NCBI GenBank assembly: GCA_025937235.1
Contig: JAICRU010000023.1
Span: forward strand, 1 to 39,571
Reading direction: 5' to 3'
DNA: 39,571 nucleotides
Source: Acidimicrobiia bacterium
GTDB lineage: Bacteria; Actinomycetota; Acidimicrobiia; Spongiisociales; ZC4RG35
Position numbers and translations under genes: made by a program. Every line of letters begins with the position of its first letter. Within the stretch, counting starts at the first letter, position 1. The notes under the pieces were generated by a model, which was not told the DNA's origin, searched no databases, and saw nothing but the letters and a program-made list of their open reading frames with translations. This document shows, one piece after another, positions 1-39,571 of the stretch.

Positions 1-1
1 G

Positions 2-394
2 GAAGCCCCCGCCGCCATCCAGAAGGGGATGGAGACGGCGCGCCGCTCCATGGTCGAGATCCCGATGGCCGGACAGACAGTCGTGCATCAGGCAACCGGT
101 GAGCACGGCGCCTCCCGGGTCCTGATCAAGCCGGCCGCGCCCGGCACCGGTGTCATCGCCGGTGGCGCCGTCCGCCAGATCCTCGAGGCGGCCGGCGTGA
201 AAGACGCCCTGGCCAAGTCGCTCGGCTCGCCGACCCACCTGAACGTGGCGAAGGCGGCCATGAATGCCCTGACCGGGCAGCGCCGGCCCGATGAGGTGGC
301 CCGGCTGCGGGGCAAGCAGGCCGAAGACATCGTCCCGCCCGGCCTCCTGGCCGCCTACCGATCCACCGAGGCGATGCGGGCCCACTCCAAGTGA
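2..394 (+). CDS. rpsE: 30S ribosomal protein S5, 3' part
   Basis: C-terminal 130 codons of ribosomal protein S5; the start lies left of the window. The reading frame is open from base 2, so the in-window ATG at 29 is not the true start. The S5 C-terminal fold is recognisable from the glycine-rich segment PGTGVIAGGAVRQILEAAGV followed by a conserved THLNVAKAAMNAL-type helix. S5 lies at the mRNA entry site of the 30S subunit and contributes to decoding fidelity. It is followed after 6 bases by rpmD, the order expected in the spc operon. Identification is secure; only the left boundary is unknown. Confidence 0.97.
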   Translation, partial: EAPAAIQKGMETARRSMVEIPMAGQTVVHQATGEHGASRVLIKPAAPGTGVIAGGAVRQILEAAGVKDALAKSLGSPTHLNVAKAAMNALTGQRRPDEVARLRGKQAEDIVPPGLLAAYRSTEAMRAHSK

Positions 395-400
395 GGATGT

Positions 401-586
401 ATGGCTGACAAGATCGTGAAAGTGACCTTGAGGAGGTCGGTGATCGGCGAGAAGCCCAAGACCAGGGCGACCGTCGAGTCTCTCGGCCTGCGCAAGCTCC
501 ACCAGACCAAGGAGCACGTCGATTCCCCGACGCTGCGCGGGATGCTGCACAAAGTGCGGCATCTCGTCGAGGTAGAGGAAAGCTGA
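401..586 (+). CDS. rpmD: 50S ribosomal protein L30
   Basis: A 61-residue protein of the usual bacterial L30 length. It starts with a basic strand (KIVKVTLRRSVIGEKP) and contains the family signature around TVESLGLRKLHQTKEH, ending in the short RHLVEVEE strand. L30 is a small 50S protein without an essential catalytic role. It sits between rpsE and rplO, with gaps of 6 bases upstream and 1 base downstream, so it is part of the spc operon transcript. The ATG at 401 follows GTGAGGATGT, whose GAGG can act as ribosome-binding site while overlapping the rpsE stop. Confidence 0.97.
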   Translation: MADKIVKVTLRRSVIGEKPKTRATVESLGLRKLHQTKEHVDSPTLRGMLHKVRHLVEVEES

Positions 587-587
587 G

Positions 588-1049
588 ATGGCCGAAGCCA
601 AGAAACAACAACTGAAGCTGCACAACCTGCAGCCCGCCCCCGGGTCGAAGAGGAAGAAGATCCGGGTCGGCCGTGGCGAGGGGGGTCGGCGAGGCAAGAC
701 CGCGGGTCGGGGGACCAAGGGCCTCAAGGCTCGGAACACGCTGCGTCCGGGCTTCGAGGGTGGGCAGACCCCGCTCACGATGCGGATCCCCAAGCTGCCC
801 GGGTTCACCAACCCGAACAAAGAGGAGTTCGCCATCGTCAACGTCGCCGTGCTCGACGGTTTCGACAAGGGCGCCGAGGTGACACCTGACGAGCTCCGTA
901 GCCGCGGCCTGATCCGTCATCGGGGCCGGGTGAAGGTGCTGGCCGAGGGCGAGCTGAGCAAGCCGCTCACGGTCAAGGCCCATGCCTTCAGCGCCGCAGC
1001 CAAGAAGAAGATCGAGGACGCAGGGGGAACCGTTGAAGTCATCGACTGA
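588..1049 (+). CDS. rplO: 50S ribosomal protein L15
   Basis: A 153-residue L15. The N-terminal basic, glycine-rich tail (LHNLQPAPGSKRKKIRVGRG, then GGRRGKTAGRGTKG) threads through 23S rRNA. The globular C-terminus contains the usual LTVKAHAFSAAAKKKIEDAG segment. L15 is a late 50S assembly protein. The ATG is one base after the rpmD stop, so translation is likely coupled. It is the last ribosomal gene before secY, and the 65-base spacer to secY contains overlapping inverted repeats, described separately. Confidence 0.97.
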   Translation: MAEAKKQQLKLHNLQPAPGSKRKKIRVGRGEGGRRGKTAGRGTKGLKARNTLRPGFEGGQTPLTMRIPKLPGFTNPNKEEFAIVNVAVLDGFDKGAEVTPDELRSRGLIRHRGRVKVLAEGELSKPLTVKAHAFSAAAKKKIEDAGGTVEVID

Positions 1050-1064
1050 GGACAACCGGTGCCC

Positions 1065-1102
1065 CGTAGGTGATACGACCTACGTATCACGTGGAACGTA
1101 GG
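1065..1102 (+). promoter_or_regulatory. Overlapping, mutually exclusive hairpins in rplO-secY spacer
   Basis: Three perfect pairings compete here. CGTAGGT (1065-1071) pairs with ACCTACG (1078-1084). GTGATACG (1070-1077) pairs with CGTATCAC (1083-1090). CCTACG (1079-1084) can also pair with a second CGTAGG (1097-1102), just ahead of the secY ribosome-binding region. Because the arms overlap, forming one stem excludes another, as in attenuators or translational switches. There is no T-run, so this is not an ordinary terminator. Pairing is read directly from the sequence; any regulatory role is inference. Confidence 0.45.
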
Positions 1103-1114
1103 ACATAGAACGCA

Positions 1115-2428
1115 ATGCTCTCCATCTACAGAAACATGTTCAAGGTCCCGGACCTCCGGACGAAGATCTTCTTCACCCTGGCCATGTTCGGGGTGTATCG
1201 CCTCGGTGCCACGATCCCGGTGCCGGGCATCGATCTGGAGGCGGTCCGGCTCTTCCAGGACCAGCAGCAGGCAGGGGGCATCTACGGGCTGCTCAACCTG
1301 TTCTCCGGCGGTGCGCTCGAGTCGTTCTCGGTCTTCGCGCTCGGGATCATCCCCTACATCACCGCCTCGATCATCATGCAGCTGCTCACTGTCGTCATCC
1401 CCAGGCTGCAGGCGCTGCAGGAGGAGGGTGAGTCGGGCCGGAAGGTGATCACCCAGTGGACCCGCTATCTGACGGTGATCCTGGCCCTGATCCAGTCGAC
1501 CGGTTTCACCTACCTCTTCCACACCGGCCGCTTCACCGGTGGGATCGACCTGATCCCCAACTACACCCCGGGCCGGGTCATCCTCATCGTGCTGACCATG
1601 ACCGCGGGGACGGCGATGGTGATGTGGCTCGGCGAGCTCATCACCCAGCGCGGGGTGGGCAACGGGATGTCGCTGATCATCTTCGTCTCCATCCTGAGCC
1701 AGTTCCCGTTCGTGTTCAGCCAGATCTGGGGCCAGACCTGGGGTGCCGACCTGCCGATCCGGTTCGTCGTGATCATCGCCATCTTCCTGCTGATGATCGT
1801 GGCGATCATCTATGTCGACCAGGCGCAACGTCGGATCCCGATCCAGTTCGCCAAGCGGGTCAGGGGCCGACGGGTGATGGGCGGCCAGTCGACCTACATA
1901 CCGCTCAAGGTGAACACCGCAGGCGTGATCCCGGTGATCTTCGCCACCTCGGTGATGTTGATTCCCTCGCTGATCATCACCGCCATCCCCTCCGATGCCG
2001 CTTGGGTGCAGTCGATCTACCGGTGGATAGACCAGAACCTCGGTGGTGGCACGGGCGGGGTGAGCTGGTGGTATATCGCCATCCTCTTCGCCTTGATCAT
2101 CTTCTTCACCTACTTCTACACCGCCATCCAGTTCGATCCCGAGAAACAGGCGGAGATGATCCAGCGTCAGGGCGGGTTCGTGCCCGGTGTGCGCCCGGGC
2201 CGGCAGACCGCCAAACACCTCGGGTTCATCCTCAACCGGATCACCCTGCCCGGCTCGATCTTCCTCGCCGTGATCGCCATCCTCCCCGCGATCGCCGGGG
2301 CGGTGTGGGGAGTCAACATCGCCTTCTCGGGTGTCTCGATCCTCATCGTGGTCGGCGTCGCCCTAGAGACGATGAAGCAGATCGAGAGCCAGCTCACGAT
2401 GCGGAACTATGAGGGGATCCTGACGTGA
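1115..2428 (+). CDS. secY: Preprotein translocase subunit SecY
   Basis: 437 residues, the normal length for SecY. It forms the protein-conducting channel with SecE and SecG in the inner membrane. About ten hydrophobic segments alternate with loops. Family landmarks include TIPVPGID after the first segment, the plug-region LLNLFSGGALESFSVFALGI-type stretch, RGVGNGMSLIIF, and the NTAGVIPVIFA motif after the basic cytoplasmic loop (AKRVRGRRVMGG). The start at 1115 gives MLSIYRNMFKVPDLR, typical of actinobacterial SecY. Placement after rplO and before adk is the standard spc operon order. Confidence 0.98.
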   Translation: MLSIYRNMFKVPDLRTKIFFTLAMFGVYRLGATIPVPGIDLEAVRLFQDQQQAGGIYGLLNLFSGGALESFSVFALGIIPYITASIIMQLLTVVIPRLQALQEEGESGRKVITQWTRYLTVILALIQSTGFTYLFHTGRFTGGIDLIPNYTPGRVILIVLTMTAGTAMVMWLGELITQRGVGNGMSLIIFVSILSQFPFVFSQIWGQTWGADLPIRFVVIIAIFLLMIVAIIYVDQAQRRIPIQFAKRVRGRRVMGGQSTYIPLKVNTAGVIPVIFATSVMLIPSLIITAIPSDAAWVQSIYRWIDQNLGGGTGGVSWWYIAILFALIIFFTYFYTAIQFDPEKQAEMIQRQGGFVPGVRPGRQTAKHLGFILNRITLPGSIFLAVIAILPAIAGAVWGVNIAFSGVSILIVVGVALETMKQIESQLTMRNYEGILT

Positions 2429-2575
2429 GTGCCCGCCTCCCCTGTCGGAGGAGCCCTTCCTCAGCCCTGGAGCGGGAGCCTCTCCGGTCTCGGGTGCGAT
2501 GAACCGGCGTATCGCTGGGTGCCTGCACACGGGATCCCGGGGGTCGAGCGCCCATGACCTGGTGGGGGAGAGCCG

Positions 2576-3124
2576 GTGAGGGTCCTCTTCATCGGCCCTC
2601 CCGGAGCGGGCAAGGGAACTCAGGCGGCGAGGGTGGCCGAGCGTCTCGGTATCCCCCACGTCTCGACCGGTGACATGTTCCGCCATCACGTCTCCGCCGG
2701 CACCGAGCTGGGCCTTCGAGTGGACTCCATCATGAAGGCGGGCGACTACGTGCCCGACGAAATCACCGTCGAGATGCTCAGGGAACGGATCGCCGAGCAG
2801 GACGCGGTCGGCGGGTTCATCCTCGATGGCTTTCCCCGCACCGCCGGACAGGTCGAGGCACTCGACGGGCTGATCGGGAGCGAGGGCCTCGATTCGGTCG
2901 TGGTCTTCGAGGTAGGTGAAGACGAGCTCGTGGAGCGAATGCTGGGCCGAGGTCGCCCCGACGACACCGAGGACACGATACGAAACCGCTTCAAGGTCTA
3001 CCAGGAGCAGACCGAGCCGCTACTCGAGATATACCGCGAGCGAGGCCTCCTCGTCCCAGTCGACGGCATGGCGCCGATCGAAGAGGTCACCGAGCGGATC
3101 CTCTCTGCGCTGGGCCAGTCATGA
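2576..3124 (+). CDS. adk: Adenylate kinase, short-lid form
   Basis: Converts ATP + AMP to 2 ADP in the cytosol. The P-loop GPPGAGKGTQ is near residues 7-16. The NMP-binding segment HVSTGDMFRHHV and the motif GFILDGFPRT are intact. At 182 residues, with only a short turn (RGRPDDTEDTIRNRF) where long-form enzymes have the ~30-residue lid, it is the short type common in actinobacteria, without a zinc-lid. The start is GTG at 2576, preceded by GGTGGGGGAG. The 147-base gap after secY is the longest in the upstream operon and holds nothing I can name. The 3' end overlaps map by ATGA. Confidence 0.97.
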   Translation: MRVLFIGPPGAGKGTQAARVAERLGIPHVSTGDMFRHHVSAGTELGLRVDSIMKAGDYVPDEITVEMLRERIAEQDAVGGFILDGFPRTAGQVEALDGLIGSEGLDSVVVFEVGEDELVERMLGRGRPDDTEDTIRNRFKVYQEQTEPLLEIYRERGLLVPVDGMAPIEEVTERILSALGQS

Positions 3125-3915
3125 TCACCATCAAGTCGAAGCGTGAATTCGCCAAGATGGCGATCGCGGGCGCCACCGTCGCCGCTGTCCACGAGGCGGT
3201 CCGCGAGGCTGCGGCACCCGGCGTCTCCCTAATGGCACTCGAGGAGATATCTGCCCGGATCATCTCCGAGCGGGGATGCACTTCCTCTTTCCTCGGATAT
3301 CACGGGACCTATCCCGCCACACTCTGCCTCTCTCCCAACGACGTGATCGTTCACGGGATCCCATCCGAACGCCGTCTCGAGGAGGGGGACATCCTGTCGG
3401 TCGATGCCGGCGCCATCTTCGAGGGATTTCACGGCGATGCTGCTTTCACCATGCCGATCGGCGAGGTGAGCCCCGAGGCGCAACGTCTCATCGACGTCAC
3501 CGAGGAGGCGTTGTGGGCAGGGGTCCGACAGGTGCGCAAGGGGCGCCATCTCGGCGATATCGGCGCTTCGGTGGCAGCCATCGGCGAGGCCGGCGGCTAC
3601 GGGGTGGTCGAGGAGTACGTCGGGCACGGCATCGGCAGGCAGATGCACGAAGAGCCCCAGGTCCCCAACTACGGGAAGCCGGGGCAGGGGCTGAGGCTCC
3701 GCACCGGCATGGCACTCTGCATCGAGCCCATGTTCAACGTCGGGTCCCATCACACCTCGGTCGACCCCGACGGATGGACCGTCCGCACCGCCGACGGTTC
3801 GCTCTCGGCCCATTGGGAGCACACCGTATGCCTCACACCCGATGGCCCCCATGTGTTCACGGCCGGTGAGGAGCCCGTTCCGGTGGAATTTGAGCAAAGT
3901 GCAGCCCACAGGTAA
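3121..3915 (+). CDS. map: Methionine aminopeptidase, type I
   Basis: Removes the N-terminal methionine from nascent proteins. 264 residues, the type Ia length without an N-terminal zinc extension. The five metal ligands can be placed: Asp in ILSVDAGAIF, Asp in GFHGDAAFTM, His in YVGHGIGRQMHEEP, Glu in LCIEPMFN and Glu in SAHWEHTVCLT. The ATG overlaps the adk stop as ATGA, implying coupled translation. The spc-to-alpha order adk-map is standard, but the next gene is rpmJ rather than infA. Confidence 0.97.
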   Translation: MITIKSKREFAKMAIAGATVAAVHEAVREAAAPGVSLMALEEISARIISERGCTSSFLGYHGTYPATLCLSPNDVIVHGIPSERRLEEGDILSVDAGAIFEGFHGDAAFTMPIGEVSPEAQRLIDVTEEALWAGVRQVRKGRHLGDIGASVAAIGEAGGYGVVEEYVGHGIGRQMHEEPQVPNYGKPGQGLRLRTGMALCIEPMFNVGSHHTSVDPDGWTVRTADGSLSAHWEHTVCLTPDGPHVFTAGEEPVPVEFEQSAAHR

Positions 3916-4054
3916 TATTTCCATGTGTTGCGGCGCTTCAACGCGCCGTTCAGCGCGTATTCAGGCCAGGACGCACTCGTCCCCTAACCCTCGAGACCCT
4001 CGAGTCATCTGCCCGGGTCCGTTGATGATGGCCTGACGAGCTTTGGAGAAGATG

Positions 4055-4168
4055 ATGAAAGTAAGGCCTTCCACCAAGAAGATGTGTGAGAAATGTCGGA
4101 TCATCAGACGTCGTGGCCGCGTGTGGGTGATCTGCACCAACCCCCGTCACAAGCAACGGCAAGGATGA
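4055..4168 (+). CDS. rpmJ: 50S ribosomal protein L36
   Basis: 37-residue L36. It begins [20 protein letters not shown] and ends with [12 protein letters not shown]. The zinc ribbon is the four-ligand (C+) form: Cys11, Cys14, Cys27 and His32. L36 stabilises 23S rRNA in the 50S subunit. The ATG at 4055 is preceded by TTGGAG with about 7 bases of spacing; an ATG immediately upstream at 4052 is a possible alternative. It is separated from map by 139 bases, too few for infA, and lies 5 bases before rpsM. Confidence 0.95.
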
Positions 4169-4173
4169 TCTGA

Positions 4174-4551
4174 GTGGCACGTATTGCAGGCGTCGACCTC
4201 CCCAGGGACAAGAGACTCGAGATCGGGCTGACCTATATCTACGGGATCGGGCTCACCCGAGCCCAGCAGGTGTGCGCCGAGACCGGTGTCGACCCCGACA
4301 CCCGGGTCCGACAGCTCACCGATGACGAGGTCACCCGCATTCGCCGCTTCATCGAGGCCAACTTCGAGGTCGAGGGCGACCTGAGGCGGGAAGTCCAGCA
4401 GAACATCAAGCGAAAGATCGAGATCGGCAGCTATCAGGGGATCCGCCACCGTCGCGGCCTCCCGGTGCGCGGCCAGCGCACCCACACCAACGCCCGCACC
4501 CGCAAGGGGCGTCGTGTGGCCATCGCCGGTAAGAAGAAGGTCACGAAGTAG
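4174..4551 (+). CDS. rpsM: 30S ribosomal protein S13
   Basis: 125-residue S13 of the 30S head, contacting the P-site tRNA and, through bridge B1, the 50S subunit. It has the N-terminal [13 protein letters not shown] signature, the helix-two-turn-helix segment [16 protein letters not shown], and the basic tail [17 protein letters not shown] followed by GRR and KKK. The start is GTG at 4174, five bases after rpmJ. It heads the alpha operon order rpsM-rpsK-rpsD-rpoA-rplQ. Confidence 0.98.
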
Positions 4552-4565
4552 GAGTATCGAACAGG

Positions 4566-4961
4566 GTGGCTAAGCAGCAAGGCGCCAAAAGGGTCCGTCG
4601 TCGGGAGCGGAGGAACATCTCCCACGGTCAGGCTCACATCAAGGCGAGTTTCAACAACACGATCATCTCGATCACCGACCAGACCGGCGGCACCGTCGCC
4701 TGGACCTCGGGGGGCTCGGTGGGGTTCAAGGGCTCGCGCAAGTCGACGCCCTACGCAGCCCAGGTGGCGGCGGAGGAGGCGGCCCGCCGGGCCGGCGAGC
4801 ACGGGATCCGCAAGCTCGACGTGATCGTCAGTGGCACCGGCTCGGGTCGAGACACCGCGGTCAGGACGTTGCAGAACATGGGCATGGAGGTCACCTGGAT
4901 CCGTGACGTGACCCCGATTCCGCACAACGGCTGCCGGCCCAAGAAGAGACGGAGAGGCTGA
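4566..4961 (+). CDS. rpsK: 30S ribosomal protein S11
   Basis: 131-residue S11, located on the 30S platform near the E site. The core shows the family signatures [18 protein letters not shown] and [15 protein letters not shown], and the conserved C-terminus is [19 protein letters not shown]. The start is GTG at 4566 (VAKQQ) after GAACAGG. The stop overlaps the rpsD start (TGATG), indicating translational coupling. The lysine/arginine-rich N-terminal extension is normal for actinobacterial S11. Confidence 0.98.
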
Positions 4962-5566
4962 TGGCTCGTTTCACCGGCCCCCGTCACAAGGCGTGCCGAC
5001 GCGCCCGCACCCCGCTGTGCCAGTCCAAGCGGTGCCCCGTCGACCGCCGCCCCTACCCGCCCGGTCAGCATGGCCGCGGCCGTATCCGTGAGAGTGACTA
5101 TCTCGTCCAGCTCCGCGAGAAGCAGAAGCTCCGCACCATGTATGGCGTCCTCGAGAAGCAGTTTCGTCGGTATTACCAGGAGGCGGCCAGGCGCCCCGGG
5201 ATCACAGGCGACAACCTGCTCCAGCTTCTCGAGCAGCGGCTCGACAACGTCGTATGGCGCGCCGGTCTGGCCGCCACCCGTCCCCAGGCCCGCCAGCTCG
5301 TCAACCACGGGCATTTCCGGGTGAACGGGAAGAAGGTGGACATCCCCTCGTATCAGGTGCGCCCGGGCGACGTGGTCACCCTGAAGGACAAGAGCAGGGA
5401 TGCAATCGTCGTCCAGCACGCTGTCGATACTCAGGGACGCGAGGCTCCGGCCTGGCTCCGTGCCGATCTCGGCGAGCGGAAGGTGGATGTGATCGATCAC
5501 CCGAGAAGGGACCAGATCGACACCGCCATCAATGAGCAGTTGATCGTCGAGCTCTACTCGAAGTGA
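4961..5566 (+). CDS. rpsD: 30S ribosomal protein S4
   Basis: 201-residue primary 16S rRNA-binding protein. The N-terminal region carries Cys12, Cys20 and Cys25, indicating the zinc-binding (C+) form of S4. The central S4 RNA-binding domain is recognisable at ARQLVNHGHFRVNGKKVDIP. S4 also feeds back on the alpha operon in some bacteria; I did not see an obvious pseudoknot operator here. It overlaps the rpsK stop by one base and lies nine bases before the rpoA start. Confidence 0.98.
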   Translation: MARFTGPRHKACRRARTPLCQSKRCPVDRRPYPPGQHGRGRIRESDYLVQLREKQKLRTMYGVLEKQFRRYYQEAARRPGITGDNLLQLLEQRLDNVVWRAGLAATRPQARQLVNHGHFRVNGKKVDIPSYQVRPGDVVTLKDKSRDAIVVQHAVDTQGREAPAWLRADLGERKVDVIDHPRRDQIDTAINEQLIVELYSK

Positions 5567-5575
5567 GGTAATGCC

Positions 5576-6520
5576 TTGTTGATCGTTCAGCGCCCCCAGA
5601 TCGAAGAGGAGACGATCTCCGACATCAGGTCGAGAATCATCGTCGAGCCTCTCGAGCCTGGCTTCGGATACACCCTCGGCAACACCCTGCGCCGCACCCT
5701 GCTGTCGCGCATCCCGGGCGCCGCCGTCACCTCGATCCAGATCGAGGGAGTCGAGCACGAGTTCTCCACCATCACCGGTGTCGTCGAGGACGTGGTCGAC
5801 ATCATCCTCAACATCAAGCGCATCGTGGTCCGTCTCGAGGACACCGACACCCAGACCCTCTATCTGTCGGCCAAGGGCGCCGGTGAGGTCAAGGCCGGGG
5901 ACATCAAGCTCCCCGCCGGCGTCGAGATCGTCAACCCCGATCTTCACATCGCAACCCTCAGCGCAAGCGGGCGTCTCGAGATGGAGATGACCGTCGCCCC
6001 CGGTGTCGGCTACCGCACCGCCGACGGGAACAAGGGGCCGAGCTCGGTCATCGGGGTCATCCCGGTTGACTCGATCTTCTCCCCGGTCCGCAAGGTCTCC
6101 TACAAGGTGGAGAACACCCAGGTCGGCCAGATGACCAACTTCGACCGGCTGGTGATCGACATCGAGACCAACGGCGCCATCGAGCCCGGTGAGGCGGTGT
6201 CCTCGGCCGGCAAGACCCTGCGTGAGCTGATGGGCCTGTTCGCCGACATGGGTGAGGGTCAGGGTCTCGAGCTGGGCGAAGTCCAGCCCGAGTTCTCCGG
6301 TTCCCCCGACCTCGAGCTGCCCATCGAGGCACTCGACCTGTCGGAGCGTCCCCGCAACTGCCTGCGCCGTGCCCAGATCAAGACTGTCGGCGAACTGGTG
6401 GAGCGGACTTCCGATGATCTGCTCAACATCACGAACTTCGGCCAGAAGAGCCTCGAGGAGGTGACGGCCAAGCTCGACGAGCTCGGGCTGAGCCTGGCCG
6501 ACGCCGGAAGCAATTCCTGA
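5576..6520 (+). CDS. rpoA: RNA polymerase alpha subunit
   Basis: 314 residues. The N-terminal domain (about 1-230) dimerises and nucleates RNA polymerase assembly, with the conserved EPLEPGFGYTLGNTLRRTLL segment. The C-terminal domain (about 250-314) binds UP elements and activators, with LDLSERPRNCLRRAQIKTVG and LLNITNFGQKSLEEV. The start is TTG at 5576 with GAGG (5565-5568) about 7 bases upstream; an ATG at 5571 is out of frame. The stop overlaps the rplQ start. Confidence 0.98.
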   Translation: MLIVQRPQIEEETISDIRSRIIVEPLEPGFGYTLGNTLRRTLLSRIPGAAVTSIQIEGVEHEFSTITGVVEDVVDIILNIKRIVVRLEDTDTQTLYLSAKGAGEVKAGDIKLPAGVEIVNPDLHIATLSASGRLEMEMTVAPGVGYRTADGNKGPSSVIGVIPVDSIFSPVRKVSYKVENTQVGQMTNFDRLVIDIETNGAIEPGEAVSSAGKTLRELMGLFADMGEGQGLELGEVQPEFSGSPDLELPIEALDLSERPRNCLRRAQIKTVGELVERTSDDLLNITNFGQKSLEEVTAKLDELGLSLADAGSNS

Positions 6521-6870
6521 TGCCACGCCCCCGGAAGGGCCCACGCTTCGGGGGCTCGCCCTCGCATGATCGGAAGATCATGGCCAACCTCGCAATCGAG
6601 CTGTTCCTGCACGAGAAGGTGACGACCACCCTGCCCCGGGCCCAGGCGGTGCGGCCCCTGGCCGAGAAGCTGATCACCAAGGCCCGCAAGGGCGACCTTC
6701 ACGCCAAGCGGATGGTTATGAGGACCATCCCCAACCGTGAGGCGGTGGTCAAGCTCTTCGATGACGTGGCTCCCCGCTATGCCGACCGCGATGGCGGCTA
6801 CACCCGCATCACCAAACTCGGCCCCCGCCGTGGCGACGGCGCCGAGGAAGCGGTCATCGAACTGGTCTGA
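6520..6870 (+). CDS. rplQ: 50S ribosomal protein L17
   Basis: 116-residue L17. Its typical N-terminus is RPRKGPRFGGSPSHDRKIM, followed by the conserved TTLPRAQAVRPLAEKLIT. It ends with YTRITKLGPRRGDGAEEAVIEL. The ATG overlaps the rpoA TGA. It is the last gene of the alpha operon: a strong hairpin begins five bases after the stop and the next gene lies on the opposite strand. Confidence 0.98.
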   Translation: MPRPRKGPRFGGSPSHDRKIMANLAIELFLHEKVTTTLPRAQAVRPLAEKLITKARKGDLHAKRMVMRTIPNREAVVKLFDDVAPRYADRDGGYTRITKLGPRRGDGAEEAVIELV

Positions 6871-6874
6871 TAGC

Positions 6875-6902
6875 GCCGTCTCCCCCACGATGGGGGAGCG
6901 GC
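6875..6902 (+). terminator. Terminator hairpin after rplQ
   Basis: CTCCCCCA (6880-6887) pairs perfectly with TGGGGGAG (6891-6898) across a CGA loop. The stem continues through a one-base bulge as GCCG (6875-6878) with CGGC (6899-6902). No T-run follows, as is common for GC-rich actinobacteria. It sits between convergent genes (rplQ + and the membrane protein -), so it could stop transcription from both sides. Confidence 0.7.
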
Positions 6903-6927
6903 AGCGGAGGCGGCGGGTGAACCCCGA

Positions 6928-7590
6928 TCAGGCGACGACGCCGACCAGCAGGCCGGCAACGAATACGCCGCCACCGCCTAGGACCACCTGGATCGGGGTC
7001 ACCTTGTGATGGAGGATCCGGCGGGCGATGACACTGTCCAGCATGGTCACGCCGCCTATGAGCAGTGCGATCACGCCGGCGATCAAGAGCAGGTTCGAGA
7101 CCAGCTCGGCGAATACCACACAGAACGCGAGGAGACCGATCGCCGCGGCCACACCCCAACGGCTGAACACCCAATCGGGTGTCTTGTCCGGTAAGCGATC
7201 CTTGGCCTGGGCCAGGAGATGGTCGATCCGGGAATCACCCTTTGGCTTGGCCGGCTTTGGGGCGGCGGCGACAGGCCGGCTCGGCAGTGACGGCGACTTC
7301 TGGGTCTTGAGAGAGCGCTTGGCCCGGGGGAGGCGCTTCGGCTTCGGGGCATAGAACGCAGCCGCCTGGGAGAAGGCCTCGCGGTCGGGGAGGTCGAGGA
7401 GGAGCACCTCGCCCTCGGCCCTGACCCGGATCCCCTCCGGGACTTGGGCGATATCGATCGTGTCCATCGACCAGTCACCGATGGCGTGATCCCCGGACGA
7501 GATCTGGAGACGGCCATCGCTTAGCAGGACCGTCGCAGGCAGCGACTTACTGTCACCGGGCAACCGCAACGAGCCCTGGAACTGTCCCAT
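6928..7590 (-). CDS. Conserved membrane protein, function unknown
   Basis: 220 residues, not assigned to a named family. The first ~90 residues look like a compact beta-rich domain ([20 protein letters not shown] through [19 protein letters not shown]), suggestive of a small PH-like module. This is followed by a basic, proline/serine-rich linker (about 90-120) and two or three hydrophobic segments ([38 protein letters not shown] and [19 protein letters not shown]). The start at 7590 has no strong ribosome-binding site. It converges on rplQ and diverges from coaA. A cytosol-facing sensor or scaffold is possible, but no function is supported. Confidence 0.75.
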
Positions 7591-7675
7591 CGCCCATTTA
7601 TCGGCCGAATCGGTCCGGGTATTAGGGGAATTTCTCGCACGAGGACGAAGCCGATCTCCGGGTACCCTGAGACCG

Positions 7676-8590
7676 TTGAGCCAACCCAGCTATCTCGATT
7701 TCACGAGTGACGAATGGGCCGCCCTCCGGGCCAACACCCCCCTGACGCTCACCCAACCAGACGTGGAGAAGATCCGGGGGATCAACGTCAATCTCGATGT
7801 CGACATGGTCGAGCACAGCTTCCTGCCACTGTCCAGGTTGCTCAACCTGCACTTCCAGGGGAGCCACCAGCTCGCCACCGTCACGGACACCTTCCTCGGC
7901 ACGCCGCCCCAACCCCGCCCGTTCGTCTTGGGTGTCGCCGGCTCTGTGGCAGTGGGCAAGTCGACGATCTCCCGTGTCCTCCAGGAGCTGCTCGCGCGGT
8001 GGCCACACCATCCCCGTGTCGAGCTGGTGACCACCGATGGCTTTCTCTATCCGAACGCCGTCCTCGAGGAACGGGGCCTCATGGAGCGCAAGGGCTTTCC
8101 CGAGAGCTATGACCGTCGCGCCCTCCTGGAGTTCGTGGCCCGTGCCAAGGCCGGGGCCGAGCACCTCGAGGTGCCGGTCTACTCGCACTTCGCCTACGAC
8201 GTGCTGGCCGGGGAGAGCCGAGTCATCAGCCGCCCCGACATCCTCATCCTGGAGGGTCTGAACGTCCTCCAGGCGAGAGGGGTCGGGGCATTCGTCAGCG
8301 ACTACTTCAACTTCTCCATCTTCGTCGACGCCGATCCCGAGGCCGTTCGCCGCTGGTACATCGAGCGATTCATCACCCTGCGTGATACCGCCTTCACACA
8401 ACCCGACGCCTACTTTCACCGATACGCCGACCTGTCAGATGAGGAGGCGGTGGCGGTGGCGTCCGGCATCTGGGCCAGGATCAACGAGGTCAACCTGTTC
8501 GAGAACATCCTCCCCACCCGGGAGCGGGCCAGCCTCATCTTGAGGAAGGCGCCCGATCACTCCATCGAGCGGGTCCGTCTTCGCCGCTGA
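7676..8590 (+). CDS. coaA: Pantothenate kinase, type I
   Basis: Phosphorylates pantothenate with ATP, the first and rate-controlling step of coenzyme A synthesis. 304 residues, typical of bacterial type I CoaA. The P-loop GSVAVGKST is near residues 89-97. The family motifs [21 protein letters not shown] and the substrate-side VYSHFAYDV are present. The C-terminus [17 protein letters not shown] is standard. The start is TTG at 7676 without a visible ribosome-binding site. A TACCCT box at 7663-7668 would place a transcript start within a base or two of it, so the message may be nearly leaderless. Confidence 0.96.
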
Positions 8591-8620
8591 CTTCCTGGGC
8601 CGGCCGGCCGATCTCACCGG

Positions 8621-9169
8621 ATGGGGCACTACCCTCGCCCGACCGTGAGCAAGATGTTCATCCGGGCCGGCCGGGCCTCCATCCTCGATCGCAAACCGTT
8701 CACCGAGGCTTACTTCGACGGAGACTCCGCCGCAGACGCCGCCATCCTGGTGGCGCTGGTGGCTGCGGTCACCTATGTGGGCACGATCCTGCTCCGAGGA
8801 GGAATTCAGGCCTTTTCCCTGCCGGGCCTCTTCGAGTATGTGATCAGCGGTGTGGTCTCCTGGCTGATCCTGGGATTCGCATCATGGTTCGCCGCCACCA
8901 GGCTGTTCCAGTCGACCGGCCGGCCACAGACATTCATCGCCCTTCAGGGTCTTGCCGTCCTCCCGCTGGTCCTGGAATTGTTCGGCCGGATCGGCGGCGC
9001 CATCGGCCTGATCTGGTACCTGCTGGTGCTGGTCGTGGCTACCCGTGAAGCGGCCTCGATCGAGACCCGGAATGCTGCGGTGTCGGTGTTGATCGGCTTT
9101 GCCATCGCCGCCATCTTCCGCACCCTGCTCGGTGTCCCTTTCGCCGTGTTCTCAGCCCTCACTGGATGA
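8621..9169 (+). CDS. YIP1-like integral membrane protein
   Basis: 182 residues with four or five hydrophobic segments (for example AILVALVAAVTYVGTILL, VISGVVSWLILGFASWFAA and VLIGFAIAAIFRTLL). The overall pattern, including the mid-region GRPQTFIALQGLAVLPLVLE, resembles YIP1-family proteins, whose bacterial function is unknown. In-frame starts are ATG 8621, GTG 8645 and ATG 8654; the protein core begins at MFIRAGRASILD, so 8645 or 8654 may be the true start. It overlaps truA by ATGA, suggesting co-translation. Confidence 0.7.
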   Translation: MGHYPRPTVSKMFIRAGRASILDRKPFTEAYFDGDSAADAAILVALVAAVTYVGTILLRGGIQAFSLPGLFEYVISGVVSWLILGFASWFAATRLFQSTGRPQTFIALQGLAVLPLVLELFGRIGGAIGLIWYLLVLVVATREAASIETRNAAVSVLIGFAIAAIFRTLLGVPFAVFSALTG

Positions 9170-9930
9170 CCACCCTGCGGCTCGACCTGGCTTACGACGG
9201 ATCGGGTTTCAGGGGTTACGCGGCACAGACCGATTCCAGAATCCGGACCGTCCAGGGTGAGCTGGAGGCCGCGCTGGAGACTCTGCTCGGGTCCGCATAC
9301 GAGACGGCGGTCGCCGGGCGCACCGACGCAGGGGTCCACGCCCGCGGGCAGGTGGTCTCGCTACGGGTCCCCGAGGAGATCGACGTCGGGCGGCTGCAAC
9401 GCTCGTTGAACGGGATCCTCGGTCCGGAGATATCGGTGATGGCGGTGAGCATGGTCGATGACGGGTTCCACGCCCGGTTCTCTGCGCTCTGGCGAAGGTA
9501 CCGCTACACGCTGTCCCTGGGCCCGGCGCCCGATCCCCTACGGCGCGGCCATCAGTGGCACGTCGGGCCCGGCCTCGACATATCTGCGATGGGGCAGGCC
9601 GCCGCCCACTTTCCGGGTGAGCAGGACTTCGGTGCCTTCTGCCGGTCGGTCGAGGGAAACACCAACGTGCGAAAAGTCGAGGACGCGACTTGGGAGAAGG
9701 AGGGTGCATTGCTCCACTTCTGGATCCGGGCCAACGCCTTTTGTCAGCAGATGGTGCGGTCCCTGGTCGGTCTCTGTTACGACGTCGGCCGCGGATTCAC
9801 CCCGGTCGGGTCGGTGGCCGAGATCATCGCGTCACCTGACCGGGGCCGGGTGGTGACGGTGGCCCCCCCTCACGGGCTCGTCCTCTGGGAGGTCGGTTAC
9901 TGGCCGGGTGAGACGGGCATGCCCGGGTAG
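9166..9930 (+). CDS. truA: tRNA pseudouridine(38-40) synthase
   Basis: Converts uridines 38-40 in the tRNA anticodon arm to pseudouridine. 254 residues, the normal TruA size. The catalytic aspartate lies in AGRTDAGVHARGQVVS. Other family landmarks are the N-terminal LRLDLAYDGSGFRGYAAQ, RFSALWRRYRY and the C-terminal FCQQMVRSLVGLCYDVG. The ATG overlaps the upstream gene as ATGA. The stop codon lies inside the first arm of a strong terminator. In actinobacteria truA commonly lies between rplQ and rplM, as here. Confidence 0.97.
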   Translation: MTTLRLDLAYDGSGFRGYAAQTDSRIRTVQGELEAALETLLGSAYETAVAGRTDAGVHARGQVVSLRVPEEIDVGRLQRSLNGILGPEISVMAVSMVDDGFHARFSALWRRYRYTLSLGPAPDPLRRGHQWHVGPGLDISAMGQAAAHFPGEQDFGAFCRSVEGNTNVRKVEDATWEKEGALLHFWIRANAFCQQMVRSLVGLCYDVGRGFTPVGSVAEIIASPDRGRVVTVAPPHGLVLWEVGYWPGETGMPG

Positions 9931-9960
9931 GGGGGAGGACGCCCTCACTCCCCCCTACCC
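9925..9960. terminator. Bidirectional terminator between truA and leftward genes
   Basis: A 13-bp perfect stem: GGGTAGGGGGGAG (9925-9937) pairs with CTCCCCCCTACCC (9948-9960) around a 10-base loop. The truA stop codon is in the left arm, and the leftward small ORF ends at the base immediately after the right arm. Symmetric placement between convergent transcription units supports termination from both directions. Confidence 0.8.
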
Positions 9961-10143
9961 TCAGGGGATCCGGTACTGGACCTTGCCGCCTCTGATCAAT
10001 CTCTCCCCGATCGAGGCCAGCCCACGCACCAGCGCATCGACCGGTGATCCCGACGGTGTGGCCACCGGCTCGGTGCTGCGTGGCGCACTCCTCTTGCGGG
10101 TGGCGGGAAAGGCCTTGCTCAGGTTCGTCCGAGGTTGATGCAT
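9961..10143 (-). CDS. Small basic protein, unknown
   Basis: A 60-residue reading frame starting MHQPRTNLSKAFPATRKR and ending IGERLIRGGKVQYRIP. I do not recognise it. It is supported by a strong, well-spaced ribosome-binding site (GGAGG about 6 bases before the ATG) and by a stop exactly at the edge of the bidirectional terminator. Its second half (SPVDALVRGLASIGERLIRG) could form an amphipathic helix. It lies downstream of ilvA on the same strand. It may be a real small protein; the evidence is the start signal and position only. Confidence 0.45.
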   Translation of the reverse strand: MHQPRTNLSKAFPATRKRSAPRSTEPVATPSGSPVDALVRGLASIGERLIRGGKVQYRIP

Positions 10144-10236
10144 TCTGTCCTCCACATCGGCGTGTGACCTCACGTCCACGCCGGATCTGCCCAGAGTGCC
10201 GCCGGCGGGCGGTGCCGAACATGGGGATGCGCCCCC

Positions 10237-10252
10237 TGGGGGTGATCCCCCA
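10237..10252 (-). terminator. Possible ilvA terminator
   Basis: TGGGGG (10237-10242) pairs with CCCCCA (10247-10252) across a TGAT loop, 13 bases beyond the ilvA stop on the leftward strand. The stem is short, has no T-run, and sits ahead of the small leftward ORF. It may only partly terminate. Confidence 0.4.
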
Positions 10253-10264
10253 CGACGGGCGGTA

Positions 10265-11452
10265 TCAGCCCCGGTAGGGCTCCAGGGCAGCCTCGATCCG
10301 TGCCGCGTGATCGGCGTCGCGGGTCTCTACCGAGATCGCGATCTCGACCCAGCCGAAGGGAAGCCCGAATCCCTCACGATGGTGCTCGACGAGGAGAACG
10401 TTGCCCCCCTGGCCAGCGATGGTCTGCAACACCGCAGCCAGGTTGCCCGGTTGATCGGGGACCAGGACGGTGTACTCGGCGAAGCGGCCCGATCCCTCCA
10501 GCCCGTGGCGTACCGCCTTGCCCAGGAGCATCAGATCGATGTTGCCGCCGGAGAGGACGATGCAGATCGGATCGGGCGCGTCGTCGGGGATGCGCTTCTC
10601 CATGAGCGCGGCCACACCGACCGCGCCTGCGGGCTCCACCAGGATCTTGGAGCGATCGAGGATGTAGGCCAGGGCGGCCGTGGTCTCGGCGTCATCGACG
10701 ACGACCACGTCGTCGACCCGGGCTTCGCTGATCTCCCAGACGAGATCGGATGGGACCGACACCGCTATCCCGTCGGCGACCGTCGGGACACCGCGGGGGA
10801 AGTCCGTGACCAGCGCCCCCCGTCTCCGGCTTTCGGCATAGACCGCCGCGGCCTCGATCTCAACTCCTACCACCTTGATCGAGGGCCGGAGGGTCTTGAG
10901 GGCCAGCGCGGTCCCGGCGAGGAGCCCGCCCCCGCCGGTGGGGATCACCACGGTGCCGACACCGGGGAGCTGTTCCAGTATCTCTAGCCCGAGAGTGCCT
11001 TGCCCGGCGACGATGAGAGGGTCGTCGTAGGGATGGACGAAGTGGGCCTTGGTGGTGTGCGAATGTGCGACCGCCGCCTCGACCGCATCGGCCAGCGAGA
11101 AGCCGACCAGCCGCACCTCCGCTCCGTAGTCCTCGGTCGCCTTGATCTTGGGGATCGGAGCGTTCTCGGGCATGAAGATGGTGCACGACGACCCGGTGAA
11201 CGAGGCGGCCAGGGCGACACCCTGGGCGTGGTTGCCCGCCGAGGCCGCAACCACGGGCTCGCCCTGGAGCCGGGTCAGCACGTTGAGGGCCCCCCGGATC
11301 TTGAACGACCCGGCCCGCTGCATGCATTCGGCCTTGAGATGGACATCACGGCCTGTGATCCGGCTGAAGGACTGCGACCAGACGAGTGGAGTCTCCAGGA
11401 CGTGCCCCTCGAACCTGGCCCGCGCCTCCTCGATGTCGTTCAGGGTGATCAC
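10265..11452 (-). CDS. ilvA: Threonine ammonia-lyase with ACT domain
   Basis: PLP enzyme that deaminates threonine to 2-oxobutanoate, feeding isoleucine synthesis or catabolism. 395 residues. The PLP lysine is Lys51 in AGSFKIRGA, followed by ASAGNHAQGVALAA and the phosphate-binding loop PTGGGGLLAG. The serine/glycine segment VLSGGNIDL ends the catalytic domain. A single C-terminal ACT domain starts at about residue 320 (YTVLVPDQPGNLAAVLQTIA), matching the shorter, singly ACT-regulated form rather than the long E. coli IlvA. The start is GTG at 11452. It is transcribed away from rplM. Whether it is biosynthetic or catabolic cannot be settled from sequence. Confidence 0.92.
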   Translation of the reverse strand: MITLNDIEEARARFEGHVLETPLVWSQSFSRITGRDVHLKAECMQRAGSFKIRGALNVLTRLQGEPVVAASAGNHAQGVALAASFTGSSCTIFMPENAPIPKIKATEDYGAEVRLVGFSLADAVEAAVAHSHTTKAHFVHPYDDPLIVAGQGTLGLEILEQLPGVGTVVIPTGGGGLLAGTALALKTLRPSIKVVGVEIEAAAVYAESRRRGALVTDFPRGVPTVADGIAVSVPSDLVWEISEARVDDVVVVDDAETTAALAYILDRSKILVEPAGAVGVAALMEKRIPDDAPDPICIVLSGGNIDLMLLGKAVRHGLEGSGRFAEYTVLVPDQPGNLAAVLQTIAGQGGNVLLVEHHREGFGLPFGWVEIAISVETRDADHAARIEAALEPYRG

Positions 11453-11456
11453 GCGT

Positions 11457-11486
11457 TTGGCCTAGAAGTGGTAGTCGGCGTAGCAT
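11457..11486 (+). promoter_or_regulatory. Possible rplM promoter
   Basis: TTGGCC (11457-11462) and TAGCAT (11481-11486) are separated by 18 bases, a plausible sigma-A pair in the ilvA-rplM divergent interval. A start about 7 bases downstream would give a ~65-base leader beginning with the hairpin at 11493-11509. Both boxes match imperfectly. Confidence 0.35.
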
Positions 11487-11492
11487 ATGTCC

Positions 11493-11509
11493 GCTCCCTC
11501 GGCGGGAGC
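11493..11509 (+). promoter_or_regulatory. Hairpin in rplM leader
   Basis: GCTCCC (11493-11498) pairs with GGGAGC (11504-11509) across TCGGC. It lies between the possible promoter and the rplM start. Ribosomal protein L13 is known to control its own mRNA through a leader in some bacteria, so this could be such an element. The match is structural only; I do not see a recognised L13-leader consensus. Confidence 0.3.
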
Positions 11510-11558
11510 CGTTTCCCCGAACGTTCCCCGGTATCTTCAACCTGCCGACGATGACCTC

Positions 11559-12017
11559 ATGACCATGAACAAGACCTACTCGCCCAAGCCGGGCGACATC
11601 GAGCGCGCCTGGTTGGTAGTCGACGCCACCGACCTCCCGCTCGGCCGGCTTGCCTCCGAGATCGCCACGTTGCTTCGCGGCAAGCACAAGCCCACCTACG
11701 CCCCACATCTCGATGGAGGGGACTTCGTCGTCGTCGTCAACGCGGAGAAGGTGGCGGTGACCTCCGACAAGAGCCAGACCAAGATCTACTATCGCCACTC
11801 CGGCTATCCGGGTGGGATCAAGGCCGAGACCTTCGACAGCCTGCGTGAGAGACGACCCGAGGCGATCATCGAACGAGCCGTGCGCGGCATGCTGCCCAAG
11901 AACAAGCTGGGCCGTCACATGGCTCGCAAGCTCAAGGTGTACGCCGGGCCCGATCACCCTCATGCCGCCCAGAAGCCGCAGGCTCTGGAGCTCGACATCC
12001 GAAAGGTGGAAATCTGA
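11559..12017 (+). CDS. rplM: 50S ribosomal protein L13
   Basis: Early-assembly 50S protein. From ATG 11559 it is 152 residues ([20 protein letters not shown]); an upstream in-frame ATG at 11487 would add residues not found in the family and is rejected, while 11565 is a close alternative. Signatures include [31 protein letters not shown] and [15 protein letters not shown]. It forms the standard two-gene operon with rpsI, and its stop overlaps the rpsI ATG (TGATG). Confidence 0.97.
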
Positions 12018-12409
12018 TGGTCAAGCCCCTCGTCCAGGCCACCGGGCGCCGCAAGTCGTCGGTCGCCCGGGTCCGTCTCATCGACGGCTCCGGCCAGGTG
12101 ACCCTCAACGGTCGCCAGCTCGAGGACTATTTCCCAACCATGGCCACCCGTCTGCGGGTCATGGAACCGCTCCAGATCACTCAGACCCAGGGGCGCTACG
12201 ACGTCGACGCCACCCTCGAGGGTGGCGGTCAGACCGGTCAGGCCGACGCCCTTCGTCTTGGCATCGCCAGGGCCCTCATCGAGCTGGATGAGGAGCTCCG
12301 GGGCACATTGAAGAAGGCCGGGCTGCTCACCCGTGACGCCCGAGTCGTCGAGCGGAAGAAATATGGCCTGCGCAAGGCCCGTCGGGCCCCGCAGTACACC
12401 AAGCGCTGA
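12017..12409 (+). CDS. rpsI: 30S ribosomal protein S9
   Basis: 130-residue S9. It begins with [14 protein letters not shown] and ends with the universal tail [10 protein letters not shown], whose terminal arginine reaches the P-site tRNA anticodon stem-loop. It overlaps the rplM stop and precedes glmM by two bases. The rplM-rpsI-glmM order is typical of actinobacteria. Confidence 0.98.
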
Positions 12410-12411
12410 CC

Positions 12412-13767
12412 TTGGCGGACCTCCGCCGACTCCTCCACGAGGGTAAGCCGATCTTCGGCACCGATGGCGTCCGTGGCGTCGCCGGCTCCGAGCTCACCGC
12501 AGAGCTGGCTCTTGCCATCGGCCGGGCCGCCGGCTCCCACCTGCGTGGGGGCCCGGTGCTGATAGGGAGGGACACACGTCGTTCGGGGGAGATGTTGTCC
12601 TCGGCCCTGCAGTCGGGGTTTCAATCGGTGGGGATCGACACGGTCGACGTGGGGATCCTGCCCAGCGGCGGGATCAGCTATCTGACCTCGTCCTCCGGGG
12701 CGACAATGGGGGCGATCGTCTCCGCCTCCCACAACCCGGCAGACGACAACGGAATCAAGCTCCTTTCCTCCCGCGGCACCAAGCTGGCCGACGACGTGGA
12801 GCGTGAGCTCGAGGAGCGGTTACGAGCATCCGGTTCCCGGGCCAAGGTCGGTCCCGATGTGGGCACCCGCTTCATCGACGGGGATGCCCTCGAGCGGTAC
12901 GTCGACCATTTGGCATCGGTCTCCAGGTACAACCTGAGCGGGTTGGAGATCGCCCTCGACTGCGCTCATGGGGCGGCGTTCAAGGCGGCGCCGATGCTGT
13001 TCGAGAGACTCAAGGCCGACGTGGTGACCCATGCAGCCGCCCCCGATGGGACCAACATCAACGCCGGCTGGGGAGCCACTCATCCCGAACGGCTCGCCAC
13101 GGAGGCGGGCGGGCGCATCGGCCTGTCCTTCGATGGGGACGCCGACCGCCTCATCGCCATCGACGAGGATGGAAAGGTGGCCAACGGCGACGTGATCCTG
13201 GCCATCATCGCCCGGCACATGAAGACACAGGGCCAGCTGAAGAACAACAGGGTGGTCGCCACGGTCATGTCCAACCTGGGGTTTCGTAAGTCGATGGCCG
13301 AGGCCGGGATCGACCTCACGGAGACCAGGGTCGGCGACCGATACGTCCTGGAGGCGATGCAGGAGCAGAGGGCCATCGTGGGGGGCGAGCAATCGGGCCA
13401 CATCATCTTCCTCGACAAGGGATCCACCGGCGACGGGCTTCTGACTGCGGTCCGCCTTCTCGATGTGGTGGCCGGGACCGGCAAGGAGCTCCGTCGACTG
13501 CGCGCCGAGGCCATAACCGAGTATCCGCAGATCCTGCAGAACGTCCGGGTGGGTCGGGGTGTCAACCTCGACGACGCCGGGGCTGTTTGGGACGAGGTCC
13601 GGGCGGTCGAGCGCGAGCTGGGGGACGAGGGCAGGGTGCTGGTACGTGCCTCGGGCACGGAGCCGCTCATCCGGGTGATGGTGGAGGCCCCTTCCGAAGA
13701 GGCGGCGAGACGCTACGCTGATCGTCTGACGAGCATCACGCAGAGCTCGATGGGGAAGGAGGGATAA
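12412..13767 (+). CDS. glmM: Phosphoglucosamine mutase
   Basis: Interconverts glucosamine-6-phosphate and glucosamine-1-phosphate, the step after GlmS on the way to UDP-GlcNAc. 451 residues. The phosphorylated serine is Ser106 in SASHNPADDNG. The metal loop FDGDADR, the sugar-binding GGEQSGHII and the phosphate-binding RASGTEPLIRVM are all present. The N-terminus FGTDGVRGVAG is standard. The start is TTG at 12412, two bases after rpsI. It is separated from glmS by 314 bases containing a glmS ribozyme; no independent terminator is obvious after the stop. Confidence 0.97.
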   Translation: MADLRRLLHEGKPIFGTDGVRGVAGSELTAELALAIGRAAGSHLRGGPVLIGRDTRRSGEMLSSALQSGFQSVGIDTVDVGILPSGGISYLTSSSGATMGAIVSASHNPADDNGIKLLSSRGTKLADDVERELEERLRASGSRAKVGPDVGTRFIDGDALERYVDHLASVSRYNLSGLEIALDCAHGAAFKAAPMLFERLKADVVTHAAAPDGTNINAGWGATHPERLATEAGGRIGLSFDGDADRLIAIDEDGKVANGDVILAIIARHMKTQGQLKNNRVVATVMSNLGFRKSMAEAGIDLTETRVGDRYVLEAMQEQRAIVGGEQSGHIIFLDKGSTGDGLLTAVRLLDVVAGTGKELRRLRAEAITEYPQILQNVRVGRGVNLDDAGAVWDEVRAVERELGDEGRVLVRASGTEPLIRVMVEAPSEEAARRYADRLTSITQSSMGKEG

Positions 13768-13802
13768 CCGAACTCTATTGATTCGTGCGTGCGACAACCA
13801 AC

Positions 13803-13974
13803 AGCGCCTGGCCTCGGTTCATCGGGGGTCTGGGGGTCACCCCCCAGATTTCACACTCCACCGAGGTGACGAGGAGGAAGGTCATCGAAGTATTCGGCGG
13901 ATGCCTTCCCGGCCGGCTCAGGTCGTGAGGATGGGAGCAAAACCCGGGAGCGATCCCGGAACAGAGACCCACCC
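13803..13974 (+). ncRNA. glmS ribozyme: glmS ribozyme / riboswitch
   Basis: A self-cleaving RNA using glucosamine-6-phosphate as cofactor, upstream of glmS. The cleavage-site motif A|GCGCC places scission between 13803 and 13804. P1 is CCTCGGT (13812-13818) with ACCGAGG (13860-13866), capped by the CTGGGGG/CCCCCAG hairpin (13830-13847). The conserved TGACGAGG (13867-13874) follows. P2 is GGAAGG (13876-13881) with CCTTCC (13904-13909), enclosing the conserved ATCGA...TCGGCGGATG core. P3 is CGGCC GGCTCA GGTCG. P4 is GGATGGG with CCCACCC (13968-13974), enclosing GCAAAAC and the P4.1 stem CCGGGA GCGA TCCCGG. The order and conserved unpaired bases match the known ribozyme. It explains the long glmM-glmS gap. 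Confidence 0.93.
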
Positions 13975-14081
13975 ATGAGTGCCGATCATCGGCCCCCCGC
14001 ACGCAACGCTTGACGCAACTGGGTTGCGCAGTGCCGCTACGGCATCTGTTTGTCCCAATTACACGGAGAGAAGGAAGGGTT

Positions 14082-15908
14082 ATGTGCGGAATCGTTGGAT
14101 ATGTCGGTCCGAAGCCCGTGATCGATGTGCTGATGCCGGGATTGGCCCGGCTCGAGTACCGGGGTTATGACTCGGCAGGCGTTGCCCTCAACCATGGCGG
14201 GTCGCTCACCGTCCTGAAGCAGGCCGGTCGCATCGCCGACCTGCAGGGTCTGGTCGATCGGGAGGGCCCGGCCGAGGCCCACACCGGGATCGGGCACACC
14301 CGGTGGGCCACCCATGGCGCCCCCAACACCGGGAATGCCCACCCGCATATGGACTGCCGACGGGACGTCGTCGTGGTCCACAACGGGATCATCGAGAACT
14401 GGGTGGATCTCAAAGCGAAACTGGTCGAGAACGGTCACGACTTCGACAGCGACACCGACACCGAGGTCGTGGCGCACCTGATCGAGGAGATGGCCGATCT
14501 CCCGCTTGCCGACGCCGTGCGCAAGGTGATGAACCAGGCCGATGGGGCTCTGGCATTGGTAGTTATGAGGAAGTCCGAGCCGGACGTCCTGGTCGGGGCG
14601 CGGAGAGGCTCACCGTTGGTCGTGGGCCGTGGCAAGGGGGAGAACTTCCTCGCCTCGGACATCCCTGCCTTTCTCGAGCACACCCGTCACATGGTGATCG
14701 TGGAGGATGACCGAGTCGTGGAGATCCGGCCGGACGAGATCGTGCTCACCGATCTCGAGGGGAACAGCATGCCCCTCGATGAGAGGATGGTGGAGTGGGA
14801 CTTCGAGGCGGCGGAGAAGGGCGGCTTCGACACCTTCATGCTCAAGGAGATCTTCGAACAGCCCCATGCCATCGCCGACACCCTGGCCGGCCGGATCGAG
14901 TCCCCCGGAAGAGTCGTGCTCGACGAGCTGACCATCGACTCCGAGATCCTGCGTGAGGTCGACAAGGTGTTCGTGGTCGCGTGTGGCACCTCCTACCACG
15001 CGGCGATGATGGCCAAGTACGCCATCGAGCGTTGGGCGAGGCTCCCTGTCGAGATCGACATCGCCTCCGAGTTTCGATACCGCGACCCGGTGCTCGACCA
15101 CCGATCGCTCGTGATCGGCATCAGCCAATCGGGGGAGACCATCGACACGCTGGCCGCGGTGCGCTACGCCAGGGCGCAGGGTTCGGTCGTGATCGGTGTG
15201 TCCAACGTCGTGGAGTCGGCGCTGGCCCGTGAGTCCGATGCAGTGCTCTACACCAGGGCCGGCCCCGAGATCGGGGTGGCCGCCACCAAGACGTTCACAA
15301 CCCAGCTGGTGGCGATGCAGTTGCTCGGCCTCTACCTGGCCCAGGTGCGCGGTGCCCTGGATCCGGGTGCGATCGAGCTCCAGGTGAAGGAGCTGCTTCG
15401 CCTGCCCGATCAGGTCGAGGCCGTCCTGGCTCGTGCCGACGACGTCAAGGAGCTGACCTCGGCATGGGTGGACACCCGAGACTGGTTCTTCTTGGGCCGG
15501 TCCGGTGACTTCCCGGTAGCCATGGAAGGGGCGCTCAAGCTCAAGGAGATCGCCTACGTCCGTGCCGAGGGTTATGCGGCTGGGGAGATGAAGCACGGCC
15601 CGATAGCGCTCATCGAGCCCGGCGTGGTGGTGGTTGGTGTGGCCACCGATAGCCACGTACAGGCCAAGACACTCTCCAACATGGAGGAGATGAAGGCTCG
15701 AGGGGGCACCATCGTGCTCGTCGCCGAGGAGGGCGACGATGTCGGGCATGTCGCAGACCACGTGATCAGGGTTCCGTCTGGACCCGACCTGCTCTGCACA
15801 GTGACCGCGGTGGTCCCGCTCCAGCTCCTCGCCTACTACGTGGCGACGGCTCGGGGCATGGACGTGGACAAGCCGCGCAACTTGGCCAAGACTGTGACTG
15901 TCGAGTGA
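14082..15908 (+). CDS. glmS: Glutamine-fructose-6-phosphate aminotransferase
   Basis: Makes glucosamine-6-phosphate from fructose-6-phosphate and glutamine, the entry step to cell-wall amino sugars. 608 residues from ATG 14082. This start exposes the nucleophile Cys2 (MCGIVGYVG) after initiator removal, and AAGGAAGGG precedes it; the longer upstream frame is rejected. The glutaminase domain (about 1-240) contains GHTRWATHGAPN and HNGIIEN. Two SIS sugar-binding domains follow, with ACGTSYHA, ISQSGETIDT and the C-terminal KPRNLAKTVTVE. It is controlled in cis by the ribozyme 108 bases upstream. Confidence 0.98.
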   Translation: MCGIVGYVGPKPVIDVLMPGLARLEYRGYDSAGVALNHGGSLTVLKQAGRIADLQGLVDREGPAEAHTGIGHTRWATHGAPNTGNAHPHMDCRRDVVVVHNGIIENWVDLKAKLVENGHDFDSDTDTEVVAHLIEEMADLPLADAVRKVMNQADGALALVVMRKSEPDVLVGARRGSPLVVGRGKGENFLASDIPAFLEHTRHMVIVEDDRVVEIRPDEIVLTDLEGNSMPLDERMVEWDFEAAEKGGFDTFMLKEIFEQPHAIADTLAGRIESPGRVVLDELTIDSEILREVDKVFVVACGTSYHAAMMAKYAIERWARLPVEIDIASEFRYRDPVLDHRSLVIGISQSGETIDTLAAVRYARAQGSVVIGVSNVVESALARESDAVLYTRAGPEIGVAATKTFTTQLVAMQLLGLYLAQVRGALDPGAIELQVKELLRLPDQVEAVLARADDVKELTSAWVDTRDWFFLGRSGDFPVAMEGALKLKEIAYVRAEGYAAGEMKHGPIALIEPGVVVVGVATDSHVQAKTLSNMEEMKARGGTIVLVAEEGDDVGHVADHVIRVPSGPDLLCTVTAVVPLQLLAYYVATARGMDVDKPRNLAKTVTVE

Positions 15909-15931
15909 TGTCCCTGACCATGGTCGGCCAG

Positions 15932-15959
15932 ACGAGCCCGGCCACAGAGCCGGGCTCGT
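15932..15959 (+). terminator. Terminator after glmS
   Basis: An 11-bp perfect stem: ACGAGCCCGGC (15932-15942) with GCCGGGCTCGT (15949-15959), loop CACAGA, followed by TCT. It starts 24 bases after the glmS stop and 19 bases before the end of the convergent yceI, so it may serve both. Confidence 0.85.
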
Positions 15960-15977
15960 TCTGGTAGGAGCACGGGG

Positions 15978-16541
15978 TCAGGGTTGGAGTTGAGCCTCTA
16001 CGTCGAACTCGATCTTGAAGGTCTCGGACACGAGTACTCCGCCGTTCTCGAGCGGGACATTCCAGGTGAGTCCCCAGTCCTTGCGCTCGATCTCACCGGC
16101 TGCGCTGAAACCCGCCTTTGTGTTGCCGTAGGGATCGGTGCTCACCCCCTCGAACGTGAGGGCGAAAGTAACCGGGTTGGTCACCCCACGAATGGTGAGG
16201 TCACCGGTCAGCGCCCAATTCTTGCCGACGGGCCGTATGCCCGTGGATTTGAAGCCGATGACCGGGAACTGCTCGGCGTCGAGGAAGTCGGAGGAACGGA
16301 GGTGGTTGTCCCTGTCACGGGTCCCGGTTGTTACCGATGCCGTCTTGGCCTCGAGCTCCACCGACGACTCGAGGGGATCTTCGCCTACGACGATGGTTGC
16401 GTCGAAATCCTCGAATGTGCCTCTCACTTTGGCCACCATCAGATGGCGGGCGGTTATGCGGAGGTCACTATGTGTGTGGTCGATCCGCCAGGTCCCGACC
16501 GGAGGGACAGGGCGGCCGTCGATGATGCGTGGGGTTGACAT
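15978..16541 (-). CDS. YceI-family lipocalin-like protein
   Basis: 187-residue YceI-domain protein; the fold is a lipocalin-like barrel that binds isoprenoid-type lipids in characterised members. Family features are GTWRIDHTHSDLRITARHLM, VRGTFEDFDATI, the NHLRSSDFLDAEQFPVI stretch and LTIRGVTNPVTF. The start at 16541 (MSTPRIIDG) is chosen because GAGGAG lies about 8 bases upstream. There is no signal peptide, so it is probably cytoplasmic, unlike the periplasmic E. coli protein. It diverges from the Rrf2 regulator, with an inverted repeat between them, and may be its target. Confidence 0.9.
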   Translation of the reverse strand: MSTPRIIDGRPVPPVGTWRIDHTHSDLRITARHLMVAKVRGTFEDFDATIVVGEDPLESSVELEAKTASVTTGTRDRDNHLRSSDFLDAEQFPVIGFKSTGIRPVGKNWALTGDLTIRGVTNPVTFALTFEGVSTDPYGNTKAGFSAAGEIERKDWGLTWNVPLENGGVLVSETFKIEFDVEAQLQP

Positions 16542-16563
16542 GAGTCGGCTCCTCGGCTCGTAT

Positions 16564-16577
16564 GTTGAATCATCAAC
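16564..16577. promoter_or_regulatory. Inverted repeat between yceI and rrf2, possible operator
   Basis: GTTGA (16564-16568), ATCA, TCAAC (16573-16577): a perfect 5-bp inverted repeat with 4-base spacer in the AT-rich centre of the divergent yceI/rrf2 interval. Further GTTGA/TTCAAC-like half sites lie just to the right (16588-16592). It is a candidate autoregulatory site for the neighbouring Rrf2 protein; the spacing is not proven to fit this family. Confidence 0.4.
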
Positions 16578-16642
16578 AATCAAGTCTTCAACCATATTCC
16601 CGACGACCGTTGTAGGGATAAAGGAGACTAGGTTGGTCATAT

Positions 16643-17098
16643 ATGTGGATCTCGCGCAAGACCGACTATGCCACCAGGGCCGTCCTGGCGTTGGCCATCG
16701 CCGACGGGCAGCGGCTCAATGCCCAGGACCTCTCCCGGCGAGTGGCCGTTCCGGACGCGTTCATGAAACAGATCCTCATGCAGTTGCGCGACGCCGGCGT
16801 TGTCCGGTCGGAGAGGGGCCCATCCGGCGGTTACCGGCTGAATCACGATCCGGCCGATATCACGCTGGAGCGCATCGTGCGCATATTCCAGGGGCAGCTC
16901 GCCCCGATCGAATGCGCCACCCGTCACGAGCCACAGCCATGTTCGATGGAGATCGGGTGCAGCCTGCGCACTGTGTGGGCCGAGGTCCGTGACGCCACCA
17001 TCGCCATTCTGGAGCGGACCGATTTCGCCACCCTCGCCGCGCAGTCCGGAGGGTCCTGGGTTCCGGTGGGGCTGACCACCAAGCCCTACACGGTCTGA
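16643..17098 (+). CDS. Rrf2-family regulator, IscR-like cysteines
   Basis: 151-residue winged-helix repressor. The N-terminus MWISRKTDYATRAVLALA is canonical for Rrf2, followed by RRVAVPDAFMKQILMQLRDA and the wing SERGPSGGYRLN. Three cysteines, Cys91, Cys100 and Cys106, follow the dimerisation helix with spacing close to IscR's iron-sulfur ligands (92, 98, 104), so it may sense Fe-S status, redox or NO. The ATG fits the family start although AAGGAG lies 16 bases upstream, further than optimal. Its last 13 bases overlap the convergent exporter gene. Likely targets are the divergent yceI and the exporter. Confidence 0.9.
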   Translation: MWISRKTDYATRAVLALAIADGQRLNAQDLSRRVAVPDAFMKQILMQLRDAGVVRSERGPSGGYRLNHDPADITLERIVRIFQGQLAPIECATRHEPQPCSMEIGCSLRTVWAEVRDATIAILERTDFATLAAQSGGSWVPVGLTTKPYTV

Positions 17099-17976
17099 GT
17101 GATCAGCTCCGACTGCTCCTGGTCCCGTCTGTTTCCTCTCACTGCGAGAACGACCGCGATCACGGAGCCAATAACTATCGCCAGATAGCCCAAGGTCCTG
17201 ATCGCTCCCTCGAGCTCGAATTGGTTGAACAATGTCCTCGAGTTGGTGATCACGATCACCGACCCGACCACGGTGCCGAGCACTCTCGGCGCCACCTTTG
17301 TCACCAACCAGGCCGCGAACGGTGCGGCGATGGCGCCACCGACGAGAAGAGCGCCGGCGATGGGCCAGTCGATGCCTTGCGACCCGAGGTTGACCAGAAA
17401 TCCGAGACTGGCCGCGATCGAGACGAGAAACTCGCTGGCGGAGACGGAGCCGATCACCTTGCGAGGCTCGGTACGGCCCGAGATCAGCATGGTCGGAGTT
17501 GCGACCGGCCCCCAGCCACCGCCTCCGCTCGCATCGATGAAACCGGCGAATAATCCCAGGGGAGCCAGGAACCTGGACTTGAAACCGAGATGGTGGCGGT
17601 CGGTCCGGGTGCCCCTCAGCGCAAATCGGATCAGGAGAGACACACCGAGCACCAGGAGGATTGCCGACATCCAGGGTCGGGCAGCCTCGGTCGATATGTT
17701 GGAGAGAACGGTGGCCCCGGCGTAGGCGCCGACCGCGCCAGGCACACCCAACATCAGGACGGTTCGCCAATCGATGTTCCCGAACCGCCAATGGGATGCT
17801 CCCGAAATCAGTGTGGTCCCCACCTCAGCGAAATGCACCGAGGCCGATGCCATCGCCGGCGCGACACCGGTCGCAACCAGCAGAGTCGATGATGTCACGC
17901 CATAGGCCATGCCCAAGGAGCCGTCGACGAGCTGTGCCGCGAGACCAACGAATACGAAGACGACTAGTGACGGCAT
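17086..17976 (-). CDS. TauE/SafE-type anion exporter (TSUP family)
   Basis: 296-residue integral membrane protein of the TauE/SafE family, which exports sulfite, sulfoacetate and related sulfur anions. The family repeat appears as AQLVDGSLGMAYGVTSSTLL at the N-terminus and GFIDASGGGGWGPVATPTML in the middle, each followed by hydrophobic helices; about eight segments in total. The start at 17976 (MPSLVVFVFVG) is preferred to 18000 because GGGGAG lies about 5 bases upstream. The neighbouring Rrf2 regulator suggests sulfur- or redox-responsive control. The substrate cannot be read from sequence. Confidence 0.9.
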   Translation of the reverse strand: MPSLVVFVFVGLAAQLVDGSLGMAYGVTSSTLLVATGVAPAMASASVHFAEVGTTLISGASHWRFGNIDWRTVLMLGVPGAVGAYAGATVLSNISTEAARPWMSAILLVLGVSLLIRFALRGTRTDRHHLGFKSRFLAPLGLFAGFIDASGGGGWGPVATPTMLISGRTEPRKVIGSVSASEFLVSIAASLGFLVNLGSQGIDWPIAGALLVGGAIAAPFAAWLVTKVAPRVLGTVVGSVIVITNSRTLFNQFELEGAIRTLGYLAIVIGSVIAVVLAVRGNRRDQEQSELITQTV

Positions 17977-18003
17977 CCACACTCCCCCAGAATTGAACAA
18001 AGT

Positions 18004-18032
18004 CGACTACATTTGTCTATTTAATGCGGCAA
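18004..18032 (-). promoter_or_regulatory. Possible promoter of the TauE/SafE gene
   Basis: On the leftward strand TTGCCG (complement of 18027-18032) and TAGTCG (complement of 18004-18009) are 17 bases apart, 28 bases before the gene start. The AT-rich spacer stands out in this GC-rich window and could also hold a repressor site. Confidence 0.4.
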
Positions 18033-18104
18033 GGAGCATAGAGCGAGGCGAGGGCTCTGGCAACTGGCAGGGTGGCCTCAAAATGGGTGCATCGGTGCGC
18101 TGAG

Positions 18105-18142
18105 GGGCGGGAGTAGCCGTCTCCAGGCTGGCTGACCCGCCC
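18105..18142 (-). terminator. Possible terminator after the HPrK-like gene
   Basis: GGGCGGG (18105-18111) pairs with CCCGCCC (18136-18142), with an inner AGCC/GGCT pairing (18115-18118 with 18126-18129). It lies 38 bases past the end of the HPrK-like kinase gene on the leftward strand. No T-run. Confidence 0.45.
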
Positions 18143-18179
18143 TATTGGACCGCCAACCTAGAGATCCGCGCCAGTCGGC

Positions 18180-19052
18180 TCATACGGCGAGGCTGCTCGC
18201 CACACCGGGTCCAAGTCGGTCTCGCAAGTACAACGCAGCCCGTAGAGGGTGGGAATATTTCAAATTCCACACCCGCGTGCTCGAAGCGACGTCGGTGGCG
18301 ATTCGAAAAGCGCGGGCCGGATCTTTGAAGTGGTTGAAGGCAAGTCCGAGCAACACGGGAACCGTCTCTGACTTGGGAAGCGGAACGAGCTCCTCGCCTG
18401 GGTGACCAAACTCAGCGACGACGACGTCTGTCACCTGGTTGGCACCCTGCGCGACCACTGCCCCCAGGTCTGCTGCGGTGACGAGTGTCTCTTCCCCTTC
18501 CGCGGCTATACCGAGTGTCTCACAACTCCACTTCGACAGGGCCAAGGGCTTGGGATAAGGAATGACCGAGCCACTGTCATCCAACACCAAGGCTTCGTCG
18601 GATATGTAGGAAAAACCACTGAGCAAACAGGCTGCGGTCAGGGTCGTCTTCCCATTGCCGGAAGCGGAGGGGAAGGCGATCGTGTAGTCACCGATCGTCA
18701 CCACGCCAGCATGGATGGCGAGCTCCGGGCTTTCCTCGACGGCAGTCCGATTGATCGTCGACACCAATGCCGGAAGAAGTTGGACGGCCGGGCCCTGGAC
18801 AGTGACCCGGTAGCAGTCCCTGAGGAGACGGTGTGTGCCGTCGGGAAAAGCAGCTATCTGAATGGTGTTGGCTGCTCTGGCGGCATTCCTGGTCTTTTCG
18901 AAACTGGCAAAGAGGTCTCTCACTCTTGCACCCAGGGCCCGATCATCGCTTCGCACCCGGTAGTCGGTACCCAGGATCCTGTGCCGCTCGTCGACGGTCA
19001 TCTGGATATCGCCCAGGTCATAACCGCAAGAGGCGCGTTGTTGGATCTTCAT
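18180..19052 (-). CDS. HPrK-like kinase
   Basis: 290 residues from ATG 19052. It resembles the HPr-kinase-related proteins found beside PqqD-domain proteins, not the PTS regulatory HprK. A P-loop (SGNGKTTL) lies at about residues 130-138 within LAIHAGVVTIGDYTIAFPSA. It is followed by FSYISDEALVLDDSG and PYPKPLALS, the family's typical post-P-loop segment. The N-terminal third is variable. Its ATG overlaps the stop of the PqqD-domain gene (ATGA), so the two are translated as a pair. Related kinases act on peptide serines in paeninodin-type lasso-peptide clusters; the substrate here is unknown. The neighbouring Tat protein or a sugar-linked molecule are candidates. Confidence 0.85.
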   Translation of the reverse strand: MKIQQRASCGYDLGDIQMTVDERHRILGTDYRVRSDDRALGARVRDLFASFEKTRNAARAANTIQIAAFPDGTHRLLRDCYRVTVQGPAVQLLPALVSTINRTAVEESPELAIHAGVVTIGDYTIAFPSASGNGKTTLTAACLLSGFSYISDEALVLDDSGSVIPYPKPLALSKWSCETLGIAAEGEETLVTAADLGAVVAQGANQVTDVVVAEFGHPGEELVPLPKSETVPVLLGLAFNHFKDPARAFRIATDVASSTRVWNLKYSHPLRAALYLRDRLGPGVASSLAV

Positions 19053-19339
19053 TCCTGAGCCAAGAATCCTGCTTCGATGAACTCGGACACCACTGCCTCG
19101 ACGTCGGGAGCGATGGAGGTCGGCTGTGTCCCATAGGAGCTCGCCAGCAGCTCGGAGATCTCGGAGATGGTGAATGTCCCGTCGGCCAACCGCCAAACGT
19201 CACTGGCCGTAGCATTGAGGACCGCCACCCGTTCCGATGTTGGGTCATAGAGACAGACGTCACCATCGACTTCCGTCTCCACGACCTGGGGAGCCGGCGG
19301 TCCGACTCTCTGACTCCTACCACCCATGACGGGCAGCAT
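19049..19339 (-). CDS. PqqD-domain protein 1
   Basis: 96-residue PqqD/RRE-type protein. Such domains bind leader peptides and present them to modifying enzymes. The signature is ERVAVLNATASDVWRLADGT, followed by the helix TISEISELLASSYGT and a C-terminal FIEAGFLAQE. ATG 19339 and ATG 19327 are both possible starts; neither has a clear ribosome-binding site. A 16-bp palindrome ends 8 bases upstream of 19339. It is co-translated with the HPrK-like kinase. The obvious candidate partner is the divergent Tat-exported protein, but no direct link is shown. Confidence 0.88.
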   Translation of the reverse strand: MLPVMGGRSQRVGPPAPQVVETEVDGDVCLYDPTSERVAVLNATASDVWRLADGTFTISEISELLASSYGTQPTSIAPDVEAVVSEFIEAGFLAQE

Positions 19340-19346
19340 AGATAAT

Positions 19347-19362
19347 TACGACAATTGTCGTA
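19347..19362. promoter_or_regulatory. 16-bp perfect palindrome, probable operator
   Basis: TACGACAATTGTCGTA is a perfect palindrome centred between 19354 and 19355. It lies in the divergent control region of the PqqD1-kinase pair (-) and the Tat-exported protein (+), 8 bases from the leftward start. Its symmetry and position suit a dimeric repressor or activator; the locus's own LuxR protein is one candidate. Confidence 0.6.
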
Positions 19363-19442
19363 GCGACGAGCGGTCGAACCTCACGTAGAGTGACTGATGG
19401 GCCCTCGGGCCATTGGTTTCGCCGGACAGGAGGATGAAGAGA

Positions 19443-19913
19443 GTGGGCGAGGAAACAGGCCAGGGAATCAGTCGCAGGGATCTGCTCCGGAGAGGCGCCG
19501 CCCTCGGCGGGGCGGTGGTATGGATGACGCCGGTGGTGCAAACGCTGGGAATGGGGCGGGCATTCGCCCAAACCGCCAGCCCACCCCCTGGTGGCGGCCA
19601 GGCGATCTCGTATGTCGGCATCAACGTTGTGTGCTCCACCGAGTCCTACTTCGTGAAGTGGGAGGATGATGGGGGCTGGGAGGAGAGCCCAGGAAACGCT
19701 CCACTCTGTGCCGACAAGGACAGTCTGCCTCCAGGAGTCAACGGCCTCGACAAGGGTTTCAGCATCTCACCGATCAGCGACTCCTGCGTGTCCCTGACGG
19801 TCCCGGACAGCGTTGCGAATTGCACGGTCACGGTGTGGGTGAAAGCCGGCCAGACCTGCAATACCTACAGCAACGTGGCCCCCGGCACGCATACGGTCTG
19901 CAGCGCGGCCTAA
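19443..19913 (+). CDS. Tat-exported six-cysteine small protein
   Basis: About 156 residues, family not recognised. A twin-arginine signal (ISRRDLLRRGAALGGAVVWM) leads to a probable cleavage near AFAQT-AS. The exported part begins with a proline/glycine-rich stretch and continues as a ~100-residue, probably beta-rich domain with six cysteines (VVCST, PLCAD, DSCVS, ANCTV, QTCNT, TVCSA), probably forming disulfides. The GTG at 19443 is chosen because AGGAGG (19428-19433) is 9 bases upstream; the ATG at 19434 touches that motif. It is flanked by two PqqD-domain genes and overlaps the second by 4 bases tail to tail. It could be the substrate of this locus; that is inference. Confidence 0.75.
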   Translation: MGEETGQGISRRDLLRRGAALGGAVVWMTPVVQTLGMGRAFAQTASPPPGGGQAISYVGINVVCSTESYFVKWEDDGGWEESPGNAPLCADKDSLPPGVNGLDKGFSISPISDSCVSLTVPDSVANCTVTVWVKAGQTCNTYSNVAPGTHTVCSAA

Positions 19914-20167
19914 GTCACCACCAAGCCGAGCTGACTCAGTACCTCGATGGTCGCCGCCACTTCGGTGGCGGCGACGTCTATTTCGAGACCTGTGAGCTCG
20001 GCGATGGCGGCAGCCATCTCCTGCAACGTCGTTTGTCCGTCGCAAAGCTCCCAAATGGCAAAGGCACTGGCATTCAGGACATGGAGGCCATCGCTCTCGG
20101 CTTCATAAACCGCGGTGCCAGTCTGCCCGGTTTGCTGGAACACCTCACCGCGACGCAGTGGAGTCAC
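19910..20167 (-). CDS. PqqD-domain protein 2
   Basis: 85-residue second PqqD-type protein. The signature is LHVLNASAFAIWELCDGQ, followed by TTLQEMAAAIAELTG and a C-terminal VLSQLGLVVT. It is only distantly similar to PqqD protein 1, sharing the LNASA...W.L.DG core, so it is not a recent duplicate. The start is GTG at 20167, overlapping the LuxR regulator stop (GTGA), so it is co-translated with the regulator. It ends 4 bases inside the convergent Tat-protein gene. It probably serves as a second peptide-binding module. Confidence 0.85.
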   Translation of the reverse strand: MTPLRRGEVFQQTGQTGTAVYEAESDGLHVLNASAFAIWELCDGQTTLQEMAAAIAELTGLEIDVAATEVAATIEVLSQLGLVVT

Positions 20168-20787
20168 CCTTCTGGCTCTTCCAGATCGTCTTGTGGGCCA
20201 TGTGCAGAAAGGGCGGCCAATTCCGCACGGGAATGGACCCCGAGCTTCCCATAGATCTTCTGCAAGTGGGTGCGAACCGTATCAGGGCTGATGAACAGGG
20301 AGCGGGCGATCTGTTCTCTACCTAGGCCCCGTGCCGCGAGCCGGTAGACCTCGAGCTCACGAGCCGTCAACGTGGCCAGGGCTTCGCTCAGGCTGTCGGC
20401 GGCTCTCCTGCGTTGCACGAGGTGGCGGAGCAGGGCGCCGAGCATCGAAGGAGGAATGACCGCGCCCCCCTCGGAGATCGCCAATACCGCTGACCGGATT
20501 TCCTCGATGCTCGCATCCGCATCCAGAAACCCCCGGCAGCCGGCATCCACAGCAGTCAGCAGTTGCTGCTCGTCTCCCAACATGAGGGTGGGCAGACGCG
20601 CGGCCACGTCTGAGGTGTTGGAGGGGACGGCGCCATTTATCTTCCAGACGAGGGCGTCGCCGTCCAGATCCGGGAGACGGCCCTGATCGACTATCTCCAC
20701 CTCGAAATCGTGCAATGCATGACCGAGAGCCCTGGAGAAGAGCTCGTCTGTGGAGCATACGACCACACGGTTACGGTGTCTCGACAC
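20164..20787 (-). CDS. LuxR-family regulator with degenerate receiver
   Basis: 207 residues from GTG 20787 (VSRHRNRVVVCSTDELFSRA); the upstream extension overlaps the divergent gene and is rejected. The C-terminal LuxR helix-turn-helix is clear: LTARELEVYRLAARGLGREQ, then FISPDTVRTHLQKIYGKLGV. The N-terminal half has response-regulator architecture, but the position expected for the phospho-acceptor aspartate reads ALVWKINGAVP, with no aspartate. It is probably phosphorylation-independent. It is co-translated with PqqD protein 2. Its target is unknown; the 16-bp palindrome nearby is a candidate. Confidence 0.85.
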   Translation of the reverse strand: MSRHRNRVVVCSTDELFSRALGHALHDFEVEIVDQGRLPDLDGDALVWKINGAVPSNTSDVAARLPTLMLGDEQQLLTAVDAGCRGFLDADASIEEIRSAVLAISEGGAVIPPSMLGALLRHLVQRRRAADSLSEALATLTARELEVYRLAARGLGREQIARSLFISPDTVRTHLQKIYGKLGVHSRAELAALSAHGPQDDLEEPEG

Positions 20788-20816
20788 ATTCCCAGTCTTG
20801 CAGCCAGAGCCAGCAG

Positions 20817-22949
20817 ATGAAGAGAACCGATCGAAGCCCAGATTGGACGGGGGGAGACCCCTTGTCCGCTGATCTAGTGGACTTGGCGGCCGGGAGGGGC
20901 TTGCCCGAGGACACCGATGTGACATCGGAGTTCATCGACCTTGCCCAACATCACGGCCTCATGGGGGTCCTCGCGACCGAGTCCGATTCGACCATTGTCA
21001 CTGCCATCCAAGCCCGAAATGAAGCCAGGCAGGAGATCATGAGGGCACGATTGCGGGACACGCTGGAAGCCCTCGACGAGGCAGGCGTCCGGGCCGCGGT
21101 CATCAAGGGCCCAGCCGTCGCCGCAGCCTACCGCGTCCCGACGCAACGAACCTACAGCGATCTCGACCTACTGGTGGAGGAATCATCGCTCGACGCGGCG
21201 CTGGAAACGCTCAGTGGGGATCCCTCGATCACCATCCCCGAGAAGAGACCCAAGGCAGACAAACGAGATATCACCGTCAAGGATGTGAGTGGTGTCCGCT
21301 TCAATCTGGATCTGCACTGGGACCTGTTCGACTACACCCAGCTGCGGGGCGCGGCCGAGGGAGCGGTGGAGCAGCTCTGGGAATCCGCATCCCATCACCC
21401 CGATGCATCTCTCGGGCCCCTATGGGAGCTCCCGGACTGGGGAAGGTGGAGCTTTCTCGCCGCACACTCGGTCCTGGACCACCGCTACCGGCTCATCCTC
21501 TTCCGCGACTTCGTGGAGCTGTGCCGTCATCCCGTCGACTGGGAAGAGCTCGTGGAAAACGCCGGGTCCTGGGGGCTTCGCAGTGTGACGTATGTGGCAC
21601 TTTGGATCGGCAAGGAGGCTCTTGGGGCAGATATACCCGCTGAGGCACTCCGACGGTTGAGACCCGTGTCCGAGACCGTGACCTTCCTCGAACGACAGTT
21701 GCCAAGAGTGGATATCGCCCGATTCGACGGACGGACGGTTCACCCGGTGAACCTGGCTTCGGTCCTCCTGAACGACTCCAGAAGGGCCCGGGTGGGCCTA
21801 GCGGTGCGGGCTCCGATGGCTTTCCCCGCTTGGAGGAGACGAACCGCCGAGGCGCCAGAACGATCGTCCTCTCAGCGCATATTGCTGGTCGTCGCCAGTG
21901 ATGCGAGACGAGGGGCGGAGGTTTTCGCCGAGCGTCTGCAGAGCGGACTGCAAGCCAAGGGTCTGATAGCGAAAGCGGTAAGCCTCACTCACACGCACGC
22001 GTCTGCGAGGGCGAACGTGGAGGCGCTCACCGATGTCCTCCCTACCGATGCCGGCCGGCTTCATCCTCGCATGGCCTGGGCACTGCGACGCGCTGTCGTC
22101 GAATTCGAGCCCGACGCCGTGGTCGCTGTCGGACCCACCCTCAGATATGCGGTTCTGGCGACGGCCGGCAGGAAGACCAGGCTGATATACGTCGCTATTG
22201 GGGAACCGCGCTATTGGATAAGAAACGGGGTCTCCAGGTGGATCCAAAGAGCCCTTCTCAGACGGGTGGATCTGGTCATTGCAGTCTCGTCGATGACAAA
22301 GACACAACTCCTGCTGCTCGAGCCATCGTTGACTGGTCGTATCGAGGTAGCCCATACCGGTGTCCCGGAGGCCTTGTTCCAACTGGCCCGTCTCCCCAGG
22401 GAAGATGCTCTCCGCGTCGTGGTGATCGGAGCCTTGAGCGCGGAAAAGGATCCCGTGGCGGCAGTGACTGCGATCGCCCAGCTCGGTGACGCCAAGCTGA
22501 GGATCGTCGGATCAGGACCGCTGGAGCAGGACGTCGTCAAGGCGGCACAGCCTCTCGCCGCAGCCCGGAGATTCGAGCTGGTCGGATCGGTCGACGACGT
22601 GTCCCCGCATCTGGCGTGGGCCGACGTGTTGTTGCTGACGTCTCGCACCGAAGGCTTGCCCGGGGCAGTTCTCGAGGCGGGGGCGGTGGGTGTTGTAACC
22701 GTGGCCTACGACGTCGGAGGCGTGAGGGAAGCGGTTGTCGACGGAGTCACCGGCTTCGTAGTGCCCTCGGGCGACCAGGCATCCCTGATCCGTGCGCTCG
22801 AGTCCCTTTCCGCCGATCGCGACCTCTTGGAACGCTTGAGCTCAGCGGCGCGGATCCACATCCACGAGTCGTTCGAGCTCGACTCCGTGACGGAAGACTA
22901 CGTGCGCCTGGTCACTGCGAATATGACTCGTCTTCGAGGGAGTCGATGA
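20817..22949 (+). CDS. Nucleotidyltransferase-GT4 glycosyltransferase fusion
   Basis: 710 residues from ATG 20817. The N-terminal half matches the uncharacterised nucleotidyltransferase family (NTP_transf_5 type): AAVIKGPAVAAAYRVP near residue 97, then the metal-binding SDLDLLVE near 114 and LDLHWDLFDY. From about residue 350 a GT4 glycosyltransferase begins (SSQRILLVVASDARRGAEVF), with GALSAEKDPVAAV and the donor-binding EGLPGAVLEAGAVG near 612. An alternative TTG start at 20862 has a better ribosome-binding site (GGGGGGAG, 5 bases) and leaves more room for divergent promoters. Its last 38 bases overlap the convergent epimerase gene. The NTP domain probably belongs to the kinase/PqqD set, and the GT4 half to the polysaccharide locus. 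Confidence 0.85.
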   Translation: MKRTDRSPDWTGGDPLSADLVDLAAGRGLPEDTDVTSEFIDLAQHHGLMGVLATESDSTIVTAIQARNEARQEIMRARLRDTLEALDEAGVRAAVIKGPAVAAAYRVPTQRTYSDLDLLVEESSLDAALETLSGDPSITIPEKRPKADKRDITVKDVSGVRFNLDLHWDLFDYTQLRGAAEGAVEQLWESASHHPDASLGPLWELPDWGRWSFLAAHSVLDHRYRLILFRDFVELCRHPVDWEELVENAGSWGLRSVTYVALWIGKEALGADIPAEALRRLRPVSETVTFLERQLPRVDIARFDGRTVHPVNLASVLLNDSRRARVGLAVRAPMAFPAWRRRTAEAPERSSSQRILLVVASDARRGAEVFAERLQSGLQAKGLIAKAVSLTHTHASARANVEALTDVLPTDAGRLHPRMAWALRRAVVEFEPDAVVAVGPTLRYAVLATAGRKTRLIYVAIGEPRYWIRNGVSRWIQRALLRRVDLVIAVSSMTKTQLLLLEPSLTGRIEVAHTGVPEALFQLARLPREDALRVVVIGALSAEKDPVAAVTAIAQLGDAKLRIVGSGPLEQDVVKAAQPLAAARRFELVGSVDDVSPHLAWADVLLLTSRTEGLPGAVLEAGAVGVVTVAYDVGGVREAVVDGVTGFVVPSGDQASLIRALESLSADRDLLERLSSAARIHIHESFELDSVTEDYVRLVTANMTRLRGSR

Positions 22950-23805
22950 GGTCGTCCAAACCCTCGGAGAAACCAATCTCGGGTTGCCAGCCCAGCTCCG
23001 CCGTGGCCAGTGCAGCGCTGACCTGTGCCGGGGGCACATCGCCCGGACGTGCTTCGCCAAAGCTGAGCTCAGTTGGAAACCTCTCGACCACGCGCTCGGC
23101 GAGCTCTTTGATCGACACAGTCTCCGGCGCAACGACGTTGAGGGCGATCCCGCTGAGAGACGCTGCGGCGGCCAACTCGAATGCTTTGGCAATGTCGTAG
23201 GCGTGGGTGAACTGGCGTCCTTGGGAGCCGTCGCCCTGAATGGTTATGGGCTCTCCTCGGCGTGCCTTGTCGATGAAGATTCGAAAGACCGAGTTGGGTC
23301 TGAGGCCAGGTCCGAACGCTGTCCCGAGACGAAGGGACACGACCTGGATGTCGCGCAGACGCGAAGCGGCTAGGAGCAGGGACTCCCCGGCGAGTTTGGT
23401 GATGCTGTAGGGATGGTCCGGCCCAGTCGGATGCTCTTCATCGATCGGTTGATAGCGCGGTTCGCCGTACACCTCCCACGTCGACGCGTACACGACACGC
23501 GTCCCGTTGGCAGCCGCCGCCTCGGCGACATTGGCCGTCCCGACGACGTTGACTTTCGCGGCCAGGATGGGATCGTTGGCGGCCAGATAGACGTCACCGA
23601 TAGCCCCAACATGGGCTACGACGTCTTGTCCGGTCATGACACGTTCGAGGGACTCGGCGCTTGTCAGATCGCCCTGGAGGGATTCGACTTCAGGCTCACT
23701 GAATGGAGTCATGTCGAACCCGGTCACTTCCCAACCGGAATCCCGGAACCTCCGAGCGATGTGCCTACCCAAGAACCCGGCCGCGCCGGTCACCAGTGCT
23801 CGCAT
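22912..23805 (-). CDS. NAD-dependent sugar epimerase/dehydratase
   Basis: 297-residue extended SDR enzyme acting on a nucleotide sugar, probably a GalE/RmlB-like epimerase or dehydratase. The Rossmann motif GAAGFLGRH is at the N-terminus. The active-site serine lies in VVYASTWEVYGEP and the Tyr-x3-Lys pair in HPYSITKLAGESLL. The start at 23805 (MRALVTG) gives a normal N-terminus; the longer frame is rejected. There is no ribosome-binding site, but TATGGT 9 bases upstream suggests a nearly leaderless message. It lies leftward between rightward polysaccharide genes. The exact sugar is unknown. Confidence 0.9.
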   Translation of the reverse strand: MRALVTGAAGFLGRHIARRFRDSGWEVTGFDMTPFSEPEVESLQGDLTSAESLERVMTGQDVVAHVGAIGDVYLAANDPILAAKVNVVGTANVAEAAAANGTRVVYASTWEVYGEPRYQPIDEEHPTGPDHPYSITKLAGESLLLAASRLRDIQVVSLRLGTAFGPGLRPNSVFRIFIDKARRGEPITIQGDGSQGRQFTHAYDIAKAFELAAAASLSGIALNVVAPETVSIKELAERVVERFPTELSFGEARPGDVPPAQVSAALATAELGWQPEIGFSEGLDDLIDSLEDESYSQ

Positions 23806-23933
23806 GAGCGGGACACCATAATGTCGTAGGGTCAACAGGCGAAAAGACGCTGGGAGCGGTCGGACACCGGCGCGCCCCGCAGGTTCTTCCGTTGTTGCCT
23901 CTGACGGCTTTCCAATCTCACTTTCCGTAAAGC

Positions 23934-23983
23934 GGGGACCCTGATAGAGTCCCCTCCTAGGGGTGCCACCTTTTTTGAGGTGG
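23934..23983 (+). promoter_or_regulatory. Structured leader of the polysaccharide operon
   Basis: GGGGAC (23934-23939) pairs with GTCCCC (23949-23954). The same C-run can instead pair with AGGGG (CCCCT 23951-23955 with 23959-23963). A third stem, CCACCT (23966-23971) with AGGTGG (23978-23983), has a T-rich loop. The first two stems are mutually exclusive. They lie 25-70 bases before the GTG start of the dehydratase gene. A TAGAGT box (23945-23950) with a weak TTTCCG 17 bases upstream overlaps the first stem. Pairings are certain; whether this is an RNA switch or a DNA operator is not. Confidence 0.4.
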
Positions 23984-24007
23984 ATAGATGGTGAGAGGAG
24001 TGTTGCC

Positions 24008-25951
24008 GTGCTGGGCGGAACTATTGGGGGTACCTCACAATCGACGTGGAGAGGATCGATCGTGGCCGCAGCGTCGAGGGTGAGAGCCGACATCCTGTTT
24101 GCGGTGGTGGACCTTTTCGTGGTCGCCTCTGCCTATGGTCTGGCCCTCACCATCAGAATGCTCGATCGGGTGGTCGATCCCAGACTGGAGAATCCCTCCA
24201 CCTTCTTTCGTAATCTGGCGTGGGCGCTCCCAATAATCATGTTGGTGCACCTGATCTACAATGTCTGGGCCGGCGCCTACGGACATGTCTGGGAACATGC
24301 CAGCACGGCGGAGGCATTTCGTGTGGCGGTAGCCAATATCGCGGCGTCCGCCACCCTGCTCCTCATCAGCTTCGCGGCTCGGGAATTCACCGATAGCACT
24401 CCTGTAGTTGTCCCATATTCCGTCATCGTCCTTGGTGGTCTGTTGTCACTATTCGGGATGGGTTTGGTCAGGTTCAGATCGAGACTCTTCTCCTTCAGAC
24501 GAGCCTTGGATGGGCCACCGATACTGGTGGTGGGGTCCAGCCGAGAGGCGGCCTCATTCGCTCGCCAAGCATCGTCGCTGCCCGGTGGCGGTCATGTCGT
24601 CGGCTTCGTTGCCGATGACGAGCTGAGCTTGAAGTCGGGTCGGAAGCTGGCGGGTCTACCGATTCTCGGGACGATCGACCAGATCGGCGAACTTGCGCAG
24701 CGCTTCTCGGCCGACCAGGTGGTGGTGATGGGAAACGACCCCAGCCGGACTCGTGCCGTCGTAGATCGGTGTCTGGACACAGATGTCCGCTTGCGCATCA
24801 TCCCCGAGGCAGAGGATGTGCTCTCGAACAGGTCTTTGACCCTCGACGTACGCGACATCGGTGTCGAGGACATCCTGGTGAGGCCACCGGTACAGACCGA
24901 CCTGGACGCGGCTAGGAACCTGATTCGTGGGCGGCGGGTCCTCGTCACCGGCGCCGGGGGCTCGATCGGCTCCGAGATAGTAAGGCAGATCCTCGCCTTC
25001 GAGCCTGATCATGTCTGGGCTCTCGATCGGGATGAGACGCTGCTTCACGAAGCCAGTCTCCAGTGGGTCGGTCCGATCACCAACATCCTCTGCGACGTCC
25101 GAGATCCGATCAAGCTGGTTCGCTCCATGGAGATGATCCGCCCCGAATTGGTGTTTCACGCCGCGGCCCTCAAACACGTCCCGATGTTGGAGTCGGAACC
25201 GGAGGAGGCCGTTCTCACCAACGTCGTCGGGACCCGGAACGTGATCGAAGCCGGATCCCGGGTTGGGATGCGTCATTTCATCCTCATCTCGACCGACAAG
25301 GCGGTAAATCCGAGCAGTGTGATGGGCGCCAGCAAGAGAATCGCCGAGCTCATGACCCAAGCGGGCAACGATCGCCGCGACGGGTGCATCTACACCGCGG
25401 TCCGCTTCGGCAATGTTCTTGGGAGCCGAGGCAGTGTCGTGCCGACCTTCGTCGAGCAGATCAAGCTGGGTGGTCCTGTCACGGTCACCGACCCCAATAT
25501 GACCAGGTATTTCATGACGGTCGATGAGGCTGTTCAGCTCGTGTTGCATGCCGCCGCTCTTTCGGTCGAGTCGGAAGTGTTCCTCCTCGACATGGGTGAA
25601 CCGGTGAGAATCGTCGATCTCGCCAAGCGCATGATCCGCCTTGGCGGATTGCGTCCGGAGCGGGATATCGAGATCGCCTATACAGGAAAGCGCCCGGGGG
25701 AGAAACTGACCGAGACACTCGCCGTCGGGCCACTCATGGCTACGAGCCACCCCAAGATCCTCGAGGTGAAGTTCGAGGGAATGAAGACTCACACTGTATT
25801 CGAGCTTGTCGCGGCACTCGAGGAAGCCGCACTCGCCGGCAATCGCCAGCGTCTCTATGAATTGCTCGGCTCGTTCGAGGCTGCCCTCTCTGGCATGAGT
25901 GAGGTAGTGGTGGACCTCGAGCTCGAGTCTCGCGATCGCATATGGATCTGA
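24008..25951 (+). CDS. Membrane-bound nucleotide-sugar 4,6-dehydratase (WbpM/FlaA1-CapD type)
   Basis: 647 residues from GTG 24008, chosen because GAGAGGAG lies 7 bases upstream. Four or five N-terminal transmembrane segments (within about 20-150) are followed by a CoA-binding-like domain (ILVVGSSREAASFA) and then the SDR domain from about residue 311 (VLVTGAGGSIGSEIVRQ). The active site shows HAAALKHVPMLE and STDKAVNPSSVMGASKR, where Met replaces the usual catalytic Tyr before Lys, typical of the large WbpM/FlaA1 enzymes. These make 4-keto-6-deoxy-UDP-HexNAc for surface glycans. It heads a rightward operon and overlaps the next gene by 10 bases. The substrate is inferred from the family. Confidence 0.93.
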   Translation: MLGGTIGGTSQSTWRGSIVAAASRVRADILFAVVDLFVVASAYGLALTIRMLDRVVDPRLENPSTFFRNLAWALPIIMLVHLIYNVWAGAYGHVWEHASTAEAFRVAVANIAASATLLLISFAAREFTDSTPVVVPYSVIVLGGLLSLFGMGLVRFRSRLFSFRRALDGPPILVVGSSREAASFARQASSLPGGGHVVGFVADDELSLKSGRKLAGLPILGTIDQIGELAQRFSADQVVVMGNDPSRTRAVVDRCLDTDVRLRIIPEAEDVLSNRSLTLDVRDIGVEDILVRPPVQTDLDAARNLIRGRRVLVTGAGGSIGSEIVRQILAFEPDHVWALDRDETLLHEASLQWVGPITNILCDVRDPIKLVRSMEMIRPELVFHAAALKHVPMLESEPEEAVLTNVVGTRNVIEAGSRVGMRHFILISTDKAVNPSSVMGASKRIAELMTQAGNDRRDGCIYTAVRFGNVLGSRGSVVPTFVEQIKLGGPVTVTDPNMTRYFMTVDEAVQLVLHAAALSVESEVFLLDMGEPVRIVDLAKRMIRLGGLRPERDIEIAYTGKRPGEKLTETLAVGPLMATSHPKILEVKFEGMKTHTVFELVAALEEAALAGNRQRLYELLGSFEAALSGMSEVVVDLELESRDRIWI

Positions 25952-28575
25952 CTCGTCTGATTCGAGTGGTCCGTGATCGGTGGGTCTTCGTACTCGTCGT
26001 GGCTGTTCTCGGCGCCGTGGCAGGATGGGGGCTGACCCACCTGAACAATCAGAACATCGCTCCTCAGTTCCGAGCTATCGCCGCCATCAGTCTCGTGCCG
26101 GAGGAAGGCGAAACAGTTGCGGACCTCGCCGATGAACTGGACACGGCACTAGGAGTTGCAACTGCGGCTGCAGGTGGCATCGCCTCCGCGCAACCGGGGT
26201 CGTCGGTTCAAACCGACCCCCTGACCGGTCGGCTGCTTTTCGTCGCGCAGGGTGGCTCGCCGGAAGAGGCGGAGGGCAATGCGGGGACGCTCCGACAGGC
26301 CTATGTGGAGGTCGATCCGAGCCTCGGAGGCGGGCCTGTCGACGACTCCCTGGCGGATATCGAGCGCCAGGTCGGGGAGCTGCAGGAGCAGCTCAGAGAG
26401 CTACAGCCGCGGCTCACCGCGGATGAGCGCGAACTGGCTGGCGCCCATGAATTGGTCGACCTCAAGATGGACGCCGTTCGTCAGCAGATCGTCGGCCTCA
26501 CCGTGGCCAACGCCGGGGCATCGGAGGATGAACAAATCTCCAACAATGACCAGATCGCCCGGCTTGAGATCGTTCTCGACGAGCTCGAAGCAGAGAAGGC
26601 GGCGCTCGCCCCCCCTCCGACAGAGGAATTGACACCTACCGAGCAGCTTCAAGCCAACACGATCCAGCGAAGACTCGAAGTGTTGGGCATCCAATACGAA
26701 ACGCTTTATCTGCGCAAACTGGGCGTGACTTCCCAAGGGCGATCGGAACCGATCGTGGTCGAGGACCTCACTCCCCAGCCGGCGGGTGTGTTGCTCAATA
26801 CCGCTATCGGCTTCATCGCCGGGATGACCATCGCTGCGTTAGGCCTGATGTTGGTCAACACCGTGCGCAAGGCGGTGTGGCTACCCGCTGATATCCCGGT
26901 GCCGGTGTTGGGGGACATCCCCGGACGAAAGACGGCCAGCGCAGACGGTATTCCTTGGTATGACGCAGAAGAGGACGGGGATCGGAAGGCTGCCATCCAG
27001 GCCCTTCGCACGGCAATCGAGGGCCGTCTCCTCGAGGGCTCTTCCTCTCTTGGTATCGCCGGCACTCTGACCGACCCCGGCGAGGTGCACGCTTTGGCCG
27101 CAGACCTCGGCGCCTCATTTGCGACTGCCGGATGGTCGGTCCTGCTCATCGATGCCGATTTCGAGAATCCATCCGAGCTCTCCGAGTACCAAGTCGAAAG
27201 CACAGATCTGGCCACCCTCCTGGAACTGGACCACCCGGACCTTCTGCTGAGAAAAGAAATTGCCGAGCGTGTCGAGACCGCCGCCGAGATCAGAGACAAT
27301 CTGGCAGTGGTACCGGCCGGCGCTCCTCCCGCTTCTCCGGGGGACGCCGTGGCGGGACGGCATTTCCGTTACTTGATCGAAGAGGCATCGAGCCGGTTCG
27401 ATCTCGTGATGGTGGTTGGATCGGAGATCATGGACCCCGCTACGCAGATACAGATACAGCGGTTGGACGGGGTGCTGGTGGCAGTGTGGCCCGGCAGGTC
27501 GCGTGCGCCTCTCGTCAGTGCAATCGTGCAGGATTTCGACGAGAGGAACCTCAAAATCCATGGTGCCGTCTTCCTACAGACGTCAGGACGCGGGGTCCTA
27601 TCTGCCGTCGGTGCTCCGGATGACTCATCTGACGAAATCCCCGCGGCCGACGCGATCCGCCCGATGATTAGAACAGGGACGGTCGACGTCGCCCCGAGGA
27701 GCCAGGCCAACCAACTGGTCGACCGGCTGGAACGAGAAAGTGAGTCTCCGGCGAGTCCAAACGGGAACAGGACCATCGACGAACTCGGGATTCACCTCCT
27801 CGAGGCGCTGTCGCTGGATCGTCCGGGCGCCTACCACGCCGCCGCCGATTATGTAGTCACCAGAGTCGAGGATCTGCTCACCACCCATGCGGACCCAGGG
27901 ACGGTGATAGAACTCGTCAGCCGGGTCAGTGAGATGGGGTTTATCCCCCTCACCCCGGTCGACGGCCTCCCCAAAGCAGGGAACCTGCTCAGGTATGAGT
28001 TCGAGGCCGAACTGGGCACCATCGTCGGCCCGGTTGTGAGCGACAGGATGGAAGCGGTGTTAGCTGACGGTTCCGGACTCCAGGACGTCGATCTCGACGG
28101 GTGGCTGACACACGAATTCTTCAAGCGACATGTTGAGCAGACGATAGGCGAGCCAGTCGTCTGGCATCTGACCAGCAACAAAGGCTCCATCCAGGTCCTG
28201 GTAGGGGCGCAGCGTCTCGACACCTATAGGCTCGAGCTCCTCGAGAAGGAATTGGTCGCGCCCCGGACCGACGTGTTGAGGCGTGATCTGCACGCGGTGG
28301 AGGCCGCGGGCGACGAGACGAGTTCGGCGCTGTTGCGGGCTGAGCTGGAGGACGTGGAGGAGTTCGGGGCTGCTCTCGAGCTATTGCGCAACCGCACGAC
28401 TCGACCAAATGGGGTCGTTCAGACGGAACAACGCGATCGGTCTGCCACCTCCTGGACGCCGGTCTGGTCGGACGATGTCCGATCCAACCTTGCCTCTGTG
28501 CAGAGGCTTGGTCTCCTTCCGTTTCCCGTTCTCACCAGGAGCGAATTGAGGTCCCGACTTTCGACTGGCTCATAG
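25942..28575 (+). CDS. Wzz-like chain-length protein with degenerate BY-kinase and unusual C-terminus
   Basis: 877 residues in three parts. Part 1 is Wzz-like: a transmembrane segment at about 14-31, a coiled-coil-rich periplasmic region, and a second transmembrane segment at about 283-305 (LLNTAIGFIAGMTIAALGLM). Part 2 (about 340-560) has the BY-kinase fold, with a clear Walker A' (VLLIDADFENP) but no P-loop: the expected GEGKT reads GTLTDPGEVHA. It is probably a pseudokinase that controls polymer length without ATP hydrolysis. Part 3 (about 600-877) is not normal for this family; EPVVWHLTSNKGSIQVLV near 737 and the following helices resemble the C-terminal region of BREX PglX-type methyltransferases. 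No methyltransferase motifs are present. It overlaps the dehydratase gene. Confidence 0.85.
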   Translation: MDLTRLIRVVRDRWVFVLVVAVLGAVAGWGLTHLNNQNIAPQFRAIAAISLVPEEGETVADLADELDTALGVATAAAGGIASAQPGSSVQTDPLTGRLLFVAQGGSPEEAEGNAGTLRQAYVEVDPSLGGGPVDDSLADIERQVGELQEQLRELQPRLTADERELAGAHELVDLKMDAVRQQIVGLTVANAGASEDEQISNNDQIARLEIVLDELEAEKAALAPPPTEELTPTEQLQANTIQRRLEVLGIQYETLYLRKLGVTSQGRSEPIVVEDLTPQPAGVLLNTAIGFIAGMTIAALGLMLVNTVRKAVWLPADIPVPVLGDIPGRKTASADGIPWYDAEEDGDRKAAIQALRTAIEGRLLEGSSSLGIAGTLTDPGEVHALAADLGASFATAGWSVLLIDADFENPSELSEYQVESTDLATLLELDHPDLLLRKEIAERVETAAEIRDNLAVVPAGAPPASPGDAVAGRHFRYLIEEASSRFDLVMVVGSEIMDPATQIQIQRLDGVLVAVWPGRSRAPLVSAIVQDFDERNLKIHGAVFLQTSGRGVLSAVGAPDDSSDEIPAADAIRPMIRTGTVDVAPRSQANQLVDRLERESESPASPNGNRTIDELGIHLLEALSLDRPGAYHAAADYVVTRVEDLLTTHADPGTVIELVSRVSEMGFIPLTPVDGLPKAGNLLRYEFEAELGTIVGPVVSDRMEAVLADGSGLQDVDLDGWLTHEFFKRHVEQTIGEPVVWHLTSNKGSIQVLVGAQRLDTYRLELLEKELVAPRTDVLRRDLHAVEAAGDETSSALLRAELEDVEEFGAALELLRNRTTRPNGVVQTEQRDRSATSWTPVWSDDVRSNLASVQRLGLLPFPVLTRSELRSRLSTGS

Positions 28576-28579
28576 CGAT

Positions 28580-28610
28580 CCCGGCATTTCCGATCGTCGA
28601 CGGAAACGGG
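28580..28610 (+). other. Intercistronic hairpin
   Basis: TTTCCG (28587-28592) pairs with CGGAAA (28601-28606) across an 8-base loop. The stem is extended past a 3-base bulge by CCCG (28580-28583) with CGGG (28607-28610). It fills the 46-base gap between the chain-length gene and the next glycosyltransferase, the only sizeable gap in this operon. There is no T-run, so it is more likely a processing or stability element than a full terminator. Confidence 0.4.
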
Positions 28611-28621
28611 CATGGAGCAGC

Positions 28622-29815
28622 ATGAGAATCGCCCACTTGACCACGGTCGACTCGAGCCTGCGTTACCTCGTGTTTCCCCAACTGACAGAGATCGTGGCGC
28701 GGGGTGGCACCGCGATCGGGATCAGCGCACCCGGGCCGGATGTGTCGTTTCTCGTTGCGTCGGGGATCGAGCACCGACCCCTCAGCGCTTCTACCAGATC
28801 GTCGTCGATCGGCTCGGACCTCAGGGCCGCCTGGCAACTATGGCGACTCCTGCGGCGAGAGCACCTCGACGTTCTCCACACCCACAACCCGAAGCCGGGC
28901 ATCTACGGCAGGATCATCGGACGATTGGCCGGTGTCCCCTTAGTGGTCAACACGGTGCATGGCTTCTACGCGACCGAGTCGGACGGCTTTCTCAAGAGGG
29001 CCCTCGTCTACTCGATCGAAGCGATCGCCGCGCTTTTCTCGGATATGGAACTGGTTCAGAGCAGAGAAGACGTCGTCGTCATGGAGCGCTTCCACATCGG
29101 CAGGCGGTCGCGGACTGTTCATCTGGGAAACGGGATCGACCTCGAGAGATTCCGACCCGATCCCGAAGGTGTGATGCGGCAACGAGTTCGTGCTGAGTTG
29201 GGAATCGCTGCTGACAGAATCGTGGTGGGCTTCGTCGGGCGACTGGTCGCGGAAAAGGGCATACCTGAATTGCTCGGTGCCTGGCAGCTGCGAAAAAGTG
29301 ATTACGAACTGCTCGTCTTGGGCCCGCCCGACCCATCCAAAACCGATGCCCTGAGCCAGTCGATGATCGACGAGGCCGAAGCGTCAGGGGTCCAATTCCT
29401 GGGACATCGGGATCATATCGAGGAGCTCTATCCGGCACTGGACATCTTCGTACTCCCTTCACACCGGGAGGGTTTTCCCAGGGCAGCGATGGAGGCAGCC
29501 GCCAGCGGCGTAGCGATCGTGGCTACCGACATTCGTGGCTGTCGGGAGGTCGTGGAGAACGGACTGAACGGGCTCTTGGTCCCGACCGGAGATCCTCTCC
29601 ACCTGACTGCCGCCATCGACCGATTGGTGACCGATCCCGTCACCCGCATCAGCATGGGCGAATATGGCAGGAAGAAGGCTCTTGCCGATTTCGACGAGCG
29701 TGCCGTGGTGAAAAACGTGATCGGGGCTTATCGTGACGCGGCAAGGCGGAAAGGTCTCATGAAGTTGTATGACGCGCTGGCCTCTTCGACGGACGAGATG
29801 AATGGCCGGGACTAG
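28622..29815 (+). CDS. GT4 glycosyltransferase
   Basis: 397-residue GT4 enzyme that adds a sugar to a membrane-linked glycan. The acceptor domain contains HTHNPKPGIYGRIIGRLAGV and NTVHGFYATESDG. The donor domain contains FVGRLVAEKGIPELL and the donor-binding SHREGFPRAAMEAAASGVAI, with ATDIRGCREVVENGLNGLLV. GGAG precedes the ATG by 4 bases. It overlaps the phosphoglycosyl transferase gene by 14 bases, and that pairing suggests it adds the second sugar of the repeat unit. The sugar is not predictable. Confidence 0.93.
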   Translation: MRIAHLTTVDSSLRYLVFPQLTEIVARGGTAIGISAPGPDVSFLVASGIEHRPLSASTRSSSIGSDLRAAWQLWRLLRREHLDVLHTHNPKPGIYGRIIGRLAGVPLVVNTVHGFYATESDGFLKRALVYSIEAIAALFSDMELVQSREDVVVMERFHIGRRSRTVHLGNGIDLERFRPDPEGVMRQRVRAELGIAADRIVVGFVGRLVAEKGIPELLGAWQLRKSDYELLVLGPPDPSKTDALSQSMIDEAEASGVQFLGHRDHIEELYPALDIFVLPSHREGFPRAAMEAAASGVAIVATDIRGCREVVENGLNGLLVPTGDPLHLTAAIDRLVTDPVTRISMGEYGRKKALADFDERAVVKNVIGAYRDAARRKGLMKLYDALASSTDEMNGRD

Positions 29816-30419
29816 CCAGGCACTGAAGCGGGGGTTCGACATTCTCGTGGCCGGTCTTCTGTTGGTCATTCTGGCCATCCCCCTGGTGCTGATTGCGTTG
29901 GCGACAAGGTTGCTCCTCGGGTCGCCAATCCTCTACCGGAGCCTGCGGCCTGGTCTCGGCGGCAACCTGTTCACCATCTACAAATTCCGCACGATGACCC
30001 AGGACGTCGACGAGAACGGGGAACTGCGGCCGGACGCTGAGAGACTCACCAGGTTTGGGCGTCTGCTTCGGTCTTGGAGTCTGGATGAGCTTCCTGAGCT
30101 GATCAACGTGCTGAGGGGCGACATGAGCCTGGTCGGCCCCCGCCCCCTGCTTCCCGCGTACCTCGACAGATATGACGACCAGCAGAGGCGTCGCCATGAG
30201 GTGAGACCGGGGTTGACCGGACTGGCACAGGTGCGAGGCCGCAATTCTCTAAGCTGGGACGAGAGACTGGCCCTCGATGTTTGGTATGTCGACCATCGAT
30301 CCTTCGCCCTGGATCTCAGAATCCTCGCCGCCACCATCGCCCTGGTCGTCAACAGGGAGGGGATCAATGCTCCGGATCATGCCACGATGCCGGAGTTCCG
30401 TGGCCAAGAGGAGACTTGA
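29802..30419 (+). CDS. Initiating sugar (phosphoglycosyl) transferase
   Basis: 205 residues, the short PglC-like core size. It transfers a sugar-phosphate from a UDP-sugar to undecaprenyl phosphate, starting repeat-unit assembly at the inner face of the membrane. One N-terminal re-entrant/membrane helix (FDILVAGLLLVILAIPLVLI) is followed by YKFRTMTQD, SLDELPELINVLRGDMSLVG and RPGLTGLAQVRGRN. Together with the upstream WbpM-type dehydratase, the likely first sugar is a 6-deoxy-HexNAc derivative (inference). The stop overlaps the next start. Confidence 0.95.
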   Translation: MAGTSQALKRGFDILVAGLLLVILAIPLVLIALATRLLLGSPILYRSLRPGLGGNLFTIYKFRTMTQDVDENGELRPDAERLTRFGRLLRSWSLDELPELINVLRGDMSLVGPRPLLPAYLDRYDDQQRRRHEVRPGLTGLAQVRGRNSLSWDERLALDVWYVDHRSFALDLRILAATIALVVNREGINAPDHATMPEFRGQEET

Positions 30420-31375
30420 ACGCCCTCATCTGTTCGGCCGGCCGGCGGACGACACTGGTCCGCGCCTTTCGTCGCGTGCTCGAGCCACGCCGAGGTTTTG
30501 TCGTCGCCGGCGACGTGGACCCACTGGCTCCCGCCCTTTTGACAGCGGACTACTCCGAAATGATGCCGCGGCTCAGCTCACCGGAGTACTCGTCGCGGCT
30601 GCTCGAACTGTGTCAAGAGCGACAGATTGCCTTGGTGGTGCCCACCATCGACACCGAATTGCCGCTGTTGGCCGGTCTGAGTGAAGAGTTCGCTGCCTCC
30701 GGTATCACCGTCCTCGTCTCGGCGATGGAGTTGATCGACATAACATCCGACAAGCGCAAGACCGCAGAGGTCTTCAACGCCCGGGGCATCCGCACGCCGC
30801 GCTCCTGGGCGCCAGGTGATCTGGCGGAGGTACCCGAACTCTTGTTCGTCAAGCCCAATCGAGGAAGCGCCAGCATGGACACCTATCTGGTGCCGGGTGA
30901 TCGGGTGGAGGCGATTCTGCCCATGGTCAACGATCCGGTGGTTCAAGAGTACATCGAGGCGCCCGAAATCACCGTCGACGCACTCCTCGACCTGACTGGC
31001 GACGTGATCCATATGGTTCCGCGCATCCGTCTCAAGACGGTGGGCGGGGAGTCGGTGCAGGGAGTCACCATGCCGGACGAGCCGATACGCCCGTGGCTCC
31101 TCGATGTTCTGCGGGTGATCTCCAGCCTTGGGGGCAGAGGACCGGTGACGATACAGGCGTTCTTGACGCCTGATTCGCCGACGCTGATCGAAGTGAATCC
31201 TCGATTCGGAGGCGGGTTTCCGCTCACGCTCGAGGCCGGCGGCGAGTACCCGAAATGGATCGTGGAGATGATCGAGGGCGGCAGTGTCCCACCGAGGCTT
31301 GGCGAGTATCGCAGAGGTCTGTTCATGACACGAACGCTCGAGGAGACCTACGTCGACGGTGGCTGGGCTCAATGA
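30416..31375 (+). CDS. ATP-grasp protein, CarB-like
   Basis: 319 residues from TTG 30416, chosen because GAGGAG lies 2-3 bases upstream and it overlaps the previous stop. The N-terminal pre-ATP-grasp domain (LICSAGRRTTLVRAFRRVL) is followed by VVPTIDTELPLLA. The ATP-grasp domain has ELLFVKPNRGSASMDTYLV and the metal-binding LIEVNPRFGGGFPLTLEAGG. Relatives in surface-glycan loci are often called carbamoyl-phosphate-synthase-large-subunit-like and probably make an amide or peptide bond on a sugar or its precursor. The substrate is unknown. It overlaps the HAD gene as ATGA. Confidence 0.88.
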   Translation: MNALICSAGRRTTLVRAFRRVLEPRRGFVVAGDVDPLAPALLTADYSEMMPRLSSPEYSSRLLELCQERQIALVVPTIDTELPLLAGLSEEFAASGITVLVSAMELIDITSDKRKTAEVFNARGIRTPRSWAPGDLAEVPELLFVKPNRGSASMDTYLVPGDRVEAILPMVNDPVVQEYIEAPEITVDALLDLTGDVIHMVPRIRLKTVGGESVQGVTMPDEPIRPWLLDVLRVISSLGGRGPVTIQAFLTPDSPTLIEVNPRFGGGFPLTLEAGGEYPKWIVEMIEGGSVPPRLGEYRRGLFMTRTLEETYVDGGWAQ

Positions 31376-32055
31376 TCAGAGCGATCGTGCTCGACCTCGA
31401 CGACACCTTGTACCTGGAGCGCGATTACGTCAGGAGCGGGTTCATTCATGTGGCGTCGTACCTCGAAGATCGTGGGCTGGCCGACTCGGCCGAGGTCTTC
31501 TCCTTTCTCTGGGCCGGTTTCGAAGAGGGACGCCGAGGCGATGCGTTCGATTCGCTGCTTCTGCGATGGCCACAGATCGGCCGCGTGGAGAATGTCGAAG
31601 CGCTCGTCGAGCGCTATCGTCAGCATTCTCCCAACATCGAGCTCAGGGAGCCGGCTGCGTTTGCCGATCTCATGAATCTCGATCTCCGTGTTGGCCTGAT
31701 CTCGGATGGGTGGCCAACCGCCCAACGTGCCAAGCTCGATGCGCTGGGCGTCGAGGATTCCTTTGGATCGACGGTGCTGACCGGCGATTGGGGTGGCCGC
31801 TACGCCAAACCACACCAGCGCGCATTCACCACGATCGAGCAGGAGTTCTCGCTCTCCAGTTCGGAGCTGGTCTATGTGGCCGACAACCCGACCAAGGACT
31901 TCATCGCCCCAAATGAGCGTGGTTGGCTGACTTGGCGCATCCGGATGCCGGGTCAGCTCCATCACGCCCTGGAGCCCACTGGCAACATCGCCTCGCCACG
32001 GCTGGAACTGCCATCTCTGCAGGAGGTAGTCGCCGAATATCAGGCGGGGAGCTGA
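31372..32055 (+). CDS. HAD-superfamily hydrolase
   Basis: 227 residues from ATG 31372. Motif I is VLDLDDTLY with both catalytic aspartates. The motif II region is LISDGWPTAQRAKLDALG, the motif III lysine lies in RYAKPHQRAF, and motif IV is VYVADNPTKDF. A helical C1 cap lies between motifs I and II. It is probably a phosphatase for a sugar phosphate or the product of its ATP-grasp neighbour; the two genes overlap and commonly travel together in surface-polysaccharide loci. It is the last gene of this rightward run before a 282-base gap. Confidence 0.9.
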   Translation: MIRAIVLDLDDTLYLERDYVRSGFIHVASYLEDRGLADSAEVFSFLWAGFEEGRRGDAFDSLLLRWPQIGRVENVEALVERYRQHSPNIELREPAAFADLMNLDLRVGLISDGWPTAQRAKLDALGVEDSFGSTVLTGDWGGRYAKPHQRAFTTIEQEFSLSSSELVYVADNPTKDFIAPNERGWLTWRIRMPGQLHHALEPTGNIASPRLELPSLQEVVAEYQAGS

Positions 32056-32337
32056 ATCGCCGCCTGGTAGGTGCCCGCGAGTGTCAACGATGACCCGTCG
32101 CGTGATTTCCCGCCGACGAGCCATCCTCCTCCCCGGATTGACTGGACAGCGAATGTGTTCCGTGCTTAGGTGCAGGGCCCCCAACCCAGAGAGCCAGATG
32201 CGTCATGCCGCTACAACCCCGGTGAGCCTCCGCCCGCCCTCGACCGCCACTCGATCAGGAACGAGTCGCCTCATCTCGTCCTGGCCGGACCCGGTATTCG
32301 CCAGTGAGGGGACCTCGGGTCAGCAATTGGAGTCGAT

Positions 32338-33657
32338 GTGACTCGTCTTTGGAGATCAATTCGAGCGACGGCTCTGGCCATCATCCTGCTTCAGGTCTTC
32401 GGGTCCGGTGTGGCTCTGGCTGATGCCTCCGATCCTGGAGGAACGTTCACCGATGACAACGGCAGTGTCTACGAGGGGGCCATCGAGGCGATTGCCGCCA
32501 AGGGCATCACCTTCGGATGCAATCCACCCCGCAACGACAAGTTCTGTGTGGAAGATACGGTCACGAGGGGTCAGATGGCCGCCTTCATCGCCAGGGCGGG
32601 CAACCTTCCCAGCGCGAGCCACGACTACTTCGAGGATGACAACCGCTCGAACTTCGAAGACGCCATCAATCGCATTGCCGAAGCAGGGATCACACGTGGA
32701 TGTAACCCTCCGGCAAACGACAGGTTCTGCCCGACTCGGACGATCACGCGCGGTGAGATGGCCGCGTTCCTGGCCCGCGCCTTCGACAAGCCGCCGTCAT
32801 CCACCGACCATTTCGACGACGACAACCGCTCGATATTCGAAGATGCCATCAATCGCATAGCCGATGCCGGGATAACACTGGGCTGCAATCCGCCCACCAA
32901 CTCGCTGTTCTGCCCGGGGGCGAAGGTGACGCGCGGTCAGATGGCGGCCTTCATCATGAGGGCGCTGGAGCTGACTCCGCTGAAGCCACCGCCTCCTGCC
33001 GGCTCGGGAAGCGAGGGTGGTGACCCCGTCGATCCAGGTGAGGGATATGCGTTCATCATCGACAATCGGGATACCGGCGGCGACTGGTGGCGGGCTCCAT
33101 ATCTGTTCGAGCTGCCCTACGCCGCCGGTTTTGGCTGGGGAGCGGGCGATCGGATCGCATACGGATGTGTCTACGGCTTCCTGATCCAGGATGGAGCAAG
33201 GGAGAATCTCGGCGGCAACAACTGGGACCTCGCCGGCGGCAATATCTATGGTCGCTTCCTGGCCGTCCTCACCGTGCCCGATGACGGCGCCTACCTCCGC
33301 GTCAATGACGCGTACATGGTGGAGGGGCGCCGTTTCTTCGACGGATCTCCGGGCGATGGACGTGACCAGCTCTACAGTTCCGGCTTCTGTGCGGATCGAG
33401 TGTCTCAGGATTACAAGAAGTACACCGGGGCCGGGGAGCGCCCGGTCATCAAGTACCATACGCCGTCCGGTGAGGTGGCCGAAGTACGCGACTATCGGAC
33501 AGTGAAAGCCGGAGTCGGCGTCAAATTCCGCTTGGTCGACGGGGACGGGTCTGATGGTCGGGTAGCCGTGGTCGCCTACAAGAACGACCTGCCCGGTGTG
33601 GTGGTGTACTACGACGCTCTGAACGGAGGTTCGGTGTCGGCCTCCGTCCCGGGATGA
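32338..33657 (+). CDS. Secreted S-layer-homology (SLH) repeat protein
   Basis: 439 residues from GTG 32338, with GGAG 5 bases upstream. A signal peptide (ALAIILLQVFGSGVALADA) is followed by three SLH-type repeats (about residues 38-210), each with the pattern GCNPP...FC...TRGQMAAFIARA. Repeats of this kind anchor proteins to secondary wall polymers. After a proline/glycine linker comes a ~200-residue beta-rich domain (from GYAFIIDNRDTGGDWWRAPY) I do not recognise, with two further cysteines. It is probably wall-attached, possibly through the polysaccharide this locus makes. A terminator hairpin overlaps the stop. The 282-base gap upstream holds no convincing gene or promoter. Confidence 0.87.
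   Translation: MTRLWRSIRATALAIILLQVFGSGVALADASDPGGTFTDDNGSVYEGAIEAIAAKGITFGCNPPRNDKFCVEDTVTRGQMAAFIARAGNLPSASHDYFEDDNRSNFEDAINRIAEAGITRGCNPPANDRFCPTRTITRGEMAAFLARAFDKPPSSTDHFDDDNRSIFEDAINRIADAGITLGCNPPTNSLFCPGAKVTRGQMAAFIMRALELTPLKPPPPAGSGSEGGDPVDPGEGYAFIIDNRDTGGDWWRAPYLFELPYAAGFGWGAGDRIAYGCVYGFLIQDGARENLGGNNWDLAGGNIYGRFLAVLTVPDDGAYLRVNDAYMVEGRRFFDGSPGDGRDQLYSSGFCADRVSQDYKKYTGAGERPVIKYHTPSGEVAEVRDYRTVKAGVGVKFRLVDGDGSDGRVAVVAYKNDLPGVVVYYDALNGGSVSASVPG
32449..32967 (+). repeat. Three tandem SLH-repeat units
   Basis: Three in-frame copies of about 153 bases (32449-32601, 32632-32784, 32815-32967) encode the SLH units. Copies 2 and 3 are the most alike, sharing the DDNRS.FEDAINRIA.AGIT core at protein level. 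Each carries a Cys pair flanking an NPP turn, an unusual disulfide-like addition to the SLH fold. Confidence 0.8.
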
Positions 33658-33671
33658 TTCCCGGGTGACGG
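33644..33671. terminator. Terminator overlapping the SLH-protein stop
   Basis: CCCGGGA (33648-33654) pairs with TCCCGGG (33659-33665) across TGAT, the loop carrying the stop codon. CCGT (33644-33647) and ACGG (33668-33671) extend it past a two-base bulge. It lies between convergent genes; it could act on both. Confidence 0.65.
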
Positions 33672-33743
33672 ATGAATCCACCTGAGCCGGGCATCCAACA
33701 TCAGAGCAAGTGATCCTTCGCCTCGCCGGCGATGCCTGACCCT

Positions 33744-34763
33744 CTATGAAGCACTGGGCGGTATGGCATCATCGAGCAGAGCCGTCAGCTCGGCGGCTGC
33801 ATCGGGTTTGAGATGGGCCGGGTCCCGAAAGTCTTCCGTTGAGAACAGGTCCTGTGCATCGACATAGATCGCGCCGGACTCCCTGGCCGTCGTCTCGAGC
33901 AGACGATCGAATGTGGCCATGTCTCGACTCGGGTCTGGCAGGTAATCGGCGAAGTCGTCACTGACCGGCATATTGACGACTACCGCGTTCACTTCGTCCT
34001 CCGCCAGCTCGCTCAGCAGACGGCGCATCGCTTCCAGCTCAGGACCTCCCATCGAGAAGCTGTTGACCTGGCGGGCCACCCACGGTTGACCCCAAGCGGC
34101 CGAGTTGTCGTAGGGCTCACCGTCGTAGGTCCGGTCCGATCCGAACGGGCCCGGTTCGGGGGAATCCAGGTCGGGCTGGTCGTCGGTTCCCACCGCTGCG
34201 GCTAAGAGTCGAGCCGGGTCGCGCAGCAGGGGACGGAGTCGGACGATGGCGACATGACGAAACAGCCAATTCTCGACCCATTCGAGAGCGTTCCGCGGAG
34301 TGCGGGCCATCAGCATCCCGGGGGAGCCCGACAGCCTGTCGAAGAAGTCGTTTTGGGAGATCCCCCCATCATTCAGGTCTCTTGGGGTGACTCCAACCAC
34401 GATTGTGTCCGCGTTGGTGAGTGGAAGCACCACATCCACCACGAATCGCTCCAACGATCGCATCGAGGCGGCACCTAGAGCGGCGTTGTAGGAGATCCGA
34501 TCCGATCCTGAGTTGAAAGTCACAGGATCCATGCCCTCTTCCACCACCGAGGAGCCGACGAAAACCACGTCGATTTGCTCTCCCTCAGAGACCAAATCTT
34601 CCATTTGGGCCATCTTGGCCGAGATCTGCGATGTGGGCCATCGCTCGAGCGGGGGGAGCTGATCCTCGGTCGCCCTCAGTGCCAGTTCGAAGGCGATGAT
34701 GAGAATCAGCGCGAGGAGTGCCGCCAGCCGAACCCGCCTGATGGTTGTTTCGTGGTGCAGCAT
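33744..34763 (-). CDS. SGNH-like partner of the MBOAT acyltransferase
   Basis: 339 residues with one N-terminal membrane anchor (LAALLALILIIAFELALRA). It has SGNH-hydrolase features: the block I-like VVFVGSSVVEEGMDP, and a terminal DPAHLKPDAAAELT with the Asp-x-x-His arrangement of the catalytic pair. This architecture resembles DltD/AlgX/AlgJ-type proteins that receive acyl groups from an MBOAT and pass them to an exported polymer. The ATG overlaps the MBOAT stop (TGATG), so the two are coupled. It ends the leftward operon. I infer O-acetylation of the exopolysaccharide. Confidence 0.75.
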   Translation of the reverse strand: MLHHETTIRRVRLAALLALILIIAFELALRATEDQLPPLERWPTSQISAKMAQMEDLVSEGEQIDVVFVGSSVVEEGMDPVTFNSGSDRISYNAALGAASMRSLERFVVDVVLPLTNADTIVVGVTPRDLNDGGISQNDFFDRLSGSPGMLMARTPRNALEWVENWLFRHVAIVRLRPLLRDPARLLAAAVGTDDQPDLDSPEPGPFGSDRTYDGEPYDNSAAWGQPWVARQVNSFSMGGPELEAMRRLLSELAEDEVNAVVVNMPVSDDFADYLPDPSRDMATFDRLLETTARESGAIYVDAQDLFSTEDFRDPAHLKPDAAAELTALLDDAIPPSAS

Positions 34764-36178
34764 CAGAACTGGAAATAGATGAACGGGATCATGGGGCCGC
34801 CGGAGAAGATCAGGACGCCGAGGAAGAACGTCGCGTAGACGAGGCCCTGATACGCAGGTTTCCAGGTGAGTATCACGTCATGGTCGTCAGAATTCCGCTG
34901 GGCCAAGTCGATGAGAAACACGAGGAGGGCAGCTGGTACGAACAGCAGCACCCACGAGATGGGCGGAAGACCCGGCTGCAGCGCAAAGATTCCGGTGAGA
35001 TAGTCCCAGGCCGAAGCGACACTCGGGGCACGGAAGAAGACCCAGGCCACGCATACGAGGTTGAAGGTGAGGAGCGTCCTCAGCCCGTCACGCCGCAGAG
35101 AGAACTCACCTTGATACCCCCGCGGTGAGTAATGACCCGTTACGCGGTGCACGATCAGGAACAGGCCATGCAAGGCGCCCCAAATGACAAAGGTCCAGGC
35201 GGCGCCGTGCCAAAGGCCCCCGAGCAACATCACGATCATCAGATTCAGATACGTCCGTCTCGGTCCCTTGCGATTCCCTCCCAGGGGGACGTACAGGTAA
35301 TCGTGGAGCCAGCTCGACAGCGATATATGCCAGGTGCGCCAGAACTCGGTGATGTTCCTGGACAGATAGGGCTGTTCGAAATTTCGCATCAGCTCGATGT
35401 CGAGCAGGCGCGATGTTCCCCGGCCGATGTCGGTATAGCCCGAGAAATCCCCGTAGATCTGCAGTGCGAAGGCGAACACGCCCACGACCAGGGCCAAGGA
35501 GGACTGGGATGAGGGGTCGGCGAATGCAGCATCGACGATGGGCGCCATCACGTCGGCTATGGCGACCTTCTTGAACAGACCGAGCCCAATAAGCACGAGC
35601 CCCGATGCGATCCTTTCCCCTGAAGGAAACTGTCGGTGAGCCTCTATCTGGGGGAGCAGTCGTCCGGCTCGCTCGATCGGGCCGGCTACGAGCTGCGGGA
35701 AGTACGAGACGAAGAGAGCGAAGGTGAGCAGGCTGCGCGATGCGGGAATCCGTCTCCGGTACACGTCGATGGTGTACGACATCGTCTGGAAGGTGTAGAA
35801 GGAGATGCCCACCGGGAGAATGATGTTGAGCAGTGGGGGATTTGCCTCCACCCCGATCGAGGTCAACAGAGCGGTGGCCGACTCCACGAAGAAGCCCCAG
35901 TACTTGAAGAAACCGAGGATCCCGAGCTGGACCACGATGCTGACCAGGAGGATCTGCTTTCTCCGACGCTCGATGGGCGACGTGTCGATGGCTCTCGCTG
36001 CGAAGTAGTCGACCAGGGTGGAGAACGCGAGGAGGCTGAGGAATCTGGGGTCCCACCAACCATAGAACAAGTACGAGGCGGCCAGGAGGAAGACCAGGCG
36101 TCCTCGATGCGGCAGCAACCAGTGCACCACGAAGACAACAGGCAGGAAGATGGCGAATTCGAGTGAGTTGAAGACCAT
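34763..36178 (-). CDS. MBOAT-family O-acyltransferase (AlgI-like)
   Basis: 471 residues with about 10-12 membrane segments, transferring acyl groups across the membrane onto a surface polymer. The N-terminus MVFNSLEFAIFLPVVFVVHW is characteristic of AlgI/PatA/DltB relatives. The active-site histidine lies in LLGGLWHGAAWTFVIWGALH, and the conserved EFWRTWHISLSSWLHDYLYV and C-terminal PFIYFQF are present. It is 26 bases downstream of the polytopic protein gene and coupled to the SGNH-like partner. Confidence 0.95.
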   Translation of the reverse strand: MVFNSLEFAIFLPVVFVVHWLLPHRGRLVFLLAASYLFYGWWDPRFLSLLAFSTLVDYFAARAIDTSPIERRRKQILLVSIVVQLGILGFFKYWGFFVESATALLTSIGVEANPPLLNIILPVGISFYTFQTMSYTIDVYRRRIPASRSLLTFALFVSYFPQLVAGPIERAGRLLPQIEAHRQFPSGERIASGLVLIGLGLFKKVAIADVMAPIVDAAFADPSSQSSLALVVGVFAFALQIYGDFSGYTDIGRGTSRLLDIELMRNFEQPYLSRNITEFWRTWHISLSSWLHDYLYVPLGGNRKGPRRTYLNLMIVMLLGGLWHGAAWTFVIWGALHGLFLIVHRVTGHYSPRGYQGEFSLRRDGLRTLLTFNLVCVAWVFFRAPSVASAWDYLTGIFALQPGLPPISWVLLFVPAALLVFLIDLAQRNSDDHDVILTWKPAYQGLVYATFFLGVLIFSGGPMIPFIYFQF

Positions 36179-36204
36179 TGGCTGGGACCCGCGACCTCAG
36201 ACGC

Positions 36205-37575
36205 TCATGGGACGGTCATCGCTTCGAGGTCCCGGTCGGCGACGCCACTCGTCGGCTGCTCGCCATCGAGATCGGCGCCCCACCATCCGAGGGCGATGAT
36301 GAGGGCGAGATAGAAGGGCAACACTTGCGCTCGTTGCCGGGCGAGGATCCCGAGATTGAGAACGGTGCTGAAGGCGACGATGAAGCCGACCGTGTAGACG
36401 CCCGAAACGATCACCCATGAATTGCGAAAGCCGCGTTTGAGTCTTCGCACGATCCCGGGGGCGAGGGCCAGGGTGAGCGCAAGTAATCCGATCCCCTCCA
36501 GGCTGGTCAGGAGCATCTCCACGGATCTCGCCTCCGTGGGTAAGGGGCGGAAGAGGACTCGAAGCATCGCCCCAGGGAACTGCGCGGGACTGGTCACCGC
36601 CGCCCCCTGAATCTGCGAACCACCTTGACCAGTGCGGTCCGCCTGCTGCTCGATGAGGTTCTCGAACCCATCAGCACTCAGTTCGAGATCGATGAGTTGA
36701 ACGGCCCGGGGTGCGCCGATCACAAGAGCAAGGGCTACCAAACCGGTAACCACCAGTCTCTTCGATCGGGCTCGTGCGGCCGTTGGGCCCCGTCCGAACA
36801 ACATGGCGATGAAGACAGCCCCCAACATCAGCATGGAGACATGTGGTCGCACCAAGGTGGCCAGGGTCAGGCTGACGGCGCCCAGGAGCATGTAACGAAG
36901 CCGGTAAGTGCTGAGAGTGGCTGAGAAACCAGCGGCCGCAAGGCCCAGGGCGCCCATCATGAGAGCGTCCTTCCCCACCCCCGATGGCCAGAAGAGAATC
37001 GTGGGCAAGAAGAAGATGCCGAGTGCATAGGGCTTGAGACGATCAGGGGGAACCCACCGTCGGAATGCCGTGTAGAAGCCGACTTGGCCCATGAAGGAGA
37101 AGGTGGCCAATTCGATGAAGCCGCCGTACATCGTCGGGATATAGGGGGTATAGAGAAAAGTCACGGCGATCTTGGTGGTATTGGTTCCGAAGCTGAGATT
37201 GCCGAGTCGACCGAACACCGAGGCCAGGTCGAAGTCCCGCACGAACGGTGCCATCCCCGCAGCGAAGGTGTGATAGCCCGTGGCATCCCCACCGCCGAAT
37301 ATGTAAACGAGGGCTAGGTAACGGGCGGTGGCGCCCACCAGTTTGGCTGCGAACCCGAACAGAATCAGACGTACCAACCAGGGGTCGGCCTCAGTGACGA
37401 TTCTTCGCGCCAGCCAGGTCACGAAGGTGATCAGCAGGGCGATCACCAGCAATAGCCCGATGTCGCGGCCCCCGACGATGAGCCACACGACAAGGAGAGT
37501 CGCGGCAATCCCAATGACCCAGAGCGTGAGATCGCCGGTCTGGCTCTTGGACGACCCCAGCGAACGAAAAGTCAT
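36205..37575 (-). CDS. Polytopic membrane protein, possible polysaccharide polymerase
   Basis: 456 residues with about ten hydrophobic segments and a large, mostly hydrophilic loop at about 285-340 (QLIDLELSADGFENLIEQQA). I could not assign it to a named family; the size, topology and operon position suit a Wzy-like polymerase or a lipid-dependent glycosyltransferase. FFLPTILFWPSGVGKDALMM is a conserved-looking segment. The locus otherwise lacks an obvious polymerase, which supports the guess. The start at 37575 overlaps the upstream GT4 gene stop as ATGA. Confidence 0.7.
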   Translation of the reverse strand: MTFRSLGSSKSQTGDLTLWVIGIAATLLVVWLIVGGRDIGLLLVIALLITFVTWLARRIVTEADPWLVRLILFGFAAKLVGATARYLALVYIFGGGDATGYHTFAAGMAPFVRDFDLASVFGRLGNLSFGTNTTKIAVTFLYTPYIPTMYGGFIELATFSFMGQVGFYTAFRRWVPPDRLKPYALGIFFLPTILFWPSGVGKDALMMGALGLAAAGFSATLSTYRLRYMLLGAVSLTLATLVRPHVSMLMLGAVFIAMLFGRGPTAARARSKRLVVTGLVALALVIGAPRAVQLIDLELSADGFENLIEQQADRTGQGGSQIQGAAVTSPAQFPGAMLRVLFRPLPTEARSVEMLLTSLEGIGLLALTLALAPGIVRRLKRGFRNSWVIVSGVYTVGFIVAFSTVLNLGILARQRAQVLPFYLALIIALGWWGADLDGEQPTSGVADRDLEAMTVP

Positions 37576-38663
37576 CTCGAGAGCTCCTGGTATATCTCTT
37601 CGTAGCTGCGAACCATGTCACTCAACGCGAACCGAGATTCCACTACGGCCCGACCACGCTCTCCCAGCTTCGATCTGGACATCGGGTCGGCAGCCAGCTC
37701 CACGATGCGGTTGGCGAGCGCCTCGGCGTCGTTGCTTTCGACCAGGTAGCCGGTGTTTCCTGTCTCGATCACACTCGGCACTCCGCCAACCGCGGTGGCG
37801 ACCACCGGACGCCCGACGGCCATCGCTTCCAGAATGGCGACGGGGAGCCCCTCGACCTCGGATGGATTGACGTAGATGTCGGCAGCGACGGTGAAGTCGA
37901 GCGCATCAGGGCGAGGGCCGAGGAAACGCAATCTCTCGGCGAGCCCGCGAGCCGAGGCTGCAGCCCTGAGTCGAGCGAGGTCCCCGCTCACCTTTTCCGA
38001 TCCGATCGAGATGAAGACCAGGCTGGGGTCCTTGGCCACCGCGATGGCAGCCGCCTCGACGAGACAGTCATGACCCTTGCCCGGCCTGATGTTGCCGACG
38101 TGCACGACAAGGGTGTCCCCCGGAGTCAAGCCCAACTCCTCACGCACCCTCTCGATGGAGCCAGGTCTCACCGTCGGCGAGACACCGTTCGGTATGACCC
38201 GGACCGGAGGGCCGGGATAGCCGCGCAGCGAATCGGCAACCCCTCGAGACACCGCGGTGGCGGCCGTGTTGCGGCCATAGGTGACACGATTGAGCCATCG
38301 GGTCAGGGGCCGATATGAGGAGGTCAAATTGTGCTCTGTGTACACATGCGGGAGGCGAGGAGCGAAGATCCGGACGAGAATCCCGGAGACGGGAAGGTGA
38401 GAATGGATCACATCCGCTTCGGCGCACAATGCCTGGAGGTGAGCCAGGGCCCGCATCGAGAGGCCCCGTCGTGTGCCGAAGCACTCGACCGGGACGGCAT
38501 TCGTCTGTAAGTCGGGAACGAGAGCGTTCTTCCAGGGGAGGAGATACGCCACCTTGTAGTCGAACTCGTCTCTGTCCCAGAAACGGGAGCTCTCCGACAC
38601 CAGTCGTTCGGCCCCACCGATCCCCATGCCCTTGATGACGACCAGCACCTTGGTTTTCATCAT
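37572..38663 (-). CDS. GT4 glycosyltransferase
   Basis: 363 residues from ATG 38663 (MMKTKVLVVIKGMGIGGAER); 38660 is equally possible and GAGGG lies just upstream. The longer frame is rejected. The N-terminal domain has the GIGGAERLV glycine motif and HVYTEHNLTSSYRP. The C-terminal domain has VVHVGNIRPGKGHDCLV and the donor-binding EGLPVAILEAMAVGRPVVAT. It is the first gene of the leftward operon with the polytopic protein, MBOAT and SGNH partner, so it probably builds the same polymer. The sugar is unknown. Confidence 0.93.
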   Translation of the reverse strand: MMKTKVLVVIKGMGIGGAERLVSESSRFWDRDEFDYKVAYLLPWKNALVPDLQTNAVPVECFGTRRGLSMRALAHLQALCAEADVIHSHLPVSGILVRIFAPRLPHVYTEHNLTSSYRPLTRWLNRVTYGRNTAATAVSRGVADSLRGYPGPPVRVIPNGVSPTVRPGSIERVREELGLTPGDTLVVHVGNIRPGKGHDCLVEAAAIAVAKDPSLVFISIGSEKVSGDLARLRAAASARGLAERLRFLGPRPDALDFTVAADIYVNPSEVEGLPVAILEAMAVGRPVVATAVGGVPSVIETGNTGYLVESNDAEALANRIVELAADPMSRSKLGERGRAVVESRFALSDMVRSYEEIYQELSR

Positions 38664-38885
38664 CCAGCCCTCACCCAGATTCCACCGTGGGTCACCTGCG
38701 ACCACATCAGATTCCTCGATCCCCGGGTGCCAGACTAGCCAGTGCTCATGGTTGCGAAAGCGCGTGCTCGGCAACTCATGGATCGCGTCGCCTCCTGGGG
38801 TCTCCTATTCGGATGGTGGCGGACAATATCCTGAGTACATTGGTTCGCCTATCCTGTACCCATCCAGGAGGGGGAGGGCGAAATC

Positions 38886-39571
38886 ATGACATTTAGGCGG
38901 GCGGCGATCATGGGCGCCGCCTTGTTACTCGGTTGGGTCTGGGCCCAGCCTGCCTGGGCCTCGTCCCCGGTGTTGGCGGACGAGTGGGAACTGGGTAATG
39001 GCTCGGCTTGGGATCCTGGTCTGTGGTCGGTTTCGACTTTGGGGTCGACCGTGGTCGACGTGGTGGGTGGCCAGGGTCACATTGGATTCTCGGGGACTAC
39101 CCGTGCTGGTGCTGCGGCTGGACGGATGCCTGACGTGGTTGACGCCGAGGTGTTGGTTTCGCTTCGTTTCGGCACGGTGGTGGATGAGGCACAGTCGTTC
39201 TATTGGCTGCGAGGCTCGGGTGATTGGGCCGATCTGTACAACCTGATCCCCTCTTCCGGGTATGGGGTTCAGATCAAGAACACTTCCTCGCTGGTGAAGG
39301 TGTTCTTGGCGACCGGTGGTGGTGGCCGTGTTGTGATCGGTTCCGCCCGTATCGGTGAGGTCGGGACCGGGAAACAGTGGTTGCGCTTTCGGGTGCAGGG
39401 AGATCAGATCCTGGTGAAAGTGTGGTCTGAAGGTTCGGCTGAGCCGTCGAACTGGGAGTTGGGGGTTCAGGATTCGTCGGTGGCCGCTGGTGGGGTCTAT
39501 CAGACGGGTTTCTCGAGAAGCGGTGGCTCCAGCCAACGTGACATCTACTTCGACCACCTCACCGTCACCGA
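38886..39571 (+). CDS. Secreted protein, 5' part (runs off the window)
   Basis: 228 codons are visible, with no stop before the right edge. AGGAGGGGGAGG precedes the ATG at 38886. The signal peptide is RRAAIMGAALLLGWVWAQPA with a probable cut after AWA. The exported part is glycine/serine/valine-rich with regular beta-strand spacing (for example GVQIKNTSSLVKVFLATGGG and WLRFRVQGDQILVKVW), suggesting a lectin/jelly-roll-like domain such as those preceding larger modules in surface or carbohydrate-active proteins. Codon use is richer in T-ending codons than in neighbours. It diverges from the leftward operon across a 222-base gap with no convincing promoter. Confidence 0.8.
   Translation, partial: MTFRRAAIMGAALLLGWVWAQPAWASSPVLADEWELGNGSAWDPGLWSVSTLGSTVVDVVGGQGHIGFSGTTRAGAAAGRMPDVVDAEVLVSLRFGTVVDEAQSFYWLRGSGDWADLYNLIPSSGYGVQIKNTSSLVKVFLATGGGGRVVIGSARIGEVGTGKQWLRFRVQGDQILVKVWSEGSAEPSNWELGVQDSSVAAGGVYQTGFSRSGGSSQRDIYFDHLTVT

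Follow-up and report, generated by a model that had tools for sequence, protein, structure and literature searches.

The glmS ribozyme is a self-cutting RNA that shuts down an amino-sugar gene once its product is plentiful. The question raised by the locus studied here is whether the spacer between glmM and glmS in a member of the Acidimicrobiia holds a complete ribozyme of this kind and, if so, whether its presence there is as noteworthy as the initial annotation of the window (that is, the whole 39,571-nt stretch of DNA analysed) had taken it to be. All features described below lie on the forward strand.

A complete glmS ribozyme between glmM and glmS

The flanking genes were identified with NCBIfam models. 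glmM, encoding phosphoglucosamine mutase (12412-13767, with the TTG start as listed), matched TIGR01455 at 492.9 bits (cut-off 447.55) and is preceded by rplM and rpsI, while glmS, encoding a glutamine-fructose-6-phosphate transaminase of 608 amino acids (14082-15908), matched TIGR01135 at 796.1 bits (cut-off 418.05). The GlmS protein is 97% and 94% identical to those of the Acidimicrobiia genomes L032 and L033, respectively, which places the host in this class of Actinomycetota as an uncultured member. Between the two genes, giving the order glmM-ribozyme-glmS, the Rfam covariance model of the glmS ribozyme (RF00234) aligned over its whole length (model positions 1-167) to positions 13792-13984, with a score of 92.5 bits, well over the gathering threshold of 37, and an E-value of 2.3e-20. 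This search had been suggested as a check in the initial annotation, and its full-length match, together with the identity of the flanking genes, bears out the claim that a glmS ribozyme occupies an actinobacterial (Acidimicrobiia) glmM-glmS spacer. No RNA family besides the glmS ribozyme was found by the Rfam search of the window, and the glmS model detected one ribozyme copy in the 3.08 Mb genome. It is therefore almost certain, in our judgement, that 13792-13984 is a standard and complete glmS ribozyme-riboswitch, which by analogy with its family would cut in a glucosamine-6-phosphate (GlcN6P)-dependent manner and then be subject to RNase J decay.

Further downstream, two neighbouring hairpins, one of them terminator-like, are found at 14014-14047 between the ribozyme and glmS. 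A regulatory role for these hairpins was considered and rejected, as they are common to L032 only and lost in L033, with a fold z-score of -1.05.

Conservation of the cleavage site and catalytic core

The predicted cleavage site, A(-1)|G1 in the motif AGCGCC, falls at 13803|13804. The glmM stop codon ends at 13767, so that the cut would lie 36 bases beyond it, exactly as had been claimed, and 278 bases before the glmS ATG, which places the ribozyme within the glmS 5' leader. The sequence AGCGC is invariant in all 33 aligned relatives, and AGCGCC stands at the cleavage site in the actinobacterial loci inspected. The core sequence GACGAGG (13868-13874) is likewise invariant in 33/33 sequences, and its last residue, G13874, matches the catalytic guanine, G42 in Bacillus subtilis and G40 in Thermoanaerobacter tengcongensis, two ribozymes for which the roles of the core residues have been described (PMC11602151, PMC6154101). 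When the B. subtilis core residues were mapped by hand, G39, A40, G41 and G42 corresponded to 13871-13874, C54, G55 and A56 to 13886-13888, and G67 and A68 to 13900 and 13901, and every one of them was invariant or nearly so. In B. subtilis, certain residues hold the scissile phosphate and the cofactor in place (PMC11602151), and the counterparts of all of them are found in the window. Moreover, little or no variation is seen in AGCGC, GACGAGG, TCGA and most of TCGGCGGATG across Acidimicrobiia, a member of the Coriobacteriia and Pectinatus (Bacillota).

Helices, pseudoknots and tertiary contacts

The published helices were laid on the window and scored on an alignment of 33 relatives that had been built without reference to structure. 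Over all helices, 89.8% of the cells were paired, versus 30-51% when the partners were slid by 1-3 columns; 31 of the 43 pairs showed changes on both sides, and none of 500 shuffles matched the observed values. The P1 helix (13811-13818 with 13860-13867), which together with its cap spans 13811-13867 and folds as one unit (z -3.5), had both-side changes in 7 of its 8 pairs, with 93.7% of cells paired; it had been described as a 7-bp stem, a count that becomes eight when the terminal G-U pair is included. P2 (13876-13880 with 13905-13909), which encloses ATCGA...TTCGGCGGATG within 13876-13909, showed both-side changes in all five pairs (98.8% paired), and in P3 (13910-13914 with 13921-13925, spanning 13910-13925) 97.6% of the cells were paired. 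In the 3' domain (13929-13974; z -4.1), formed by P4 (13929-13935 with 13968-13974) and P4.1 (13944-13949 with 13954-13959), changes on both sides were seen in 12 of 13 pairs among the 33 sequences. The perfect P4.1 stem noted earlier was confirmed, with six pairs capped by the GNRA loop GCGA at 13950-13953, but the accompanying description of P4 needs correction in that the helix contains one A-C mismatch (13931/13972); the B. subtilis ribozyme tolerates most P4 substitutions (PMC11602151).

Less variation was seen in P2.1 and P2.2. P2.1 (13870-13872 paired with 13885-13887) is invariant, and in P2.2, whose 5' strand at 13805-13808 pairs with 13896-13899, all cells were paired and variation was confined to a single sequence, giving one compensated pair (n=33). 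Such near-invariance is expected, since the bases of both helices help to form the active site (PMC7125110).

All three pseudoknot helices can be formed by the window sequence. Because P3.1 (13916-13920 with 13976-13980, spanning 13916-13980) aligned poorly, it was tested by exchanging 3' tails between species, a procedure that is independent of how the 3' strand is aligned. Loops combined with their own tails scored 12.0, versus 9.1 (sd 0.33) for swapped tails, and none of 500 swaps equalled the native combination. As this pseudoknot uses 13976-13980, the ribozyme extends past position 13974, where the initial annotation had ended it, and the model match reaches 13984. Furthermore, G13865, the counterpart of B. 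subtilis G33, is invariant (n=33) and is predicted to be the receptor in P1 on which the GNRA loop L4 would dock.

With the type examples of RF00234, from B. subtilis, B. anthracis and T. tengcongensis, the window thus shares the core sequence, the double pseudoknot, the P3/P3.1 pseudoknot, the cleavage motif, a P4 with a GNRA tetraloop and an A-rich internal loop, and the place upstream of glmS. It differs from them in its actinobacterial host, in the one P4 mismatch and in having a P1 cap that carries a palindromic repeat specific to its lineage. From the ribozymes of other Acidimicrobiia, Coriobacteriia and further Actinomycetota families, to which it is alike in sequence and structure, it is set apart by this repeat, which among those aligned occurs in the window's species alone; the order glmM-ribozyme-glmS is common to the window and most ribozymes of its clade.

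A dispersed palindrome in the P1 cap

The palindromic repeat is the sole unusual detail of the ribozyme. The P1 cap holds a 12-bp hairpin (13825-13852) that matches a dispersed, REP-like palindrome, CGGGGGTCTGGGGGTCACCCCCCAGATTT, located at about 13823-13851. When copies of the palindrome CGGGGGTCTGGGGGTCRCCCCCCAGATTT were searched for in seven genomes, allowing up to three mismatches, 8 were found in this genome, 13 in the nearest genome and 1 in a second congener, with none in the four other genera and none in a reversed control. The palindrome at 13823-13851 is thus confined to the window's genus among the seven genomes searched. L032 and L033, the closest relatives, have ribozymes with no palindrome in the P1 cap, and the length of this cap is variable among the aligned relatives. 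On its simplest reading, the cap repeat looks like a recent REP-like insertion at a loop where an extra hairpin would be harmless. Other actinobacterial glmS ribozymes with long matches of about 190-240 bases were seen in L115 and L116, and in the families f77 and f82 of the phylum search, which suggests large peripheral-loop insertions there too.

A palindrome of this kind could be of more consequence. It is unlikely that a mobile REP-like element has entered a working ribozyme and that its 12-bp hairpin affects how the RNA folds, how it is regulated or how stable the mRNA is once cleaved. A more drastic possibility is that the palindrome has recently disabled the ribozyme, leaving it degenerate and the window's species without glmS feedback. 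The lack of the insertion in both congeners would agree with this, as would the strength of the hairpins, which might misdirect folding. However, the core and tertiary-contact positions are all intact, P1 is extended and unbroken, with a predicted fold that would retain P1 and place the hairpin beyond it, and the relatives' P1 cap varies freely in length, so we consider recent loss of function very improbable. Still less credible, to the point of being negligible, is the proposal that the region is a chance or purely structural array of hairpins, for instance one that terminates transcription or stabilises the mRNA, with no more than a resemblance to a ribozyme. The terminator-like hairpin at 14031-14045, shortly before glmS, might be cited in its favour, but that hairpin is shared with L032 only and absent from L033, and hence not conserved, while the full-model E-value of 2e-20 and the covariation in all main helices speak for a glmS ribozyme.

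Distribution and inheritance

The initial annotation had considered a glmS ribozyme outside the Firmicutes notable, an assessment that the wider searches do not uphold. When 395 genomes of the class were sampled, RF00234 matched 162 of them, from 62 of 184 genera, and almost all genomes of the window's order were among the positives. For the phylum Actinomycetota, 396 genomes were sampled and 75 matched, from 41 of 237 genera; several families outside Acidimicrobiia were positive. One named example is the Coriobacteriia genome L056. Finding the ribozyme outside Firmicutes is therefore unsurprising, given how common it is in both samples. In the positive loci inspected, the ribozyme lies upstream of glmS and, in most of the window's clade, downstream of glmM; no ribozyme was detected in L060, L061, L062, L063, L066, L067 and L075, which are Acidimicrobiales or other actinobacterial loci with glmM upstream. 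A literature search that did not include the main distribution surveys (McCown 2011, 2012) returned no paper naming the glmS ribozyme together with Acidimicrobiia or their relatives.

In a GlmS tree, the window falls among ribozyme-bearing Acidimicrobiia, with the Bacillota ribozyme clade well separate; for two members of the tree, L048 and L051, Rfam detected a ribozyme contrary to their pattern-based labels. This topology led us to reject a recent transfer from Firmicutes to an actinobacterium, and suggests that the ribozyme was inherited vertically in the window's lineage.

Proposed mode of action

The ribozyme would be transcribed on the glmS mRNA, probably as glmM-glmS read-through. Co-transcription of the two genes is likely because the spacer is short and has no conserved promoter-like block. 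We also considered, and rejected, a promoter located after glmM and ahead of the ribozyme: a consensus scan of this spacer, which is blind to other promoter types, found none, and comparison of the spacers revealed no clearly conserved block. The RNA would fold into the double-pseudoknot core, braced by P3, P3.1 and P4, and abundant GlcN6P would bind as a catalytic cofactor, leading to a cut between A13803 and G13804. For B. subtilis it is established that GlcN6P induces cleavage and that RNase J1 then degrades the cleaved mRNA (PMC3997798). By analogy, the 3' piece carrying glmS would start with a 5'-OH and be degraded by RNase J, resulting in less GlmS and thus in product feedback on amino-sugar synthesis. 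Cleavage, ligand, co-transcription and decay are what we infer for this locus, cleavage and decay from membership in the family. The earlier proposal that the cut would part the two messages and leave only glmS open to decay is plausible, as an RNase J gene is encoded in the genome (495.2 bits, cut-off 400); the glmM-bearing 5' fragment, however, would end in sequence with no evident protective hairpin, so that glmS might not be the only message exposed to decay.

The ribozyme of the window is an ordinary representative of a known family, and its lineage is one in which such ribozymes are common. Its P1 cap appears to accept the insertion of a genomic repeat, and the find opens no new mechanism. 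More broadly, it adds to a view of glmS ribozymes as no Firmicutes speciality but a widespread means of control in several lineages of actinobacteria, where they appear to be inherited vertically.

Follow-up and report, generated by a model that had tools for sequence, protein, structure and literature searches.

The window, i.e. the whole 39,571-nucleotide stretch of Acidimicrobiia DNA analysed here, encodes a protein in which a Wzz-type polysaccharide co-polymerase, a membrane protein with a part in determining how long exported sugar chains become, and a BY-kinase fold without Walker A are followed by a C-terminal tail that is, with practical certainty, homologous to the C-terminal domain of PglX/BrxX, the DNA methyltransferase of BREX phage defence. 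The literature search returned no paper joining PglX/BrxX with co-polymerases, and a 2026 BREX survey does not contain this fusion; in the literature searched, the parts are known and their combination, in which a PglX-derived tail is attached to a pseudokinase PCP-2a co-polymerase, is new.

Architecture of the fused protein

The protein is encoded by a single intact ORF of 877 aa, with no internal stop. Its parts and main neighbours are the following.

23963 to 25951 (+): CapD/FlaA1-like nucleotide-sugar dehydratase, upstream, with a 10-bp overlap with the co-polymerase gene
25942 to 28575 (+): complete ORF, Wzz-type polysaccharide co-polymerase, BY pseudokinase and PglX C-terminal-like tail
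25942 to 26880 (+): Wzz/PCP part with cytoplasmic N-terminus, residues 1 to about 313 (weak Pfam Wzz match, Kyte-Doolittle)
26983 to 27576 (+): pseudokinase with a BY-kinase fold but no Walker A, residues about 348 to 545 (NCBIfam TIGR01007)
27577 to 27753 (+): variable linker, residues about 546 to 604 (poorly conserved in the alignment; dN/dS of 0.535 in the G005/G021 counterpart)
27754 to 28572 (+): tail, homologue of the PglX/BrxX C-terminal domain, residues 605 to 877 (about 270 residues)
28153 to 28203 (+): PVVWHLTSNKGSIQVLV, P738 to V754, counterpart of PglX 'PIYWLFSS...FECLV' (BrxX 1079-1096)
28462 to 28521 (+): VWSDDVRSNLASVQRLGLLP, V841 to P860, counterpart of PglX DLDDGVRLNIRPFVEAGVL
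28622 to 29815 (+): glycosyltransferase family 4 (Pfam)
29802 to 30419 (+): bacterial sugar transferase (initiating glycosyl-phosphate transferase; PF02397, 6.2e-61)

A periplasmic, Wzz-like region lies between two hydrophobic segments, at about residues 14-34 and 282-308 (Kyte-Doolittle maxima at 14 and 287). The Pfam Wzz model matches the ORF at 0.0075, under its curated cut-off, and a relative (L022) at 0.0003. As for the kinase part, TIGR01007 matches residues 354-544 (E = 3e-11) and the Walker A-prime motif 'LLIDAD' is retained. A motif search for Walker A (GxxxxGK[ST]) found none in the window protein, nor was it present in the seven tailed and four untailed relatives examined; a C-terminal tyrosine cluster is also missing from the window protein, its last tyrosine being Y762. 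Both marks of an active BY-kinase are absent, and kinase activity is judged unlikely from the sequence. No methyltransferase model of Pfam matches the 877-aa protein, such models being matched by the L028 PglX, and the N6-adenine domain of PglX/BrxX, with its GxG and NPPY motifs, was not found.

A sequence-only reading of the window had described Wzz and degenerate BY-kinase parts ahead of a PglX-like tail, which it recognised by two phrases. Both parts were recovered and both phrases are present, as PVVWHLTSNKGSIQVLV and VWSDDVRSNLASVQRLGLLP, within a PglX-like domain extending beyond them, over about residues 605-877.

Homology of the tail to PglX

No Pfam model exists for the tail. Searched alone, it matches NF033454 (BREX-5 PglX, E = 2.1e-6) and NF033452 (BREX-1 PglX, 0.0035) in NCBIfam, and eight PglX models in PADLOC, the best with E = 2.3e-6; the tails of homologous fusions match PglX models better (2.2e-15 for G021, 4.5e-15 for G007). 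Using hhalign, the tails were aligned to the C-termini of seven actinobacterial PglX with a probability of 99.8% (E = 2e-28) over 195 columns, which leaves little of the tail uncovered and takes in the end motif EQPxGWxPDxxxGxRxN common to PglX and the closest tails, vs. 0.1% for an unrelated co-polymerase profile used as negative control. Run on whole genomes sampled from the phylum, the tail profile also retrieves genuine PglX (E down to 4.9e-33), a plain tblastn with one tail leads to records annotated as BREX-1 PglX and N-6 DNA methylase, and the annotated matches on plasmids are PglX-like methylases only.

Concerning the PDB sequences, phmmer with the window tail gave no PglX (best match an unrelated enzyme, 0.48) and the tail profile reached PglX at 0.024 only, so that the structural link rests on the fold comparison and the other profiles. 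Searching PHROGs with the tail gave nothing significant. A weak profile match in G643, a PEP carboxylase by its sequence, was discarded as spurious.

Both the sequence profile and the fold of the tail are those of the PglX C-terminal domain. The PglX-like tail first proposed from the letters alone was thus borne out by NCBIfam, PADLOC, hhalign and the fold search, and neither of the outcomes named as refuting it, i.e. a lack of PglX similarity or a match to a known co-polymerase domain, was observed.

Predicted structure of the tail

An AlphaFold2 model of the tail built from eight input sequences, three of them PglX, reached a pTM of 0.80 and matched PglX/BrxX only. Since the PglX rows might steer the model, the prediction was repeated from the window sequence and the tails of four other co-polymerases, giving a pTM of 0.77. 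With this PglX-free model, the only significant Foldseek matches in the PDB were six PglX/BrxX chains (1.5e-6 to 2.4e-5; next match 1.0), and a second structure aligner gave a Z of 18.8 over 234 residues (BrxX 862-1200), the next fold scoring 7.3. A structure search of BFVD with the tail found no significant match.

The homologous parts comprise the end of the helical spacer, a three-stranded winged-helix-like unit, a two-helix coiled coil and a C-terminal cap. According to the model, the tail corresponds to the whole C-terminal domain beyond the target-recognition domain, i.e. more than its last phrase. In PglX, this region has been assigned a winged helix(-like unit) and a coiled coil (PMC12839542); it was described as conserved, without a known function, and as a possible surface for contacts with BREX partners (PMC11341690). 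The BrxX region holds a metal site and a DNA-contacting positive groove, and in 2025 structure searches found for it no significant homology outside Type I BREX (PMC11842806).

Residue conservation

The mapping of residues relies on a single MAFFT alignment, in which the sequences are distant from one another; PglX positions are given in BrxX numbering. The tail has the same fold as PglX/BrxX (8c45, 9ewz, 8zek) over about 230 residues (BrxX about 862-1200) and shares the core residues H1071, P1079, W1082, V1096, G1179 and N1183; in window numbering, the fold-core residues common to the tails and PglX include H730, P738, W741 and V754. Relative to a PglX set omitting four divergent rows, most tails no longer have the PglX near-invariants D999, R1078, H1099, Y1113 and D1178, while G680, R781, A851, Q854, L864 and E868 are invariant in the fused tails and rare in PglX. 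The divergence from PglX has been directed in this sense. R1078 is found in 18 of 22 PglX rows and in none of the ten tails. In the window, K1076/K1077/R1078, just before PVVWHLTSNKGSIQVLV, have become I/G/E (K1076 and K1077 are mostly replaced across the tails), and the metal ligands D997, D999, D1012 and Y1113 have become S, M, P and L, none of the four being kept there; D997 and D999 are both retained in the G017 tail only. The net charge is -12 over the core of the window tail and +6 in the G007 and G100 tails. As the tails and PglX do not differ in this respect (p = 0.76), net charge was not used as evidence, and a loss of DNA binding is argued from particular residues only. The window protein also differs from PglX/BrxX in having neither methyltransferase nor target-recognition domain and in being membrane-anchored, as part of a polysaccharide protein.

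Gene context

The CapD/FlaA1-like gene has the same order in relatives, its homologues cluster together, and its L020 counterpart matches PF02719 (1e-101). Judged by gene content, the sugar-nucleotide, glycosyltransferase, sugar-transferase and acyltransferase genes around the fusion form an exopolysaccharide locus, the PF02397 gene, the glycosyltransferases, the CapD-like gene and an MBOAT gene pointing to a probable Wzx/Wzy-type system. Further along, still within this locus, lie a PylC-like ATP-grasp gene (30281-31375, +) and, after it, a HAD-family hydrolase gene (31255-32055, +). At 33744-36178 (-), the MBOAT O-acyltransferase adjoins a DltD/SGNH-like protein, probably as a polysaccharide acylation pair. 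In several relatives, the next gene after the co-polymerase encodes a polysaccharide deacetylase, which is not adjacent in the window.

Distribution and origin of the fusion

All 138 genomes of the order were scanned, the class and phylum being only sampled; the assemblies are largely drafts, several of them incomplete (G007, 84%; G100, 78%). The full fusion was found in 9 of the 138 genomes, from eight genera and two families: the window genome, G005, G007, G010, G013, G015, G017 and G021 in one family, and G100 in another. Other Wzz proteins with this tail, for which the sequence-only reading had suggested a survey, therefore exist. The tails are intact in the nine assemblies, with invariant residues and roughly 25-40% identity to that of the window. 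In a tenth tail-bearing genome, G020, the domain lies in a separate protein of 460 aa (L027:9757-11139, -), which has a long low-complexity N-terminus and the PglX-like domain only, Wzz, kinase and methyltransferase parts all being absent. Close to its gene lies one for a DeoC/LacD-family aldolase.

Several genomes of the order encode co-polymerases of this family that have no tail. Where their surroundings were seen, the gene order is similar, and the ones examined lack Walker A as well, which indicates that kinase loss is independent of the tail and that the tail is not needed in every such system. G098 has two diverged untailed co-polymerase/pseudokinase paralogues (L032:3048-5156, + and L029:4301-6340, +).

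In the tail tree, the tails group together in a single clade that is separate from PglX (97/91), and the co-polymerase tree is compatible with a single gain (p-AU 0.359), a scenario that is not rejected, nor demonstrated. The domain was probably captured from PglX once; as the tail tree is unrooted, we infer the direction of transfer, from PglX to the co-polymerase, from the wide occurrence of PglX. A scan of genome contigs with the full window protein gave no match, and one with the tail alignment gave four, all from the same family; the homologues in named records are Acidimicrobiia MAGs. On viral contigs no fused tail was found, only PglX.

PglZ, the sole BREX gene sought, was found in none of the ten tail-bearing genomes, the same search finding two in the PglX-bearing G035. 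Each tail-bearing genome has one tail-profile match, meaning that no PglX was found there. The window protein is not a PglX, having no methyltransferase, and the PglZ search gives no sign of BREX membership. With PglX residues mostly lost, new invariants in the tails and no PglZ in ten genomes, the domain appears to have left BREX, and its domestication away from BREX and DNA methylation is considered likely.

Alternative explanations

A chance likeness between helical, charged sequences could in principle produce a resemblance to PglX, the tail being mostly helical and long helices scoring middling in fold comparisons. The E-values from several independent sources (NCBIfam, PADLOC, the fusion tails), the hhalign result against its control and the Z obtained with no PglX in the alignment, far above that of the next fold, refute it in practice. 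The tail might also be a tolerated, passive relic of fusion, without function. Its patchy presence and the existence of untailed co-polymerases of the same family would fit such a relic, for which a dN/dS near 1 is predicted; between G005 and G021, the one pair of sister species used, dN/dS was 0.077 in the tail, 0.106 in the pseudokinase, 0.274 in the Wzz part and 0.535 in the linker. The tail is thus the most constrained part of the protein, which argues against a relic, as do its intact state and invariant residues in nine assemblies and its confident, compact predicted fold. A functional tail is very probable and a relic highly improbable.

Two further readings keep the tail closer to its origin. 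It may still bind DNA non-specifically, the co-polymerase acting as a membrane anchor or sensor coupling chromosomal or phage DNA to capsule or EPS production. The fold that carries the positive groove (PMC11842806) and the winged-helix-like unit (PMC12839542) in PglX is kept, and some tails, those of G007 and G100, have a net positive charge; R1078 is nevertheless gone from every tail, few tails keep K1076/K1077, that of the window is negative over its core, and the neighbours are polysaccharide genes in genomes without detected PglZ. DNA binding by the tail is, on its sequence, less likely because the contact residues are lost, and the anchor or sensor as a whole seems unlikely. Alternatively, the fused protein might serve in phage defence as a BREX-like component, its tail docking defence proteins at the membrane. 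The domain does originate in a defence enzyme, and its conservation in PglX suggested a surface for BREX partners (PMC11341690), but neither PglZ nor PglX was found in the tail-bearing genomes, and the loci contain sugar-nucleotide, glycosyltransferase and acyltransferase genes instead of defence genes, making such a role very unlikely.

Possible role of the tail

The window protein resembles Wzc-type PCP-2a proteins in its two membrane-spanning segments, Wzz-like part, C-terminal BY-kinase fold and EPS locus, and differs from them in having a PglX-derived domain in place of Walker A and a tyrosine-rich tail. In Wzc, that tail, which inserts into the adjacent kinase, sets the stability of the octamer, and its phosphorylation drives disassembly (PMC11986026). 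For the BY pseudokinase EcpK, a scaffold role towards a PCP that does not depend on phosphorylation was proposed; EcpK/HfsB, which belong to phosphorylation-independent PCP-2 systems, likewise have a kinase fold without catalytic motifs (PMC12004946). EcpK, however, is a protein of its own with a basic helix at its end, whereas the window pseudokinase shares one polypeptide with the co-polymerase and is continued by a PglX-type domain. Another fusion was observed in G127 (L085:610-3156, -), where a co-polymerase/pseudokinase of the same family carries an extra C-terminal cytoplasmic domain that is not PglX-like, but a polysaccharide deacetylase (PF01522, 1.4e-24).

By analogy with these systems, the PglX-derived domain would replace the tyrosine-rich regulatory tail at the C-terminus of a pseudokinase co-polymerase. 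Placed by topology in the cytoplasm below the co-polymerase ring, it may work as a protein-protein interaction module domesticated from PglX; of the readings considered, we hold its being such a module within the polysaccharide machine to be the most likely, though still an evenly balanced proposition. It might stabilise or gate the assembly of the ring around Wzy, with binding and release taking the place that tyrosine phosphorylation has in Wzc, although control of ring assembly is rated as a somewhat doubtful option. Recruitment of cytosolic glycan enzymes to the ring is doubtful to a greater degree, even if it gains a little from the deacetylase fused at the same C-terminal site in G127. 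The overall proposal, a regulatory tail of a phosphorylation-independent co-polymerase serving as a ring-assembly switch or as a DNA- or phage-signal sensor for capsule, is tentative, with our confidence falling slightly on the negative side. As for the shared scaffold domain suggested at the outset, the profiles, the structure and the survey agree that the tail domain is common to PglX and co-polymerases, and the label 'scaffold' is plausible.

A piece of defence machinery thus appears to have been put to a new use, and its conserved copy in a co-polymerase, in genomes without detectable PglZ, indicates that the PglX domain can work apart from methylation. The two settings amount to a natural dissection of the domain: residues kept in both are likely structural, and the lost ones are candidates for BREX-specific functions. 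The fusion also suggests, in a form open to testing, how pseudokinase co-polymerases may be controlled when tyrosine phosphorylation is lacking. If the tail is indeed regulatory, the PglX C-terminal domain would be an autonomous interaction module.
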